A stretch of DNA of 61,233 nucleotides from Deltaproteobacteria bacterium (GTDB lineage Bacteria; Desulfobacterota; Dissulfuribacteria; Dissulfuribacterales; QOAL01), in the NCBI GenBank assembly GCA_027028245.1, contig JALVJO010000142.1, forward strand, positions 1-61,233, given 5' to 3'. Position 1 is the first letter of the stretch. Each line of letters opens with the position of its first letter. The notes under the pieces were generated by a model. It made no database searches, was not told the DNA's origin, and was given only the letters and a program-made list of their open reading frames with translations. This document shows positions 1 through 61,233 of this stretch, in pieces. The position numbers and the translations under genes were made by a program.

Positions 1-58
1 TTTCTGACCACTATTACGCCTGAAGATAGAGTCGGGGGTTTCTTTTTCCTGCCCTTTT

Positions 59-3000
59 TCATAATACCAGACGCCCTTCCTCTTTGATCCTGTGATCAAG
101 ATAGTAGAGAACAGGAACCACCATCCTGGAGAATATGGTAGCGGCCACTTCTCCTGCCATCAGGGAGATGGCAAGCCCCTGAAAGATGGGATCGAACAGT
201 ATGACAAAGGAACCCACTACTACGGCGGAAGACGTGAGGAGCATGGGCCTGAACCTGATGGCACCAGCGTCTATGACCGCCTCTCCGAGGGACATACCCT
301 CTGCCAGGCGAAGTTCAATAAAATCTACCAGGATTATGGAATTTCTGACCACGATTCCCGCACCTGCAATAAAACCTATCATGGAGGTCGCGGTGAAAAA
401 GGCACCCATCATGGCGTGGGCAGGAATTATTCCTATAAGGGAGAGGGGAATAGGCGCCAGGATCACAAGGGGTACCGAGTATGACCTGAACCAGCCTACC
501 ACCAGCACGTAGATCAATACTATGACAACCGCGAAGGCAATTCCCATATCCCTGAATACCTCGTAGGTCACCTGCCATTCCCCGTCCCATTTCATTGCCC
601 ACTTTTCCATGGAAAAGGGAAGATGGGTATAGTAAAGCTCTATGCCCTCCCTGCCAGCTGGGGTCACCAACTTTTCAAGGGCCTTATTCATCTTGAGAAT
701 GGCGTATATGGGGCTTTCCTCAAGGCCCGACACATCTCCGGTGACATAGACCACAGGCTTCAGGTTCTTGTGATAAATGGGATGTGATATAACGGTCTTT
801 TCTATGTGGGCCACCTCTGAAAGCGGGATCATCTTGCCACTCATGGACCGAACCATTATGGCCTTGAGATCTGGCAGCCCTGCCCTGGAGTCAAGGGGAA
901 GCCTGAGGAACAGGGCGACATCCTCCCTGGCCTCGGGAACATGAAGCAGGCCTACCCGGCTTCCGGCCATGGAGGCCTCCAGCACCTGGAGCACCCTGGC
1001 AGGATATACCCCTGCCTGTGCTGCCTTGTCCCTTTCCACTATGACACGATATTCAGGCTGGGGATCTGTCATGTACCAGTCTACGTCTACTACACCTTCT
1101 GTATGCTCAAATATCTTCTTGACCTGGCGGGCCACCTGGATCTGTTTTTCATAGTCGGGTCCGTAGATTTCTGCCACCAGGGTCTGGAGCACAGGAGGGC
1201 CTGGAGGTATCTCTGCAACCTTGATCCTTGCCCCGAACTTCCTGGCAGCTTCTTGCAGCAGTGGCCTGAGCCGCTTGGCTATGGGATGGCTCTGTTCAGC
1301 CCTCATATGCTTGGGAAGGAGGTTGACCTGGATACCTGCCACATTGGGCCCACGCCTGAGGTAGTAATGTCTGACCAGGCCGTTAAAGTTAAAGGGGGCG
1401 GATGTTCCCACGTAGAGTTCGTAATCAGTAACAACATCCTCCCTGGAAAGGATATCTCCCAAGGCCCTTGCAGCCCTGGCCGTCTCCTCGAGGCTGGTAC
1501 CTTCCGGCATGTCTATTATCACCTGGAATTCGCTCTTGTTGTCAAAGGGTAGCATCTTCACCCGGACCACCTTGAAATAGATCAGCGAACAGGCACAAAG
1601 GAAAAGCAGGGCCATGCCCCCGAGAAAGGCCCACCTCTGCCATGTATTTCTTATAAGGTGCCCCATTGCCCATCGGTATATCCTGTCGAGCCTGCTATCC
1701 TTTTCGACCTTGTGCTCTTCTTTTCTGCCTATGATGTGATAGGCAGTCCAGGGCGTTATCACAAACGAGATGACCATGGACAGAAACATGGCAACGGACG
1801 CACCCACAGGCATGGGCCGCATGTACGGGCCCATAAGCCCGCGCACGAATGCCAGGGGAAGAATCGCCACTATGACCGTGAAGGTCGCAAGGATGAGGGG
1901 GCTTCCCACCTCCACAACGGCCTCGACAATGATTTCCCTGATGGGCCGCCCCTTATTGAAGGGGAGCCTGAGATGACGGACAATGTTCTCAACATCCACA
2001 ATGGGGTCATCCACCAGGATGCCGATGCAGAAAATGAGGGCAAAAAGCGTCACCCTGTTCAGGGTGTAGCCGTGTATGTAGTAGATGAAAAGGGTAAAGG
2101 CCAGGGTTACAGGTATGGCCACCAGTACCACGAGGCTTGCCCTGACACCCAGGAGAAGGGCCATGAGAATGGCCACTGAAATGGTGGCTATGGCCAGGTG
2201 TTCCAGGAGCTCGTTGGACTTTTCCCTGGCAGTTTCGCCGTAGTCCCGGGTTACTACTACATTTACATCCTGGGGCAGGATAAAGCCCTTTAGATGTTCT
2301 GTCTTTTCGATGACAAGATCGGCAAGCTCGGTGGCATTCCAGCCCTTTCTCTTGGCCACGGCAATGGTCACGCCGTTTTTCACCTGGCCGGGGGCCATGG
2401 TGGTCACACCACTTTTGGCCCAGTGCCCCTTTCCTGCGCCTATCAAGACGTAGGAGTCAGGTTCCTGAAGTCCGTCAGTAATATCGGCTACCTGACCAAG
2501 ACGGACTATCTTTCCGTCAACCACCTTGATCACCGCGGATTTCACGTCTTCCAGGGAAGAAAAAAAGTTATTGAGCCGTAGTGAAAAGGCCATGTTGTCC
2601 CTGGTGATGTCTGTTATCCAGGAGGCCTGGTTCTGGGACGAAAGCGCCTGTATTACATCCACTGCATCAAGGCCGAGGCTGTTAAGGCTGCTCTGGCGAA
2701 GATCTATCCTGAGCTGCCTCCTGAGGCCGCCCTTTATGGAGGTACGGCTTATACCCGGGATCTGTTTTATCTCGTCCCTGACGCTTGCGGCCATCTGCCT
2801 GAGCTGCATGGCATCATAGCCCTCGCCCCAGAGGGTTAGGCTTACAATGGGCACATCGTCAATGGAATGTGACTTCAGCAGCGGCTTGCTGCACCCGGGA
2901 GGGATCCAGTCGAAGTGGGAATAAAGCTTGTCATAGGCCTTGAGCAGGCTGTCCTCGGTGTCTTCTCCAACGTAAAAACGGACAATGGTTATGGCCCTTC

Positions 3001-3313
3001 CGTCCATAGCCGTGGAATACACGTATTCCACGCCTGGGATCTCCCAAAGGAGCCTTTCCATGGGGCCGACGACCCTTGTCTCTATCTCCTCGGGGCTTGC
3101 CCCGGGCATGCTGACCATCACGTCCACCATGGGGACCACGATCTGGGGCTCTTCCTCGCTTGGAGTGAACAATATGGCAAAGGCGCCCAGAAGCAGGGAA
3201 GACAAGATTATAAGAGGGGTCAGCTTGGAATCTACAAAGGTATTGATGACCCAGGAAAGGAAGGGAGCCTTGTGAGTAACAGGCCTTTTCCTGTGCTCCT
3301 TACTGCTATTCAA
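59..3313 (-). CDS. RND efflux transporter, inner-membrane pump subunit (AcrB/HAE-like)
   Basis: A 1084-residue protein, the usual length for RND pumps. RND pumps use proton influx to export drugs, metals or other substrates through a three-part channel. An N-terminal membrane segment (about residues 30-50) is followed by a large periplasmic domain, a block of membrane helices from about residue 370, a second periplasmic domain and a C-terminal helix block from about 915. The TM4 motif GILVDDPIVDVEN carries the acidic pair expected for proton relay. The start overlaps the adaptor stop by 8 bp, so it is the last gene of the operon starting at 5894. Substrate is not readable; the sequence is closer to the AcrB/HAE type than to CzcA. 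Confidence 0.93.
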   Translation of the reverse strand: MNSSKEHRKRPVTHKAPFLSWVINTFVDSKLTPLIILSSLLLGAFAILFTPSEEEPQIVVPMVDVMVSMPGASPEEIETRVVGPMERLLWEIPGVEYVYSTAMDGRAITIVRFYVGEDTEDSLLKAYDKLYSHFDWIPPGCSKPLLKSHSIDDVPIVSLTLWGEGYDAMQLRQMAASVRDEIKQIPGISRTSIKGGLRRQLRIDLRQSSLNSLGLDAVDVIQALSSQNQASWITDITRDNMAFSLRLNNFFSSLEDVKSAVIKVVDGKIVRLGQVADITDGLQEPDSYVLIGAGKGHWAKSGVTTMAPGQVKNGVTIAVAKRKGWNATELADLVIEKTEHLKGFILPQDVNVVVTRDYGETAREKSNELLEHLAIATISVAILMALLLGVRASLVVLVAIPVTLAFTLFIYYIHGYTLNRVTLFALIFCIGILVDDPIVDVENIVRHLRLPFNKGRPIREIIVEAVVEVGSPLILATFTVIVAILPLAFVRGLMGPYMRPMPVGASVAMFLSMVISFVITPWTAYHIIGRKEEHKVEKDSRLDRIYRWAMGHLIRNTWQRWAFLGGMALLFLCACSLIYFKVVRVKMLPFDNKSEFQVIIDMPEGTSLEETARAARALGDILSREDVVTDYELYVGTSAPFNFNGLVRHYYLRRGPNVAGIQVNLLPKHMRAEQSHPIAKRLRPLLQEAARKFGARIKVAEIPPGPPVLQTLVAEIYGPDYEKQIQVARQVKKIFEHTEGVVDVDWYMTDPQPEYRVIVERDKAAQAGVYPARVLQVLEASMAGSRVGLLHVPEAREDVALFLRLPLDSRAGLPDLKAIMVRSMSGKMIPLSEVAHIEKTVISHPIYHKNLKPVVYVTGDVSGLEESPIYAILKMNKALEKLVTPAGREGIELYYTHLPFSMEKWAMKWDGEWQVTYEVFRDMGIAFAVVIVLIYVLVVGWFRSYSVPLVILAPIPLSLIGIIPAHAMMGAFFTATSMIGFIAGAGIVVRNSIILVDFIELRLAEGMSLGEAVIDAGAIRFRPMLLTSSAVVVGSFVILFDPIFQGLAISLMAGEVAATIFSRMVVPVLYYLDHRIKEEGRLVL

Positions 3314-4478
3314 TGCGGCATCCCTCGCTCACCCTGGAAAGATTGGATGATACAACCTTCTCCCCCGGGGATAGACCGCTCAGGACCGTGACATATATTT
3401 CAGCTCCGCCCTGTGCGGCAACATCAGGAAGCAGGGGCAGAAAACCCTTTTGGGTCTTTCGCCAGGGCTTTCCGGCCTTTATAATCCTCCAGCGGGCAGT
3501 GCCCGATTCATCCAGCACATAGACTCCGCTTATTCCGCCGCGTTCTACCACGACCCCCTTGGGAAGTATTACTGCCTTCCTGGTTGAAACCTTGAGAAAG
3601 ATCCTTCCGAACAGCCCGCTCTTGAGATCTGCCGAATCCAGATCAGCAAGTACCGTAAAAGTGTGGGTCTGCGGCCTTGATGAGCGTTGAACGTGCACAA
3701 CCGGAACCTCGAGGTCAAGGCCTGCCGCCGGCACGGACACGGTAACCATGTCGCCCGCCTTGACAGCAGACTGCAGCGATTCATCCATGTCTGCTTCAAA
3801 CCAGAATCCGCTTCCCTTGCCGTCAAGGCTTATCAGTGGCACACCGGGATTCACATAGGTACCCGGGTCAACATTCCTGGCCGCTATCCAGCCATCCATT
3901 GGAGCCTTGATCTTGACATAGGAAAGCTGATTCTTGGCCTCCTGAAGCTGGGCGCTGATCCTCTTAATGTTGGATTTGATGGCGACCACCTGGTTCTTCA
4001 GGGCAAGATACTCGGTACGCGCCCTGTCAAACTCATCCTTGGTGGCCGATTCCTCCTTGTAGAGGCGGCTGAATCTGTTGAAGTTTATCTTGGAATATTC
4101 ATATCTTGCAGAGACAGCTTCCAGTTCTGCCCTGGCTGCCCTTTCAGCAGAAAAGAGGGCATTGACGCGCGCCCTCACATCGGTGTCATCGACCAGCACG
4201 AGGAGGTCTCCCTTCCTGACCATGTCACCAATCTGTACCGGCACTTCCCTCACATAACCCGGCATCTTTGCAGCAAGGGTGATGGATACCTTGGAGCGCA
4301 CCCGGCCAGGGAAATATCTGACCTTGGGAAGCTCCTCGGCCCTGACTTCAAGCACATCCGCCTTGACACTCTGACCTATTGTAACCTCTTCGGTCTTCCT
4401 CTCACTGCTGCATGAGAACAGCAGGAAAAGGCAAAAGCAGCATGCCGTCCATTTCAAATTGAATCGAGAATCTCGCAT
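3306..4478 (-). CDS. RND efflux periplasmic adaptor (membrane fusion protein), lipoprotein
   Basis: This 390-residue adaptor should bridge the pump and the outer-membrane channel. The N-terminus has a hydrophobic segment ending in a lipobox-like LLFSC, so it is probably lipidated at about Cys23. Next comes a barrel-sandwich half (around 'GDLLVLVDDTDV'), a long alpha-helical hairpin (about residues 95-190), the second half ('IKAPMDGWIAARNVDPG') and beta-barrel and membrane-proximal domains. This order is typical of the HlyD/AcrA family. It lies 9 bp downstream of the TolC-like gene and overlaps the pump gene by 8 bp, indicating one transcript. Confidence 0.92.
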   Translation of the reverse strand: MRDSRFNLKWTACCFCLFLLFSCSSERKTEEVTIGQSVKADVLEVRAEELPKVRYFPGRVRSKVSITLAAKMPGYVREVPVQIGDMVRKGDLLVLVDDTDVRARVNALFSAERAARAELEAVSARYEYSKINFNRFSRLYKEESATKDEFDRARTEYLALKNQVVAIKSNIKRISAQLQEAKNQLSYVKIKAPMDGWIAARNVDPGTYVNPGVPLISLDGKGSGFWFEADMDESLQSAVKAGDMVTVSVPAAGLDLEVPVVHVQRSSRPQTHTFTVLADLDSADLKSGLFGRIFLKVSTRKAVILPKGVVVERGGISGVYVLDESGTARWRIIKAGKPWRKTQKGFLPLLPDVAAQGGAEIYVTVLSGLSPGEKVVSSNLSRVSEGCRIE

Positions 4479-4487
4479 AATTCCCCT

Positions 4488-5894
4488 CTAATGATTGGAA
4501 CTGCCGGCTTGATCTATAATCTCCCTGCCAAGAACACCTGTTTTCCACCTTAGTTCCGACCAGGCCAGCCTGGCGTCAAATCTTGCCTTTGCGGCACCCA
4601 GCCTGGTTTCCCTTACGCTCGTATCAGCAGCCAGTAATTCCACCATGAGGGCCAGGCCGTTTTCATAACGGTTTTTCAGGATGCGCTGGCTTTCAACAGC
4701 CTGGCGCACGGCCTTCAGGCTGACTTCAAGCTGCTTCCTGGCAGTCTGGAATCCGTAGAAGGCCTTTCTGACTTCCAGCTCAATGCTGCTTTCCACGTCC
4801 TTGAGCCTTGCTGCCTTTTTCTCGGTTTCGGCACGGGCTGCGGAAAGCTGAGCGAAATCTCCCAGGCCATTGAACAGATTCACTGACATGGTTGCCATAA
4901 AGGCCCAGGAGTCCCCGCCGAAATCGGCAAATGTCTTTCTGTCCTGCTGGTAAATCCCATGGAGATTGAAGGAAGGCAGGAAACGAAACTGGGCCTGGCG
5001 ATGGTTGTATTCGGCAATCTTCAGCTCGTCCCTGGCCATAAGGACCTCAGGCCTGCACTTTCTTGCCTTCCCAAGCCATGAATCCAGACTGCCGCTGTCC
5101 TGTTTTTCGTTTTCAAGCTCCTGGAGCTGCCATTCCTTGTCCTGTGATACTCCCATAGCCCTGTTTAGCGCAGCAATAGCTACCCTGAGATCGTTTTGAG
5201 CCTGGAAAAGCTGTCTTTCCGTATTGGTCTTCTGCACCTCTGCACTCAGGACGTCGGACTTGAGGACAAGACCAGCCAGATAGCGTTTCTGTGAAAGGTC
5301 CCTGTGGGCAGAAGCTGTCTTAAGCGCGGCTTCAAGCACATGCACCTTTTCCTGGGCCAGGAGGGCCTGGCAGTATGCCCTTTCCACCATATACAGCACG
5401 TATTGCCCAGTACTGTAAAGGCCGAGCTTTGATATGTCCTGTGCCAGCCTGGAAGTCTTGTAACCCACATACTCCCTGCCCTGATTGAAAATAGGTTGGG
5501 TAAGCATGAACATGGCCTGCCAGTTGTCGCGGTAGTCCGGGTTGTTCAGCTTGTCCACCTGGAAATCCTGCCTTGTAAAATCCGCCTGGTTCAACTTGTT
5601 GCCAAACACCATGACCGGATTGTTGGATCTGGCATAGCCGGCCTGCAGGTCGAGTTTCGGCAAAAATGCACTAATGGACTGTCTCACCTGGGAATCGGCC
5701 TTTTTCCTGGAGGCAAAGGCCTGGTTCATTGCAGGGTTATGGGAAAGTGCTGTGTCGAAGGCAGCACTAAGGCTCAAGGCAGGGGGGGCTTCTAAGCCCA
5801 TGCAGGAGACGGGGAAAGACAAAAAAAGAAAAAGGGCCTGAACAAGCAGCAGTACGGCGAGTTTAAGGCTGTATTTTCCGGGAATATGACCCAT
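4488..5894 (-). CDS. TolC-family outer-membrane efflux protein
   Basis: A 468-residue protein with a signal peptide (hydrophobic residues about 10-30, cleavage near SFPVSCMG). The body is alpha-helical with two related halves containing motifs such as 'AFDTALSHNPAMNQA' and 'LNRAMG', characteristic of TolC/OprM channels. It is the first gene of the efflux operon, followed by adaptor and pump. The start gives a good signal peptide; no strong ribosome-binding site is adjacent, though a purine-rich stretch lies about 15 nt upstream. A sigma-54-like promoter sits 63 bp upstream of the start. Confidence 0.9.
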   Translation of the reverse strand: MGHIPGKYSLKLAVLLLVQALFLFLSFPVSCMGLEAPPALSLSAAFDTALSHNPAMNQAFASRKKADSQVRQSISAFLPKLDLQAGYARSNNPVMVFGNKLNQADFTRQDFQVDKLNNPDYRDNWQAMFMLTQPIFNQGREYVGYKTSRLAQDISKLGLYSTGQYVLYMVERAYCQALLAQEKVHVLEAALKTASAHRDLSQKRYLAGLVLKSDVLSAEVQKTNTERQLFQAQNDLRVAIAALNRAMGVSQDKEWQLQELENEKQDSGSLDSWLGKARKCRPEVLMARDELKIAEYNHRQAQFRFLPSFNLHGIYQQDRKTFADFGGDSWAFMATMSVNLFNGLGDFAQLSAARAETEKKAARLKDVESSIELEVRKAFYGFQTARKQLEVSLKAVRQAVESQRILKNRYENGLALMVELLAADTSVRETRLGAAKARFDARLAWSELRWKTGVLGREIIDQAGSSNH

Positions 5895-5956
5895 AGAATT
5901 TAACGTCCCGTCCCCTTCAGAAATTTACCCAGGGCATAAAAAAATCACTCTGTAAA

Positions 5957-5972
5957 TGCATGTCTTGTGCCA
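5957..5972 (-). promoter_or_regulatory. Sigma-54-like (-24/-12) promoter for the efflux operon
   Basis: On the minus strand the sequence reads TGGCAC-AAGAC-ATGCA, differing from the TGGCAC-N5-TTGCA consensus at one position and with the correct GG-to-GC spacing. Predicted transcription starts about 50 nt before the outer-membrane factor gene. No enhancer-binding site was identified upstream, where a dispersed hairpin repeat begins. Confidence 0.6.
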
Positions 5973-6017
5973 TGGCCATGGAAAAGATACAATCAGACTG
6001 AAATACTTTCTATTAAG

Positions 6018-6155
6018 TAACTTCTCAATAAATCCGTACAAATTGTCTTGTATCTGTTTACAGGGTGCTGCAGACACAAGATGGAAGAGCCGCAGGCTAC
6101 TTCCTGTACTTCAGGGGTCTGATCCCGCAAGATGCGGTACACTATGAGCAGATAC
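6018..6155 (+). repeat. Dispersed hairpin repeat, copy 1
   Basis: About 138 bp. A conserved leader (TAACTT-N-TCAATAA followed by a TCCGT-CAAAT block) precedes a core bounded by inverted ends: GTATCTG at 6050 and GCAGATAC ending at 6155. Inside is the conserved segment GTCTGATCCCGCAAGATGCG. Related copies lie at 8403-8540, 12179-12292 (inverted) and 19201-19352. All are intergenic and none carries an open frame, so a MITE- or REP-like element is likely. Confidence 0.8.
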
Positions 6156-6347
6156 CCCATCAAAAATACCGGACCTGCTTTGTCGTGACAAAACATAATA
6201 TACGAAAACCGTATTTTCTCAACCGGACAAGTCAGGCTTATGCCTGCACCCCTGGCTTGATTCGAAATATCCTGAAAAATCCCGGGGTGCCTTCGGTTTT
6301 CAGCCATTTTTAATAACAGGCCGATTGCACACAAAAAGGTTGCTGCC

Positions 6348-7664
6348 ATGGACACTCTTACTCCTTCAGATCAAGAAAAATTCCAAGAGGCATGGGCCGC
6401 CCACAAAGATGGAAAACTCCTCCGGGCAAGAAAGATATACCAGGGTCTTGTCCGTAAATATCCGAATTTCCCGCCTCTGCTGAACGCCCTGGGCACCCTT
6501 CTGCTGGATCTTGGAAAGACGGAAGAGGCTGAAAGGACATTTGAGAAGGCCTCAAGGGGCGCGCCTCATGTGCCCGCTCTTTATAACCTTGCAAGACTGA
6601 AACATGTTAAGGGACTCATAAACGAGGCAGGCAGACTGTATGAAAACATCATCAGGGTCCAGGCTGATTTTGGCCCTGCATGGAACAACCTGGGACTCCT
6701 CCTCAGGGAATGCGGCAGGCTCCAGGAGGCCTTGAAGGCCGTTACCGAGGCAGTCAGACTCATGCCCGGCCATCCCGAGCCTCTCAACAACCTGGGGGTC
6801 ATTCAGGAAGCCCTGGCAATGTTCTCGGAGGCAGAAGCCAGTTTCCTGAATGCTGTTTCCCTGGATGCGGAATACTTTTCCGCCCATTACAACCTGGCAT
6901 GTCTTTACCATAAGCTCGAACAATTCCAGGAGGCCGAACGAGAACTGAGATGGATACTGAAGAGAAGGCCGAAGGATCCCGGGGCAACATACCTGCTTCA
7001 GGCCATGGGAAGTCTTCCTGCCCCTGACAGGGCCCCTGCCCAGTACGTGGCAAAAACCTTTGACGATTGTGCCGCTGTCTTTGAAAAAAAGCTCAGGGCC
7101 CTGGAATATACCACACCGGAAAGACTCTTTGCCCTTGTCAGGCCGCTTCTGAGAAAAGGCATGAACATTATGGATCTGGGCTGCGGCACCGGGCTTGGGG
7201 CAGAATATTACAAGGATTTTGCCAGTATGCTCTGGGGAATGGACTGCTCGCAGAAGATGATAGGGATTGCAGCTCAAAAGGGCCTTTATGATAGGCTGCT
7301 TAAACAGGATATCCTGGAGCCCTGGAATACAGGTCCTGTATTCGATCTGGTCTACAGCTCAGACTGCATGGTATATTTCGGCAATCTTCAGCCCGTCTTC
7401 ACCCGGGTGGCCGAACACATGAGAAATGGCGCTTTCTTTGCCTTCACTGTGGAACGGCCAGGGGGCAGAAACCCTCACCAAGACGGTTTCCAGCTTAGAA
7501 CCTCGGGCAGGTTTGCCCACGAAGAAAACTATGTTGAAAGATGCCTTGAAAGGGCCGGATTTAAACTCCTTGAAAAAAAGGGGTGTACTTTGAGAAAGGA
7601 AGCAGAAAAGCCGGTGGAAGGACTCCTCTTTACAGCACGCCTGAGACCAATCCAGGAAAACTAA
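6348..7664 (+). CDS. TPR-repeat protein with C-terminal SAM-dependent methyltransferase domain
   Basis: A 438-residue soluble protein. Residues about 8-215 form five to six tetratricopeptide repeats (for example 'PALYNLARLKHVKGLINEAG' and 'LNNLGVIQEALAMFSEAEAS'), normally a protein-binding scaffold. Residues about 240-430 form a class I methyltransferase with the SAM-binding motif MDLGCGTGLGAEYY, an acidic post-motif ('WGMDCSQKMI') and 'FDLVYSSDCMVYFG'. The substrate cannot be read from sequence. The gene stands alone, facing away from the efflux operon. Confidence 0.85.
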   Translation: MDTLTPSDQEKFQEAWAAHKDGKLLRARKIYQGLVRKYPNFPPLLNALGTLLLDLGKTEEAERTFEKASRGAPHVPALYNLARLKHVKGLINEAGRLYENIIRVQADFGPAWNNLGLLLRECGRLQEALKAVTEAVRLMPGHPEPLNNLGVIQEALAMFSEAEASFLNAVSLDAEYFSAHYNLACLYHKLEQFQEAERELRWILKRRPKDPGATYLLQAMGSLPAPDRAPAQYVAKTFDDCAAVFEKKLRALEYTTPERLFALVRPLLRKGMNIMDLGCGTGLGAEYYKDFASMLWGMDCSQKMIGIAAQKGLYDRLLKQDILEPWNTGPVFDLVYSSDCMVYFGNLQPVFTRVAEHMRNGAFFAFTVERPGGRNPHQDGFQLRTSGRFAHEENYVERCLERAGFKLLEKKGCTLRKEAEKPVEGLLFTARLRPIQEN

Positions 7665-7697
7665 GTGCAGTCTCCCAAAAAGGCTTCTGCCCTGCCT

Positions 7698-8150
7698 TTA
7701 ATGTTCTCTGGCAGACATTGCCTTCCATTTTCTCCAGATAATCCGGCTTGATGCAAAAAGGGCAGCGCCAATGGCCACATATACGCTCCAGACAAAAGAC
7801 CTTGAAAGTGGTGTTGCCCTGAGGAGCTTTCCCATGATTATCATTATGACTATCAACAGCCAGCTCTTAAGGGAGAGAAAGCCCAATAAGTTTGAATCAG
7901 GGGAACGGCTGCAGATCCTGTGGGCGATCCTGCCGGCCGTTTTTTCCAGTATGACCTTGGCCTTCAAAAGGCCCGCCGCCATGGCAGCTGCAATCCACAG
8001 GTATTTCAGCTGATCATCAAGCCCAGAAATATTCCAGACTCCCCGGATGAAAAGGAAGATGCCTACCGCAGACCACATAAGAGCGGCTAAAAGCATCTGC
8101 TGCCTGATCCTGCCTCCGTGCTCATGTGATGTATTTTTAACAGCGTGCAT
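7698..8150 (-). CDS. Small membrane protein of unknown function
   Basis: A 150-residue protein with four predicted membrane helices at about residues 19-38, 50-68, 92-111 and 116-137, separated by short basic loops. No family was recognised. The gene converges on the TPR-methyltransferase gene, their ends lying 33 bp apart. A strong leftward terminator at 8258-8297 lies upstream, so it is probably transcribed from its own promoter. Confidence 0.6.
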   Translation of the reverse strand: MHAVKNTSHEHGGRIRQQMLLAALMWSAVGIFLFIRGVWNISGLDDQLKYLWIAAAMAAGLLKAKVILEKTAGRIAHRICSRSPDSNLLGFLSLKSWLLIVIMIIMGKLLRATPLSRSFVWSVYVAIGAALFASSRIIWRKWKAMSAREH

Positions 8151-8257
8151 TTTACTAAGCTGCTCCAGGAATTAGGACCTGAATAATATTCCCAGCTGTA
8201 CGGCCCTGTCAAAACAAATATTAGACATTGGGCAAAACCTGCCTGCATGACAAAAAA

Positions 8258-8297
8258 AGGCTGCCTGCCAAACGAATACTCGAAGGGCAGGCAGCCT
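8258..8297 (-). terminator. Rho-independent terminator
   Basis: Perfect 12-bp stem (AGGCTGCCTGCC with GGCAGGCAGCCT) and a 16-nt loop. On the minus strand it is followed by seven T residues. It would end leftward transcripts from the 8549-8944 gene; hairpin repeat copy 2 lies between that gene and this terminator. Confidence 0.85.
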
Positions 8298-8402
8298 GCG
8301 AGGAAGGAAATAAGAGTGCCTTTTACGGCTTTCAAGAAAGGAGGGAGGAGGATGTTTCTTTCTCTTATTCCTGTCTTATCCTTGATTTAATAATAACATC
8401 TG

Positions 8403-8540
8403 TAACTTTAAATAAGTCCGTGCAAATCCTCTGTATCTGCTTGCAGGCTGCTGCGGACACAAGGCGGAGGACGCGCTAGACATATAACGTGTATTTCAAG
8501 CGTCTACTCCCGCGAGATGCGGTGCCCTGTGAGCAGATAC
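8403..8540 (+). repeat. Dispersed hairpin repeat, copy 2
   Basis: Same family and orientation as copy 1. Leader with AATAAGTCCGTGCAAAT, terminal arms GTATCTGC (8433-8440) and GCAGATAC (8533-8540), internal CCCGCGAGATGCGGTGCCCT. It ends 8 bp downstream of the stop of the next leftward gene. Confidence 0.85.
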
Positions 8541-8548
8541 TTACATCT

Positions 8549-8944
8549 TTAATCTTCGTCATCCTCGCTTACAGGCGGCCCTGACAAGACATTTGAAAGC
8601 CAGATCTTGAGGTCTTTTGTGGGAGGATAGACACCAACTCCCGGCTTTATTCCGCCTTCTTCGATGGTCTGAAGAAAATGTTTCTGTTCTATGGGTATCT
8701 TGGCCAACTCTTCCACGTCCTTGGAAGACCGCCTGAGAAGGGTTGCCTGGGGAGGAGTTTCCCAGTCATAAATTACAAAATAGTAAGACTCATCTTCATC
8801 GCCTCGAACAAAATCATTGCCTCTGCTCCAGCTGGCGCCCCATTCAAGATACATGTCCACGGCCTTTTCAGGAGTCATGTTCCAGTCTATCTGGTTAACG
8901 ACCTCTCTCTGGGCCCTCAGTTCGTCAATATTCATGGCTGGCAT
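8549..8944 (-). CDS. Conserved hypothetical protein, possibly DVU0772 family
   Basis: A 131-residue acidic cytoplasmic protein without signal peptide or membrane segment. The N-terminal part has 'IDWNMTPEKAVDMYLEWG' and 'YYFVIYDWE', which resemble, from memory, a small family named after Desulfovibrio DVU0772; that assignment is tentative. The C-terminus is acidic (SEDDED). A purine-rich AAAGGAGGTC lies just upstream of the start. Function unknown. Confidence 0.7.
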   Translation of the reverse strand: MPAMNIDELRAQREVVNQIDWNMTPEKAVDMYLEWGASWSRGNDFVRGDEDESYYFVIYDWETPPQATLLRRSSKDVEELAKIPIEQKHFLQTIEEGGIKPGVGVYPPTKDLKIWLSNVLSGPPVSEDDED

Positions 8945-9483
8945 GGAAAAGACCTCCTTTATATGATTTCAATTAAAAAATGCAATTGATATTCAATTAA
9001 TTTTAATAATACAGGAGCAGTCCAGCCATGTCAAGGATAATTATGAGTTATTTTGTCTTTTTTATTTCAAGCATGCCATCTATCTAATTTTTCAAGGAAT
9101 AACCACAACAGAACAGTGAAACTATCGCTGATAAACGCCCTTGAACCTGCCGGACACCCTAGCTGCGCCAGAATATAGTTTCCCTCGGCCGCTTTCGTCC
9201 TCGATTTTGTGTCAGCCCTGTAAAAAGAGATGAAAAGGACGACAATCTTCAGGCCCTTTCACGAAATGAAGACATCGGCGGGATGCAGGATTCAGATTTT
9301 CATTACATTATTGCAATAATATTCTCAGTATTTTTGACATTTTTGTAATCTATAAAAATTATCCCAAAAAACTCTGTTTTGAATTTATCAAGTATTTCAC
9401 CTTATTATCAAAAACACCAGCATGGCACCTTGCTTGCAGTGTTTAAAACACAAAACGTTGCAAGCATTAGGGGAGATAAAAAG
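8945..9483. other. AT-rich intergenic region upstream of amtB
   Basis: No convincing gene. It contains the leader of the leftward 8944 gene, a low-complexity A/T stretch (about 9290-9420) and the sigma-54 promoter of the ammonium transporter. I looked for NtrC half-site pairs (TGCAC...GTGCA) and found none clear. Confidence 0.7.
9423..9438 (+). promoter_or_regulatory. Sigma-54 promoter of the amtB-glnK operon
   Basis: TGGCAC-CTTGC-TTGCA matches the -24/-12 consensus at every defined base. Initiation is expected near 9450, giving a leader of about 35 nt before the ATG at 9484. This fits nitrogen control through an NtrC-type activator and argues against any start upstream of 9484. Confidence 0.88.
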
Positions 9484-10833
9484 ATGAAAGAAACAAAACA
9501 TTACAAAGCCCTTGTCTCAACACTGCTTTTATTGACACTTCTTGCAGCTGCAGCAGGCGCACTGGCTGCGGCACCACAGCCCACTGTTGAATCAAACAGG
9601 GCTGCCATTGAGCTGGTACAGACACATGCAAACTATGTATGGACACTGGTGGCTGCAGCCCTTGTGTTCTTCATGCAGGCTGGTTTTGCCATGGTGGAAG
9701 CAGGTTTTACAAGGGCCAAGAACACCGTCAACATTATGATGAAGAACATGATGGACTTTTCCATAGGTTCGCTGGTCTTTTGGGCCGTGGGTTTCGGCCT
9801 GATGTTTGGGGCCACAAACACGGGTTTTTTCGGTACAACGGACTTTTTCCTCAGCGGCTGGAAGGGACCTGACGGGGACCAGTGGCTGCTTGCCTTCTGG
9901 ATGTTCCAGGTAGTCTTTGCCGGAACTGCCGCCACAATTGTTTCAGGCGCCATGGCAGAAAGGACCAAGTTTGTTGCCTACCTGTGCTACAGCCTCTTCA
10001 TCTGCGGATTCATTTACCCGGTCTTCGGCTCCTGGGCATGGGGAAGTCTCTTCAACGGCAATGGCTGGCTGGAAGGCCTGGGCTTCATAGACTTTGCCGG
10101 CTCCACTGTAGTTCATTCTGTCGGGGCATGGTGTGCACTTGCAGGTGCCATAATCCTGGGGCCCAGAACAGGCAAGTACGGCAAAAATGGAGAAGTCAGG
10201 GCAATTCCAGGTCACAACATCCCCCTTGCCACCCTGGGTGTGTTCATACTCTGGCTTGGCTGGTTCGGCTTCAACCCGGGCTCCACCACAACTGCCGACA
10301 CCTCCATCGCCATGATCTTTGTAAATACAAACCAGGCAGCGGCAGCTGGTGCACTGAGTGCCATGATCACGTCCTGGATACTTTTCAAGAAGCCGGAAAT
10401 CGGCATGACCCTTAACGGCGCACTTGCAGGCCTTGTCTCAATTACTGCGGGATGTGCCAACGTGACTCCTGGAAGCTCGATAGTAATCGGCCTTGCAGCT
10501 GGGGTCCTGGTGGTGTTTTCGGTGCTTTTCATTGATCACAAACTGAAAATCGACGACCCGGTGGGTGCTGTATCCGTGCATGGTGTCTGCGGGGCATGGG
10601 GCACCTTGGCTGCCGGGCTTTTTAACATGGGAGGAGCTTCCGTCAAGATCATCACAACACAGCTCATCGGGATAGGTGCATGTTTCGCATGGTCCTTCGG
10701 CACGGCCTTTTTACTCTTCAAGCTCATAGACGCAATGGTCGGCCTGCGGGTGAGCCCTGAAGAGGAGCTCGAAGGCCTTGATATCCAGGAACACGGTGGC
10801 CACGCCTACAACGACTTCCAGGTAATCAACTAG
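9484..10833 (+). CDS. amtB: Ammonium transporter (Amt family)
   Basis: A 449-residue inner-membrane ammonium channel with a cleavable signal peptide (residues about 1-30, ending AAAGALAAAP) and about eleven membrane helices. The pore histidine pair is present in 'STVVHSVGAW' and 'AVSVHGVCGAWG', and the signature DFAGSTVVHSVG is clear. The ATG at 9484 follows a GGGGAGA ribosome site at short spacing. An in-frame start at 9379 would include the promoter and is rejected. glnK follows 56 bp downstream; its PII protein normally plugs this channel when nitrogen is sufficient. Confidence 0.97.
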   Translation: MKETKHYKALVSTLLLLTLLAAAAGALAAAPQPTVESNRAAIELVQTHANYVWTLVAAALVFFMQAGFAMVEAGFTRAKNTVNIMMKNMMDFSIGSLVFWAVGFGLMFGATNTGFFGTTDFFLSGWKGPDGDQWLLAFWMFQVVFAGTAATIVSGAMAERTKFVAYLCYSLFICGFIYPVFGSWAWGSLFNGNGWLEGLGFIDFAGSTVVHSVGAWCALAGAIILGPRTGKYGKNGEVRAIPGHNIPLATLGVFILWLGWFGFNPGSTTTADTSIAMIFVNTNQAAAAGALSAMITSWILFKKPEIGMTLNGALAGLVSITAGCANVTPGSSIVIGLAAGVLVVFSVLFIDHKLKIDDPVGAVSVHGVCGAWGTLAAGLFNMGGASVKIITTQLIGIGACFAWSFGTAFLLFKLIDAMVGLRVSPEEELEGLDIQEHGGHAYNDFQVIN

Positions 10834-10889
10834 AACTGCTCCAGGGGAAGCAGTCGGGACAATAAGAATAACCAGAAGGGAGAGATTAA

Positions 10890-11228
<339 letters not shown>

Positions 11229-11306
11229 GACAACAAATCTGACAGCAAGCAAGCCAAGAATTTCAAACTCTTATACTTATTTTACGTGATTCCAGGAGGG
11301 ATAAAA

Positions 11307-12116
11307 ATGACAAACATGAACAGGATTACAGCTTTCACACTTTTATTAACTACCGCACTTGCTATAGCCATGCCGCTTTACGCAGAGGAAGAAAGGCCTT
11401 CGGCCGATCTTTCAGTGAGCCTTCTTAGTGCTTACATTTGGCGCGGCCAGCAGTTAAGCAAAAACAGCCTGGTGATACAACCATCGGCCACCTTTTCCTA
11501 TCAGGGCTTTTCTGCAAACATCTGGGCCAACTACGACACGGATCTTTACAAGGACATCAAGGAACTGGACAACCTCACTGAAACAGATTACACGCTGACC
11601 TACGGGCATGATTTCGGCCCTGCCTCTATACAAGCAGGCTATATTTACTACGCCCTTGACCAGGCGGAGGACAGCCAGGAATTTTTTGCCTCCGCCACCT
11701 TGAACACACTGCTGTCACCGACAATTACCCTCTACAGGGAATTTGCCCATTACCCCAGCACATACCTTACCCTTGAGGTTTCCCACAGCATTGCCCTACC
11801 CCGAGGCTTGAGCCTTGACATGGGACTGCTGGGAAGCGCCCTCTTCTCGGATGACTCGGCGGCATATCCTGACCCAGATGATCCAGGAGACGATTACTCC
11901 GGGCTTCACCACGGAAAGGCCTCTGTATCCATGACAATTCCGTTCACGTCGTTCCTGCATGACCCTGCTGCCCGCTATTTTACAATCACACCGGAAGTGA
12001 ACTGGGTATTTCCCATAAGCGGTGACGGATCAAAGGATATGGCAGAAAGGGCGCTTGGCAACAGCCGGGATAATAACTTTGTTTACGGAGGGGCAACAGT
12101 CAGCTTTTCATTTTAA
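11307..12116 (+). CDS. Outer-membrane beta-barrel protein, TorF-like putative porin
   Basis: A 269-residue protein with a signal peptide (residues about 1-25, ending PLYAEEE) and repeated amphipathic strands ending in an aromatic-rich C-terminus (YGGATVSFSF), typical of outer-membrane barrels. 'SAYIWRGQQLSKNSLVIQP' resembles the TorF/Gcw_chp family. Start chosen at ATG 11307 because AGGAGGG lies six bases upstream; a GTG at 11286 lies before that site. It lies 78 bp after glnK and may be nitrogen-controlled, for example passing nitrogenous solutes (inference). Confidence 0.82.
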   Translation: MTNMNRITAFTLLLTTALAIAMPLYAEEERPSADLSVSLLSAYIWRGQQLSKNSLVIQPSATFSYQGFSANIWANYDTDLYKDIKELDNLTETDYTLTYGHDFGPASIQAGYIYYALDQAEDSQEFFASATLNTLLSPTITLYREFAHYPSTYLTLEVSHSIALPRGLSLDMGLLGSALFSDDSAAYPDPDDPGDDYSGLHHGKASVSMTIPFTSFLHDPAARYFTITPEVNWVFPISGDGSKDMAERALGNSRDNNFVYGGATVSFSF

Positions 12117-12147
12117 AAGGGGCGCCGGCTGTCGAAGGCATGGGAAA

Positions 12148-12177
12148 AGGCCTGCCAGGCGGCAGGCCTGATTTTTT
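12148..12177 (+). terminator. Rho-independent terminator of the amtB operon
   Basis: AGGCCTGCC / GGCAGGCCT, a perfect 9-bp stem with AGGC loop, followed by GATTTTTT. It lies 31 bp after the porin stop. Confidence 0.9.
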
Positions 12178-12178
12178 G

Positions 12179-12292
12179 TAAGCGCTCACAGGCTACCGCA
12201 TCTTGCGGGATCAGACGCTTAAAGTACAGGGAGTACGACTGCGCGCCCACCGCCTTGCATCTGCGCACCCTGCAAGCGCTTAAAGAATGGAA
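12179..12292 (-). repeat. Dispersed hairpin repeat, copy 3 (inverted, variant ends)
   Basis: Read on the minus strand it aligns with copies 1, 2 and 4 through the block CGTCTGATCCCGCAAGATGC and a preceding TGTACTT-AAG segment. Its terminal arms are TAAGCGCTT and AAGCGCTTA-like rather than GTATCTGC/GCAGATAC, yet still pair. It lacks the leader block of the other copies and abuts the amtB operon terminator. Confidence 0.8.
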
Positions 12293-12323
12293 AATATATA
12301 CTAAAACTCATTGAAACCTGTGA

Positions 12324-12773
12324 TCAGTTACGATTTTTAAGCAGGGGGATTTGCGGTAAACCCGACAGAACATCTTGCAGGCATGAATCTGGAGTATGCC
12401 CAGTTTGTCCCCCATTTGTGGGGTGTTTCTTGAAAGGTTTCACCACAAGGAAGCCAACTTCAGCCGCAATAAAGCCGCTGAGATTGGCGATGTCTTTATT
12501 CGAAAAGGATTTGAAATCTGCACAGCGGCTTGATGAACCTTGAAAGAAATGCGCCGATCCTTGCCATTCCTCGTCCAGGGACAAACTGGGAATGCTCCCC
12601 ATGGATCTGGCCGAGATGTACCTGCCAAAGTAATCCTTGGCCGGACTGCTGTAAAAAAAATCGAAGAGATGACAGCTGAACTGCCGTGCCCTGTCACAGT
12701 CGTAAAACCCTAACAGGTTCCTTGGAGACCTGTCTAAAACTCGACCAAGAGATAATTTTTTTAGGAAGCTCAT
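12324..12773 (-). CDS. Doubtful open reading frame after pgeF
   Basis: A 149-codon frame whose ATG overlaps the pgeF stop (ATGA), which would suit translational coupling. No domain, signal peptide or membrane segment was recognised, and no separate ribosome site is evident. It contains several Cys and His residues (for example 'KKHPTNGGQTGHTPDSC') without a clear metal motif. No better frame covers 12300-12770, so this may be a real lineage-specific gene or decayed sequence. Confidence 0.3.
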   Translation of the reverse strand: MSFLKKLSLGRVLDRSPRNLLGFYDCDRARQFSCHLFDFFYSSPAKDYFGRYISARSMGSIPSLSLDEEWQGSAHFFQGSSSRCADFKSFSNKDIANLSGFIAAEVGFLVVKPFKKHPTNGGQTGHTPDSCLQDVLSGLPQIPLLKNRN

Positions 12774-13522
12774 TCATAAAGGGCAACAACGGTTGCCAGC
12801 CTTCCTGTGATATGATCTCGCCTGTAGGAAAAGTGGTCCATGCTGCACCTGGTGCATACCTGGGAGCAGGAGATCTGTTCCCGAGGAATTCCTGTCTCAA
12901 GGAGCTGGTGCCTTGAAATATCCCAAAAATCAAAATAATTCGGCCCGGCCTGAAAACCCTCTATCCAGGCAGGCAGCTCTTTTTTCCAGCCCTTGAACTC
13001 TGCGCAGCATGGCCCGAGAGAGGGGCTTATTCCCGCCCAGATGTCAGACGGCCTTGAACCGTAATCTTGAATGAATCTTTTTACTGCCCTTTGAAGGATA
13101 TTCTGCACGCTGCCCCTCCAGCCGCAATGCACATTGGCCGCTACCTTCCTGACAGGATCATACATGACCACTGCCTGGCAGTCGGCGTGCTTGATCAAAA
13201 GCCCTATGCCCGGCCGGCTGGTAAAGATCCCGTCTGCTTCAGGCATGGAAGAAGCCTGCCCAGCAAGTTCTTCCAGGTCATCTGCACAAAAAAATGAAGT
13301 GCCGTGAACCTGGTTCGCCCAGGCCATCAATGGCACCTGCATAAACCCTTTTATCAGATCAAGATTGGCCCTGACATGTTCCGGCCTGTCTCCTACCTCA
13401 TCTCCAACGTTCAGCTGTGCATAGGGCCCCTGGCTGAACCCGCCCCAGCGGCTGAAGCTGAAACATTTCAGGCCCTGCCTCAATTCACGGGGCATGTGAC
13501 TTAAAAGGTCAACGTACTGCAT
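12770..13522 (-). CDS. pgeF: Peptidoglycan editing factor / YfiH-YlmD family protein (laccase domain)
   Basis: About 250 residues. The family, once called multicopper polyphenol oxidase, has reported roles in peptidoglycan quality control and purine nucleoside metabolism. The conserved metal-ligand segments are present: 'LIKHADCQAVVMYD', 'NVHCGWRGS' and 'ISPSLGPCCAEF'. The frame opens at 13585, but that start would overlap yraN by 53 bp. I prefer ATG 13522 (MQYVDLL), which lies just past the yraN stop; ATG 13543 is also possible. It is the last recognised gene of the leftward ffh-to-pgeF cluster. Confidence 0.9.
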   Translation of the reverse strand: MQYVDLLSHMPRELRQGLKCFSFSRWGGFSQGPYAQLNVGDEVGDRPEHVRANLDLIKGFMQVPLMAWANQVHGTSFFCADDLEELAGQASSMPEADGIFTSRPGIGLLIKHADCQAVVMYDPVRKVAANVHCGWRGSVQNILQRAVKRFIQDYGSRPSDIWAGISPSLGPCCAEFKGWKKELPAWIEGFQAGPNYFDFWDISRHQLLETGIPREQISCSQVCTRCSMDHFSYRRDHITGRLATVVALYE

Positions 13523-13532
13523 TGGATTGGGC

Positions 13533-13886
13533 TCAGAATGCATAGGGGATATGCTCGAAAAAAGGTTCAGCCCTGTCTTTTTCAAAGGTAATTGCCAAAA
13601 CGTCGAATCTTACAGAGACTCCTGCTTTTTTCTTCCTCAACATATAGGCTTCTGCCACGCGCCGGATGGTCTTCTGCTTTGCAGGCGTCACTGCCTCCTG
13701 GGGCAGGCCGTATTTTTTGCTCCTTCGAGCCTTTACCTCTGCAAATACCAGGAGGCCGTCTTTTTCAAGGATGAGATCTATCTCACCGGGACCGTGCCTG
13801 AAATTTCTTTCCAGCACCCTGTAACCCCGGTCTGAAAAGTATTCTTCTGCCAGGTCTTCCGCCAGGGCGCCGAAATGCCTGCTCAT
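13533..13886 (-). CDS. YraN family (UPF0102) endonuclease-like protein
   Basis: A 117-residue protein with the restriction-endonuclease-like fold signature: 'GALAEDLAEEYFSDRGYRVL', then 'GEIDLILEKDGLLVFAEVKAR', giving the E...D...ExK catalytic pattern. The family is widespread and of uncertain function, possibly in DNA processing. It commonly neighbours rnhB, as here: the rnhB stop lies 24 bp upstream. Confidence 0.9.
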   Translation of the reverse strand: MSRHFGALAEDLAEEYFSDRGYRVLERNFRHGPGEIDLILEKDGLLVFAEVKARRSKKYGLPQEAVTPAKQKTIRRVAEAYMLRKKKAGVSVRFDVLAITFEKDRAEPFFEHIPYAF

Positions 13887-13910
13887 TTTACCTGCCGGGC
13901 CTTGTAAGAT

Positions 13911-14540
13911 TCACGATACCCCCTTGAATGACCTCCTGTGCAGGGGACAGGGGCCGTAAAGCTTTAGAGCCTGCCTGTGTTCTCTGGTGGCGTAGCCCTT
14001 GTGTTTCTGGAAGTTGTACTGGGGAAATCTTTCTGAGAAGCCTGCCATGAGCTTGTCCCTGTAGACCTTTGCTACGATGGAGGCTGCTGCGATGGAAGAA
14101 GAGACGGCATCTCCGTGCACAACGGTCTTCTGGGGAATACTGTGGGGGATTGGCTGGTTGCCGTCAACAAGAAGGGAACGCGGCCTCACCTTGAGACCGT
14201 CCACTGCAAGCTGCATGGCCTTGAGGCTTGCCTGCAGGATGTTTATGGAATCTATCTCCGGGGCGTCCACCTGGGCTATGGATACTGCAACGGCCTTCTG
14301 CCTGATGAGGCCGTCCAGCCTTTCCCTTTGTGACGGGGTCAGTGCCTTGGAATCGGCTACCCCTTCAGATTCAAGGCTGCAGGGCAGGATCACTGCTGCA
14401 GCGACCACCGGACCTGCAAGGCAGCCCCTTCCCACTTCGTCCACTCCCGCAACCGGTTCCAGCCCGCGCTCAGCCATGAGCCGCTCGTGCAGCCACATAT
14501 CGAAGCTGGGAGGCTCTGTTCCGACAAACAGCAGGGACAC
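13911..14540 (-). CDS. rnhB: Ribonuclease HII
   Basis: A 209-residue enzyme that cuts RNA in RNA-DNA hybrids and at single misincorporated ribonucleotides. The catalytic acidic residues are in 'VAGVDEVGRGCLAGPVVAAA' (D and E), 'LLVDGNQPIP' (D) and the helix 'SIAAASIVAKVYRDKLM' (D). It belongs to the rplS-rnhB-yraN arrangement common in bacteria. Confidence 0.95.
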   Translation of the reverse strand: MSLLFVGTEPPSFDMWLHERLMAERGLEPVAGVDEVGRGCLAGPVVAAAVILPCSLESEGVADSKALTPSQRERLDGLIRQKAVAVSIAQVDAPEIDSINILQASLKAMQLAVDGLKVRPRSLLVDGNQPIPHSIPQKTVVHGDAVSSSIAAASIVAKVYRDKLMAGFSERFPQYNFQKHKGYATREHRQALKLYGPCPLHRRSFKGVS

Positions 14541-14700
14541 GGCGTCAAAGGAAACTGTTTACACCATGCAGGTGCCGATGTTTCTGTAAATAGTGCATAT
14601 GTCTATTCTCCAAGGGCCAATGCACCTGAAAGGAGTAATTTTCCGCCTACATCAAAAATGAAGTAGGACAGTAAGGAAAAACCCCCTGGAGAAGACGAAA

Positions 14701-15060
14701 TCAATAAAGTGCCCTCTTGTTCCGGATCTTGTGTCTCATGGCCTTGCCCCTTAGACCTCTCAGGTAATAGAGCTTAGACCTGTTGTGTCTTCCAGTCTGG
14801 ACCACCTCGATCTTGTCGATCCTTGGAGAGTTTACAGGGAAAATACGCTCGACTCCCACTCCGTAGGAGATCTTTCTCACTGTAAATGTTTCGGAGATAC
14901 CGCTTCCCTTCCGGCTGATAACAACACCCTCGAAGACCTGGATCCTTTCCTTCTCTGCAGATTCCCTGATCTTGACGTGTACCTTGACAGTATCTCCAGG
15001 CCTGAAAGGAGGGATGTCCATCCTCATCTCTTCAAAGGCCAGTTTTCTTATCACATCCAT
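14701..15060 (-). CDS. rplS: 50S ribosomal protein L19
   Basis: A 119-residue protein of normal length, with '[17 protein letters not shown]', '[15 protein letters not shown]' and the C-terminal '[17 protein letters not shown]' of L19. It sits at the 30S-50S interface. Its start is one base from the stop of the upstream SPOUT methyltransferase gene, so translation is probably coupled. Confidence 0.97.
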
Positions 15061-15061
15061 C

Positions 15062-15634
15062 TTATTGCCTCCTGAACCGTGATATTCTATCCAATACTAT
15101 GGCAACCGCGCTCCGTACTGACAGATGGTTGTAATCGGTGCCTGCGCATATGGGGCATATTACACCATCGCACCGGTCTAGACACTCCTGATGGAGACCT
15201 GAAGCCGTACCAAAGAGCAGTAATATACATTTAAACTCGTTTTTGTACACTCTTTTTTCAAAATTTTCCCAGGAAATGCACCCGGCAATCTTCCTGGCAG
15301 ACGTGGCAAGAAGCACGGGCTGCTGGCAGGCCATGGATTCCACACCTTTTACCGCCTCGCTGATATCTGCAGCAATCCTCACTGTGCTGAAGGCCCTCTT
15401 CCGGTCCGGGTTGAACTGCCCGCCCAGTCCTTCCATCCAGTGGCTGATCACCCTTCCGGCAAGATCCTGCTGTTCAGCAGAGGGGGTGATTATAAAAAAA
15501 CCATCTGCCCCGTAGGTGACTGCTGCCCTGGCTATATCATGGATGTCCAGGTTGGTTACGGCAGAACATATCCGCTCACCGCGCCGGTTGAGCACGGGAA
15601 AATGCACAAGCCCTATGAAAACTTTCATACTCAA
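15062..15634 (-). CDS. SPOUT-type RNA methyltransferase (Methyltrn_RNA_4 family)
   Basis: A 190-residue protein. '[15 protein letters not shown]' at the N-terminus, 'LLATSARK' and '[19 protein letters not shown]' match a SPOUT family that often follows trmD in deltaproteobacteria and related phyla; the C-terminal '[17 protein letters not shown]' is the expected trefoil-knot SAM-binding end. The RNA target is not known. It lies between trmD and rplS in the leftward cluster. Confidence 0.85.
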
Positions 15635-15709
15635 GCTACGAACCAGGAAAAAAAAGTGCCTGGTCCATGTTTGCCCCTTTGCGTTTAAGCCAGAAGGCCT
15701 TTGGAATTA

Positions 15710-16495
15710 TTATCCTGACCGGCCGGCCTTGGCATCATTTTTTATCTCCTTTAAAAACCGCCTGTCCTCTTCCTGGAGATCGACCTTTTCCAGCAGGTCA
15801 GGCCTGCGCTCCAGGGTAAGACGCAGGGACTGCCGCCTTCTCCATGCTGCAATACGCTTGTGGTCGCCGGACAAAAGGACCTCCGGCACGGAAAGCCCCA
15901 TAAACTCTCTAGGCCTGGTGTAATGGGGATGTTCCAGGAGGCCATCTGAGAAGGAATCAGAATCTGCAGACTCCCGGCATCCGAGCACCCCAGGCAGGAG
16001 GCGGCTTACCGCGTCAATCACTACAAGGGCTGCCGGCTCTCCCCCTGAAAGGACGTAGTCGCCAATGGAAATCTCCTGGTCCACCACCTTTTCAACAACC
16101 CGTTCATCCACGCCTTCATAGCGGCCGCAGATGAGTATCAAGTGGTGCAGCCTGGAAAGTTTCACGGCCAGTTCATGGGTGAACACCTTGCCGCGGGGGC
16201 TCAAGAGGACCACGCGGGCCTTGCTGTTTTCCTCCTTCAAGGCGGAAACAGCCTTGACAAGGGGCTCAGGGGTCATAACCATACCTGCTCCTCCTCCATA
16301 GGGCCTGTCGTCCGTTGTCCTGTGGCGGTCCGTGGTGAAATCCCTGAGATTTACCGGCCTGATCTTAACCAGACCTGCCTGAGCTGCCTTTCCCAACACG
16401 CCTTCTTTCAGGGCAGATGAAAAATACCCCGGAAAGATGGTTATGATATCAAAGACAAAGGCGGTCTGCGGCCTGGATAAATTGGTCGGGTTCAT
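15710..16495 (-). CDS. trmD: tRNA (guanine-N1-)-methyltransferase
   Basis: A 261-residue SPOUT enzyme that makes m1G37 in tRNAs and prevents +1 frameshifting. Characteristic segments: '[20 protein letters not shown]', '[27 protein letters not shown]', '[15 protein letters not shown]' and '[15 protein letters not shown]'. The frame stays open to 16588, but ATG 16495 is chosen because TrmD proteins begin a few residues before the DIITIFP segment and because this start falls just after the rimM stop. Confidence 0.95.
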
Positions 16496-16518
16496 AGACT
16501 TACGCTTCAGACGGGATA

Positions 16519-17061
16519 TCAACTTTTCCCGGACTTTAAAAGCGTACTGGTTGCCTCCAGGAGCCCGGGAGTAAGTTTCACCATACACATCCCCTTTTTC
16601 GTATCTACCCTTTTTATCACATCTTCCACCATGGGAAGGAGTATTTCCCGCTTTTCATCTCTAACTACCAGCACATCACTTGCACCGGTCTCTATGACAG
16701 AATGGATACGGCCCAGGGACTTGCCGTTTGTATCAATAACCTCAAGCCCCTCCAGCTCGAACCAGTAGAATTCATCTTCAGCAGTCCTGGGAAGCCTTGA
16801 AATCTTCTGATAGACATCAAGCCTGCAGAGCCTTTGCGCCTTTTCCAGGCTGTCGACCCATTTTAGTTGGCAAACAATCTGCCTTTGTCTTTTGCGGCTG
16901 GCATTTTGTATAAAAAATTCTTCGTAGCGGCCGGACGGACTCTTTATATAAAATGATCCCGGCTCCAGGATGTGTTCCGGGCTAGAATTGGCCATTACAA
17001 GCACACGGCCCTTCAGCCCCACTGGTCTCAGGATCTTTCCTGCCTTTATGAACCTTTCCAC
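16519..17061 (-). CDS. rimM: 16S rRNA processing protein RimM
   Basis: A 180-residue protein with an N-terminal RimM barrel ('[16 protein letters not shown]') and a C-terminal PRC-barrel ('[23 protein letters not shown]', '[21 protein letters not shown]'). It assists 30S head maturation and binds S19. It lies between khpA and trmD, the standard order. Confidence 0.94.
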
Positions 17062-17144
17062 TTGAAGTTAAAAAATCAAACCATCTTCTGCTGGAAACCG
17101 CTGCTACGGGTCACTCATTGAGATGCATGAATGGAAAAAACAAA

Positions 17145-17182
17145 AAGCCTGCCTTTTACCCGTGGGCAAAACAAACAGGCTT
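17145..17182 (-). terminator. Rho-independent terminator after khpA
   Basis: AAGCCTG...CAGGCTT stem with an inner GCC/GGGC pairing. On the minus strand it is followed by a T-rich run (TTTTTGTTTTTT). It lies 33 bp after khpA, so rimM-trmD may depend on read-through or a separate promoter. Confidence 0.75.
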
Positions 17183-17214
17183 ATATTATCCCCTTAATTT
17201 CTAAGGGCTTCTGA

Positions 17215-17445
17215 TTATTCCAGGATTTCCAGCACCGATCTTTTTCGCAGCTTAGTTGATGCCGCACTCAGAATGGTCCGCATGGCCCTGGCAGTCCTGC
17301 CCTGTTTTCCAATGATCTTACCCAAATCCTCCTTGGCCACCTTAAGCTCTATCACCGAAGTCTGCTGACCTTCCACCTCATTGACCTCAACCTGGTCCGG
17401 AAAATCCACAAGCGCCTTTGCAATGTGCTCAACCAGTTCCTTCAT
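17215..17445 (-). CDS. khpA: KH-domain RNA-binding protein KhpA (YlqC)
   Basis: A 76-residue single KH-domain protein. The [18 protein letters not shown] segment carries the GxxG loop (GKQG) that contacts RNA. KhpA binds many transcripts and pairs with KhpB in other bacteria. It sits between rpsP and rimM as usual. Confidence 0.95.
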
Positions 17446-17501
17446 CTCTTACCTCCACCTTTACAGCACTTAAGGGTCACCAGGCAGATGAACACTGGAA
17501 A

Positions 17502-17747
17502 TTATGAACTTACACCTGCCTTTGCAATGATAGATCTGACGGTATCCGATGGAGTAGCTCCCCTGTCGAGCCATTTCTTCACCTTTTCTGCATCCAGTTT
17601 TATCTCTGCAGGATCTTTAAGAGGATCATACGTACCGAGAATCTCGAGGAATCTACCGTCTCTCCTTGCCTCAGAATTGGCTGCAACAATCCTGTAAAAT
17701 GGTCTTTTCTTTCTACCGCCTCTTGTCAAACGTAACCTTATTGCCAT
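17502..17747 (-). CDS. rpsP: 30S ribosomal protein S16
   Basis: An 81-residue protein with the S16 N-terminus '[20 protein letters not shown]' and '[16 protein letters not shown]'. Slightly short for the family but complete. It lies between ffh and khpA. Confidence 0.97.
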
Positions 17748-17833
17748 CTATTCCTCCAAGAAATATTTACCCTGTTCAGGCTCCTGTACAGGGATATTTT
17801 TATCTTTTCATGATTTAGTGTTACCGGTTTAGC

Positions 17834-19168
17834 TCAAAAAGGCAATAGCCCCCTGGGTAATTTTTTGAAATTGGACTTTCCGAGCTTCTTGAGCATCTTG
17901 TTCATCTCCGCATAATTTTTCAGCAGCTGGTTCACATCCTGCACGGTGGTTCCGCTTCCACGGGCTATGCGGCGCCTCCTGCTGGCATTGATGATATTGT
18001 ACTTTTTCCGCTCCTGAGGAGTCATGGAATTTATTATGGCCTCGATCTTGACCAGCTCTCTTTCATCAGGCATCATGCCCTTCTTGAACTGTTTCATCTT
18101 GTTGAGGCCAGGAATCATGGAGATAATCTGCTCCAGACTCCCCAGCTTTCTGACCTGTCTGAGCTGGTCCCTGAAATCCTCAAGGGTAAAGGTGTTTTTC
18201 TTGAGCTTTTCCTGAAGTTCCTGGGCCTTCTCCTGGTCAAAGGTATCCTGGGCCTTTTCAATGAGGGTCAGCATGTCTCCCATGCCGAGGATCCTGTCGG
18301 CAATCCTCTTGGGATGAAATGCCTCCAGTGCATTGAGCTTTTCCCCAACACCTACAAACTTGATGGGTTTGCCAGTAACAGACTGGATGGATAGGGCAGC
18401 CCCACCCCTGGCATCACCCTCCATCTTGGAGAGCACCACGCCTGTTATGGAAAGCTCCTGGTCAAAGCTCTTTGCAATATTGACCGCATCCTGACCAGTC
18501 ATGGCATCAGCAACCAGCAGTATCTCCTGGGGTTCCACCACTTCTTTTATATCCTGGAGCTCCTTCATGAGGGTCTCATCCACGTGGAGACGACCTGCTG
18601 TATCAAGTATCACGGTATCTAGGCCTTCCATGGCTGCCTTTGCCACGGCCTGCCTTGCAATCTCCTGGGGGGGAACATCCTTCTTGGCAGGAAACACCGG
18701 GATATTGAGCTGCTTTCCAAGGGTCTGAAGCTGCTCTATGGCTGCCGGCCTGTAAACATCTGCAGGTACAAGGTAGGGCTTTCTGCCCTTTTTCCTCAGC
18801 CAGCGTGCGATCTTTGCTGCCGTGGTGGTCTTGCCGCTTCCCTGGAGACCAACGAGCAATATGACAGCAGGCTGTCTGCCCGCCAGGTTCAAGGCCTCGT
18901 TGTCATTGCCAAGCAGATCAACCAGTTCCTCGTGGACAATCTTGACCACCTGCTGGCCCGGGGTCAGGCTGTCCATTACCTCCTGGCCCGTGGCACGCTC
19001 CTTGACCCTTTTTATAAAATCCTTGACTACCCTGTAATTTACATCGGCTTCCAAAAGGGCCAGGCGGACCTCTCTAAGGCCTTGCCCGATGTCCTCTTCG
19101 GACAGGCGGCCCCGCCCCTTCAGTTTTTTGAAAACCTTGTTGAGCCGTTGATTTAAGTTATCAAACAT
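17834..19168 (-). CDS. ffh: Signal recognition particle protein Ffh (SRP54)
   Basis: A 444-residue GTPase that delivers ribosomes making membrane proteins to FtsY. The N domain is followed by the G domain: P-loop 'GLQGSGKTTTAAKIARWL', 'DTAGRLHVDETLM', and 'SKMEGDARGGAALS' where TKLDGDARGG is usual. The C-terminal M domain contains 'MIPGLNKMKQ' and 'RRRRIARGSGTTVQDVNQLLK', which bind SRP RNA and signal peptides. The SRP RNA gene itself was not found in the window. Confidence 0.97.
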   Translation of the reverse strand: MFDNLNQRLNKVFKKLKGRGRLSEEDIGQGLREVRLALLEADVNYRVVKDFIKRVKERATGQEVMDSLTPGQQVVKIVHEELVDLLGNDNEALNLAGRQPAVILLVGLQGSGKTTTAAKIARWLRKKGRKPYLVPADVYRPAAIEQLQTLGKQLNIPVFPAKKDVPPQEIARQAVAKAAMEGLDTVILDTAGRLHVDETLMKELQDIKEVVEPQEILLVADAMTGQDAVNIAKSFDQELSITGVVLSKMEGDARGGAALSIQSVTGKPIKFVGVGEKLNALEAFHPKRIADRILGMGDMLTLIEKAQDTFDQEKAQELQEKLKKNTFTLEDFRDQLRQVRKLGSLEQIISMIPGLNKMKQFKKGMMPDERELVKIEAIINSMTPQERKKYNIINASRRRRIARGSGTTVQDVNQLLKNYAEMNKMLKKLGKSNFKKLPRGLLPF

Positions 19169-19200
19169 GAATGCTTCTGCTTAGCTGGCTGAAATTAAGG

Positions 19201-19352
19201 TAACTTGTCAATAAGTCCATGCAAATTCTCCTGTATCTGCTTACAGGGTCCTGCAGATACACGGCGCAGGACGCGCAGACGTACAACACGTACTGTAAGC
19301 GTCTGATCCCACTGCATCGCGGGACAGATACGGTACCATGTAAAGCAGACAT
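19201..19352 (+). repeat. Dispersed hairpin repeat, copy 4
   Basis: Leader TAACTTGTCAATAAGTCC, then arms GTATCTGCTTACAGG (from 19233) and a weaker closing arm GCAGACAT (19345-19352). The inner hairpin CAGACGTAC...CGTCTG is well formed. A short insertion or rearrangement lies near CTGCATCGCGGGACAG. The copy lies immediately upstream of ffh. Confidence 0.85.
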
Positions 19353-19654
19353 AAATTGAGGGCCTTAAGCCCCAAAATTTCTACGGGTAAATCGTATAAA
19401 AGTACTTAAATGTGACTGTGGTGTCAATCCCTCTTGAATTTGCGTGTTCCGCGCAGATAATCAATGGAACTCGTTATGTAAAAATCTATGTTGGTTACAT
19501 GTTTCCTTAGGTCTTTTTGGATAACCCCTGGCCTTCAAATAGTTTTCAAAACCATTCAGAACACCTGGTTCTGTTCCCTCATTTTGCCGCTTTCTGCTTC
19601 AAACCTTTCACAATCATCACAATCTCTCCCTTCTATACCTCTTGTTTAACAAGA
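19353..19654. other. Gene-free region
   Basis: About 300 bp between the repeat and the end of the leftward 19655 gene. No coding frame, RNA gene or convincing hairpin was seen. Confidence 0.6.
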
Positions 19655-20089
19655 TCACCTTCCGACCACTTCCCTGCCTTCGCCTCCAAAACGTGTGGCA
19701 GTAAAATCCATAATCAGGCCGATAAACATGCCGTCTGCGATAAACCAGAAGGGTGAACTTATCAGACCATTTTCTCCGAACAGGGACCACATTATGGGCT
19801 GAATCTCCTCAAAGGCAAAAAACGTCAGCACGAAGTTCATCCAGCCCCCGAGCAGCGGCCCTCGCATCCACCAGGGAAAAGGTGTTTTAAATATGGGATG
19901 AAATATGAAAACACCGAACATCCCCACAAAGGCCCCCATGGTCGTGTACCAGAACAAGAAGCCCCAGCGAAACAACCTACCGGTTTGCGGGAAAAAATAC
20001 AGTAGGAAAACAAAAGAACCAAGACCGAATACCAGGCCCACCAGCTTGGAAACGGCTATCCGTATAATCAACGAAGGTTTGCTGAACAT
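19655..20089 (-). CDS. Membrane protein of unknown function
   Basis: A 144-residue protein with four predicted membrane helices rich in Phe and Gly (about residues 6-30, 38-62, 70-92 and 108-130). The frame opens at 20107, but ATG 20089 follows AAGGGGAAC and is preferred. It is the last gene of the leftward group from 25480. No family was recognised; a conserved inner-membrane protein is all that can be said. Confidence 0.7.
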   Translation of the reverse strand: MFSKPSLIIRIAVSKLVGLVFGLGSFVFLLYFFPQTGRLFRWGFLFWYTTMGAFVGMFGVFIFHPIFKTPFPWWMRGPLLGGWMNFVLTFFAFEEIQPIMWSLFGENGLISSPFWFIADGMFIGLIMDFTATRFGGEGREVVGR

Positions 20090-20195
20090 GAAAGTTCCCC
20101 TTTCCATTCAAAGAATCAGGGCATGCAAGGCCCTGTAAAAAAATATTCAAGAATGCTCCGGAAGAGTTTTCTCCGAACATTCCCCTGGTTATTCA

Positions 20196-22058
20196 TCAGT
20201 GTAGAACTTTCCTTGACCATATCCGTCCATAATTGCTGGGTACGACAATGTCCCGGGGCACCCCGGCCTGAACCCCTGAAAGGTTATCCCTGCCGTGGAG
20301 CTCTTCCAGATAGTTACCGCCCTGGGGAAAGGCAAAGGAGATGACCTGGTCATCCCTTCCGAAATTGATTGCCACCAGGGTAAAATTCTCGTCGAGGCAG
20401 CGGGAAAACAGGAGCACGTTCCTGGACTGGTATGCCTGGTAGTCGTTGTAAAAATAATGAGCCCCCCGCCTTAACTGGACAAGGTCCTTTCTGAGTCGTA
20501 CGAGTTTCCTTACCAGGGCTATCACCTTCTGCCCGGGCTGGTCATAAAAATAGTCCCACCTGACCGGCCTGAACATAAGCACCCTGCCGAGCCCCTGTTC
20601 GGGGATGTAGTAATTTTCCCCAAACTCCTGTCCCTGCCACAGCATGGGGATGCCCTTGGACGTAAAGAGAAATATCAGGTAGGGCTGAAGCCTGTACCAG
20701 AGGCTTCTGTCACCCTGGCCAAGCAGTTCGTTCTCCCTGAAAATGGTCCTGAAATTACACAGGAAACGGCTGTGATCATGATTCTCGATATATTGCAGGG
20801 CCGTCTTGGGGATAAGGTCATTGTTTGCGTCCCTTTCCTCAGGAAAACCCAGAAGGCCTGAAACATACCCGAGGCTGGTAAGGCTGCCTGTATCCCCCTT
20901 GGCAACAGCCCTGGCACTGTCCAGGGTAAGGTTCTGCCATGTGCAGTTTGCATAGCTTTCCTCGAGGACCTGCCTTGGGGCCTCGAGCTGCTCTGCGCAC
21001 TGGATCAGATTCACCGTGTGGGAATTTCCAAAAAACCGGCTCCATGAGCCATTCGCACCCTTCTTGGCAAGGGTGAGTTTGTAGGTGTTGTAGACAAGAT
21101 TTGCAAAGCCCTTCCCAAGTGGGCCGTCCCAGTAATTGGGGACGCAGTCATACCTGAATCCGTCCACGTGGTAACAGTCCAGCCAGTGATTGTTCACTGT
21201 ATAGAAAAAATCCCTGGTAAACTGCCTTGAAAAGTCCGTGCTTTTCCCGAAATAGTCCCTGGCAAACGGCCCCATGAAGGGGTTTTCCTTGAATTGAAGG
21301 CGGTCATAGAGATAGAAATAGGGAAAGTGCTCATCCGTATGGCCGTAAACCGCATCGATTATGACGGCAATGCCCCTTCTGTGCGCCGCATCAATGAAGG
21401 CCTGCATGTCCCTTCTCTTTCCGAAGCGTTCATCAACTCCGAAATACCCTATTGGAAGAAAACCCCAGTCCACGGTATTTGACACGTTGAATACAGGCAT
21501 GAGCTCTATACAGTTGATACCAAGATCTGCCAGGTAATCCAGCTTTTCCCCGGCGCCCTGGAGACTTTCTCCGAATTCGGTAATCATGAGTTCATAAATT
21601 ATGAGGTCACGGAGTTCAGGGGTCTTCCATTCCTGTTCGTGGCGGCTCCACTGGTAATGTTCGTAACCAAGGGTAAATGCCGAAAGCTTTCCCGTGCCGA
21701 ATTCCCTGGCAAAGGGGTCCACTATCCAGTCAATTTTAAGGTCACGGGCAGAATGTTCCAGTTGATACCTGTAAAGATATCGCCCGGGCAGGCCCCAGGC
21801 CGATTTCGCCTTGGGCCTGGAAGATGGATCCAGCCTTATCTGCGTGGTCCAAAGGTCGCCGTAATCCGGATGAAGACCATGGGTAAGTTCAAATTTCAGG
21901 GGCGGGATTTCCTGGAGAAACTGGTCCTTTTCATGGATAATCTTGACATAGAGCCTGTACCCGTCAGAAGGGCTGATCCAGGGAAGGATTATGCCAAAGG
22001 ACGCCTCGTTTGAAGAAAGCTGTCTTGCCCCAAGGGAAGTGATATCCACGAGCTTCAT
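20196..22058 (-). CDS. GH13 alpha-amylase family glycoside hydrolase or glucanotransferase
   Basis: A 620-residue enzyme. Residues about 1-135 form a CBM48-like N-terminal domain as in branching enzyme and trehalohydrolase. The barrel contains 'VIIDAVYGHTD' (about 233-242), the nucleophile Asp304 in 'DGFRYDCVPNYW', the acid/base Glu356 in 'IQCAEQLEA' and the transition-state Asp428 in 'ENHDHSR'. A C-terminal beta domain follows. All catalytic residues are present. It resembles branching enzymes and maltooligosyltrehalose trehalohydrolases, but the exact reaction cannot be assigned. AGGAGA precedes the ATG. It lies 39 bp after a small gene of unknown function. Confidence 0.88.
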   Translation of the reverse strand: MKLVDITSLGARQLSSNEASFGIILPWISPSDGYRLYVKIIHEKDQFLQEIPPLKFELTHGLHPDYGDLWTTQIRLDPSSRPKAKSAWGLPGRYLYRYQLEHSARDLKIDWIVDPFAREFGTGKLSAFTLGYEHYQWSRHEQEWKTPELRDLIIYELMITEFGESLQGAGEKLDYLADLGINCIELMPVFNVSNTVDWGFLPIGYFGVDERFGKRRDMQAFIDAAHRRGIAVIIDAVYGHTDEHFPYFYLYDRLQFKENPFMGPFARDYFGKSTDFSRQFTRDFFYTVNNHWLDCYHVDGFRYDCVPNYWDGPLGKGFANLVYNTYKLTLAKKGANGSWSRFFGNSHTVNLIQCAEQLEAPRQVLEESYANCTWQNLTLDSARAVAKGDTGSLTSLGYVSGLLGFPEERDANNDLIPKTALQYIENHDHSRFLCNFRTIFRENELLGQGDRSLWYRLQPYLIFLFTSKGIPMLWQGQEFGENYYIPEQGLGRVLMFRPVRWDYFYDQPGQKVIALVRKLVRLRKDLVQLRRGAHYFYNDYQAYQSRNVLLFSRCLDENFTLVAINFGRDDQVISFAFPQGGNYLEELHGRDNLSGVQAGVPRDIVVPSNYGRIWSRKVLH

Positions 22059-22097
22059 GGCACTATTTCTCCTGTCTGGACCAGGGGTATCCAGGAA

Positions 22098-22676
22098 TCA
22101 TATTATGGGTATGCCTTCTCCAAGGCTTATGGAACCGGGCATTGGTATCTTACCGCTTTCCTTTTTGAGCAGTACCACCTCATCATATCTGAATGTGCCG
22201 GAGCCCCTGCAACTGCCTGTCAGGATCTCCACGATCCTAGCATCCCGAATCTTTAGGATGAATCCTTCCAGGTCAAAAAGGAGCACAAGATCAAAGACCA
22301 TCCTGCCCAGGGTATGGTCATTCAACAGGATCTCCACTGATGGATGGTGGATTGATTTCACCTTGTGGCGCGCCAGTGGGCAGAGAACGGTTTCCCCGGG
22401 CGAATACTTCTCCCTGTCCGCATATTTTTTAATCTCCTTGTGTTTCTGCCATGCGCCTATCAGTATGTCCTTGATCTTTATGTTCAAAAGATCCTGGGCC
22501 CCCTGGCAGACCTCTGCAAAAAGATCAGACCATTTTACCCCGGCGGCCTTTTCCAGAAAGGAATCCTTGATGGCAGTTACCGCCTCCATGCCTTCCAGTT
22601 CTGACATCTTTTTTCCAATGTCAGTGATGTCCTCTGAAAAAAGGGCCTTTACCGAAACCTGATCTTGATCGTTCAT
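22098..22676 (-). CDS. Conserved hypothetical protein
   Basis: A 192-residue soluble protein, no signal peptide. The N-terminal half is helical ('ELEGMEAVTAIKDSFLEKAA'); the C-terminal half looks beta-rich, with 'HHPSVEILLNDHTLGRMVFDL' and 'GFILKIRDARIVEILTGSCRG'. It does not match a family I recognise. AGGGG precedes the ATG. It lies between the PKD-repeat protein gene (44 bp) and the GH13 gene (39 bp), all on the same strand. An overlapping rightward frame (21991-22662) is judged a shadow. Confidence 0.75.
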   Translation of the reverse strand: MNDQDQVSVKALFSEDITDIGKKMSELEGMEAVTAIKDSFLEKAAGVKWSDLFAEVCQGAQDLLNIKIKDILIGAWQKHKEIKKYADREKYSPGETVLCPLARHKVKSIHHPSVEILLNDHTLGRMVFDLVLLFDLEGFILKIRDARIVEILTGSCRGSGTFRYDEVVLLKKESGKIPMPGSISLGEGIPII

Positions 22677-22720
22677 GTTTCCCCTGCCTTTTTAAAAATG
22701 TCTGTTCCGCCGGCTTTTGA

Positions 22721-25480
22721 CTATTCCTCTATTATTTCCTGACTGCCTTGATCCTTTATAGGGCGGATCCTGATCTCAGGCCCGTCTGAAAGCGGCTTTT
22801 CACAGGAAATCTCCTGGACGCCTTCATCCTTGTTGAGCCTTATCCTCACTTCGGATCCAGACCCTGAATGATATCTCGATTCCTTTTTTCCTTTCTTCCT
22901 GGTTATTTTAAAGATGGCATATGATATCCCGAACAAGAGGGCAGCTGCCCAGAATTCCCATTCGGGCCATCGGGGCCCGGGGGGTACTGCTTCCTCCACC
23001 CTTACCTCAAGCTGCCCGCTCTCGAAGATATTCCCCCTGGGTGTCTTTACAAGTGCCTTGACCCTGTAGATTCCCGGGCTGAAATAAGAATGGGCAGCCC
23101 GGGCCTGCTTTTTCCACGGAGTCTTTCCTTTGCCATCACCGAAATCAAACTGAAAAACCACGTCATTCCTGCTTGGCAGGGTTTCAGCAGTAAAGGTTAT
23201 CCTTTTCCCAGGAAAGCTGCTCCTGGTATCTGAGCTGAGCCGGACCTCGAGTTTCTCAGGCTCTGGCTTTGGCCTTACGGTCAGGGCGATTTTTTCACTG
23301 GTGCCCACGATCCTGCCGCCTTTTCTGACCTCTGCGAAACAGTAATAGGTGCCTGGCTCATCATACCTGTGTCGTGCAGAAGAACTGTGGAGCCAGCCGG
23401 AAGTCATGTCTTGTCCAAAGTGGTACCTGAATTCGGCACCTGGCAGCTCGGGCGTGGTTCGCACTTCAAATCCTGCTTCCTGGCCTTCCTGGATACTTGC
23501 CGGCTTGACGGTGAGATCAACCCTTACCCTGAGCGGAACCACTTTGAGACCTGCAGCAGCAACAGCGCTTCTTCCGAACTTGTCGGTTACCTTTAGGCTC
23601 ACCCTGTAGCTTCCAGGCTCGAGGGAAGAGGTATCCACTTCCAGATAATTCCCCGCCCTTTCCTTTACACCAGGCCCGGACCACGCAAAGTGCAGCCCTT
23701 CTGCAGATTCTGGAAGGGCTGTGCCATTGAACCTGGCAGTGCCGCCCTGCTGGACGGTGACATTCTTTGGTGAAATCGATGCCTCCGGCGGTGGCTGGCG
23801 AATCTTTACCAGGACCCTTTTGGGCCTGCTTTCTGCAACTGTTTTCCCACCGAGCAAGGCCTCTGCCTTGGCATAATATGTACCCGGCCGGGAGTAGACA
23901 TGTTCTGCCTCAGGGCTGCTGCCTTCCACCCGGCCGGTATTATCACCAAACGTGAACCGGTATCTCATTTCCGGATCATGGGGCGTAACCACAGCGTTAA
24001 AAAAGACCTTTTCTCCCGTGTATGCAGGCTCAGGCACAACGCTAAGACCCATCTCGTAATTCCGCTCCTGTACAGATACCTGGATGGTGTTGCTCCTGAC
24101 CCTCCTGTTTCCCACGTAGGCCACACAGAAGACCTGGAAGTTTCCATGACTGCGGTATTCGTGAGCCGCCTGCGGCTTTGCAAGAAGGGAGCTTTGAAGG
24201 CCGTCTCCCCAGAAAAATACGTATTGCGCCGACTGATCAGCAGGCGTGAGGCTTCCGGAAAACCTCACGGTCTCGCCGGTTTTTATGCTGTTTTTGTCCG
24301 CCTGGAGTCTAAGCTGCCAGTTGGGAGAAAGTACTGTTATCCTGACCACGCGGCTTCTCGGCATCTGGTCGCTGCCCGGCCTGGCATAGGCCTCTGCATC
24401 ATACACACCCGGCCTTTGGTACCTGTGCCTTGTGATTGAACTTGATATCCACCCGGTATTTATTCCGTCTCCAAAGGAAAAACTGTACAGGGCATTTGAC
24501 GCAGGCGGCCTCAGAAGGGCTGAAAATTCCACCTCCTGGCTGACATAAACCGGGTTAGGCCTGGCCCTTAGTCTAATACTATATCGGGGCTCGGCAGAAA
24601 CCACAGTCAAGGTTGCCCGTGCCTCCACGGGAACCATGGCAGTCAGCAGGTTGGTCAGAATGTTGTGGCCTTGCCGCTGCTGCACCCTCAAGTAAATAGT
24701 GTAGGTGCCAGGCGATATGCTGGTGGTATCCACTGTAAAGACCGGCCCCCTGCCGCTCTGGCCTCCAGGCCCACTCCAGGTCTGAGGGACGGATGTGTCT
24801 TGAAGACTGCTCCTGAAAACAGCTGGCTGACCTTTTTTTACCCTCAGTGCACCAGGGATAACAGCGGGCCTTGGTTGAGGAGTCGGGACCGGCTGCTGTC
24901 CGTAAAACCTGAAATCATCTGCATTGATATGCCCCCACGACCCGGATGAGCCGTCCACGATCCTAAGCCTTGCAGATCTGCCCTTTAAGCTGGAAATATC
25001 CCAGACAACCCTGCTCATGGTCTCGGTGTTTCTGCCTGATGCCCATTTCACCGGCACATAGGTCTGTTCTATGGGATCATGCACCAGGAGTTCAACGCAT
25101 GTTTTGCGGCTGCTTCCTCCCCCCACAAGAAAGGACAGCTTGTCATCGGATATGGTGAAGGGTCGTGAGGTCAGGGTCCCAACCGGCCTGTCTCCCTGTA
25201 TGTCCCCGGGTCTTTGGCCCGTCCGTCCCTGGTACTTTTCATATGTTCCGATCCAGTAACTGCCCTGGTGCCTTGAGGGCTGTCCCCTGTGCCTGGCAGT
25301 AGGATTGTCGCCAAGGGTAGGCTGAAAATCGAAGGCCGTGCCTGTCTTCTGCCAGCCCAAAAGGCTTCCTGTTTCAAAATCAAGGGTAAAATCTCCGGGC
25401 GGGGCAGAAAGCGTCTGCCGCACACTGATACTGCAGAACAAAAAACAGACAGTCAGGAAGAAAAGGGTCCTTGACCACAT
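22721..25480 (-). CDS. Large surface protein with repeated PKD-type domains and C-terminal membrane anchor
   Basis: A 919-residue protein. A signal peptide (residues 1-28, ending QTLSAPPG) is followed by a lectin-like N-terminal domain with 'FETGSLLGWQKTGTAFDFQP', then about seven immunoglobulin-like or PKD repeats, recognisable from 'YRFTFGDNTG...EHVYSRPGTYYAKAEA'-style units. A single membrane helix near residue 845 precedes a basic stop-transfer RKKGKKE and a cytoplasmic tail with two similar units (EVRIRLNKDEGVQEIS and EIRIRPIKDQGSQEII). ATG 25480 is chosen because it starts a signal peptide; the frame opens at 25591. It probably binds glycans or other surface proteins. Confidence 0.85.
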   Translation of the reverse strand: MWSRTLFFLTVCFLFCSISVRQTLSAPPGDFTLDFETGSLLGWQKTGTAFDFQPTLGDNPTARHRGQPSRHQGSYWIGTYEKYQGRTGQRPGDIQGDRPVGTLTSRPFTISDDKLSFLVGGGSSRKTCVELLVHDPIEQTYVPVKWASGRNTETMSRVVWDISSLKGRSARLRIVDGSSGSWGHINADDFRFYGQQPVPTPQPRPAVIPGALRVKKGQPAVFRSSLQDTSVPQTWSGPGGQSGRGPVFTVDTTSISPGTYTIYLRVQQRQGHNILTNLLTAMVPVEARATLTVVSAEPRYSIRLRARPNPVYVSQEVEFSALLRPPASNALYSFSFGDGINTGWISSSITRHRYQRPGVYDAEAYARPGSDQMPRSRVVRITVLSPNWQLRLQADKNSIKTGETVRFSGSLTPADQSAQYVFFWGDGLQSSLLAKPQAAHEYRSHGNFQVFCVAYVGNRRVRSNTIQVSVQERNYEMGLSVVPEPAYTGEKVFFNAVVTPHDPEMRYRFTFGDNTGRVEGSSPEAEHVYSRPGTYYAKAEALLGGKTVAESRPKRVLVKIRQPPPEASISPKNVTVQQGGTARFNGTALPESAEGLHFAWSGPGVKERAGNYLEVDTSSLEPGSYRVSLKVTDKFGRSAVAAAGLKVVPLRVRVDLTVKPASIQEGQEAGFEVRTTPELPGAEFRYHFGQDMTSGWLHSSSARHRYDEPGTYYCFAEVRKGGRIVGTSEKIALTVRPKPEPEKLEVRLSSDTRSSFPGKRITFTAETLPSRNDVVFQFDFGDGKGKTPWKKQARAAHSYFSPGIYRVKALVKTPRGNIFESGQLEVRVEEAVPPGPRWPEWEFWAAALLFGISYAIFKITRKKGKKESRYHSGSGSEVRIRLNKDEGVQEISCEKPLSDGPEIRIRPIKDQGSQEIIEE

Positions 25481-25484
25481 CTTT

Positions 25485-25971
25485 CTATTGCTTGAACGTA
25501 CCTGTATCGACCCACTCGTTTTTTCAATAGGCTCCCCCAATCCACGGCAAGGCCATTGAGGACATATTGTCTCCCCATGATCTTTCCCCATGGATTCTTA
25601 ATGAGAAAGGCCCACCTTGTCTCCCTGCCGCCCTGGGCATTTTTGATCTTTTTCCCGTTATCATAGCCCACTGCCGAAACCGCATGACCTCCCTGGACCT
25701 TCTCTGCGGGAGATGGACTGGGGATCACACCGTCACCTGATGCCTGAGGTATGGAGCTGAAAACTCTAAATCCGAACATTGAGGGCAGGCCCTGCCTGAA
25801 GTCCACGGCGGAAGGCCCCGCCTCTTTTGCAGCCTGGCCGGTAAGTCCAAGCTTCTGAACAAGGGGTTTTATCTCCTCGTGTCCCATTGTATAATCCCTG
25901 AAATCAGGATGATCCCTGAGCCCTCCAAGGCCGTATCTTCCATCAATTGCCATATCCATTTCCACCCTCAT
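25485..25971 (-). pseudogene. C1 (papain-like) peptidase remnant lacking the catalytic Cys region
   Basis: The frame keeps the family N-terminus 'DGRYGLGGLRDHPDFRDYT', then 'PSAVDFR', then jumps to 'QGLPSMFGFRVFSSI', the His region 'GGHAVSAVGYD' and the Asn region 'AFLIKNPWG'. In intact members about 130 residues, including the 'DQG..GSCTA' active-site Cys, lie between PSAVDFR and GLPxxFGF. A second short loss follows NPWG. Near the end an A6 run shifts the frame: with one A fewer the protein ends naturally as LLKNEWVDTGTFKQ and stops at 25485-25487, four bases before the PKD gene ATG. Inactive as a peptidase. Family known from memory; degeneration seen directly. Confidence 0.82.
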
Positions 25972-26185
25972 AGCTGTCCTGTCTGCAGCATTTCCAGGTA
26001 GTTGCCGGTGGGACGACGTGCACTCCGATCATTTATGGTCCAATTCCCAACATGAAACCACAATATGACTTCGACCCAAATAAAATAGGCTGCAAAATAT
26101 GAATAGTTAATATTTTAGCATAAATCAAAATTTAAGAAAGAGGATTGAAGGGCAAATGTTGCGAGCAAATAAAATGTCCTCCCCA

Positions 26186-26725
26186 TCAACACATAAGGTG
26201 TCCGGTTTCATATGGAAGTTGAGGAGTGTAGAGGCAAACTGCTTGAAAAAGCTGTTCGTTTTTACCTGACCACTCCAATAAAAACCGACCCACTCTAGTC
26301 GACAATATGGAAGAAAAAAGATTATCCCCGGAGCCGTCATCACCCAGGATCCTAGGGTCGAAACTGATATAGCGGTTATAATCTGTTTTCTTTCCCAACC
26401 TTGTCAGGCCCCGGAGCAGTTTTTCAGCCTCGGCATAGTCGTCGGCAGCAAAGGCGCGCTGGGCCCGGATCCAGACAGCGGCTGTCTTCCAGGTCCTGAC
26501 GCAGAACGTAAAAGGCCAGGACGGCGTTTCAGGCCGCGGCGAAATCATCCACCCAGGGAAAATGAAACACCTTGGCACCGGAAGCCTGTGCAATCTCGAC
26601 TGTAGGGTCCCTGGAGCCAGTATCTACCACCACAAGTTCGTCAGCCATTCTTTCCACCGTGGCAAACGCCCTGGGAACTTTGTTTCCTAGTCACGTACTT
26701 TCGTGCATACGCTGAGGCCAGACAT
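26186..26725 (-). pseudogene. Family 2 glycosyltransferase remnant (TPR-linked type)
   Basis: An ATG at 26725 with an upstream GGGGAGG site begins MSGLSVCTKVRD and meets TAG at once. In a shifted frame the sequence continues 'PRAFATVERMADELVVVDTG', 'EIAQASGAKVFHFPWVDDFAAA', then a TGA where family members have Arg before NAxL. Downstream, a third frame gives the TPR-like 'RAQRAFAADDYAEAEKLLRGL'. The middle containing the DxD region appears to be missing. At least two nonsense codons and two frame changes are seen, so the gene is dead. Donor sugar and target are unknown. Confidence 0.8.
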
Positions 26726-26746
26726 GTTCCTCCCCTTAAAAAGCCA

Positions 26747-26774
26747 CAAAAAAAACCCGGTCAATACGACCGGG
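26747..26774 (-). terminator. Rho-independent terminator after the 26803 gene
   Basis: CCCGGTC / GACCGGG stem with loop AATAC. On the minus strand it is followed by eight T residues. Confidence 0.85.
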
Positions 26775-26802
26775 CCTGCTTTTTACTGAAACGCTCTCCG
26801 CG

Positions 26803-27471
26803 TCAACTTTTCTTCCTTCGCCTAATCACTAGCAGGCCGATAAGGCTCGAACCCAGAAGCCACGCTGCCCCGGGAATGGGAACGACCTGGGAATCGGCAT
26901 GTGCGTGACCGTTAGCCGTGGCATCGGAGAAGTTCCAAAGCGGTATGTCGCTGCCTATGTCCTGGGCAATTGTGTCAAAGTAGTAGCCGTAAAAATCCCT
27001 TAGGTTTCCGGTATCGTCGTCTTGCAACCACCCGACCACTGTTTCCTCTGATTCATAGAAAATAGTGTCCCACGTATCTCCAGTGTTAATCCCAGGGCCG
27101 CCGACACAGACACTGTCACCTTGACCGTCCCCATCCTCGTCATATACGCCCATGATCGTGTAGGACTCGCCGTCATACCAGTCCGGATTATCATTAACAA
27201 GAAAGGAAAAGGTCCCGGTATCGCCACCCGCCACGTCATCGGCCTCTGATAAATAAATTGAAACTGGCATCGCCGATGAATTAAGGGAGTAGATCACCCA
27301 GATATCACTAAGGGATGTATTTGGCGAGATGGTGCCGGACACCTCAATGGTGGCCTCTGCATTATCCACTGCAGGGCCGCTGCCCCAGCCTGCAACGGTC
27401 AGGCCCACTGCCAGGCAAGCCGCCTGAAGCACACACCTTGCCTTTTTGAAACGTCGTCTCTTTTTCCTCAT
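26803..27471 (-). CDS. Secreted protein with VPxPGA-type (PEP-CTERM-like) C-terminal sorting tail
   Basis: A 222-residue protein. A basic N-terminus (KKRRRFKKARC) is followed by a hydrophobic signal segment ending near VDNAEAT. The body is acidic and Gly/Asp-rich ('YDEDGDGQGDS'), consistent with an extracellular beta domain. The tail reads VPIPGAAWLLGSSLIGLL followed by VIRRRKKS: recognition motif, membrane helix and basic cluster, as in VPLPA/PEP-CTERM proteins processed by exosortase-type enzymes. GGAGGTGG precedes the ATG. It is 64 bp downstream of a second tail-bearing gene. No exosortase lies in the window. Confidence 0.85.
   Translation of the reverse strand: MRKKRRRFKKARCVLQAACLAVGLTVAGWGSGPAVDNAEATIEVSGTISPNTSLSDIWVIYSLNSSAMPVSIYLSEADDVAGGDTGTFSFLVNDNPDWYDGESYTIMGVYDEDGDGQGDSVCVGGPGINTGDTWDTIFYESEETVVGWLQDDDTGNLRDFYGYYFDTIAQDIGSDIPLWNFSDATANGHAHADSQVVPIPGAAWLLGSSLIGLLVIRRRKKS
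26848..26888. repeat. 41-bp tail-coding repeat, copy A
   Basis: Matches 27578-27618 at 40 of 41 positions, same orientation. It encodes the VVPIPGA(A/V)WLLGS part of the sorting tail in both genes, whose other parts are unlike. Confidence 0.9.
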
Positions 27472-27535
27472 AGGCCACCTCCTTTCCAGTTATTTATGAA
27501 AGTGATGTAGGGAATTCCCTGTGTCACTGTAATCC

Positions 27536-28330
27536 TTATCTTTTCCGTCTCCGGACCACTACCAAACCAAGAAGCCCCGAACCCAGAAGCCACACTGCCC
27601 CGGGAATGGGAACGACCTCTGCATGTGAAATATTTGTGATAGTAAAGCTGTTGTAAAAATCAGAATCCAATTTAACAGCTTGACCTGCATGTGAAGGGTC
27701 ATTTAGCCAGGTTGCTCCAGTACCTTGGAAAATCCAAAGGGCAAACTTTGTCCCTGATGACAATTCGAGAGCTATGGAATCGGTTTTGTTTATGGTTTGA
27801 GACTCCCCAGCATGTAATATGATGTAGTCAAGATCGTAACTGCCAAGGGGATTCTGCCAATACCAAGCATCTTCCCCTGGATCGTAAATTGCGTAATTCC
27901 AAGAAAGTTGATACCATAAATCCATGTCCCCAGGGCCGCTTTCAAAGGACATGGTACCTGTCCAGGCCACATCAAACTGCGGGTTATCACCAGTTGCAAT
28001 GAATTGCTGAACGAACTCGGATCCAGCATTGGTTGCCGGCTGCAGCCCTCCCTCATTATTAAATGAATCATCGATATGATACTGGGCCTTGAGAGTGTAT
28101 CCGCTGGCACTGGCTTCGGACCAGTTATTGCCAGTTCCAAGATAACCAGAACTAAAATCGTAACCATATGTCGGGCCGGCCACATAATCGGGATCCATCA
28201 TTGTCCTGGAGTAGTACGGCTGGTCCAAGGGAGGGGGCGCAAAGACTGCTTCAACCTGTTTGAAGCTGAATAACAGACAAATAATTATGACCACCGCTAC
28301 GAAAGATGCCGAACTTAATGTCTTTTTCAT
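27536..28330 (-). CDS. Secreted protein with VPxPGA-type (PEP-CTERM-like) C-terminal sorting tail
   Basis: A 264-residue protein with a signal peptide (residues about 1-29, ending KQVEAVFAPP) and an aromatic, Asp/Gly-rich beta domain ('WYQLSWNYAIYDPGEDAWYW'). It ends VVPIPGAVWLLGSGLLGLV followed by VVRRRKR, a complete sorting tail. AGGAGGA precedes the ATG. It is the first gene of a two-gene unit with the 26803 gene. Function beyond surface display is not readable. Confidence 0.85.
   Translation of the reverse strand: MKKTLSSASFVAVVIIICLLFSFKQVEAVFAPPPLDQPYYSRTMMDPDYVAGPTYGYDFSSGYLGTGNNWSEASASGYTLKAQYHIDDSFNNEGGLQPATNAGSEFVQQFIATGDNPQFDVAWTGTMSFESGPGDMDLWYQLSWNYAIYDPGEDAWYWQNPLGSYDLDYIILHAGESQTINKTDSIALELSSGTKFALWIFQGTGATWLNDPSHAGQAVKLDSDFYNSFTITNISHAEVVPIPGAVWLLGSGLLGLVVVRRRKR
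27578..27618. repeat. 41-bp tail-coding repeat, copy B
   Basis: Partner of 26848-26888, one mismatch, at the 3' end of the 27536 gene. Confidence 0.9.
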
Positions 28331-28783
28331 TTTAAAGTCCTCCTCGCTTAGGTGATAAAATTTATTTTAAACAACCCGTCTTAAAAAGGTGAAATATTAA
28401 CTTCGCCACGGCTTCAGTTTAAATATGAAGACCATCATCTTGTCCTTGTCAATGTTAGGTGGTCACATGGCAGCACATTTAGTTTGCTGGTGGTGGCCTG
28501 AAGTGCAGATAGTACTTGAGCACCCGCCACCTTACCCCCGTAGCGACCTATAATCGTTGATCGGACCATGGTCTTCTTGTTCGTTATCCGCTTTTTTTTT
28601 AGCACGCCGTTACAGCCGCTGAATCACGCCAGCTTACGCTGCCTCCAAATTTTCCTGAAAAGACATCATTCATCACTCTTTTTGATTTCGAGATTTACCA
28701 TACCACTGCCTGAAGTGCCCAGAACCTGCGTCTTGCTTATGCTGCAAAGCTCCGGCAGGCTCCTTGATAATATCCTAGAATAA

Positions 28784-28823
28784 AAGACGGCCGGCTGCCT
28801 GTACCAGGCAATCCGGCCGTCTT
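28784..28823 (-). terminator. Rho-independent terminator of the putative non-coding unit
   Basis: AAGACGGCCGG / CCGGCCGTCTT, an 11-bp stem extended by inner CTGCCT/AGGCA pairing. On the minus strand it is followed by TTTATTC after the stem. It lies about 240 nt from the predicted start of the sigma-54 transcript. Confidence 0.75.
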
Positions 28824-29028
28824 GGAGCTGATTGAATGGCGCCGCCGGACAAGGCGGATGAAAAGTCAAGACCCGTGCTTTTCCGACTCCGCCTCACAAC
28901 GGGTGTGGCTTTATCAGGTACTTTAGGATATGATATCATTTCTTAAAACATTCAATCAAATGAAATAAAAATTTTCTGGCAGCTACCGACCATTCAATTG
29001 GTCCGCCTAGCCCCATTCCTATTTCCCG
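28784..29028 (-). ncRNA. Candidate structured small RNA (sigma-54 driven)
   Basis: The predicted transcript runs from about 29028 to the terminator and has no good reading frame. Within 28854-28909 (minus strand) a hairpin CACA-CCCGT-TGTG is followed by a longer hairpin: outer arms AGGCGGA/TCCGCCT, inner arms GAAAAG/CTTTTC, 12-nt loop holding ACGGGT. The first loop with its closing A (ACCCGT) complements ACGGGT, so a kissing or pseudoknot contact is possible. No known riboswitch class was recognised with confidence. It could also be a long leader of the 28330 gene if the terminator is leaky. Confidence 0.45.
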
Positions 29029-29039
29029 AATTTTTATTT

Positions 29040-29055
29040 AGCAATTATTCTGCCA
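29040..29055 (-). promoter_or_regulatory. Sigma-54-like promoter, leftward
   Basis: On the minus strand TGGCAG-AATAA-TTGCT matches the -24/-12 consensus in all key positions (GG and GC with correct spacing). Three regulator boxes lie 70 bp and more upstream. Confidence 0.65.
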
Positions 29056-29124
29056 AATAATAATAATTTTATTACCAATAAAGTGGGGTAAATCCAATAA
29101 AAAGAGAACCCCAAAATCCAAAAC

Positions 29125-29179
29125 GGAAAAAAGTTTCCGCAAAAAGAAAATATTTTCCCATATTAGGAAAATATTTTCC
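29125..29179. promoter_or_regulatory. Three phased GGAAAA-NN-TTTTCC boxes
   Basis: Boxes at 29125-29138 (one mismatch), 29145-29158 (one mismatch) and 29166-29179 (perfect). Start-to-start spacing is 20 and 21 bp, about two helical turns, as for activator oligomers on one DNA face. The same motif and distance to a -24/-12 element recur near 39.4 kb. Confidence 0.7.
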
Positions 29180-29321
29180 CTTCCCTGCGGCATAGCGCAC
29201 AGAACAAGCATCGGCTTGGACAAATTTTTCCGTTATGCTGCCCGCCTGATCCTTTTGTCGTCTGACTCTTCTAAACCAGCCACAGCCGGCGTCACATGTC
29301 CGCCAACCATCCATCCCGTAC

Positions 29322-29351
29322 TTGACTCTTTACATTACAATTAATTATGTT
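29322..29351 (+). promoter_or_regulatory. Possible sigma-70 promoter of the EF-G-like gene
   Basis: TTGACT at 29322-29327 and TATGTT at 29346-29351, 18 bp apart; the -35 is strong and the -10 has four of six matches. It lies 63 bp before the ATG at 29414. Confidence 0.4.
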
Positions 29352-29413
29352 GCCGTGGACAGGCTGACATTGATTTCGCCTCGAGAATATCCAGGGAAAG
29401 GGAGAAAAAGGAC

Positions 29414-31486
29414 ATGGAAATAACCAGTATCCGGAATTTTGCAATTGTATCCCAGAGCGGAAGTGGAAAAACATCTCTTGCTGAAGCCCTGCTCTATTCT
29501 GCCAAGGCCACCAAGAAGCTGGGCAGGGTCGATGACGGCACTTCAGTACTGGATTTTGAGCCCGAGGAAATCAAGAGAAAGATCAGCATAAGCACGGCCT
29601 TTCACAGTCTCAGCTGGAAAAAGCACTCGCTTTTCCTCATGGACACGCCAGGTGAAGACAATTTCCTCCACGAGACCATGATGGCTCTCAGGGTTGCAGA
29701 CAACTGCCTCTTCGTGGCTGATGCAGTTGACCCTGTTAAGCCCCAGACGAGAAAGATCTGGTCCCTGATTTCTGAAGTCTCTGCCCCTGTAATCATGTTC
29801 GTTAACAAGATGGACAGGGAAAGGGCCGACTTCAACAAGGCCTTGGAGGCATTGAAGGACGCCCTGGGGCTCAGGCTTGTTCCTGTAACACTGCCCATAG
29901 GCAGCCAGGATTCCTTCAAGGGAATCGTGGACCTGATACAGATGAAGGCCTTTGAGTTTTCTGAAGACGGCAGCAAAACCGCCGTTGAAATACCTTCTGA
30001 GATGACTGACGAGGTGGAAGAGCAAAGGAGCAACCTCATAGAATATGCAGCCGAGTCAGACGAGGAACTGCTTGAAAAATTTCTCGAGGGAGAGGATCTT
30101 ACCGCAGAGGAGATCATCTCCGGCCTCAAACAGGGGATAATGGACGGCGGATTCATCCCTGTGGTGTGTGGAGCTGCCACGAAAAATATCGGCGCCTCAA
30201 CCGTCCTGGACCACATAGTGCAGTTTCTGCCCTCCCCTGCGGAAAAAGGCCCTGAAACCGGCACAAACCCGGAGACCGGGGATGAAGAAACCAGGGAGCC
30301 AAGGCCTGATGCACCCTTTTCAGGACTGGTATTCAAGACACTTACCGACCCCTATGCAGGCAGGCTTTCCATAATGCGCGTCTATTCCGGCACCCTTACC
30401 CCTGACGGCATGCTTTTAAATGCCAACAAAAACGAGAAAGAAAAATACGGCCAGATTTTCTTCCTGAACGGCAAGGACCAGGAAGCTGCAAAGGAGGCGC
30501 CTCCCGGCTGCATCGTGGCCATTGCAAAGCTCAAGGTTACCCAGACCGGCGACAGCCTCTGCGACCCTGCAAACCCGGTCAAGTATCCCTTTGTGGAATT
30601 TCCCACGCCTGTAATCACATATACCCTCAAGCCCAAGAGCCGGGGAGACGAGGAAAAGATTACAAATGCCCTTGCAAGGCTCAAGGAGGAAGACCCCACC
30701 ATTACCATCACCAGGAATGCCGAGACAAATGAGCTCCTGATATCAGGCCTTGGACAGATTCACATAGATGCCACCATTGAGAAGATGGAAAGGAAATTCG
30801 GCGTCAGTGTGGATCTTACCACCCCAAAGATCGCCTACAGGGAGACCATCAAGGCCCCGAAGAAGGGCGTAATATACAGGCACAAGAAGCAGACAGGCGG
30901 TGCCGGCCAGTTTGCAGAGGTGCATTTCGACATAACCCCCCTTCCCAGGGGTGAAGGATATGAGTTCGAAGAGGCCCTGGTTGGAATGAATGTTCCCAGA
31001 AACTTTGTTCCTGCTGTTGAAAAGGGCATCCAGGAGGCCATGCAGTCTGGTCCAATGGCAGGGTATCCTGTCACCGACTTCAAGGTGCGTTTTTACGACG
31101 GCAAGTCCCACGAGGTGGATTCCAGCGAAATGGCATTCAAGATCGCTGCCATACAGTGCTTCAAAAAGGGTGTGCTCGAGGCCAAACCCACACTGCTGGA
31201 GCCGATTGTCAAGATCACGGTCACTGTTCCTGAGGAGTCCGTGGGAGACATCATAGGGGATCTCAACAGCCGCAGGGGAAAGGTTATGGGCATGGAGCCT
31301 GGAGACGGGGTCCAGACCGTGACCGCAATGGTCCCCCTTTCCGAGGTGCAGAAGTACGTGCTGGATCTCAATGCCATGACAGCCGGCCAGGGCACCTTTA
31401 CAGTGGAGCCTTCCCACTACGAGGAGGTTCCTCCCAACTTGGCAGAAAAGATCGTGCAGCAGGCCAAGGAAGCCGAGGAGAAGTAG
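29414..31486 (+). CDS. Elongation factor G-like GTPase (EF-G2 type)
   Basis: A 690-residue protein with all EF-G domains: GTPase (P-loop SQSGSGKT at 13-20, 'DTPGEDNF' at 77-84, 'NKMD'), domain II (from about 300), domains III and IV ('GGAGQFAEVHFDITPLPRG') and V ('EESVGDIIGDLNSRRGKVMG'). The switch II His of classical EF-G (DTPGH) is replaced by Glu81, and the P-loop departs from AHIDAGKT. This marks a paralogue rather than the main translocase. Its role is unclear; related EF-G2 proteins act in ribosome recycling or stress. The MogA-like gene starts directly after its stop. Confidence 0.9.
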   Translation: MEITSIRNFAIVSQSGSGKTSLAEALLYSAKATKKLGRVDDGTSVLDFEPEEIKRKISISTAFHSLSWKKHSLFLMDTPGEDNFLHETMMALRVADNCLFVADAVDPVKPQTRKIWSLISEVSAPVIMFVNKMDRERADFNKALEALKDALGLRLVPVTLPIGSQDSFKGIVDLIQMKAFEFSEDGSKTAVEIPSEMTDEVEEQRSNLIEYAAESDEELLEKFLEGEDLTAEEIISGLKQGIMDGGFIPVVCGAATKNIGASTVLDHIVQFLPSPAEKGPETGTNPETGDEETREPRPDAPFSGLVFKTLTDPYAGRLSIMRVYSGTLTPDGMLLNANKNEKEKYGQIFFLNGKDQEAAKEAPPGCIVAIAKLKVTQTGDSLCDPANPVKYPFVEFPTPVITYTLKPKSRGDEEKITNALARLKEEDPTITITRNAETNELLISGLGQIHIDATIEKMERKFGVSVDLTTPKIAYRETIKAPKKGVIYRHKKQTGGAGQFAEVHFDITPLPRGEGYEFEEALVGMNVPRNFVPAVEKGIQEAMQSGPMAGYPVTDFKVRFYDGKSHEVDSSEMAFKIAAIQCFKKGVLEAKPTLLEPIVKITVTVPEESVGDIIGDLNSRRGKVMGMEPGDGVQTVTAMVPLSEVQKYVLDLNAMTAGQGTFTVEPSHYEEVPPNLAEKIVQQAKEAEEK

Positions 31487-31978
31487 TTGTTCAGGGCCAG
31501 GATCCTGACTGTAAGCGACTCCACTTCCCAGGGCAGAAGGACCGACAGGACCGGGCCACTTATAGAGGAGCTGCTGGGGCTCACCGGGAGATTCTCCTTC
31601 CAGGAAGGAGCCGTGGTTCCGGATGAAACCACGGCCATTTCCAGCATATTGAAGGAATGGGCCGATTCAGGCAGCTGCGATCTCATTGTCACCACGGGCG
31701 GCACAGGCCTTTCTCCCCGGGATGTCACCCCGGAGGCAACCCTCCAGGTAATAGACCGCCTGATCCCCGGTATGGCCGAGGCCATGAGGATGGAGGGGCT
31801 TAAGAACACTCCAAGGGCGATGCTTTCCAGGGCAGTATGTGGCACCAGGAAAAGCTGCCTCATCATAAATCTTCCCGGCAGCCCGGGAGCAGTCAGAGAC
31901 GGCCTTTCCGCCATAATGGACGTGCTGGAACACGCCATCAGGAAAATCCAGGGGGACACTTCCCCGTGCAGCGGATAA
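31487..31978 (+). CDS. MogA/MoaB family molybdenum cofactor protein
   Basis: A 163-residue protein of the molybdopterin adenylyltransferase family, which activates molybdopterin with ATP before Mo insertion. The motifs 'VTTGGTGLSPRDVTPEAT' and 'NLPGSPGAVRDGL' are diagnostic. The start is TTG at 31487, directly after the EF-G stop; GAGGAG eight bases upstream supports it. Two MoeA proteins that would act after it are encoded at 39.9-43.1 kb. Confidence 0.88.
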   Translation: MFRARILTVSDSTSQGRRTDRTGPLIEELLGLTGRFSFQEGAVVPDETTAISSILKEWADSGSCDLIVTTGGTGLSPRDVTPEATLQVIDRLIPGMAEAMRMEGLKNTPRAMLSRAVCGTRKSCLIINLPGSPGAVRDGLSAIMDVLEHAIRKIQGDTSPCSG

Positions 31979-32035
31979 AGGCACATTACCCATCCGGATA
32001 TATGTCGTACTTAAGAGAGGTTTTCAGATAAAAAC

Positions 32036-33082
32036 ATGGAGATAGGAATAGTAGGCCTTCCAGGCTGCGGCAAGACCACCATATTCAACGCCCTTACCGG
32101 CAGCGAGGCCGAGACATCTGCATATTCAGGAAGCAGGAAGGCCCCGAACATAGCCCAGATCAGGGTTCCGGATGAAAGGCTCGACATTCTTGCCCGGATG
32201 TACAGGCCGAGGAAGACCACCCCTGCTGTAATCCAGTACGTTGACATAGGTGGAGGACTTGCATCCCAGGAAAAAAAGGATTCAATGGATGAAATCCTCA
32301 GACTGTTAAGGCCGGCCGATGCGCTTGTCCATGTTGTTCGGTGCTTTGAGCTTGCCGGCCAGGCCCCGGCTCCCCAGTCGGATCTTGATGAATTCGAATC
32401 GGAGCTGATCCTGACAGACCTCATGATCGTGGAAAAGCGCCTTGAACGCCTTGAAAAAGAGGTGAAAAAGGGCAAAAAGGGGGACCCAAGGGAACTTGAG
32501 CTACTTCAGAAGGCTCAAAGGCTTCTGGACGCAGGAAGGGCACTGAGATCAGACAGGGAGATAACCTCTGCCCCTGAACTCAAAGGCTATGCATTTCTTT
32601 CAGCCAAGCCGTGCATCGTGGTTTTGAATCTGGGAGAGGACGATGAGCCCGGGAACCTGGATATTTCTCTCCCTGAGGGCGCTTCAGCTGTTGAGCTCAA
32701 GGGCAGCCTGGAGATGGAGCTTGCCCAGCTTGATGAAGAAGAGGCAGAGGCATTCAGGAAGGACATGGGGCTTCCGGAACCAGCCACCTACCGGTTGATC
32801 AAGGAATCCTACAAATTGCTTGGCCTCATTTCCTTTTTTACAGTTGGTGAAGATGAAGTCAAGGCCTGGACCATCAAAAAGGGCACCCGTGCCCAGAAGG
32901 CGGCAGGTGCCATACATTCCGACATCCAGAAGGGTTTCATCAGGGCAGAGGTGGTTGCATTTGACGACCTGGCCGAGGCAGGAAGCCACCAGGCCGCCCA
33001 GAAGGCCGGCAGGGTGCGCCTGGAAGGAAAGGAATACGCGGTTCAGGACGGAGACGTGATAAACTTCAGGTTTAACGTGTAA
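32036..33082 (+). CDS. YchF-like P-loop NTPase
   Basis: A 348-residue Obg-related protein. The P-loop is GLPGCGKTT rather than the usual GLPNVGKST, and the G4 position is NLGE, the NxxE type that favours ATP over GTP in YchF. A helical insertion ('RLEKEVKKGKKGDPRELELL') and a C-terminal TGS-like DUF933 domain ('ISFFTVGEDEVKAWTIKKGT', 'EYAVQDGDVINFRFNV') follow. YchF binds ribosomes and influences oxidative-stress responses in other bacteria. Variant motifs suggest a YchF-related subgroup. Confidence 0.88.
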   Translation: MEIGIVGLPGCGKTTIFNALTGSEAETSAYSGSRKAPNIAQIRVPDERLDILARMYRPRKTTPAVIQYVDIGGGLASQEKKDSMDEILRLLRPADALVHVVRCFELAGQAPAPQSDLDEFESELILTDLMIVEKRLERLEKEVKKGKKGDPRELELLQKAQRLLDAGRALRSDREITSAPELKGYAFLSAKPCIVVLNLGEDDEPGNLDISLPEGASAVELKGSLEMELAQLDEEEAEAFRKDMGLPEPATYRLIKESYKLLGLISFFTVGEDEVKAWTIKKGTRAQKAAGAIHSDIQKGFIRAEVVAFDDLAEAGSHQAAQKAGRVRLEGKEYAVQDGDVINFRFNV

Positions 33083-33196
33083 AATCACCGCCTTTTCACT
33101 TTCTTTTTCGTCACCTCCCGATTATATTCCCGAGCATGAAGGGTTATGGTTTTCTTGCCGGAAATCGACGGTTTTTGATGGTTTTTCCAGGTCGCC

Positions 33197-33640
33197 ATGT
33201 CTGAAAAGAAAGAAGGCAGCGGGCTTGTCAGGTTCGGGGTTTCCATCCCTGCAGAGCTGATAGAGGCATTTGACAAGTACATAAGGACAAGGTCCTACAA
33301 AAACCGCTCAGAGGCCATCAGGGACCTGATCAGGGAAAAATTGATCGAACAGGAGTGGGAGCTTGAAGGCCAAGAAAGGGAAGTAGTCGGTACCATCACC
33401 TACGTGTTCGACCACCACAAGCGCGAACTGCTGGATTCCATCATCCGCATCCAGCACGAGTTTTCCCATTCAGTCATAGCATCCCAGCACGTGCACCTGG
33501 ACCACAACAACTGCCTGGAAGTAGCCATTGTCAAAGGCAAACCCAGCACCCTCAGGGGGGTTGCATACAAGCTGAAGGCCCTTAAGGGCATAAAGCACTG
33601 CAGATTTACCATGACAACCACCGGGTCATCCTTGAAATAA
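33197..33640 (+). CDS. nikR: Nickel-responsive transcriptional regulator NikR
   Basis: A 147-residue regulator. The N-terminal ribbon-helix-helix ('[19 protein letters not shown]', '[15 protein letters not shown]') binds DNA; the C-terminal ACT-like domain binds nickel through His87, His98, His100 and Cys106, with spacing identical to E. coli NikR (H76, H87, H89, C95). It would repress nickel uptake genes, none of which lie in the window. gyrA starts 56 bp downstream. Confidence 0.94.
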
Positions 33641-33695
33641 AGATTCATGGCCTGACAAAGCACTTGGTTTTTCAAATCGGGAGTTCAAACAAGAC

Positions 33696-36152
33696 ATGCC
33701 GGAACAGCAGGAACTATTCGGAGGAAAGGTCGACGTCTGCGACATATCGGTAGAGCTGAAACGCTCCTACCTGGACTACGCCATGAGCGTCATCATCGGC
33801 CGTGCCCTTCCCGACGTAAGGGACGGCCTCAAGCCGGTGCACAGGCGCATTCTTTATGCCATGCACGAACTAAAGAATGACTACAACAAGCCTTACAAGA
33901 AATCGGCCCGTATCGTGGGTGATGTCATAGGTAAATACCATCCCCATGGAGACACGGCCGTATATGATGCCATCGTCAGGATGGCCCAGGATTTTTCCAT
34001 GGGCTATCCCCTTGTTGACGGCCAGGGAAACTTCGGCTCCATAGACGGAGATGCCCCGGCAGCCATGCGTTATACTGAGATAAGGCTTACAAAGCTGGCA
34101 CATGAGCTCCTCCAGGACCTGGACAAGGACACAGTTGACTTCGTGCCCAACTATGACAACTCCCTGATGGAGCCCTCTGTATTTCCCTCCAAGATACCAA
34201 ACCTCCTTATAAACGGCTCATCAGGAATTGCAGTGGGCATGGCCACCAACATACCTCCGCACAACCTGGGGGAGGTGATAGATGCCCTGACCGCCCTGAT
34301 AAAAAACCCCAACATAACGGTTGCAGAACTCATGGAACATGTCCATGGCCCTGATTTTCCCACAGCCGGATACATCTGCGGAAGGAAGGGGATCAAGGAG
34401 GCCTACGAGACGGGCCGCGGAATAGTAAAGATGAGGGCCAGGGCCACTGTGGAACAGATTGCCAGGGGCAACAAGGAACAGATCATCATCACCGAGATAC
34501 CCTATCAGGTAAACAAGGCCAAGCTCGTGGAGCGCATTGCCTCTCTGGTCAAGGACAAGAAGGTAGAGGGCATTCATTCTGTCAGGGATGAATCCGACAG
34601 GCGCGGCATGAGGATAGTGGTGGAGCTCAAGAAGGACGGCATTGCCCAGGTCATCCTCAATCACCTTTACAAACACACGGCAATGGAGAGCAGTTTCGGC
34701 ATCATCCTCCTGGCCATTGTCAACGGGAAACCGGAACTGCTGAACCTCAAGGAACTTCTCTCCCACTTCCTGGAACACCGGAAGACGGTGATCATCAGGC
34801 GCACCACCTATCTGCTGAGAAAGGCCCAGGAACGCGCCCATATCCTGGAAGGCCTGAAGATTGCCATTGACAACCTGGACGATGTTGTGGCACTCATCCG
34901 TGCCTCCAAGACCCCTGCAGAGGCCAGGGAAGGCCTCATGGAGAAGTTTGAGTTGTCCAGGATACAGGCCCAGGCCATCCTGGACATGAAACTCCAGCGC
35001 CTCACAGGCCTCGAGCTTGAAAAGATCATTGAAGAATACAAAAAGGTCCTGAAGGAGATCAAGGAATACAAGGAAATCCTCGCCAGTGAGCAGAAGGTAC
35101 TGGACATAGTAGAAACCGAGCTCAAGGAAATAAGGGATGAGTACGCCCTGGAAAGGCGCACAGAGCTCATTGCAGAGCCCAAAGAGATAAACATAGAGGA
35201 CCTCATCGCTGAAGAAGACATGGTGGTAACCCTGTCCCACCGGGGCTACATCAAGAGAAATCCCCTCAGCCTATACAGGAGCCAGAAACGGGGAGGTAAG
35301 GGGGTTACAGGCCTTTCAAGCAGGCAGGAAGATTTTGTGGAAAAGCTCTTTGTGGCGTCCACCCATGACTACTTCCTGTGCTTCAGCAATACCGGGCAGC
35401 TTTACTGGCTGAAGGTCCACGAGATCCCGGAGGCAGCACGCACTTCCCGCGGAAAGGCACTCATAAATCTGCTTCCGATAGACCGCAAGGCAAACGAATA
35501 CATTGCGGCAGTGGTGCCTGTGCGCGAATTTGACCCTGATAAATACGTGGTCATGGCAACCAGGGGCGGGGTGATCAAGAAGACACGCCTGAAGGACTTT
35601 TCCCACCCGAGGCCCAAGGGCATCATCGCTGCCACCATCAAGGAAGACGACGAGCTGGTCACCGCTTCCATAACCGACGGCCACGCGGACATCTTCCTTG
35701 CCACCAGGAACGGCAAAAGCATAAGGTTCAACGAAACAGACGTGCGCCCCATGGGAAGGACCGCTGCAGGAGTACGCGGGATAAGGCTTTCCGGCGACGA
35801 CAGGATGGTGGCAATGGTGGTGATAGCCGACCATGACGGCACCCTTCTTACCGTTACGGAAAACGGCTACGGAAAACGCACTCCTATTTCCGAGTACAGG
35901 GTCCAGTCCAGGGGCGGCAAGGGCATCATCAACATAAAGGCCACGGAAAAGGTTGGTAAGGTAGTGGGAGTGGAACTCGTCTACGAAAACGACGAGATCA
36001 TGCTGGTTGGTGCCAGCGGAAACATCATCCGGATGAGTGTGAAGGACATCAGGATAATAGGAAGATCCACCCAGGGTGTACGGCTCATCCGAATCGCAGA
36101 GGGGGACAAGCTGGCAGCCGTTGCAAAACTTGCCTCAAGCGAGCAGCAATGA
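33696..36152 (+). CDS. gyrA: DNA gyrase subunit A
   Basis: An 818-residue type II topoisomerase subunit. Catalytic Tyr126 lies in '[10 protein letters not shown]'. The quinolone region reads '[15 protein letters not shown]', with Thr87 where E. coli has Ser83 and Asp91 at the Asp87 position. The coiled-coil and six-bladed C-terminal domain are present, and the GyrA box reads QKRGGKG, which supports gyrase rather than topoisomerase IV. gyrB is not in the window. gpsA follows 22 bp downstream. Confidence 0.97.
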
Positions 36153-36174
36153 CAAATGCCGGCCAGGAAAGATG

Positions 36175-37206
36175 ATGAAGAGCACTGCAGTCCTCGGGGC
36201 AGGAAGCTGGGGAACAGCCCTTGCGAGGCTTCTTGCTGAAAAAGGCGTAGATACCAGCCTTTGGGCAAGGAACAAGGATACGGCTGATAGAATCAGGCAG
36301 GAAGGAGAAAATCCCTTTTACCTGCCGGGCTTTCGCCTGCCCTCCAGTCTTCAGGTCACCCACGACCTGGAACTGGCCCTAAAGGGCAAAGAGGTAGTGC
36401 TCCTGGCCGTTCCCTCCCACGGCATGAGGCAGACCGCCTCTGTCATATCAGAAATCATCCAGGCCGAAATACTTAAGCATCCTCCGAGGATCTTTGTTTC
36501 AGCGGCAAAGGGCATAGAAAACAAAACCCTCATGACCATGACAGAGGTGCTTTCAGGGATCCTACCAAGGGAGCCTTCCCACGAACTTGCAGTCCTTTCA
36601 GGCCCGAGTTTTGCCAAGGAGGTGGCCCTTGGGATGCCGACCGCCGTGACCATTGCAGCCTTCAGCGAAGACACTGCCAGGAGGCTTACCGGGCTTTTCA
36701 GTACGGATTTTTTCAGGGTGTACAGCACCCTTGACGTTACAGGCGTGCAGCTTGGTGGAGCGGTAAAAAACGTCATGGCAGTGGCAGCAGGCATATCAGA
36801 CGGCCTGGGTTTCGGCACCAACACCAGGGCTGCTCTTATCACCAGGGGGCTTGCAGAGATGTCCAGGCTTGGCCTTAAGCTCGGCGCAAACCCCCTGACC
36901 TTTGCAGGCCTGGCAGGGCTTGGGGACCTGGTACTTACCTGCACAGGAGATCTCAGCCGCAACAGGCAGGTGGGCCTGAAACTCGGACAGGGCCGAACCA
37001 TGGATGAGATCCTCTCGTCAATGAACCAGGTGGCCGAAGGGGTCAGGACGTCCAAGTCCCTTTACAGGCTGTCCAGGAAACACGGAGTGGAGATGCCCAT
37101 AACGGAAGAGGTCTACAAGGTAGTTCACCAGGGCCTGGACCCCAGAAAGGCGGTAAGATCCCTCCTGGACAGGCCGCCGAAACCGGAACTTCACGGGGTC
37201 ATTTGA
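36175..37206 (+). CDS. gpsA: Glycerol-3-phosphate dehydrogenase [NAD(P)+]
   Basis: A 343-residue enzyme that reduces dihydroxyacetone phosphate to sn-glycerol-3-phosphate for phospholipid synthesis. The Rossmann motif 'VLGAGSWGTALARLL' opens the protein. 'AAKGIENKTLMTM', 'VLSGPSFAKEVALGMPTAV' and the catalytic-Lys segment 'GGAVKNVMAVAAG' are intact. The frame opens at 36076 inside gyrA; ATG 36175 (or 36172) follows AGGAAAG and is chosen. Confidence 0.95.
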   Translation: MKSTAVLGAGSWGTALARLLAEKGVDTSLWARNKDTADRIRQEGENPFYLPGFRLPSSLQVTHDLELALKGKEVVLLAVPSHGMRQTASVISEIIQAEILKHPPRIFVSAAKGIENKTLMTMTEVLSGILPREPSHELAVLSGPSFAKEVALGMPTAVTIAAFSEDTARRLTGLFSTDFFRVYSTLDVTGVQLGGAVKNVMAVAAGISDGLGFGTNTRAALITRGLAEMSRLGLKLGANPLTFAGLAGLGDLVLTCTGDLSRNRQVGLKLGQGRTMDEILSSMNQVAEGVRTSKSLYRLSRKHGVEMPITEEVYKVVHQGLDPRKAVRSLLDRPPKPELHGVI

Positions 37207-37215
37207 AGTTGTTCA

Positions 37216-37255
37216 TTCATTTCTTTTGCTCGCCCAAAAGAAACGAACCAAAGAA
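37216..37255 (+). repeat. 40-bp inverted repeat, left copy
   Basis: Identical at 39 of 40 positions to the reverse complement of 38302-38341. It contains an internal palindrome (TTTCTTTTG ctcgcc CAAAAGAAA) that could act as a terminator for gpsA. Weaker similarity between the two copies continues inward for about 45 bp. Confidence 0.9.
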
Positions 37256-37444
37256 TAGGGCGCCTGATTGCCGCCTGTTTTCCTGCGCCTGGAAGAATGC
37301 GGCCTTGGCCGGCAAAGCCGGCCGTCCCTGGCCCTTTGCCCGTAGCCGCGTCCATGCCACCACCCCCTTTTCGGGGCCTCAGTTCAGGCCGCAGCCTTCC
37401 ATGTTCGGAAGCGGCAAAATGGGACACTTTAACTGCCCTCAGCC

Positions 37445-38173
37445 ATGAATTCATCCAGGCGCAGATACAGGGCATTCATGGGCAGAAAAGGACTTTGCTC
37501 CTTTAACGTAACCCACAAGGAAACGGATCTATTCATACAGGCCCAAGAGGATATATCCTCCCAAATCTCTGACTGGGTAGTCCAGGCAAGAACCGCCATA
37601 GAGGCCTACGCCCAAGATCATCCTGGATTTCTGGAATCCTACACCCCTCTTCCTCGTGACCCGCTTGCACCTCCTCCCGTGGATTCCATGCTGAAAGCCG
37701 GACTGATTGCCGGTACCGGCCCCATGGCCGCTGTGGCCGGCGCCATTGCACAATTTGTGTGCCAAAAGGCCTCTTCCATACTTTCCGGTGAAATAATAGT
37801 AGAAAACGGGGGTGATACCTGTTTCCGGCTTCTTGGACCTTTCACAGCAGCAATCTGGGCAGGCAGGTCTCCCTTTACCGGGAAGATCGGCATCAGGTTT
37901 GAAACAAATACGAAATTTTTTTCAATATGCACATCTTCCGGGACAGTGGGCCATTCCAGGAGCTTCGGCACAGCCGATGCGGTGACCATCCTGGCTGAAG
38001 ACGCTGCCCTTGCCGATGCCGTGGCCACGGCAGTGGGAAACACCATAAGATCCAGAAAGGATGTGGGCCTTGCTGCGGAAAAACTGAGCTCCTTCCCTGG
38101 GATCACGGGCGGAGTGATCATCAAGGCAGACCAGATAGCCGCCTGGGGCAATCTGGAGCTCGTACCCTTATAG
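37445..38173 (+). CDS. UPF0280 family protein (ApbE-like fold)
   Basis: A 242-residue protein. 'CSFNVTHKETDLFIQAQED', 'TGPMAAVAGAIAQFV', 'EIIVENGGDTCF', 'SSGTVGHSRSFGTADAVTILA' and 'ALADAVATAVGN' match UPF0280, which shares the fold of FAD:protein FMN transferase; members occur in methanogens and anaerobic bacteria and are thought to act in redox cofactor metabolism. The start at 37445 gives the usual N-terminus but lacks a clear ribosome site. The gene is bracketed by the 40-bp inverted repeats. Confidence 0.88.
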   Translation: MNSSRRRYRAFMGRKGLCSFNVTHKETDLFIQAQEDISSQISDWVVQARTAIEAYAQDHPGFLESYTPLPRDPLAPPPVDSMLKAGLIAGTGPMAAVAGAIAQFVCQKASSILSGEIIVENGGDTCFRLLGPFTAAIWAGRSPFTGKIGIRFETNTKFFSICTSSGTVGHSRSFGTADAVTILAEDAALADAVATAVGNTIRSRKDVGLAAEKLSSFPGITGGVIIKADQIAAWGNLELVPL

Positions 38174-38301
38174 ACTACATCTTCCAAAGACAGGACTCGG
38201 GTTTGTTTACTTTATTCAAGTCCTCCAATGTCCATAAAAAGGAACTATCCCCTTTTCCGCTTCAGAGCATGGAAGATAAGCGGCAACAAATGGGCACCCT
38301 T

Positions 38302-38341
38302 TTCTCTGGTTCGTTTCTTTTGGGCGAGCAAAAGAAATGAA
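38302..38341 (-). repeat. 40-bp inverted repeat, right copy
   Basis: Partner of 37216-37255 in opposite orientation, one mismatch. The pair encloses about 1.05 kb including the whole UPF0280 gene. Confidence 0.9.
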
Positions 38342-38431
38342 CATAAACAACCTGAGGCCAGTCAATCAACCTCCAACCCTGATATGTTTGTACGCAGACC
38401 CTTTCCTTGGAGCCCGCCAGTAAAAAGAAAA

Positions 38432-38463
38432 AAGCCTGGGGATTGATGAAATTCCCCAGGCTT
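38432..38463 (-). terminator. Rho-independent terminator of the PEP-CTERM gene
   Basis: AAGCCTGGGGA / TCCCCAGGCTT stem, 11 bp. On the minus strand a T-rich run follows (TTTTCTTTTT). It lies 30 bp after the stop of the 38493 gene. Confidence 0.9.
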
Positions 38464-38492
38464 TTCAAGCTGATAATTTTTTTCTGATTTGC

Positions 38493-39158
38493 TTATGACT
38501 GTTTCTTTATTTTCCTGCGCATGGTGCCGGCAAGACCGATAAGACCAACGCCGAAAAGGAGGATGGTGGCGGGTTCAGGGACTGGGGCAATACCACCATC
38601 GAATGAGCCTGATTGACCCTGTGCCGTACTTGTAATTGTTCCTACTATTTTCAGTGTATACTTTGAAGTATCATCAGGGGTAACGAGAGTTTGCAAACTT
38701 TCAGAAAAAGCACCTGTAGATGGACCAAAGTCAGCTAAAAGTTTACCATCTAAATATGTTTGAAAAGTGACATCCGGACCATTAGCATATCCCCCGAAAG
38801 AAGAAGTTAACCCTTTTAGGCTCGGATTCCATGCGTAAAACGTATCATATAAGGTAAAGGTTAATGTACCGGAGCCTGCCAGTGAAGTCGTTGCTCCAGT
38901 CAAATGCATCTCAGGTTCGTCACTTTCTCCGATCGCTGGCCAGGAACTTCCCAAAGAAATTGTGACATCCCAGAAACCAATGGTTCCCCAAAAGCCGACT
39001 ATTCCATCCTGATCATTATCATCAACAGTTATTGTATTGGTGCCGTCACTTAACACTAAAGTTGGATATGCCCACCCTTGGCTCACCATACCAGCCAGCA
39101 CCAAAACCAGACATCCAATCATGGATGCCGCAAATTTTGCAAAAATCGCTTTTTTCAT
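38493..39158 (-). CDS. PEP-CTERM sorting domain protein
   Basis: A 221-residue secreted protein. A signal peptide (residues 1-30, ending SQGWAYP) precedes a beta-rich domain with 'VDDNDQDGIVGFWG' and 'LAGSGTLTFTLYDTF'. The C-terminus is canonical PEP-CTERM: PVPEPATILLFGVGLIGLAG followed by TMRRKIKKQS, for recognition and cleavage by exosortase. AGGAGG precedes the ATG. It has its own terminator and a sigma-54-like promoter with regulator boxes. Processing enzymes must lie elsewhere in the genome. Confidence 0.92.
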   Translation of the reverse strand: MKKAIFAKFAASMIGCLVLVLAGMVSQGWAYPTLVLSDGTNTITVDDNDQDGIVGFWGTIGFWDVTISLGSSWPAIGESDEPEMHLTGATTSLAGSGTLTFTLYDTFYAWNPSLKGLTSSFGGYANGPDVTFQTYLDGKLLADFGPSTGAFSESLQTLVTPDDTSKYTLKIVGTITSTAQGQSGSFDGGIAPVPEPATILLFGVGLIGLAGTMRRKIKKQS

Positions 39159-39345
39159 CGTACCTCCTAACCTTTTATTTTTATTTAATGATTTTCAAAT
39201 CAATCCTTCATTCCTCTAAAACGAACCCCATTATCTGGGACGGTTTACAACCAACCCTGCCCACAACCCAGGGCCTAACACAGCAAAAAACTCTTCTCAC
39301 CTCCTCCAACTTTTTGAAAATAAAAATTTTTATTATCTCCCTTAA

Positions 39346-39361
39346 TGCACATAAGATGCCA
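39346..39361 (-). promoter_or_regulatory. Sigma-54-like promoter of the PEP-CTERM gene
   Basis: On the minus strand TGGCAT-CTTAT-GTGCA, two departures from consensus but correct GG/GC spacing. It lies 188 bp upstream of the start codon, giving a leader of about 175 nt. Regulator boxes begin 71 bp upstream. Confidence 0.55.
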
Positions 39362-39431
39362 GGAGGTTAAACATTTTGAACGCAAAAAACAGCGCTAAAA
39401 GGCCAAAAACAATCGGACTTAAAAACCAATG

Positions 39432-39480
39432 AGAAAAAATTTTCCCTTAATGGAAAACCTTTTCCGTGAAAGGAATTTCC
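39432..39480. promoter_or_regulatory. Phased GGAAAA-NN-TTTTCC boxes upstream of the PEP-CTERM gene
   Basis: Boxes at 39432-39445 (one mismatch) and 39452-39465 (perfect), 20 bp apart, with a weaker GGAATTTCC at 39472-39480. Motif, spacing and 71-bp distance to the -24/-12 element repeat the arrangement at 29125-29179. Confidence 0.7.
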
Positions 39481-39885
39481 GCCCCCAGGATAAGAGGGCT
39501 AAAAGGTATTTATTGTTGATGAAATGAAATAGCTATACCGATGGTCCTACATGACTGAAAGGGCTGTCACCTTCCCTGCTCTCCTACAACACGCCCAATC
39601 TCCTCAAAATGCCTCCTCCGCGGAAGCACGGGGATGTCTCCTGCGTAACATGACATATTACAGGTAGTTAAACAGACAGGTCTTGCAGCAGCGGCAGTTT
39701 CTGTATATTTCTGTGTCTCATCAAAAAAGACGGTGAAAACACCGTCTTCTCTCCATGAACGATACTCTGTTGCTGAACAAAAAATACTTGGGTCCAACCG
39801 GAAAAATACTGAATAAAAAACTCCTTCATCTTTCAGCTGAAATCTGAAAAGTCTTCTATATTGCATTATCCTGCACTATCTTAAG
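39481..39885. other. Intergenic region with one doubtful frame
   Basis: A leftward 99-codon frame (39567-39866) has an ATG near an AGGA but no recognisable domain. It contains four Cys but no clear metal motif. No other feature was seen. Confidence 0.4.
39567..39866 (-). CDS. Doubtful small open reading frame
   Basis: Ninety-nine codons, no signal peptide, no membrane segment, no family recognised. It lies downstream of the MoeA-PBP gene on the same strand (20 bp). It might be a lineage-specific gene or chance frame. Confidence 0.25.
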   Translation of the reverse strand: MQYRRLFRFQLKDEGVFYSVFFRLDPSIFCSATEYRSWREDGVFTVFFDETQKYTETAAAARPVCLTTCNMSCYAGDIPVLPRRRHFEEIGRVVGEQGR

Positions 39886-41841
39886 CTATCTGAATTGTCC
39901 TGAATCCTCCCTGGAATCATAAAATACCTTTCCCGCATCCCTGGTACTATAGCCGCCCAGTGCCTCTATATCCTTCCTGAAATCCCCTGATTTGATGCAG
40001 TCGAGCACCCTTTTTACCACCTGGTTTTCCAGGCAATCCAGGGGGATTAGAAGATCATACCTTTCCTCGCAGACTGGTATGAAATCAAGGCCGAGGGCCC
40101 TGGCTGCAGAAAGAATACCAAGCCCTGCATCCGCTTTGCCGCTCAAGACGCTAACGGCAACTGCCATGTGGGTGTATTCCTCGTTCTCATACCCGTTGAT
40201 CTCATCCGGATCAAGCCCTGCCTTTTCAAGCTCGTAATCAAGGAGCACCCTGGTGCCCGAACCCGCCTGCCTGTTGACAAAGACGATATCTTCTCTTGCA
40301 AGATCTTTTATGCCGGAAATTCCCCTGGGGTTTCCAGGTGCCACCATGAAGCCCTGCTGCCTGTAAACAAGGTTTATAAGCCGTACTCCTCTCCCCTTTA
40401 CGAATCTTTTTATGTAAGAAATATTGTAGCTTCCGTCTTCGGGATCGAGAAGATGGGTGCCTGCCATGTGGCACAGACCCTTGGATACGGCCACAAGCCC
40501 CCCGAGGCTTCCAACGTGGGTCGAGGCCATCTGGAACCCTGGGGATGCACGCTTGAGCCTGTCTGCAATAAGGTCAAGGCTGAGATCATGGCTTCCTATG
40601 CAGACAAGGGTCTTCTCGAGCTCCTGCCACGGCCGAAGAAGCTCCAGCTCAACAATTCTCCCCTCCTCGAACCCTTCTGATTCCAGGGGTATCCTCATGA
40701 TGGCATTTGCCCTTGTGAGAGTGGAGATGGATCCTGCCCCTTTTTTTACCGGGCTTGCCACTATCCTGTCTCCCACCCTGCCGGCTATTACCCTTCGAAA
40801 TTCTTCTATCCCTGCCCTTGAGGGCAAATTGGCTGCAAGAAAGGCCCTGACACGAATGGGAAAGGGCTCAGGCCTTGCCTGAAGCCTGCAAAGAAGCGGC
40901 ACCACCAGCTGTTCAGCAGCGATTATGGCTGAAACAGGATAACCTGGAATCCCGATGACAGGCTTGCCGGAGACCACTGCCAGGATGGTGGGTTTGCCTG
41001 GCATTATAGTCACCCCGTGAACAAGTACCCGGCCCAGTTCTTCAAGGACCTGCACGGTGTAATCTGCGCTTCCGGCAGAGGAACCGGCATTTACCAGGAC
41101 AACGTGCGCCTTGCCCTCAACTGCCTGCCTTATGCGCTTCTTAATGACATCCCGCTCATCCGGCACTATGGCATGGACCCTTGGCTCTGCCCCGGCAGCG
41201 CTGACAATGGCGGCAAGAACGGCAGAATTCGACTCCGGGGTCATGCCGGGGGCAATTTCTTCCACCCCGACCTGGTCCAGATCCACGAGCTCGTTACCAG
41301 TGGGGATTATGTCCACCAGGGGGCGTTTCCAGACCCAGACCCTGCTGTTTCCGCTGGAAATAAGAGCTCCGAGGTCAAAGGGGGCAAGGAGGTGGTTGCT
41401 TGGAAACACCTGTTCCGTTGCCACAATATCCTCACCCACCTTCCTGACGTTCTGCCACGGAAAGACAGGGCTTCGAAGGAGAATGCCCTCTCCGCCCTCG
41501 GTTTCCACCACGTGCTCCACCATGACCACTGCATCTTTCCCTTCCGGCAGGACCATCCCGGTATTCACCGGTACTGCCTGCTGCCTGAGCCTGAGGGTCA
41601 CCGGGGATTCATCCCTGGCAGGGAAGGTCTCCTCTGCCCGTACCGCGTAACCGTCCATGGCGGCAGAATGAAACCCGGGTGAAGAAAGCCTGGCAGCAAC
41701 CGGCCTTGATGTGACCCTTCCGCAGGCATCCCTGGCAGCCACCTCTTCCTCGCCCACAAGCCCTCCCGGACTGAAATGCGAAAGGAGAAGAGCGCGCGCC
41801 TCTGGAAGGGTCTTCATATTCAGATATATCTTTCTTTTCAT
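39886..41841 (-). CDS. MoeA-type molybdopterin protein fused to a PBP-like substrate-binding domain
   Basis: A 651-residue fusion. Residues about 1-405 are MoeA, the molybdotransferase that inserts Mo or W into adenylylated molybdopterin: 'FHSAAMDGYAVRAEE', 'GMVLPEGKDAVVMVEHV', 'NAGSSAGSADYTVQVLE' and 'PGKPTILAVVSGKPVIGIPG'. Residues about 410-640 are a periplasmic-binding-protein-like domain (PBP_like) with 'VCIGSHDLSLDLIA', 'RQAGSGTRVLLDYELEKAG' and 'HMAVAVSVLSGKADAGLGI'. No signal peptide is present, so the domain is cytoplasmic and may sense molybdate, tungstate or a cofactor. Its start overlaps the preceding moeA stop by four bases. Confidence 0.92.
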   Translation of the reverse strand: MKRKIYLNMKTLPEARALLLSHFSPGGLVGEEEVAARDACGRVTSRPVAARLSSPGFHSAAMDGYAVRAEETFPARDESPVTLRLRQQAVPVNTGMVLPEGKDAVVMVEHVVETEGGEGILLRSPVFPWQNVRKVGEDIVATEQVFPSNHLLAPFDLGALISSGNSRVWVWKRPLVDIIPTGNELVDLDQVGVEEIAPGMTPESNSAVLAAIVSAAGAEPRVHAIVPDERDVIKKRIRQAVEGKAHVVLVNAGSSAGSADYTVQVLEELGRVLVHGVTIMPGKPTILAVVSGKPVIGIPGYPVSAIIAAEQLVVPLLCRLQARPEPFPIRVRAFLAANLPSRAGIEEFRRVIAGRVGDRIVASPVKKGAGSISTLTRANAIMRIPLESEGFEEGRIVELELLRPWQELEKTLVCIGSHDLSLDLIADRLKRASPGFQMASTHVGSLGGLVAVSKGLCHMAGTHLLDPEDGSYNISYIKRFVKGRGVRLINLVYRQQGFMVAPGNPRGISGIKDLAREDIVFVNRQAGSGTRVLLDYELEKAGLDPDEINGYENEEYTHMAVAVSVLSGKADAGLGILSAARALGLDFIPVCEERYDLLIPLDCLENQVVKRVLDCIKSGDFRKDIEALGGYSTRDAGKVFYDSREDSGQFR

Positions 41842-43091
41842 GATAAGATGATTACCTCGCCATATTCTCCCTGATGAAACCCCTCTGAGTCACGGGGAAT
41901 CACAAGGAGACCATGGGCCTTTACCAGGGTGGAGATAAGCCCGGATTTGCCGTGGACCGGCCTGGCAACAAGCCCGCTGCCTTCTTCCATGCCTTTTTCG
42001 GGACTTTCCAGGACAACGCGCACGTAATCCTCCCTGCCCATGACAGAGGGGAAAGGCTCACCGCACATTGCCCTGACCCTGGTTATCCCGTTATCCGGAC
42101 TCGTCCCCAGGAGCACGGAAACTGCATAACGAACGAAAAGCCAGTAGACCACCATGGCAGAGCCTACGTGGCCGGGAAGTCCAAACAACACCGTGTTGTC
42201 TTTTCTTGCAAGGAGGGTCGGCTTGCCCGGCCTTATGGCCACGCCGTGGGCCAGCAGCCTGCAGCCTTCAAGGTCTTCAAAGACCTTCATGGTAAAATCC
42301 CTGTTTCCCACTGAACTGCCGCCTGAGATAAGGACAAGATCTGCCCCCATGTCCACTGCCCTTTCACATGCCTGGAGCATTTCCTGGTACGAATCCGGGA
42401 CTATTCCCATGCTGAAGGTTCGGCAGCCGTCCAGTTCGGCAAGGGCCTTTAAGGTGGTAGAGTTTATATCCCTGATCTTCCCTGGAGAAGGGCTTGCTTC
42501 AGGTGGCACAAGCTCATCGCCCGTACTTATGATGACTGCCAGGGGCCTTCTTCTAACCTTCACCTTGAGAATCCCAAGACCTGCCAGCACACCGAGCTCC
42601 TGGGCCCTGAGCCTAGTGCCTGCCGGGATGACAGTTTCCCCTTTCCTGAAATCCTGGCCCCTTTCAATCACGTTCTCCGAAGGTGCCACTGCCCTGAAGA
42701 CCTCTATAAGACCGTCTCCAGGCTCCCTTACATATTCCAGCATGACAACGGCATCAGCACCGGGAGGCAGGCACCCTCCAGTCCAGATCCTGGCGGCCTG
42801 GCCCGGCCCGACCCTTATGCCCCTGGCATCCTCTCCCATCCGGATCTCACCGGAAATACTGAGAAGGGCAGGTTCAGACTCGCCGGCGCCGAAACAGTCC
42901 CTGGCACGAACGGCATAGCCATCCATTGTGGAACGTGAAAAGGGAGGCAGGTCCTCGGTAGCTGAAATTGCCTCTGACACCACCCTGCCCAGGGCCTTGT
43001 CCAGGGATACGGTCTCGGAAGAAAGTGGTTCAAAGTCAGCAAGAAGGGCCTGAAACTTCCGGGAGGTCAACAGGTTGAAAAAGCCCTTCAT
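41838..43091 (-). CDS. moeA: Molybdopterin molybdotransferase MoeA
   Basis: A 417-residue protein with 'PPFSRSTMDGYAVRARDCF', 'RIWTGGCLPPGADAVVMLEYV', 'STGDELVPP', 'LISGGSSVGNRDFTMKVFE' and 'LLARKDNTVLFGLPGHVGSAM', the full MoeA set. The frame opens at 43181, but ATG 43091 begins the typical N-terminus and overlaps the stop of the upstream gene as ATGA. It differs clearly from the downstream MoeA-PBP, so the two may serve different metals or cofactor forms. Confidence 0.93.
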   Translation of the reverse strand: MKGFFNLLTSRKFQALLADFEPLSSETVSLDKALGRVVSEAISATEDLPPFSRSTMDGYAVRARDCFGAGESEPALLSISGEIRMGEDARGIRVGPGQAARIWTGGCLPPGADAVVMLEYVREPGDGLIEVFRAVAPSENVIERGQDFRKGETVIPAGTRLRAQELGVLAGLGILKVKVRRRPLAVIISTGDELVPPEASPSPGKIRDINSTTLKALAELDGCRTFSMGIVPDSYQEMLQACERAVDMGADLVLISGGSSVGNRDFTMKVFEDLEGCRLLAHGVAIRPGKPTLLARKDNTVLFGLPGHVGSAMVVYWLFVRYAVSVLLGTSPDNGITRVRAMCGEPFPSVMGREDYVRVVLESPEKGMEEGSGLVARPVHGKSGLISTLVKAHGLLVIPRDSEGFHQGEYGEVIILS

Positions 43092-44980
43092 GTATCCTTC
43101 CGGCGCATTTTCTCCATCTTTCCGGAGCCCTTCCAGCCTGCACCCCTTACCATGCGAACCAGGTCTACAGGCACCTCCCACTTGTTCAGAGGGCTTATGA
43201 GGTAGAGCCCGTCCACAAAGGATGCTGTCTCTTCTATGAGCCTTTTTGTAATTTCGATGCCGGCCCTTCGCTGGTCTTCCACCTTCTCATACTTCCAGAG
43301 CCTTTTTCTTATGGAGGAGGGAATTGAAATTCCCGGCAACTCATGGTGTAAGAATTCTGCATTTTTTGCAGAGATAAGGGGAAAAAGGCCGGGCAGTATC
43401 AGGAGGTCAAGATGACTGGTGAGCTCCATCATTGATTCTATTGCCCGGGCATCGAATACGGGCTGGGTCATAACAAAATGGGCGCCCAGGGAAGCCTTTT
43501 TTTCCAGCCTTCTCAGCTGAAGCCCGGGATTATTGGGCTTGAAACTGAAGGCAACGCCTATGGAAAAGTCGGTCTGGGACTTCATGTCGCGGCCTGCCAT
43601 GTTGACGCCCCGGTTGAAGCCTGAGATCATCCTGACAAGACCGTAGGATTTTATGTCAAACACCCCGCTCACCCCCGGCTGGTCGCTTGAAGAGGCAGGA
43701 TCCCCTGTAATGGCCAGGATTCCCCTTATTCCAAGAAGATGCGCTCCCATGACCTGGGCCTGAAGTCCCAGGACATTTCTGTCTCTGCACGTAAGATGGA
43801 GTACGGTTTCTATCCCGAAACGCTCCTTTATTATATGTGCCAGCGAAAGGTTGTCAGCCCTTAGCACTGCCAGGGGGTTTTCAGCAAGGGTTATACAGCT
43901 GGCACCGGCTCGTGCCAGCTCTTCTGCGCCGTTGAGGACATTTTCCACCTGCAGATGTGGAGGCGGATCGAGCTCAACGAACAGTGGAAGTGCGTCTTTT
44001 TCCAGGGACGACAAAAGCCCTCCCGGGCCCTGGGCAGATCTTTGCGGTCCGCTGTCCCTTATTGTGGAGGCAGGCACCGACACGGAAATCGAAGATGAAC
44101 GCCTGAGATGGAGCCTTTTTTGAAATTCATGGATATGAGCCGGCGTCGTACCGCAGCAGCCGCCAATGAGCCTTACCCCGAGCTTTACCATTTCCTCGAC
44201 TTTTTCCGCCATATAGGAAGGAGGAGTGGAGTAAACGGTGCGGCAGTCTATCACTTCTGGAATCCCTGCGTTTGGAAAGGCCGAAAGGGGGATCTGGTCC
44301 TGCATCTCTGAAAGCCGCTCTATTGCCTGAAGCATGGCCTTTACGCCCCGGCCGCAGTTTGTGCCGAATACGTCGCAGCCCCTGTCCATGCAGGCCCTGG
44401 CGCATTCCACTGCATCCAGGCCCAGTGGTGTGTTCCCGTGGGCGGGAAAAAGCATCTGGGCCACCACGGGAACCCCTTCATCAAGCTCCTTTGCTGCCCC
44501 TACGGCCAGCAACAGTTCGTCCAGATATGTAAAGGTTTCAAGGATGAACAGGTCTGCCCCCCCCTCGAGAAGGGCTACCATCTGCTCCCTGAATGCCTGG
44601 CCTATAATATCCTCTGAATACTCGTCCTGATCCAGCGGGAAGTCGATGCCGGTGGGGCCTATAGAGCCTGCAACGAAGATTTCCCTGCCGGCGGCCTTGG
44701 AGGCCAGACGTGCCCCCTGAACGTTTATTTCTTCCACGGAAAAATTCGATCCGAGCTGTGATATCCGAAACCTGTTGGCACCGAAGGTATTGGTCTCAAT
44801 CACCTGGCTTCCGGCCCGGATATATTCCTCGTGTACCGAGTACACCAGTTCCGGATCTGTAACATTAAGAAGGTCCGTCTTTGTGCCGAGCCCTATCCCC
44901 TTTTCATAAAAAAAGGTGCCAAGGGCACCGTCTGCCAGAAGTACCTTTTCTGCAAGTATTTCAAGAAAACCCGATTTCAT
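43088..44980 (-). CDS. Bifunctional homocysteine S-methyltransferase / methylenetetrahydrofolate reductase
   Basis: A 630-residue fusion. Residues about 1-290 form a homocysteine methyltransferase with the zinc ligands Cys209 ('GTNCGRGV') and Cys275-Cys276 ('GGCCGTTP'). Residues about 325-610 form a MetF-like reductase ('PLFVELDPPPHLQVENV', 'LHLTCRDRNVLGLQAQ', 'ITGDPASSSDQPG'). It would couple methyl-folate production to methionine synthesis or carry folate C1 flow in an anaerobe. Fusions of this kind are known in several phyla. It is translationally coupled to moeA, an unusual partner. Confidence 0.93.
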   Translation of the reverse strand: MKSGFLEILAEKVLLADGALGTFFYEKGIGLGTKTDLLNVTDPELVYSVHEEYIRAGSQVIETNTFGANRFRISQLGSNFSVEEINVQGARLASKAAGREIFVAGSIGPTGIDFPLDQDEYSEDIIGQAFREQMVALLEGGADLFILETFTYLDELLLAVGAAKELDEGVPVVAQMLFPAHGNTPLGLDAVECARACMDRGCDVFGTNCGRGVKAMLQAIERLSEMQDQIPLSAFPNAGIPEVIDCRTVYSTPPSYMAEKVEEMVKLGVRLIGGCCGTTPAHIHEFQKRLHLRRSSSISVSVPASTIRDSGPQRSAQGPGGLLSSLEKDALPLFVELDPPPHLQVENVLNGAEELARAGASCITLAENPLAVLRADNLSLAHIIKERFGIETVLHLTCRDRNVLGLQAQVMGAHLLGIRGILAITGDPASSSDQPGVSGVFDIKSYGLVRMISGFNRGVNMAGRDMKSQTDFSIGVAFSFKPNNPGLQLRRLEKKASLGAHFVMTQPVFDARAIESMMELTSHLDLLILPGLFPLISAKNAEFLHHELPGISIPSSIRKRLWKYEKVEDQRRAGIEITKRLIEETASFVDGLYLISPLNKWEVPVDLVRMVRGAGWKGSGKMEKMRRKDT

Positions 44981-45169
44981 TCAAACCGCCCTTTACTTCG
45001 ATATGTCGTTGAAGGATCCCCAGCAAAAGATAAATCAGTCCCAGAGAATTTTGATCAAACGACAAGTTATGAGTTAAATCTATTCTTGATCCACGAATAA
45101 AATTTACACTGAGAGGAGAATATTACAAAGGTTTCTTTGATGTAATAGACATGACAAAAGAAACAAAAA

Positions 45170-45189
45170 CGGGGCCTTTGATGACCCCG
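45170..45189 (-). terminator. Rho-independent terminator of the 45223 gene
   Basis: CGGGG / CCCCG stem with a 10-nt loop, followed on the minus strand by TTTTTGTTTCTTTT. Confidence 0.75.
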
Positions 45190-45222
45190 CTTGCTGCAAA
45201 AACTTACCAAAACTGAAAAATC

Positions 45223-47565
45223 TCAGAAATCAAACCTCACAAGATTGAGAGTAGTGTCACCTACTGTGAGTGTAGCGTGATCTGCATCTGAGAAGTTGAT
45301 ATTTATGCTGCCACCCTCACCAGCATGTTGATTAGGACTTGTGTAAGTACAGCCAGGACATTTCCCTCCCTGCCAACCGTCCAGCATGTCATCATAGGAA
45401 GCTGCACCATCAGCGAAAGGACCATCTGATGTCCACCATCTCGGGCTGCTGTCATCACGGTAATTGTACCATACCATTGCCATCTTTCCGCCTCGGGCAT
45501 CGAAGAAAAAACCAGTGCCGTCAAGGGAAGAATCCCACCACCAGCCATTTAAATTTCTGGAATCCTTGTCCCCCGGTGAAAAATCAGCCATAAAACTGGA
45601 AAGAGTATCAGTTTCTGTGTGACCATTTACGCTGGCATTGAATAACACACTGTCAACTGAACCTTTATTGAACACCACAGTTACTGTGCCTACAGTAGAT
45701 CGTACGGGATGTTGGTAATCCTCTCCCCACGGCCAGCCTGTAAATTTCCATAGATCTCCGGTATAGGTGGTATCATTCACTAGACTTCCGCCCGAACTGT
45801 ACCATGTAGAAGTTCCATCTTCGTCGTATGTAAACCAGGCCAGGTATATATGGCCATTCTTTATCTCCATGGCAACGCCAGTGCCGGGCTCATTCTTGTT
45901 GTACCACCAGCCTGTAAACCTGCGTGCCGTATCTTCCATGGGATCATCCATGGCTTCAGTGGTAAATGTTTTATCGTCACCATTTACCGTGCCTGCTGAA
46001 TTCTCAGCCACCAGCCTGTAATGATAGGTAGTACCGGGAGTAAGACCTGTTATATCAACGGCCACTGACACGTCAGCAGAGCCGTTTCCTGCGTTAAGCC
46101 AGCCTGTATGCGAGCCGTAACTGGTACTGTTTCCTCCGTATTCAAAACGGTACTTGGTTTCTGCCCCGGATGGATTTACTGTTCCGGTAAGATGTGCAGT
46201 GGTTGCAGTGACGTTTGCTGCATCACCGGTGGAGAGTGTGGGCAGGGTCACAGTTACAGGTATAGTGGTAAATGTCCTGTCGGAACTCTCAGTGGTGCCT
46301 GAAGGATTGACTGCAACCAGCCTGTAATGATAGGTAGTACCAGGAGTAAGACTTGTGAGCCCCTGGTATACGTTTACCGAAGAACTTCCAGACCCTGCAC
46401 TTTGGTCAGGCGTTACATGATCATATGATGTGGATGTGCCCCACTCAAAATGATATGTAGTTGCCTGCCCGTTGGGATTTACAGAGCCGTTGATGTTGGC
46501 AGTAGTCTGAGTTATGTCAGTTGCCGCCAGAGTCGAGACAGTAGGTGCCTGGGGCACGTCAACCTCGGCGTATTGAATCTCCCAATCGTGGCCGTCGTAA
46601 TGCTCCCAGAGTATAGCCCCGTTGTAGAGGGAAGGATGTTTATCGTATACTGTGTTGTTGGTAATCTGCTTTACAGAAGAGCCGTCGTAGTAAAATATCT
46701 CCCAGCCATTTGCGGTATTTCTCTGCCAGGCTATCTTTCCGTCATAAAGAGAAGGGAATTGATCATCCGTTCCATCGGTGTCATTGGTTATCTGGATTAT
46801 CTGGCTGCCGTTCCAATAAAAAATCTCATAGTCACTGCCGTCATAGCCTGCCCAGGCTATGGTTCCGTCATATAGGGAAGGATATTCTTCGACTTCCGGG
46901 CTGTCTGTAATCTGGTGCGTATGTTCCCCATCCCAGTAATAGATATCCGCAGCACCAAGGAAATCATGTACCCAAGCCACTGTTCCATTGTAAAGAGACG
47001 GGCTAACATCCCACACTCCATTGCTGGTAACCTGCTCTCTTGTAAAACCTTTCTGTATCACAATTTCAAAATCGCTTCCGTCTGCCCAGGAATAAGATAC
47101 AGCATCGTCATAAAGGGACACCCCTGACCAGGCATCGCCGGAAGTTACAGTTCCCACCGTGCTGCCATCCCAGTATTTCACAGTAAAACCCGAATTGAAA
47201 GCGACTTTGTCATTAAATGCAGAAATCCCCATGCACAGGGAAGTATCGACCACCTTGGAAGCGGTCGATACATCCTGACTGGTCTGCCACCTGTAGAGGC
47301 CCTCACCTTCGCGGAACCAGAAGGCATTGCCGTTGCTGAGAGAAGGGCACGTATCGTCAACATCGTTGTCGGTAACATTAACAGGGATCGTTGTAAGCAG
47401 AATATCCCATGGGATATCAATTTGGACAGCAGGTTCTATTACGTCTGTCACAAGCATTGGACCCTCTGCAGGCGCGGCCTTGACGGTTCCGTACCCCGTG
47501 CAGAAGATCATAAAAAAAACAGACAGACAAAAACTCCAGTGGATTCGTTTTTGCGAAAAATTCAT
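45223..47565 (-). CDS. Large secreted protein with propeller-like repeats, two Fn3 domains and tandem Trp-rich modules
   Basis: A 780-residue protein with a signal peptide (residues about 1-31, ending TVKAAPAEG). Residues about 60-350 hold six to seven repeats of the type 'PSLYDGTIAWAGYDGSDYEI', each with a 'QITN' turn, resembling TolB/WD40 blades. Residues about 355-545 are two fibronectin type III-like domains ('TTYHYRLVAVNPSGTTESSDR' types). The C-terminal 220 residues contain two similar Trp-rich units, 'FTGWWYNKNEPGTG' and 'LNGWWWDSSLDGTG'. No sorting tail is present. Probably extracellular; function unknown. Confidence 0.85.
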   Translation of the reverse strand: MNFSQKRIHWSFCLSVFFMIFCTGYGTVKAAPAEGPMLVTDVIEPAVQIDIPWDILLTTIPVNVTDNDVDDTCPSLSNGNAFWFREGEGLYRWQTSQDVSTASKVVDTSLCMGISAFNDKVAFNSGFTVKYWDGSTVGTVTSGDAWSGVSLYDDAVSYSWADGSDFEIVIQKGFTREQVTSNGVWDVSPSLYNGTVAWVHDFLGAADIYYWDGEHTHQITDSPEVEEYPSLYDGTIAWAGYDGSDYEIFYWNGSQIIQITNDTDGTDDQFPSLYDGKIAWQRNTANGWEIFYYDGSSVKQITNNTVYDKHPSLYNGAILWEHYDGHDWEIQYAEVDVPQAPTVSTLAATDITQTTANINGSVNPNGQATTYHFEWGTSTSYDHVTPDQSAGSGSSSVNVYQGLTSLTPGTTYHYRLVAVNPSGTTESSDRTFTTIPVTVTLPTLSTGDAANVTATTAHLTGTVNPSGAETKYRFEYGGNSTSYGSHTGWLNAGNGSADVSVAVDITGLTPGTTYHYRLVAENSAGTVNGDDKTFTTEAMDDPMEDTARRFTGWWYNKNEPGTGVAMEIKNGHIYLAWFTYDEDGTSTWYSSGGSLVNDTTYTGDLWKFTGWPWGEDYQHPVRSTVGTVTVVFNKGSVDSVLFNASVNGHTETDTLSSFMADFSPGDKDSRNLNGWWWDSSLDGTGFFFDARGGKMAMVWYNYRDDSSPRWWTSDGPFADGAASYDDMLDGWQGGKCPGCTYTSPNQHAGEGGSININFSDADHATLTVGDTTLNLVRFDF

Positions 47566-48013
47566 TGATCTACCTCCCAGAAGGCCCTTACAAAAAAAGA
47601 TAAATCTGCGACTGTTTCCTCATTTATACTATTGATTTTTTTTTAAATGTCAAACTATTATAAAATAACAAATTTAAATTCTGCCCATAACAATTATAGA
47701 CTTTATCCAATTAACTTAACAGTAACCAGCAAAAATAATTCAATAAAATACCATGATGGCCCATCAAACCCTGACCGTGTTAAAGGATATGATGCGTATC
47801 AGGCACCACAGGACAAGGAGGTGAAAGTAAAAACCTGTTTTATTTAAGCATGAAACATGCCAATTTATCACAAAACATGATCGGCCTCGTTTCTAAAAAG
47901 GTTCAAATTGTTTCTTTAGAAAAAAGGAATTAAGTTGAGACCTTCATAATCCGACAAACAGTTATATTCTTCTATCCATGTCTTGCCGCTTTTTTCAGAA
48001 GGAGGATTGATAC
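47566..48013. other. AT-rich divergent intergenic region
   Basis: Separates the leftward 47565 gene from the rightward 48014 gene. It has a weak -24/-12-like match on the minus strand at 47847-47862 (TGGCAT-GTTTC-ATGCT) lying in a GCATG-AAA-CATGC palindrome. No regulator boxes of the 29 kb type accompany it. No gene was seen. Confidence 0.5.
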
Positions 48014-49300
48014 ATGGCAGTAAATTCAGTAGCAGTCGTGGGCCTTGGGTACGTTGGCCTTCCCTTGGCCGTGGCATTTGGGGAAAAGATACCCTGTATC
48101 GGTTTTGATATTTCGGAACAGAAGATAGAAAACTTCCGAAACCACCATGACCCCACCGGGGAGGTCACTGCCGAAGAGTTTCAGAAGGCCGGGCAGCTTT
48201 CCTTCACCACAGATCCTTCTGATTTGAAGAAGGCCGACATGATAATAGTGGCAGTTCCAACACCCATAAACAAAAGTCACCTTCCCGATCTCAAGCACAT
48301 AGAATCTGCCACCAGGCTCGTGGGAAAGGCCCTTACTCCTGGGACCATAGTAGTATACGAATCAACTGTCTATCCAGGGGTAACCGAGGACGTATGCGTA
48401 CCCATACTGGAAAAGACATCCGGGCTTGAATGCGGAAAGGATTTCAAGATAGGCTACTCTCCTGAACGGATAAATCCGGGCGACAAGGAACACACCCTTA
48501 AAAAGATTGTAAAGGTTGTTGCAGGCCAGGATGAGGAGACCCTGGACCAGATCGCCTCTGCCTACGAAATGGTGGTGGATGCGGGAGTTTACAGGGCAAA
48601 GAACATCAAGGTGGCAGAAGCTGCAAAGGTGATTGAAAACACCCAGCGGGATCTGAACATCGCCCTTATGAACGAGCTTGCCATAATATTCAACAGGCTT
48701 GACATAGATACCAAGGCGGTACTGGACGCTGCATGCACCAAGTGGAATTTTCTTCCCTTCAGGCCCGGGCTTGTGGGCGGTCACTGCATAGGAGTAGACC
48801 CATATTATCTTACCTATTGTGCCCAGCAGACAGGCTACAGGCCGGAGGTAATCCTGGCAGGCCGCAGGATAAATGACTTCATGGGGGCGTATATCGCCCA
48901 GAGAACCGTAAAAGAACTGATTCACGCAGGAATAAGGGTGCAGGGCGCGCGCGTCCTCATCCTGGGCCTTACATTCAAGGAAAACTGTCCTGACATCCGC
49001 AACACCAAGGTGCTGGATATAATAAAGGAACTGAGGGAATACGGAATAGAACCCCTTGTACATGATCCAATTGCCGAACCCGGCGAGGCAGAACAGGTCT
49101 ACAAGATAAAGCTTCTCAAGGAACTGCCTTCAAATTCGGATGCCGTCATATTGGCAGTTGCCCATGATGATTATATTAAAAGAGGACCTGATATCATCAA
49201 AGAAGTGCTGACCCCTGACAAGGGGGTTGTGGTTGATGTAAAAAGCATCTTCAGCAAGGCACAGTTTCCAGAAAAAAATATTCGGTACTGGAGGCTGTAG
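48014..49300 (+). CDS. Nucleotide-sugar dehydrogenase (UDP-N-acetylhexosamine 6-dehydrogenase type)
   Basis: A 428-residue NAD-dependent enzyme that oxidises a UDP-sugar at C6 to the uronic acid. Rossmann motif 'VAVVGLGYVGLPLAVAFG', catalytic Lys in 'KVIENTQRDLNIALMNE', catalytic Cys258 in 'GGHCIGVDPYYL'. The sequence resembles TviB/WbpO enzymes acting on UDP-GlcNAc or UDP-GalNAc, but the substrate is not certain. AAGGAGG lies seven bases before the ATG. It stands apart from other polysaccharide genes here. Confidence 0.93.
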   Translation: MAVNSVAVVGLGYVGLPLAVAFGEKIPCIGFDISEQKIENFRNHHDPTGEVTAEEFQKAGQLSFTTDPSDLKKADMIIVAVPTPINKSHLPDLKHIESATRLVGKALTPGTIVVYESTVYPGVTEDVCVPILEKTSGLECGKDFKIGYSPERINPGDKEHTLKKIVKVVAGQDEETLDQIASAYEMVVDAGVYRAKNIKVAEAAKVIENTQRDLNIALMNELAIIFNRLDIDTKAVLDAACTKWNFLPFRPGLVGGHCIGVDPYYLTYCAQQTGYRPEVILAGRRINDFMGAYIAQRTVKELIHAGIRVQGARVLILGLTFKENCPDIRNTKVLDIIKELREYGIEPLVHDPIAEPGEAEQVYKIKLLKELPSNSDAVILAVAHDDYIKRGPDIIKEVLTPDKGVVVDVKSIFSKAQFPEKNIRYWRL

Positions 49301-49321
49301 CAGAATCCAAGGAGGCAGGCC

Positions 49322-49882
49322 ATGGCCCTTACAAGGGAAGAAAGGATCACCCTCTTAAAGATTGCCCGCGCGGCCATAGAAGCGGAACTAAAAGGCGAGG
49401 CATTGAGACTGCCCGCGGTTTCAAGCCCCGGTCTCATGGAAAGAAGGGGGGCATTTGTCACTCTCCACAAGCACGGGCAGCTCAGAGGCTGCATCGGAAA
49501 CTTCGTGTCAGAAAAACCGCTTTATGAAACAGTGGCAGACATGGCCCTTTCGGCAGCCTTCCATGACCCCCGCTTCAGGCCGCTTGAGGCCCGGGAACTG
49601 CCTGAAATAGACATAGAAATTTCAGCGCTAACACCCCTTACTCCTGTATCCAGCCCGGAGGAAATAGAGGTGGGCAAGCACGGTATATACATAATAAACG
49701 GCCCTTACAGGGGTGTACTCCTGCCCCAGGTGGCCACAGAATACGGCTGGGACCGATATACCTTTTTGGACCAGACATGCCTCAAGGCAGGCATGATGCC
49801 GGGCTGCTGGAAGATGCCCGACACCCAGATACTGGTTTTCAGTGCCGAGGTCTTTGGAGAAAAGACAGAAGGCCTGATCTGA
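49322..49882 (+). CDS. amrA: AMMECR1-domain protein (AmmeMemoRadiSam system protein A)
   Basis: A 186-residue protein with 'GAFVTLHKHGQLRGCIGNFVSEKPLYE', 'AAFHDPRFRPLEARELPEIDIEIS' and 'ATEYGWDRYTFLDQTCLKAGM', the AMMECR1 signature around the conserved LRGCIG. In many prokaryotes it accompanies a Memo protein and a radical SAM enzyme; neither is adjacent here. AAGGAGG precedes the ATG. It lies 21 bp after the dehydrogenase gene. Confidence 0.9.
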   Translation: MALTREERITLLKIARAAIEAELKGEALRLPAVSSPGLMERRGAFVTLHKHGQLRGCIGNFVSEKPLYETVADMALSAAFHDPRFRPLEARELPEIDIEISALTPLTPVSSPEEIEVGKHGIYIINGPYRGVLLPQVATEYGWDRYTFLDQTCLKAGMMPGCWKMPDTQILVFSAEVFGEKTEGLI

Positions 49883-49923
49883 TCCGAAATGGATGATACA
49901 TTCTCCGGCTCAATATAATGTAT

Positions 49924-50418
49924 CTATTTCCCATAAAGCTCCCTGAATCTTTGTTTCAGGGCCTCCTCAACATGGGGCGGGACCAAGCCTTCCAGACTGC
50001 CGCCGAACTGTGCGGCCTCCTTGACGATGGTGGAACTTATGTAGATCCACCTGAATCCTGTCATTAGGAAGACAGTCTCTATGCTTCTGTCAAGTTTCCT
50101 GTTCATGATGGCCCGCTGAAGTTCAAACTCAAAATCCGACACGGCCCTGAGCCCCCTCAGTATGGCACATGCCCCGTGGGACCTGGCAAAATCCACCAGG
50201 AGGCAGTCAAAGCTTTCAAGCTCAACCGGCTTATCTGGAGAAATGGAGTCCCTGATCATCTGAAGCCTTTCTTCTGTGGTAAAAAGCGGGGCCTTGGCGG
50301 GGTTCTGCCCCACACCAATGATGACCTTGTCAAAAATCCTCAGGGCCCTGTTGATGAGGTCGATATGGCCGTAAGTTACAGGGTCAAAGGTGCCTGGATA
50401 TATTATTATTCGTGACAT
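49924..50418 (-). CDS. coaD: Phosphopantetheine adenylyltransferase
   Basis: A 164-residue enzyme converting 4'-phosphopantetheine and ATP to dephospho-CoA. 'YPGTFDPVTYGHIDLINRAL' carries the TxGH nucleotidyltransferase motif, and 'ISSTIVKE' is the second active-site segment. It lies 14 bp downstream of rsmD, the common rsmD-coaD pair. Confidence 0.97.
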   Translation of the reverse strand: MSRIIIYPGTFDPVTYGHIDLINRALRIFDKVIIGVGQNPAKAPLFTTEERLQMIRDSISPDKPVELESFDCLLVDFARSHGACAILRGLRAVSDFEFELQRAIMNRKLDRSIETVFLMTGFRWIYISSTIVKEAAQFGGSLEGLVPPHVEEALKQRFRELYGK

Positions 50419-50432
50419 GCCTTATTAAGATT

Positions 50433-51023
50433 TCATGAAGGACCAACGGCATAGAAAAAAAGTGCAGTATCTCCGTACACCCTTTTGTCCTGGAGTTCTA
50501 GTTCGGTTTCTCTCCCCTGAAAATTCTCAACCAATTCTGTCCTGCTGCTCTCTTCCACAATAACAAGATCTCTTTCTGAAAGGAAAAATCCGGTTTCCGA
50601 GATCATCCCAAGAAGCCTGGATGAAATCCCTTTTCCATAAGGAGGATCGGCAAATACAACTGAGCCCTCTCCTGCGTATTTCCTGATTGCCCCTGCCTTA
50701 ATGACGCTGAAGACATTACTTCTTATAAGCCTTGCCCTGGCTGAAAGCCCGCATATTTCAATATTTTTTTTTAGAATTGAGGCCGCCTGCCTGTCCTTTT
50801 CCACAAAGATGCCAGATCTTGCTCCCCTTGAAAGGGCCTCAATGCCGAGGATTCCAGAGCCGGCAAAAAGGTCTATTACCCGGACCCCCGGCCAGGATTT
50901 CCCATATGCTGACTCGAGTATCTGGAAGAGGGATTCCCTTACCCTGTCAGTCGTAGGCCGGACCAGTTTCCCCCTGGGACAACTGAGTTTCCGCCCCTTG
51001 AGTGTTCCCCTGATTATCCGCAC
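50433..51023 (-). CDS. rsmD: 16S rRNA (guanine966-N2)-methyltransferase
   Basis: A 196-residue class I methyltransferase. 'RIIRGTLKGRKLSCPRG', 'RPTTDRVRESLFQIL', the SAM site 'VIDLFAGSGILGIEALSRGA' and the catalytic 'VFADPPYG' match RsmD. It methylates G966 of 16S rRNA before coaD in the same leftward unit. Confidence 0.95.
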   Translation of the reverse strand: MRIIRGTLKGRKLSCPRGKLVRPTTDRVRESLFQILESAYGKSWPGVRVIDLFAGSGILGIEALSRGARSGIFVEKDRQAASILKKNIEICGLSARARLIRSNVFSVIKAGAIRKYAGEGSVVFADPPYGKGISSRLLGMISETGFFLSERDLVIVEESSRTELVENFQGRETELELQDKRVYGDTALFFYAVGPS

Positions 51024-51046
51024 AAAAAATCAGATGGAAACTTCAG

Positions 51047-52333
51047 CTAATCGTCGTAATCCCCGGAAGGCCCCTTGGGCTTAACAAAAGCGGCTGCTTT
51101 CTGCCTGATCTTTTCCTCGGTCCAGTCAGCCGGGTCCTCTATCCTGCTCCCCTTGGGACCGATATCATAGGAACCTGCTTCAAGGATGGTCTCAAGAGCC
51201 AGGGGCGCCGTGTCGCCAGCATTGAACACGCTGGTCAGGAGTTCGTAGACAAAATCCTCAACGGCCTTTGCCATGCGATCCCGAATCTCCTTGGGCTGAC
51301 CCATTATCTTGTTTTCAAAGGGCAGGTTCAGCTTCTTGTAGTTGCCACCCTTCCATCCCTGCTTTTCCGCATAGGCCTTCATCTCAGCCCACAATTCCTC
51401 TGTTACCCCCTGGTCCTTGAGCTTGATAAATTCCCCGTTTTCGTCAACCTCGGCATTGCCGTATTCATCCACCTTGACTCCCCAGGATATCATCTGGAGG
51501 GCCGTGGCAACGTTGGCCTTGGTTGTCCTTGTTCTTTCTGCAATCTCCCTGAGCCTTTGGGAATTGTTTCCAGAGGTGCCGTGCTGGGCGCCTGAAACCT
51601 TGTAGGGGGCAAGGGCATTGTGTATCTCAGCGGTAAGGTCAACCTGGATCCCCTGGTCGCTTGCCTGTATTCCATGGGTAGTACCGTTGTTCAGGGCAAT
51701 CCAGTCCGGGAAAATATCGTGGGCATTCAGTCCCTGGATGAGAAACAGGGCCTCTTCCACTGTGGAAAGGCCTTCCTTGCCCTTTATTTCTCCAACTTCT
51801 GTCTCAAGACCGGCCCACTTGGGCACAAAGGGATTCAGTTCCAGGTTGGCCAGAAGGTTTTCATCATCCGGAAGATGCGAGGCATCTATTGCTATTGAGG
51901 TCATGCCTGCCTCGAATATGGTGGGAATCTCTATCTTGGCCGGGGGGATGTCCTCCTTTTTCTTTATGCCGTAATGATCTGCATGGATTGCAACAGGGAT
52001 TGTTATGCCCAGCTCATTAAAGACCTGGTCCACCTGTCTTGCAAGATTCCAGTAATTGGTTGCGCAATATGCATTGGCACCGCCCTCGGATCTGGCGATT
52101 TCTATAATTATGGCAGCATTGGCCCGCTGTGCTGCTGCAGCCACTCCCCTTACAATTATATGGTTTCTTGCATTGGCTGCAATAGTCATGGCCTTACCCT
52201 TCTTGAGAAGGGCCCTGTCGATGACCTTTCCGCTTACTATGAGGGCCTTGGAGTTTGGAAAAAGCTTCCTGATGTTGGGCGGACGGCCGATCTCCAAAGC
52301 CTTCTCAAAATCCCTGGTGTATTCCCCGTTCAT
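51047..52333 (-). CDS. Class II fructose-bisphosphate aldolase
   Basis: A 428-residue zinc aldolase, of the longer class II type. 'VAIHADHYG' carries the catalytic Asp119 and a zinc ligand His120; 'VSGAQHGTSGNNSQRL' gives a further His and the phosphate-binding loop; 'IALNNGTTHGIQ' supplies another zinc-ligand His. It joins or splits fructose-1,6-bisphosphate in glycolysis or gluconeogenesis. The acidic C-terminus (about residues 290-428) is longer than in the short enzymes. It lies 23 bp upstream of rsmD. Confidence 0.92.
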   Translation of the reverse strand: MNGEYTRDFEKALEIGRPPNIRKLFPNSKALIVSGKVIDRALLKKGKAMTIAANARNHIIVRGVAAAAQRANAAIIIEIARSEGGANAYCATNYWNLARQVDQVFNELGITIPVAIHADHYGIKKKEDIPPAKIEIPTIFEAGMTSIAIDASHLPDDENLLANLELNPFVPKWAGLETEVGEIKGKEGLSTVEEALFLIQGLNAHDIFPDWIALNNGTTHGIQASDQGIQVDLTAEIHNALAPYKVSGAQHGTSGNNSQRLREIAERTRTTKANVATALQMISWGVKVDEYGNAEVDENGEFIKLKDQGVTEELWAEMKAYAEKQGWKGGNYKKLNLPFENKIMGQPKEIRDRMAKAVEDFVYELLTSVFNAGDTAPLALETILEAGSYDIGPKGSRIEDPADWTEEKIRQKAAAFVKPKGPSGDYDD

Positions 52334-52484
52334 GTGCTTTACCTCCTGCAGGTAGTTCGTTGAAGACGAATATGCCTGGATACAAGTCGCGCAGTATGAA
52401 ATGTTTCCCGGGTCTTTTTGTACCCGTTTTAGATTTTAATCATCCCCATGATTTTTAGCAAACCTTAGGATAATGAGCCGGGGT

Positions 52485-53093
52485 CTAAACCTTTTGCGCA
52501 GGAACTGCAAAGTACCTGTTTAAGGCCTTGGCCAAAAATGCAAAAAGCACTCCCCAGGACAGGCCTACTGCCAGGCCGCCCAGGGTATCCAGAGGATAGT
52601 GTACGCCCAGGTATATCCTTGAATAGCAAACCAGCAGCGCCAGGATGGCAATCAGGATGCCAGTCCTCGGCATGAAACAGTACAGATAGGATGCGGCAGT
52701 CCACATGTTGGTTGCATGGCATGAAGGCCAGGAAAGGCTTGGTCCGAGCCTGGCCCTTATCTCTGGATTTGTTACCAGCCATTTGGAGCCCTTTAGCACA
52801 TACAGATGGTCAATGTCTACAAAGGGTCTCTGCCTGCCTGCAAGGGGTTTCAGGATGCGTGCACAAAGGGCATCACTTGATACAACTGCCAGGATTCCCA
52901 CTATCCACATGACACGTTCAGGCCAGTTTCCCCTGATCATCCTGTAAAGGATAAAGAGTGCTATTATTGGAAAAAACAGCTTGAAATCCGAGATGTTTTT
53001 CATGAGGACGTCCAGTACCGGGCTCCGGGCATGGTTTATCAGGAGCAGGAGTTTGACGTCCAGGCACTGGAGATTTGCCGGAAAACTGTTCAC
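52485..53093 (-). CDS. PAP2-family phosphatase, membrane bound
   Basis: A 202-residue protein with about five or six membrane helices. The phosphatase triad is complete: 'KPLAGRQRP', 'SWPSCHATNMW' and 'SRIYLGVHYPLDTLGG'. Members dephosphorylate undecaprenyl diphosphate, phosphatidic acid or lipid A. Its start overlaps the GT39 stop by four bases; in this operon undecaprenyl phosphate recycling or lipid A dephosphorylation is the likely task (inference). Confidence 0.92.
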   Translation of the reverse strand: MNSFPANLQCLDVKLLLLINHARSPVLDVLMKNISDFKLFFPIIALFILYRMIRGNWPERVMWIVGILAVVSSDALCARILKPLAGRQRPFVDIDHLYVLKGSKWLVTNPEIRARLGPSLSWPSCHATNMWTAASYLYCFMPRTGILIAILALLVCYSRIYLGVHYPLDTLGGLAVGLSWGVLFAFLAKALNRYFAVPAQKV

Positions 53094-54670
53094 CTGGCAG
53101 CCCAGTGCTGCATTTCTATTCCCCGGTAGGCCAAAAAGGACCTTTTAAGGTCCCTGCCAAGGGGGATATCTATCTCGCCAATAAATTCCACCTTCTTGAA
53201 ACAGGAAACCAGTTCGGGAGACATGTACTTATCCTTCTCCATGATTATAAGGGCATCCCAGCCTTTTTTGTTTTTCGGCCCCGGCCACAGCTCGTACTGG
53301 GTTGTCACCGGTCTGTTGATCCCGTTCCATCTGTAGACTTCAGGGCGTCCAGGCATGTAAAAGGCAAGCTCGCTTACGGTCTGACGCCTTCTTGCAACTA
53401 TAAAGGTCTTTTCCCTGTCGGGGAAACGCCCGATTATCTCCCCTGCTTCCAGCCCAAGCTGCTTCCAGCCCTTGAGCCTGAGGGCAGGATCCATCTTTGA
53501 ACCCTCAAGGCCGAGGACTCCCGACAGCAGCGGCAGCATATAAAGGGCAGCCACCATGAATATACCGAGAATTATTCCGGGAAGATAAAGCCCCCGAAGC
53601 TTGTTCATGCGGGAGCTGCACGATATTCTGCCAACTGCCCATGCTGAAAGCAGCACCCCCAGAGAAAGATAGAAAGGTGCCGGCCAGTTGGCATTTATTC
53701 TCTGCTTGAGGCTCAAAAGGAAAACACCTGATAGGGGTAGAAGGCCGACTATCAACAGGAACAAGATCCTGTCAAAATGATCTTTTCTGAAACCCCTTCT
53801 CTTGACCTTTCCGAGCAGCATCCACAAGAAACAAAGAGAGACAACAACAGTGAGAAAAAAAAGAAGTGGGGTCACTATTCCGGCCTGGGTACCCATCAGT
53901 TCCAGAAAGGTCTTGAAATTCAGGATAAACTGGCTTGAGCCAGATTCAAAGTGGTGTGCAGTATGCCTGAAGGTTATCCAGTCGTGACGCTGGTTCCATT
54001 CAAGGAACGGGAATATAAGGAAAAGCTGCACGGAAATAAAAAGATACGGCTCCGGGGAAAAAAGCAGTTTCCAGCCCCTCGGGTTCAATATCAGGAACAG
54101 GATGACAGCCAGGGTGAACCCTGCCATTGTCTGCTTGCTCAAAAGCCCCAGGGCCGTAGTTATCCCGGCAAGGGTCCACCAAAGGAGGGAAGCCCCGCCA
54201 GGCTCAAATCTGGACGACTGCCAGGCCTTCCACACCATGGCCATGGAAAGGGTCCAAAAGCAAAGAAGAGGCGCGTCTATTGTCATTATCATGGAAGAGA
54301 CCGCTGAACCAATGGTGGCAAAGAATACCAGGGCAGAGAAGAAGCCTATTGGTGAGCCGAACATCATCCTGCCCAGAACAAACAGCCCTGCCAGGGTAAT
54401 GGAACCGCAGATGGCTGCAGGCAGTTTCACGGAAAATTCACTTGTGCCCAGCAGGTAATTAAAAAGCCCTATGAGCCAAGCCACCATGGGAGGCTTACTG
54501 TAATATCCCCAGGAAAGGTGCCTGGACCAGTCCCAGTAATAGGCCTCATCCGGGGACAGGTCATAGGGGAAAACGCATAGAAAGCATATCCTGAGCACTG
54601 TTACCGCAAGGAGACTGATGCAAAAGACTGCCCCCCAGTTGATCTGATCTTTTTTATTTGTGGTGATCAT
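53090..54670 (-). CDS. GT39-family glycosyltransferase (ArnT/PMT-like)
   Basis: A 526-residue integral membrane protein. The first periplasmic loop has the acidic pair and surroundings 'SPDEAYYWDWSRHLSWGYYSKPPMVAWLIGL', typical of family 39 enzymes that move a sugar from a polyprenyl phosphate carrier. About eleven membrane helices follow, then a soluble C-terminal domain (about 395-526). The acceptor may be lipid A or protein. It lies 16 bp after the flippase-like gene. Confidence 0.9.
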   Translation of the reverse strand: MITTNKKDQINWGAVFCISLLAVTVLRICFLCVFPYDLSPDEAYYWDWSRHLSWGYYSKPPMVAWLIGLFNYLLGTSEFSVKLPAAICGSITLAGLFVLGRMMFGSPIGFFSALVFFATIGSAVSSMIMTIDAPLLCFWTLSMAMVWKAWQSSRFEPGGASLLWWTLAGITTALGLLSKQTMAGFTLAVILFLILNPRGWKLLFSPEPYLFISVQLFLIFPFLEWNQRHDWITFRHTAHHFESGSSQFILNFKTFLELMGTQAGIVTPLLFFLTVVVSLCFLWMLLGKVKRRGFRKDHFDRILFLLIVGLLPLSGVFLLSLKQRINANWPAPFYLSLGVLLSAWAVGRISCSSRMNKLRGLYLPGIILGIFMVAALYMLPLLSGVLGLEGSKMDPALRLKGWKQLGLEAGEIIGRFPDREKTFIVARRRQTVSELAFYMPGRPEVYRWNGINRPVTTQYELWPGPKNKKGWDALIIMEKDKYMSPELVSCFKKVEFIGEIDIPLGRDLKRSFLAYRGIEMQHWAAR

Positions 54671-54686
54671 TTCTTTAGGGATCTTT

Positions 54687-55637
54687 TCAGCCGTTTTTCA
54701 TGACCTCCCCTGCCATGACTGTTTCCCTGTGCATGCCTGCAAGATAAGCGGCCCCGCCCAGGAGGGCGGCGGTGGCCTGAACGGCAAAAAATGCCAGGCT
54801 TACAGTAATTGCCTTTTCCGGCGGCACATGCTTGAGCCCCAGAAAATACACGAAGCCACCCTCCCTGATACCCAGCCCGCTTAGACTTATGGGCAGTATG
54901 GTAAGTATTGCCACAAGAGGGAAGGCGGCAAAATAGAATTCAGGCCGGCAGGTAAGCCCCAGGCCGTATGCCAGAAGATATACAGCATACATTCCGCAAA
55001 ACTGCAGCACAAGTGATAGCAAAAAGGCAACCAGCAGGCTGGTAGGTCTTTCCCAGTACACCATTAAAAAGGAGAGACGCTGGGAAAAGACAGGGAACAC
55101 CCTCCTTAGAATCATCCTTACAACAGGCATGAAAAAGACGCCAAGGCTCATGCCGACGGCACTTGCCAGCAGGATCATCCTGAATCTTTCGGGCAGTATC
55201 TCCGGGGCCGAAAGGGCAGCACCTGCCCCCAGTACGAACATGGCCCAAAGCCCTATGAGCCTGTCGCAAAATATGCTGTATGTGGCCTTCAGCCTGCTGT
55301 TCCCACCGCGGGAAAGGAAGAACGCCTTCAGCACGTCTCCTCCTATGGCAGAAGGGAGAAACAGGTTAAAAAACATGCCCACGAAATAAAATTTGAGGTA
55401 TGTAAGAAATCGGCCGCCAAAATCCAGGGCCCTGGCCAGAACGAACCAGCGGATACTGCTGATCAACTGGGATGCCAGGTATAAAAAAAAGGCACAAAGC
55501 CACGAAGCAGGAGGTATGGCCCCAAAGGAGGAAAACACCTCCCTGACATCCACCCTTTGAAAGAGCCATGCCAGCAGGGTGATGCTGACAGCCGCCCTCA
55601 GGAAGATCTTCAAGGATGATTTCGACCCTGCTTTCAA
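54687..55637 (-). CDS. Flippase-like membrane protein (UPF0104 / lysylphosphatidylglycerol synthase TM family)
   Basis: A 316-residue protein with seven to eight membrane helices. 'LISSIRWFVLARALDF', 'FFNLFLPSAIGGDVLKAFFLS' and 'LPISLSGLGIREGGFVYFL' match the UPF0104/AglD family. The start codon is TTG at 55637, supported by GGAGG five bases upstream. Between a GT2 and a GT39 enzyme it may help move the lipid-linked sugar across the membrane (inference). Confidence 0.88.
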   Translation of the reverse strand: MKAGSKSSLKIFLRAAVSITLLAWLFQRVDVREVFSSFGAIPPASWLCAFFLYLASQLISSIRWFVLARALDFGGRFLTYLKFYFVGMFFNLFLPSAIGGDVLKAFFLSRGGNSRLKATYSIFCDRLIGLWAMFVLGAGAALSAPEILPERFRMILLASAVGMSLGVFFMPVVRMILRRVFPVFSQRLSFLMVYWERPTSLLVAFLLSLVLQFCGMYAVYLLAYGLGLTCRPEFYFAAFPLVAILTILPISLSGLGIREGGFVYFLGLKHVPPEKAITVSLAFFAVQATAALLGGAAYLAGMHRETVMAGEVMKNG

Positions 55638-55749
55638 GATGCCTCCGGACAGATGTCCGCATTAAGCTCAGACAAGTGATGCTGCGCCAGCCGGCAGGAA
55701 TTCATATCAAAGGACCGCAGGCCTTGAGGATTCGTCCCAGGGTACATGA

Positions 55750-56721
55750 TCATTGAATGATCTCTCTGATGGAATAAATGTGTTTTCCACTGGCCTCGTA
55801 GTAGGTACGTATTATGAGTTCTGCCAGAAGACCTATGCCAGAAAGGATCAGGCCGGATATCACAAGCAGGACCCCCAGGATCAACAGCGGCCTGTTACCT
55901 ATGTCCTGACCCAGGAAGAGCTTCAGAAAAGTCAGGTAGAACTCCACTATTAGGCCGGCAGCAAGCATGAGCCCACCTGTCAGGCCGAAAAACTGGAGAG
56001 GCCTTGTTGCAAACTTCTGGAAAAACAGCATGAGAAGCAGATCCAGCATGACCCTGTAGGTACGGCCGATTCCGTACTTGCTCCTGCCCTTTCGTCTTGG
56101 ATGGTGACGTACCACCACTTCTGCGTATCTCGCCCCCTGAAGGCTTGCAAGCACCGGTATGAATCTGTGCAGCTCGCCGTAAAGGAGAAGATTCTTGGCA
56201 ACTTCCCGCCTGTAAGCCTTGAGGGAACAACCATAATCATGGAGCCGGATGCCAGTGGTTCTGCCTATGAGCCAGTTGGCCATCCTTGAGGGAAGGGTCC
56301 TTGATACAAATGCGTCCTTCCTGTCCTTTCTCCATCCGCTAACGATATCAAAACCCTGGCCAATCTTTTCAAGCAGTCGCGGTATGTCCCGGGGATCGTT
56401 CTGGAGATCTCCGTCCATGGATACCACTATTTCCCCCTGTGCAAGGTCAAAGCCGGCAGTCATGGCCGCACTCTGCCCAAAATTTCTCCTGAAAATGACG
56501 GCCCTGAGCTCTGGATACCGTGCCTTTTCTTCCTTCAGGACCCGGGCAGTATGGTCGGTGCTTCCGTCATCTATGACTATTACCTCAAAGGATTTTCCCA
56601 GTTCCTTCATGGTGAAAAATATCCTTTCCAGGAGCTCAGGTATATTCTCAGACTCGTTGAACACGGGAATTACCACTGATACATAGGGCAGGGAATCGGA
56701 AGGGTTTTGATACTTGTTCAT
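55750..56721 (-). CDS. GT2-family polyprenyl-phosphate glycosyltransferase (DPM/ArnC-like)
   Basis: A 323-residue protein: an N-terminal GT-A domain with 'SVVIPVFNESENIPELLERI', 'EVIVIDDGSTDHTARVL' and the metal-binding 'VVSMDGDLQNDPRDIPRLLE', then two membrane helices from about residue 235. Such enzymes load a sugar onto undecaprenyl phosphate on the cytoplasmic face. It starts two bases after mreB, so the envelope sugar genes appear to be in the mreB transcript. Confidence 0.93.
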   Translation of the reverse strand: MNKYQNPSDSLPYVSVVIPVFNESENIPELLERIFFTMKELGKSFEVIVIDDGSTDHTARVLKEEKARYPELRAVIFRRNFGQSAAMTAGFDLAQGEIVVSMDGDLQNDPRDIPRLLEKIGQGFDIVSGWRKDRKDAFVSRTLPSRMANWLIGRTTGIRLHDYGCSLKAYRREVAKNLLLYGELHRFIPVLASLQGARYAEVVVRHHPRRKGRSKYGIGRTYRVMLDLLLMLFFQKFATRPLQFFGLTGGLMLAAGLIVEFYLTFLKLFLGQDIGNRPLLILGVLLVISGLILSGIGLLAELIIRTYYEASGKHIYSIREIIQ

Positions 56722-56723
56722 GA

Positions 56724-57755
56724 TCAGTTTACAAAGGCAGGACTGAAATATTCAAAGTCAGAAAGAGTCCGCCCGGCACCCTCAACCACCGTGGTCAACG
56801 GTGAAGGTGGCTGCTTTACAGGCAGCCCGGTCCTTTGGGACAAAAGGGGACCCAGGTTTCTCAAGAGACTTCCGCCGCCTGTCAATAGTATCCCCCTTTT
56901 TTCAACCTCGGATCTAACTTGAGACTCAAGTGCCGTTATGCAGTCCTGAACAGAAGCTATGATATGCTCCACTGCTGACGACAGCGCCCTCTGGATTTCC
57001 AGACCGCTTACCTGCACGGATGCAGGCACCTGCCCTTTAACATCCTGGCCTGCTATTTCCATCATACCGTTGACGATGTCATCATTGCATCCTTGTGCAG
57101 AACCAATTTCCCACTTGACCTTTTCCGCAGTATTGGGACCTATCCTGAGACCATATTCCTCCAGCAGAAAACGGACAAGGGCTTGATCCATCTCGTCTCC
57201 TGCGATCCTTCGCGACCTGCAGAAGAGGTATGCCATCTCTGAAATCACTGCCACCTCAGTGGTGCCTCCGCCTATATCCACCACCATTACCGGCCTGTGA
57301 CCTGATATATCCAGCCCGGCACCTATGGCAGCGGCCATAACTTCCTCCAGAAGGAAAATCCTCTTAAAACCGGCTCCCTGGGCGGCTTCAAGCAGGGTAC
57401 GCTTTTCTACCTGGGTAAGCTGAGAAGGGACACACATTACGATCCTGGATGAGAACACCGGTCTTATCCGCCTGGCTGCTTCAACTATGGTTTTCAGAAA
57501 GAGCCCGACTGCATCAAAGTCCTCGATGACCCCGTTCTTTAAAGGTCTGACCACGTTGATACCCGGTGGATTCTTTCCGATGAATTTCTTTGCCTCCTCG
57601 CCGCAGGACAAGACATTAGCCTCGTTGTCAAAGGCCACCACAGTGGGTTTATTGAGCACCACTCCTTCCCCCTGGAGGTATATTAGGGTATTGGCAGTAC
57701 CCAGGTCCAGGGCGACATCCTGCCTCAGGAATCTTTTCAGGGCTGTTAACGCCAA
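56724..57755 (-). CDS. mreB: Rod shape-determining protein MreB
   Basis: A 343-residue bacterial actin. 'DVALDLGTANTLIYLQGEGVVL' (phosphate 1), 'VVDIGGGTTEVAVIS' (phosphate 2) and 'GILLTGGGSLLRNLGPLL' (adenosine) are present. It forms filaments that guide lateral wall synthesis. mreC and mreD are not adjacent; a GAF-domain gene precedes it with 10 bp overlap and a GT2 gene follows. It could be the main MreB or a paralogue. Confidence 0.93.
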   Translation of the reverse strand: MALTALKRFLRQDVALDLGTANTLIYLQGEGVVLNKPTVVAFDNEANVLSCGEEAKKFIGKNPPGINVVRPLKNGVIEDFDAVGLFLKTIVEAARRIRPVFSSRIVMCVPSQLTQVEKRTLLEAAQGAGFKRIFLLEEVMAAAIGAGLDISGHRPVMVVDIGGGTTEVAVISEMAYLFCRSRRIAGDEMDQALVRFLLEEYGLRIGPNTAEKVKWEIGSAQGCNDDIVNGMMEIAGQDVKGQVPASVQVSGLEIQRALSSAVEHIIASVQDCITALESQVRSEVEKRGILLTGGGSLLRNLGPLLSQRTGLPVKQPPSPLTTVVEGAGRTLSDFEYFSPAFVN

Positions 57756-58630
57756 GGCAGCAGTCCTTTCAAGAGAAATTCCAGCATATTGACAATGTTA
57801 TCCGGCCAGAATGAGATATCAGCAGATCCTGAAAAAAGAAAACAGTAATTTACTACCAGAGCATGGTCTTTATAGGGACAAAAAATTCCAATGACAACCG
57901 GCCCCGGATTCAAGGGTTCATCCGGGTGTAATATAAAACCCTGTTCCTTGTCCCTTTTCCTCCTGTCGAGAAGAAGACTTGAACGGTGCTTTGCCACCCA
58001 TCCTGCCATTCCCTGTCCCAGAGGAAATCTCTTGCCTCTCAAGTCTTCTGTGGAGCGGACCGGCTCCCCCTTTCTGAAAACATCTTCGACTACAAAAAAA
58101 GATGTGTCTTCAAGATGGCGCACGACTACAGCGGCATCAAGACCTAAAACCTCCAGAAAGGCTGCGACAGCCTCCTTACAGCCGCTGAAAGATTTCATCT
58201 GCCACTGCATAACCCTTGCATAGAAATCCGCCTTGGCCCTGCTTCTTTCTGCGTCCAGCAATTCAACCACTGCATTACCCAGGGATTCAAGAATCCTTTC
58301 ATGCTTGGCAGAAAAGGCGAACCTTGACCTGCTGTCAACACAGATCACGCCGGCCTGCCGCGGCAGGGGTACTGCCAGAAAGGACTTAAGGCCGACATCA
58401 TCAGCATAGAACCCAAGGGTCCTGCTGTCCCTTTTGAAACGCGGTACCTGGAGGGGCCTCTGGTTTTTCATCACCCAGCTTAGAAACCCCTGGCCCTCTC
58501 CTATAACTGCGCCTGGGATGACGGCATCGGACAGGCTGTGAAATGCCTCGAGCTTCAGTTTCCCTGTTGCTGAATCCGCTACAAAAAGTCCTGCTGTAAA
58601 GGCGTCCAGGCAGTCCGCTGCACTTCCCAT
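57746..58630 (-). CDS. Tandem GAF-domain protein
   Basis: About 294 residues with two GAF-like domains. The first (about 10-130) contains 'GAVIGEGQGFLSWVMKNQRPL' and 'FLAVPLPRQAGVICVDSRSR'; the second (about 150-285) contains 'FPLGQGMAGWVAKHRSSLLL' and 'GPVVIGIFCPYK'. GAF domains bind small ligands such as cyclic nucleotides. There is no output domain, so it may work with a partner, possibly MreB. ATG 58630 is preferred: it follows an AATAGG and avoids overlap with mtnA; the frame opens at 58669. Confidence 0.8.
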   Translation of the reverse strand: MGSAADCLDAFTAGLFVADSATGKLKLEAFHSLSDAVIPGAVIGEGQGFLSWVMKNQRPLQVPRFKRDSRTLGFYADDVGLKSFLAVPLPRQAGVICVDSRSRFAFSAKHERILESLGNAVVELLDAERSRAKADFYARVMQWQMKSFSGCKEAVAAFLEVLGLDAAVVVRHLEDTSFFVVEDVFRKGEPVRSTEDLRGKRFPLGQGMAGWVAKHRSSLLLDRRKRDKEQGFILHPDEPLNPGPVVIGIFCPYKDHALVVNYCFLFSGSADISFWPDNIVNMLEFLLKGLLPWR

Positions 58631-58634
58631 GAAC

Positions 58635-59702
58635 CTATTCAGATACGACGCTGGCAATGGATGCCTCATAGGGCGACTTCAAGACACCTTTTTCAGTAAT
58701 TATCGCACTGACATATTCCCACGGGGTGATATCAAAGACCGGATTTACAGCTTTGGTGCCCTCAGGTGCAGTTTGAATGCCGGCAAACCTTGTTATCTCT
58801 TCTGCATCTCTTTCTTCAATGGGGATATCGCGGCCTGCCGGAGTGCCGGGATCCAGGGTGGAAACAGGAGCAGCAACGTAAAAAGGAATGTCGTGGGCCC
58901 TGGCAAGAACTGCCACGTTGTAGGTCCCTATCTTGTTGGCCACATCTCCATTGGCCGCTATACGGTCAGCACCCACCACCACGCAGCTGATTTTTTTGGT
59001 GCGCATTAGATATCCGGAGGCATTATCCACGCTTAAAACAACCGGAATATCATCCTTTATAAGTTCCCAGGCCGTAAGCCGGGCTCCCTGAAGCCAGGGC
59101 CTTGTTTCATCTGCAAACACCTGGATGCCCTTTTTAAGCTTTCTTGCCCCCCTGGCCACGCCGAGAGCCGTACCATAGCCGCCAGTGGCAAGGGCTCCGG
59201 CATTGCAGTGAGTAAGAAGCCCGCCGCTCTGGGGCAGGAGCTCTCCTCCCAGAAGGCCCATTTTGATATTTGCCCGGACATCCTGTTCCCAGATGGAAAG
59301 GGCTTCTGCCTCTGCCCTTTCCGGTATATCTTCATGGGCCTCATTCAAGACAGCCTTCAGCATCCTGTCAACCGCCCATGAAAGATTTACTGCAGTTGGG
59401 CGGGCATCCTTGAGATAGCTGCCTCTTGAGACGAGAAATTCCCTTAAATCTGCATGGCCTTTTTCAGCGCCTTCCCTGGCTGCCAGCACCATCCCAAAGG
59501 CCGCAGTTATGCCTATGGCAGGTGCTCCCCTGACCACCATGTCCCTTATGGCAGAAAATATGTCCCCAACACTTCGGCACGGAAGCCATGTTTCTTCACG
59601 CGGAAGTCTTCTCTGGTCCAGGAGATAGTAGGTTCCATCCTCCCATCTCATGGGGCAGACCCTGCTGCCGGCCTCTTGGAGAATCTTCAGAATCTTTTCC
59701 AT
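58635..59702 (-). CDS. mtnA: S-methyl-5-thioribose-1-phosphate isomerase
   Basis: A 355-residue enzyme of methionine salvage, isomerising methylthioribose-1-phosphate to methylthioribulose-1-phosphate. 'VVRGAPAIGITAAFGM' and the catalytic Cys segment 'LTHCNAGALATGGYGTALGV' and Asp segment 'VVGADRIAANGDVANKIGTY' are intact. ATG 59702 is chosen just after the gatB stop; the frame opens at 59735. Other salvage genes are absent here. Confidence 0.95.
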   Translation of the reverse strand: MEKILKILQEAGSRVCPMRWEDGTYYLLDQRRLPREETWLPCRSVGDIFSAIRDMVVRGAPAIGITAAFGMVLAAREGAEKGHADLREFLVSRGSYLKDARPTAVNLSWAVDRMLKAVLNEAHEDIPERAEAEALSIWEQDVRANIKMGLLGGELLPQSGGLLTHCNAGALATGGYGTALGVARGARKLKKGIQVFADETRPWLQGARLTAWELIKDDIPVVLSVDNASGYLMRTKKISCVVVGADRIAANGDVANKIGTYNVAVLARAHDIPFYVAAPVSTLDPGTPAGRDIPIEERDAEEITRFAGIQTAPEGTKAVNPVFDITPWEYVSAIITEKGVLKSPYEASIASVVSE

Positions 59703-59703
59703 G

Positions 59704-61134
59704 TCAACTGTCCAGGATCTTCCTGAGAAGTTCATTGACCATTTTCGGGTTTGCCTTGCCCCTGGTCTGCCGCATTACCTGGCCTACCAGGAATCCAAAG
59801 ACCTTCTTCTTGCCTGAGCGATATTTTTCAACCTCGGCTGGATTTTCATCCAGTACCCTTTGAACCACGGCCTGGAGTTGCCCGGCGTCACTGACTTGGG
59901 CCAGGCCCTGTTTTTCCACGATCTCCGAAGGAGATCCTCCGTTTTCAAATACCTGCTCCAGGACCTTTTTGCCAATCTTATCGCTTATGGCCCCCTTTTC
60001 TATCAGTTCCAGGATCTCTGCCAGGACCCTGGGAGTTACAAGACAGCTGCTGATGTCCGTTTCATGCTGCTTCAACAGCTTCTGAAGCTCCACCATCATC
60101 CAGTTGCTGACAGTCTTTGCCCTTGGAAACAGGGCAGCAGCCTCCTCAAAGTATTCTGCCAGGTCCGCACTCGATGTAAGGATGGCGGCATCATATTCAG
60201 GCAGTCCATATTCCTTGATAAAGCGTTCCCTTTTCTGGTCGGGGAGTTCCGGCATGGATTCCTTCACCTGGGCCAGCCACTTTTCATCCACGTTTATAGG
60301 CACCAGGTCCGGATCGGGGAAGTAACGGTAATCATGGGCCTCCTCCTTGCCGCGCATTGAATGGGTAACGCCCTTTGCTGCATCGAAAAGCCGCGTCTCC
60401 TGAACAATCTTCTTCCCGTCAAGGATAAGCGCTGTCTGGCGCCTGATCTCGTACTCCAGGGCCTTCTGAACATGCCTGAAGGAATTCATGTTCTTCAGCT
60501 CGCTCTTGGTTCCAAGGGCCTTTTCTCCCCGGGGTCTGAGACTGATATTGGCATCACACCTCAGGCTCCCCTCCTCCATATTGCCGTCGCTTATCTTCAG
60601 GTATCTCACCAGCTGCCGAATCTTCTTCAGATATGCTGAGGCCTCTTCCGGAAACCTGATATCCGGTTCGCTGACAATCTCTATGAGCGGGGTACCTGTC
60701 CGGTTGAGATCCACAAAACTAAGAGGTCTTCCCTCGTCGTGAATAAGCTTTCCAGCATCATCTTCCATATGAATCCGGTTAATCCTGATATGCCGGCTGC
60801 CCTTGCTGGTTTCTATGTCTATCCACCCATGTTCTGCCAGGGGAAGCTCGTACTGGGAGATCTGGTAACCCTTGGGAAGGTCGGGATAAAAATAATGCTT
60901 CCTGGCAAAGATATTTGTCCTGTTTATCCTGCAGTTGGTGGCTACAGCCATTTTCAGGGCATATTCCACTGCCTTCCTGTTGAGCACGGGAAGGACCCCG
61001 GGCATGCCCAGGCACACAGGGCATGTATGGGTATTGGGAGGCGCGCCGAATTCGGCAGAACATGAACAAAATATCTTGCTTCTGGTCTTAAGCTGGACAT
61101 GTACTTCAAGACCGATTACTGCCTCAAGATCCAT
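59704..61134 (-). CDS. gatB: Aspartyl/glutamyl-tRNA(Asn/Gln) amidotransferase subunit B
   Basis: A 476-residue subunit of GatCAB, which amidates mischarged Glu-tRNA(Gln) or Asp-tRNA(Asn). 'VIGLEVHVQLKTRSKIFCSC' and 'CPVCLGMPGVLPVLN' carry zinc-binding Cys; 'FPDPDLVPI' follows, and the YqeY-like C-terminal domain ends 'VGQVMRQTRGKANPKMVNELL'. gatA and gatC are not in the window. It is the first gene seen in the leftward operon that continues to the PAP2 gene at 52485. Confidence 0.97.
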   Translation of the reverse strand: MDLEAVIGLEVHVQLKTRSKIFCSCSAEFGAPPNTHTCPVCLGMPGVLPVLNRKAVEYALKMAVATNCRINRTNIFARKHYFYPDLPKGYQISQYELPLAEHGWIDIETSKGSRHIRINRIHMEDDAGKLIHDEGRPLSFVDLNRTGTPLIEIVSEPDIRFPEEASAYLKKIRQLVRYLKISDGNMEEGSLRCDANISLRPRGEKALGTKSELKNMNSFRHVQKALEYEIRRQTALILDGKKIVQETRLFDAAKGVTHSMRGKEEAHDYRYFPDPDLVPINVDEKWLAQVKESMPELPDQKRERFIKEYGLPEYDAAILTSSADLAEYFEEAAALFPRAKTVSNWMMVELQKLLKQHETDISSCLVTPRVLAEILELIEKGAISDKIGKKVLEQVFENGGSPSEIVEKQGLAQVSDAGQLQAVVQRVLDENPAEVEKYRSGKKKVFGFLVGQVMRQTRGKANPKMVNELLRKILDS

Positions 61135-61233
61135 TTTCTGTAAACTCCTCTGAATATTGCAGGTTCAGACCGAAAAACCTGGTGGAAGCTACCACGTTTG
61201 ACAACCTCAATCAACCAAGCCGCTTCTGCCCTA

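Follow-up and report, generated by a model that had tools for sequence, protein, structure and literature searches.

Phased palindromic boxes upstream of sigma-54-type promoters in a deltaproteobacterial order most likely answer to a receiver-less activator encoded beside a PilZ gene and not to PrsR

Three palindromic boxes lie upstream of a -24/-12 element on the minus strand near 29 kb in the 61,233-nucleotide stretch of DNA analysed here (the window, which is contig C142 of a host genome of 2.86 Mb in 205 contigs), and the question raised by this locus is which regulatory protein they serve. An earlier note on this DNA read the boxes as sites of a sigma-54 activator, pointed to PrsR as a possible binder and linked them to PEP-CTERM genes. 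The three phased boxes were found as described, at 29125, 29145 and 29166 with spacings of 20 and 21 bp (Table 1). The recurrence of motif, phasing and distance at 39 kb, where two boxes are spaced by 20 bp, was likewise borne out. The distances themselves needed correction: the spacing to the promoter is fixed, but measures 69 bp instead of the claimed 70 bp at the 29-kb promoter and 70 bp instead of the claimed 71 bp at the 39-kb promoter. Both promoters have GG at -24 and GC at -12 with the correct spacing, as does the consensus of the 38 promoters described below. Transcription from the 29-kb promoter would be expected to start near 29029.

Table 1. Features of the two box promoters, their genes and the PilZ locus. 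Positions are those of the window unless another contig is named.
Feature	Position	Strand	Remarks
Box 1, palindromic, GGAAAAAAGTTTCC	29125-29138	none	nearest to the promoter; 1 mismatch
Box 2, AGAAAATATTTTCC	29145-29158	none	1 mismatch to GGAAAA-NN-TTTTCC
Box 3, GGAAAATATTTTCC	29166-29179	none	exact GGAAAA-NN-TTTTCC
Possible fourth box, GGACAAATTTTTCC	29218-29231	none	1 mismatch; 52 bp beyond box 3
Sigma-54 -24/-12 element, TGGCAGAATAATTGC	29041-29055	minus	1 mismatch; 69 bp to box 1
Second-promoter box, AGAAAAAATTTTCC	39432-39445	none	motif scan of the window
Second-promoter box, GGAAAACCTTTTCC	39452-39465	none	exact match
Second-promoter -24/-12 element, TGGCATCTTATGTGC	39347-39361	minus	70 bp to the nearest box
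264-aa exported-type protein, VPLPA-CTERM tail	27536-28330	minus	TIGR03370, 27.3 bits (cut-off 25.35)
222-aa protein, similar tail	26803-27471	minus	TIGR03370, 24.7 bits, slightly below the cut-off
221-aa PEP-CTERM protein	38493-39158	minus	PF07589, TIGR02595; second-promoter target
Probable c-di-GMP-I-GGC aptamer	28803-28918	minus	RF03167, 41.9 bits (gathering score 59)
Intrinsic terminator hairpin, AAGACGGCCGG arms, then T-run	28784-28823	minus	overlaps the aptamer
PilZ protein with kinase-like tail	C11 (host), 11051-12496		adjoins the activator gene; orthologs in relatives

Counted singly, boxes or -24/-12 matches are weak evidence, near chance level: the window holds nine boxes with at most two mismatches versus 5.3 expected, and 72 -24/-12 matches versus 69 expected. 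The combination of boxes and promoter occurs twice in the window and in none of 300 local shuffles. Since the pattern used for this comparison was composed after both sites had already been seen, the controls in other genomes weigh more. In the host genome, boxes with at most one mismatch cluster as pairs with a spacing of about 20 bp at further loci, and nine promoters have phased boxes with the -24/-12 element at 68-70 bp from the nearest box, those on contigs C133 and C138 being near-duplicates. A scan from a single box to the promoter, in which the distance was left free between 58 and 86 bp, gave seven matches in the host compared to none in the reversed control. These promoters point to a regulon across the host genome. 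At the promoter of the PilZ gene on contig C11 the boxes have decayed and the geometry is kept, with 69 bp from TGGAGCCTTTTTTGC to GGAAAAAGATTTGC as counted by hand on the sequence. An outlier is found on contig C116 (2920-2955), where a box pair lies merely 38 bp from a -24/-12 match and no ORF of at least 80 aa starts within 900 bp on the promoter strand.

A survey of 46 draft genomes from the order returned the full box/promoter pattern 40 times, and its reversed control once. The double-box pattern is present in 21 of these genomes, and 23 of them form the pattern-bearing set referred to below. A search around box clusters that accepted any distance from 15 to 135 bp placed 30 of its 37 -24/-12 matches at 68-72 bp. 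Alignment of 38 distinct promoters gave the box motif GGAAAANNTTTTCC, a box spacing of 19-22 bp (mode 20) and a gap of 67-72 bp (mode 70). Orthologous promoters in the order-wide set are mutually dependent, and the claim therefore rests on the host set, the differing target families and the controls together. The idea that the boxes are chance palindromes of AT-rich DNA and the -24/-12 matches mere background, which would suit the single counts in the window, is rejected as extremely improbable, as the fixed-distance combination is absent in shuffles, nearly absent in reversed controls (the order-wide scan, 40 versus 1, already contradicts the idea) and recurs before orthologous genes in other genera; the earlier note had rightly argued against coincidence. 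A consistent distance to the promoter is characteristic of upstream activator sites, and this pattern in host and order strongly supports the reading of the boxes as sigma-54 activator sites. We conclude that the phased boxes are very probably activator-binding sites at 68-72 bp from sigma-54 promoters across the order. In genome G014 (contig C68, around 1600-1633), one box pair is flanked by two -24/-12 elements that point away from each other, at 68 and 70 bp, and may serve two divergent sigma-54 promoters. A looser single-box scan of the phylum gave scattered single matches in 78 of 395 genomes, which are mostly background and were excluded from the evidence.

Contig C11 of the host encodes the most likely binder; a scan with TIGR02915 identified its gene there, located directly after two boxes. 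Its 357-aa product contains a Sigma54_activat domain (PF00158, 238 bits) and a Fis-type HTH_8 domain (40 bits), but no receiver. The GAFTGA loop is intact and invariant in 12 orthologs, and the HTH core ISYKA is conserved among the orthologs, so that the protein has the AAA+ domain, GAFTGA loop and Fis-type HTH of an enhancer-binding protein. It scores over none of the NCBIfam cut-offs listed. About 25 genomes from the order have orthologs with 57-83% identity; a scan of named genomes with the activator alignment returned relatives of 41-55% identity only, none of them clearly an ortholog. Of the 23 pattern-bearing genomes, 21 have the activator locus. Conversely, 21 of 27 locus-bearing genomes show the box/promoter pattern, versus 2 of 19 that lack the locus (Fisher p 6e-6, which is overstated because the genomes are related). 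Genome G006 was scored as locus-bearing because its PilZ gene and box extend to the end of a contig, just where the activator gene should start. Six genomes (G007, G012, G015, G016, G027, and G042) have the locus without a full pattern match, and two (G018 and G026) show the pattern although no activator was detected in them.

Boxes were also identified upstream of the activator gene itself in G000 (-132, -48), G003 (-135, -52), and G015 (-117, -35), as well as in G013, G001 (-52), and G005; for most orthologs none was found in this region. Given the host box density, at least 5 matches in 24 upstream regions correspond to P ~2e-8 if relatedness is ignored. In G000, G003, and G015 the two boxes are 82-84 bp apart and flank a TTGACT-like sequence, an arrangement which suggests that the activator may regulate its own gene. 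The gene order at the locus is activator, PilZ gene and, on the opposite strand, a gene for a stand-alone receiver. In many genomes a box pair is located immediately 3' of the activator gene, ahead of the PilZ gene, at 68-72 bp from a -24/-12 element. In ten aligned PilZ proteins the RxxxR and [DN]xSxxG motifs are largely retained, and the position of the H-box histidine in the kinase-like tail is occupied by Glu (LLEDI..PLSA), indicating that the protein is likely a pseudokinase. Another sigma-54 activator of the host might bind the boxes instead: about 16 host proteins match the sigma-54 activator part of the TIGR02915 model, and a PrsR-like response regulator that scores 440-490 bits in many genomes is widespread in the family. 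However, boxes at its own promoter together with a box-driven neighbour were seen only for the C11 activator (without a promoter-by-promoter survey of the rest), and we regard such a binder as decidedly unlikely.

PrsR, the binder suggested in the earlier note, deserves closer comparison with the boxes. The motif described upstream of PEP-CTERM genes consists of a 17-nt motif 1 ending in TTTACA, which is sometimes repeated, a spacer of 62.8 nt (SD 10.6) and a sigma-54 motif 2, and it lies in long intergenic regions; further regulators and motifs were expected by the same authors (Haft et al., 2006; PMC1569441). The boxes could be a lineage-specific form of this PEP-CTERM box through which PrsR activates sorted-protein genes. 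The layout resembles motif 1, about 63 nt and motif 2, the host encodes a PrsR over the TIGR02915 cut-off on contig C58, many targets are PEP-CTERM-type genes, and PrsR is over the cut-off in 9 of the 46 genomes, 8 of which show the box pattern. However, a Haft/PrsR regulon would have PrsR wherever the motif occurs, whereas 15 of the 23 pattern-bearing genomes have no PrsR over this cut-off, which is strict (G013, at 485.8 bits, may miss it narrowly); they include G001, G004, G006, G008, G009, G011, and G014, which are 98-100% complete. The box promoters carry GGAAAANNTTTTCC and not a motif ending in TTTACA, and the boxes track the C11 locus. Moreover, the PEP-CTERM gene on contig C58, which also encodes PrsR, has instead a Haft-type TTTACA site at 61 bp from its -24/-12 element (3818-3899); this was the only convincing PEP-CTERM promoter when the host genome was scanned for TTTACA. 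PrsR was therefore rejected as the binder; it probably does not bind the boxes, and the reading as a variant PEP-CTERM box is unlikely. Most likely the boxes answer to the little-studied C11 activator beside the PilZ gene.

The first genes after the promoters were chosen by ORF position. For the 29-kb promoter the first convincing gene, preceded by a leader of about 700 nt, encodes the 264-aa protein, which as a TIGR03370 member belongs to the VPLPA-CTERM proteins. The 222-aa gene follows on the same strand. Targets in several genera of the order encode PEP-CTERM/VPLPA-CTERM-type proteins; other targets are an exported protein that looks multihaem-like from CxxCH motifs spotted by eye, the PilZ protein (PF07238, a domain of the c-di-GMP-binding type), one DUF3135 protein, one DUF533 protein and a conserved, roughly 94-aa protein without a Pfam match. 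The proposed link to sorting-tail genes is thus strongly supported, as box sites often precede PEP-CTERM genes, but it is not exclusive, the PilZ, DUF3135, DUF533 and small-protein genes being targets likewise and non-sorted proteins belonging to the regulon. Elsewhere in the window, at 54687-56718 on the minus strand, flippase-like and undecaprenyl-phosphate glycosyltransferase-like genes lie near an MreB gene and are possibly envelope polysaccharide genes.

Between the 29-kb promoter and its gene, cmscan identified a probable c-di-GMP-I-GGC riboswitch. As in this family (RF03167), the match spans the full length of the covariance model and a terminator follows directly; unlike thresholded members, the window copy stays below the Rfam gathering score. 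Other weak Rfam matches in the window were dismissed as chance. The 5' arm of the terminator, a strong one, overlaps the last helix of the aptamer, an overlap with which an ON switch would fit, and the riboswitch may thus control the terminator as a c-di-GMP ON switch. The minimum-energy fold of the leader alone is the terminator and not the aptamer. A near-identical riboswitch and terminator (RNA 56 bits) occurs in G017, of another genus (sequence L259:1011-1126), in divergent orientation to a box promoter and before a gene for an exported protein. A second host copy, on contig C133 (1157-1275), passes the gathering score and precedes VPLPA-type genes with VPIPGAVWLLGSG tails. It has no box promoter upstream, so that riboswitch and boxes are joined in just one host promoter.

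From the boxes, their spacing, fixed distance and conservation, the gene content and the co-occurrence with the activator locus, all of which were read from the sequence, we infer binding, activation, transcription, sigma-54 use, autoregulation and c-di-GMP control as follows. The receiver-less C11 activator would bind the phased boxes upstream of sigma-54 promoters, act at its own promoter through the boxes around it, and drive the adjacent PilZ pseudokinase gene together with genes for surface proteins of the exosortase-sorted type and for several small cytoplasmic proteins. The transcript from the 29-kb promoter would pass the probable c-di-GMP riboswitch and the terminator before reaching the VPLPA-CTERM gene. 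We put the probability at roughly 80% that the boxes are sites of a sigma-54 enhancer-binding protein at 68-72 bp from -24/-12 elements, with the C11 activator as the most likely binder driving a sorted-protein regulon. The PilZ pseudokinase may in turn gate the activator. More tentatively, and with considerable doubt on our part, the gated activator and the riboswitch at some targets might form an AND gate in which both respond to the same signal, c-di-GMP, in the control of sorted surface proteins.

PspF is a receiver-less enhancer-binding protein which consists of an AAA+ domain and a Fis-type HTH without an N-terminal regulatory domain; a partner protein restrains it, and it acts as a repressor of its own gene. 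The C11 activator has the same domain content and likewise no receiver, but it adjoins a PilZ pseudokinase gene and not psp genes, and at 271.5 bits it stays below the PspF equivalog cut-off of 443.55. With the PEP-CTERM box and PrsK-PrsR the present system shares an activator motif, a spacer and a -24/-12 element before PEP-CTERM genes, as well as long intergenic regions. It differs from the Haft box in that copies of GGAAAANNTTTTCC follow each other at 19-22 bp and leave a gap of 67-72 bp to the promoter, and from PrsK-PrsR in that the activator is most likely receiver-less and the targets include non-sorted proteins. In a study of Aquincola tertiaricarbonis, the PEP-CTERM gene pepA was shown to be RpoN1-dependent, with a mapped start and a conserved -24/-12 motif, and was linked to PrsK/PrsR and prsT (PMC9850573). 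The genes described here resemble pepA as PEP-CTERM genes with a -24/-12 motif and differ in the phased GGAAAA boxes, the PilZ partner and the riboswitch, none of which is mentioned in the passages of that study compared here (PMC9850573).

Since 2006, PrsK/PrsR has been credited with the sigma-54 control of proteobacterial PEP-CTERM genes. The boxes point to a second candidate system, with a specific activator gene, a motif derived from 38 promoters and a fixed geometry for which other lineages can be searched, and they suggest that sorted surface proteins are linked to c-di-GMP.
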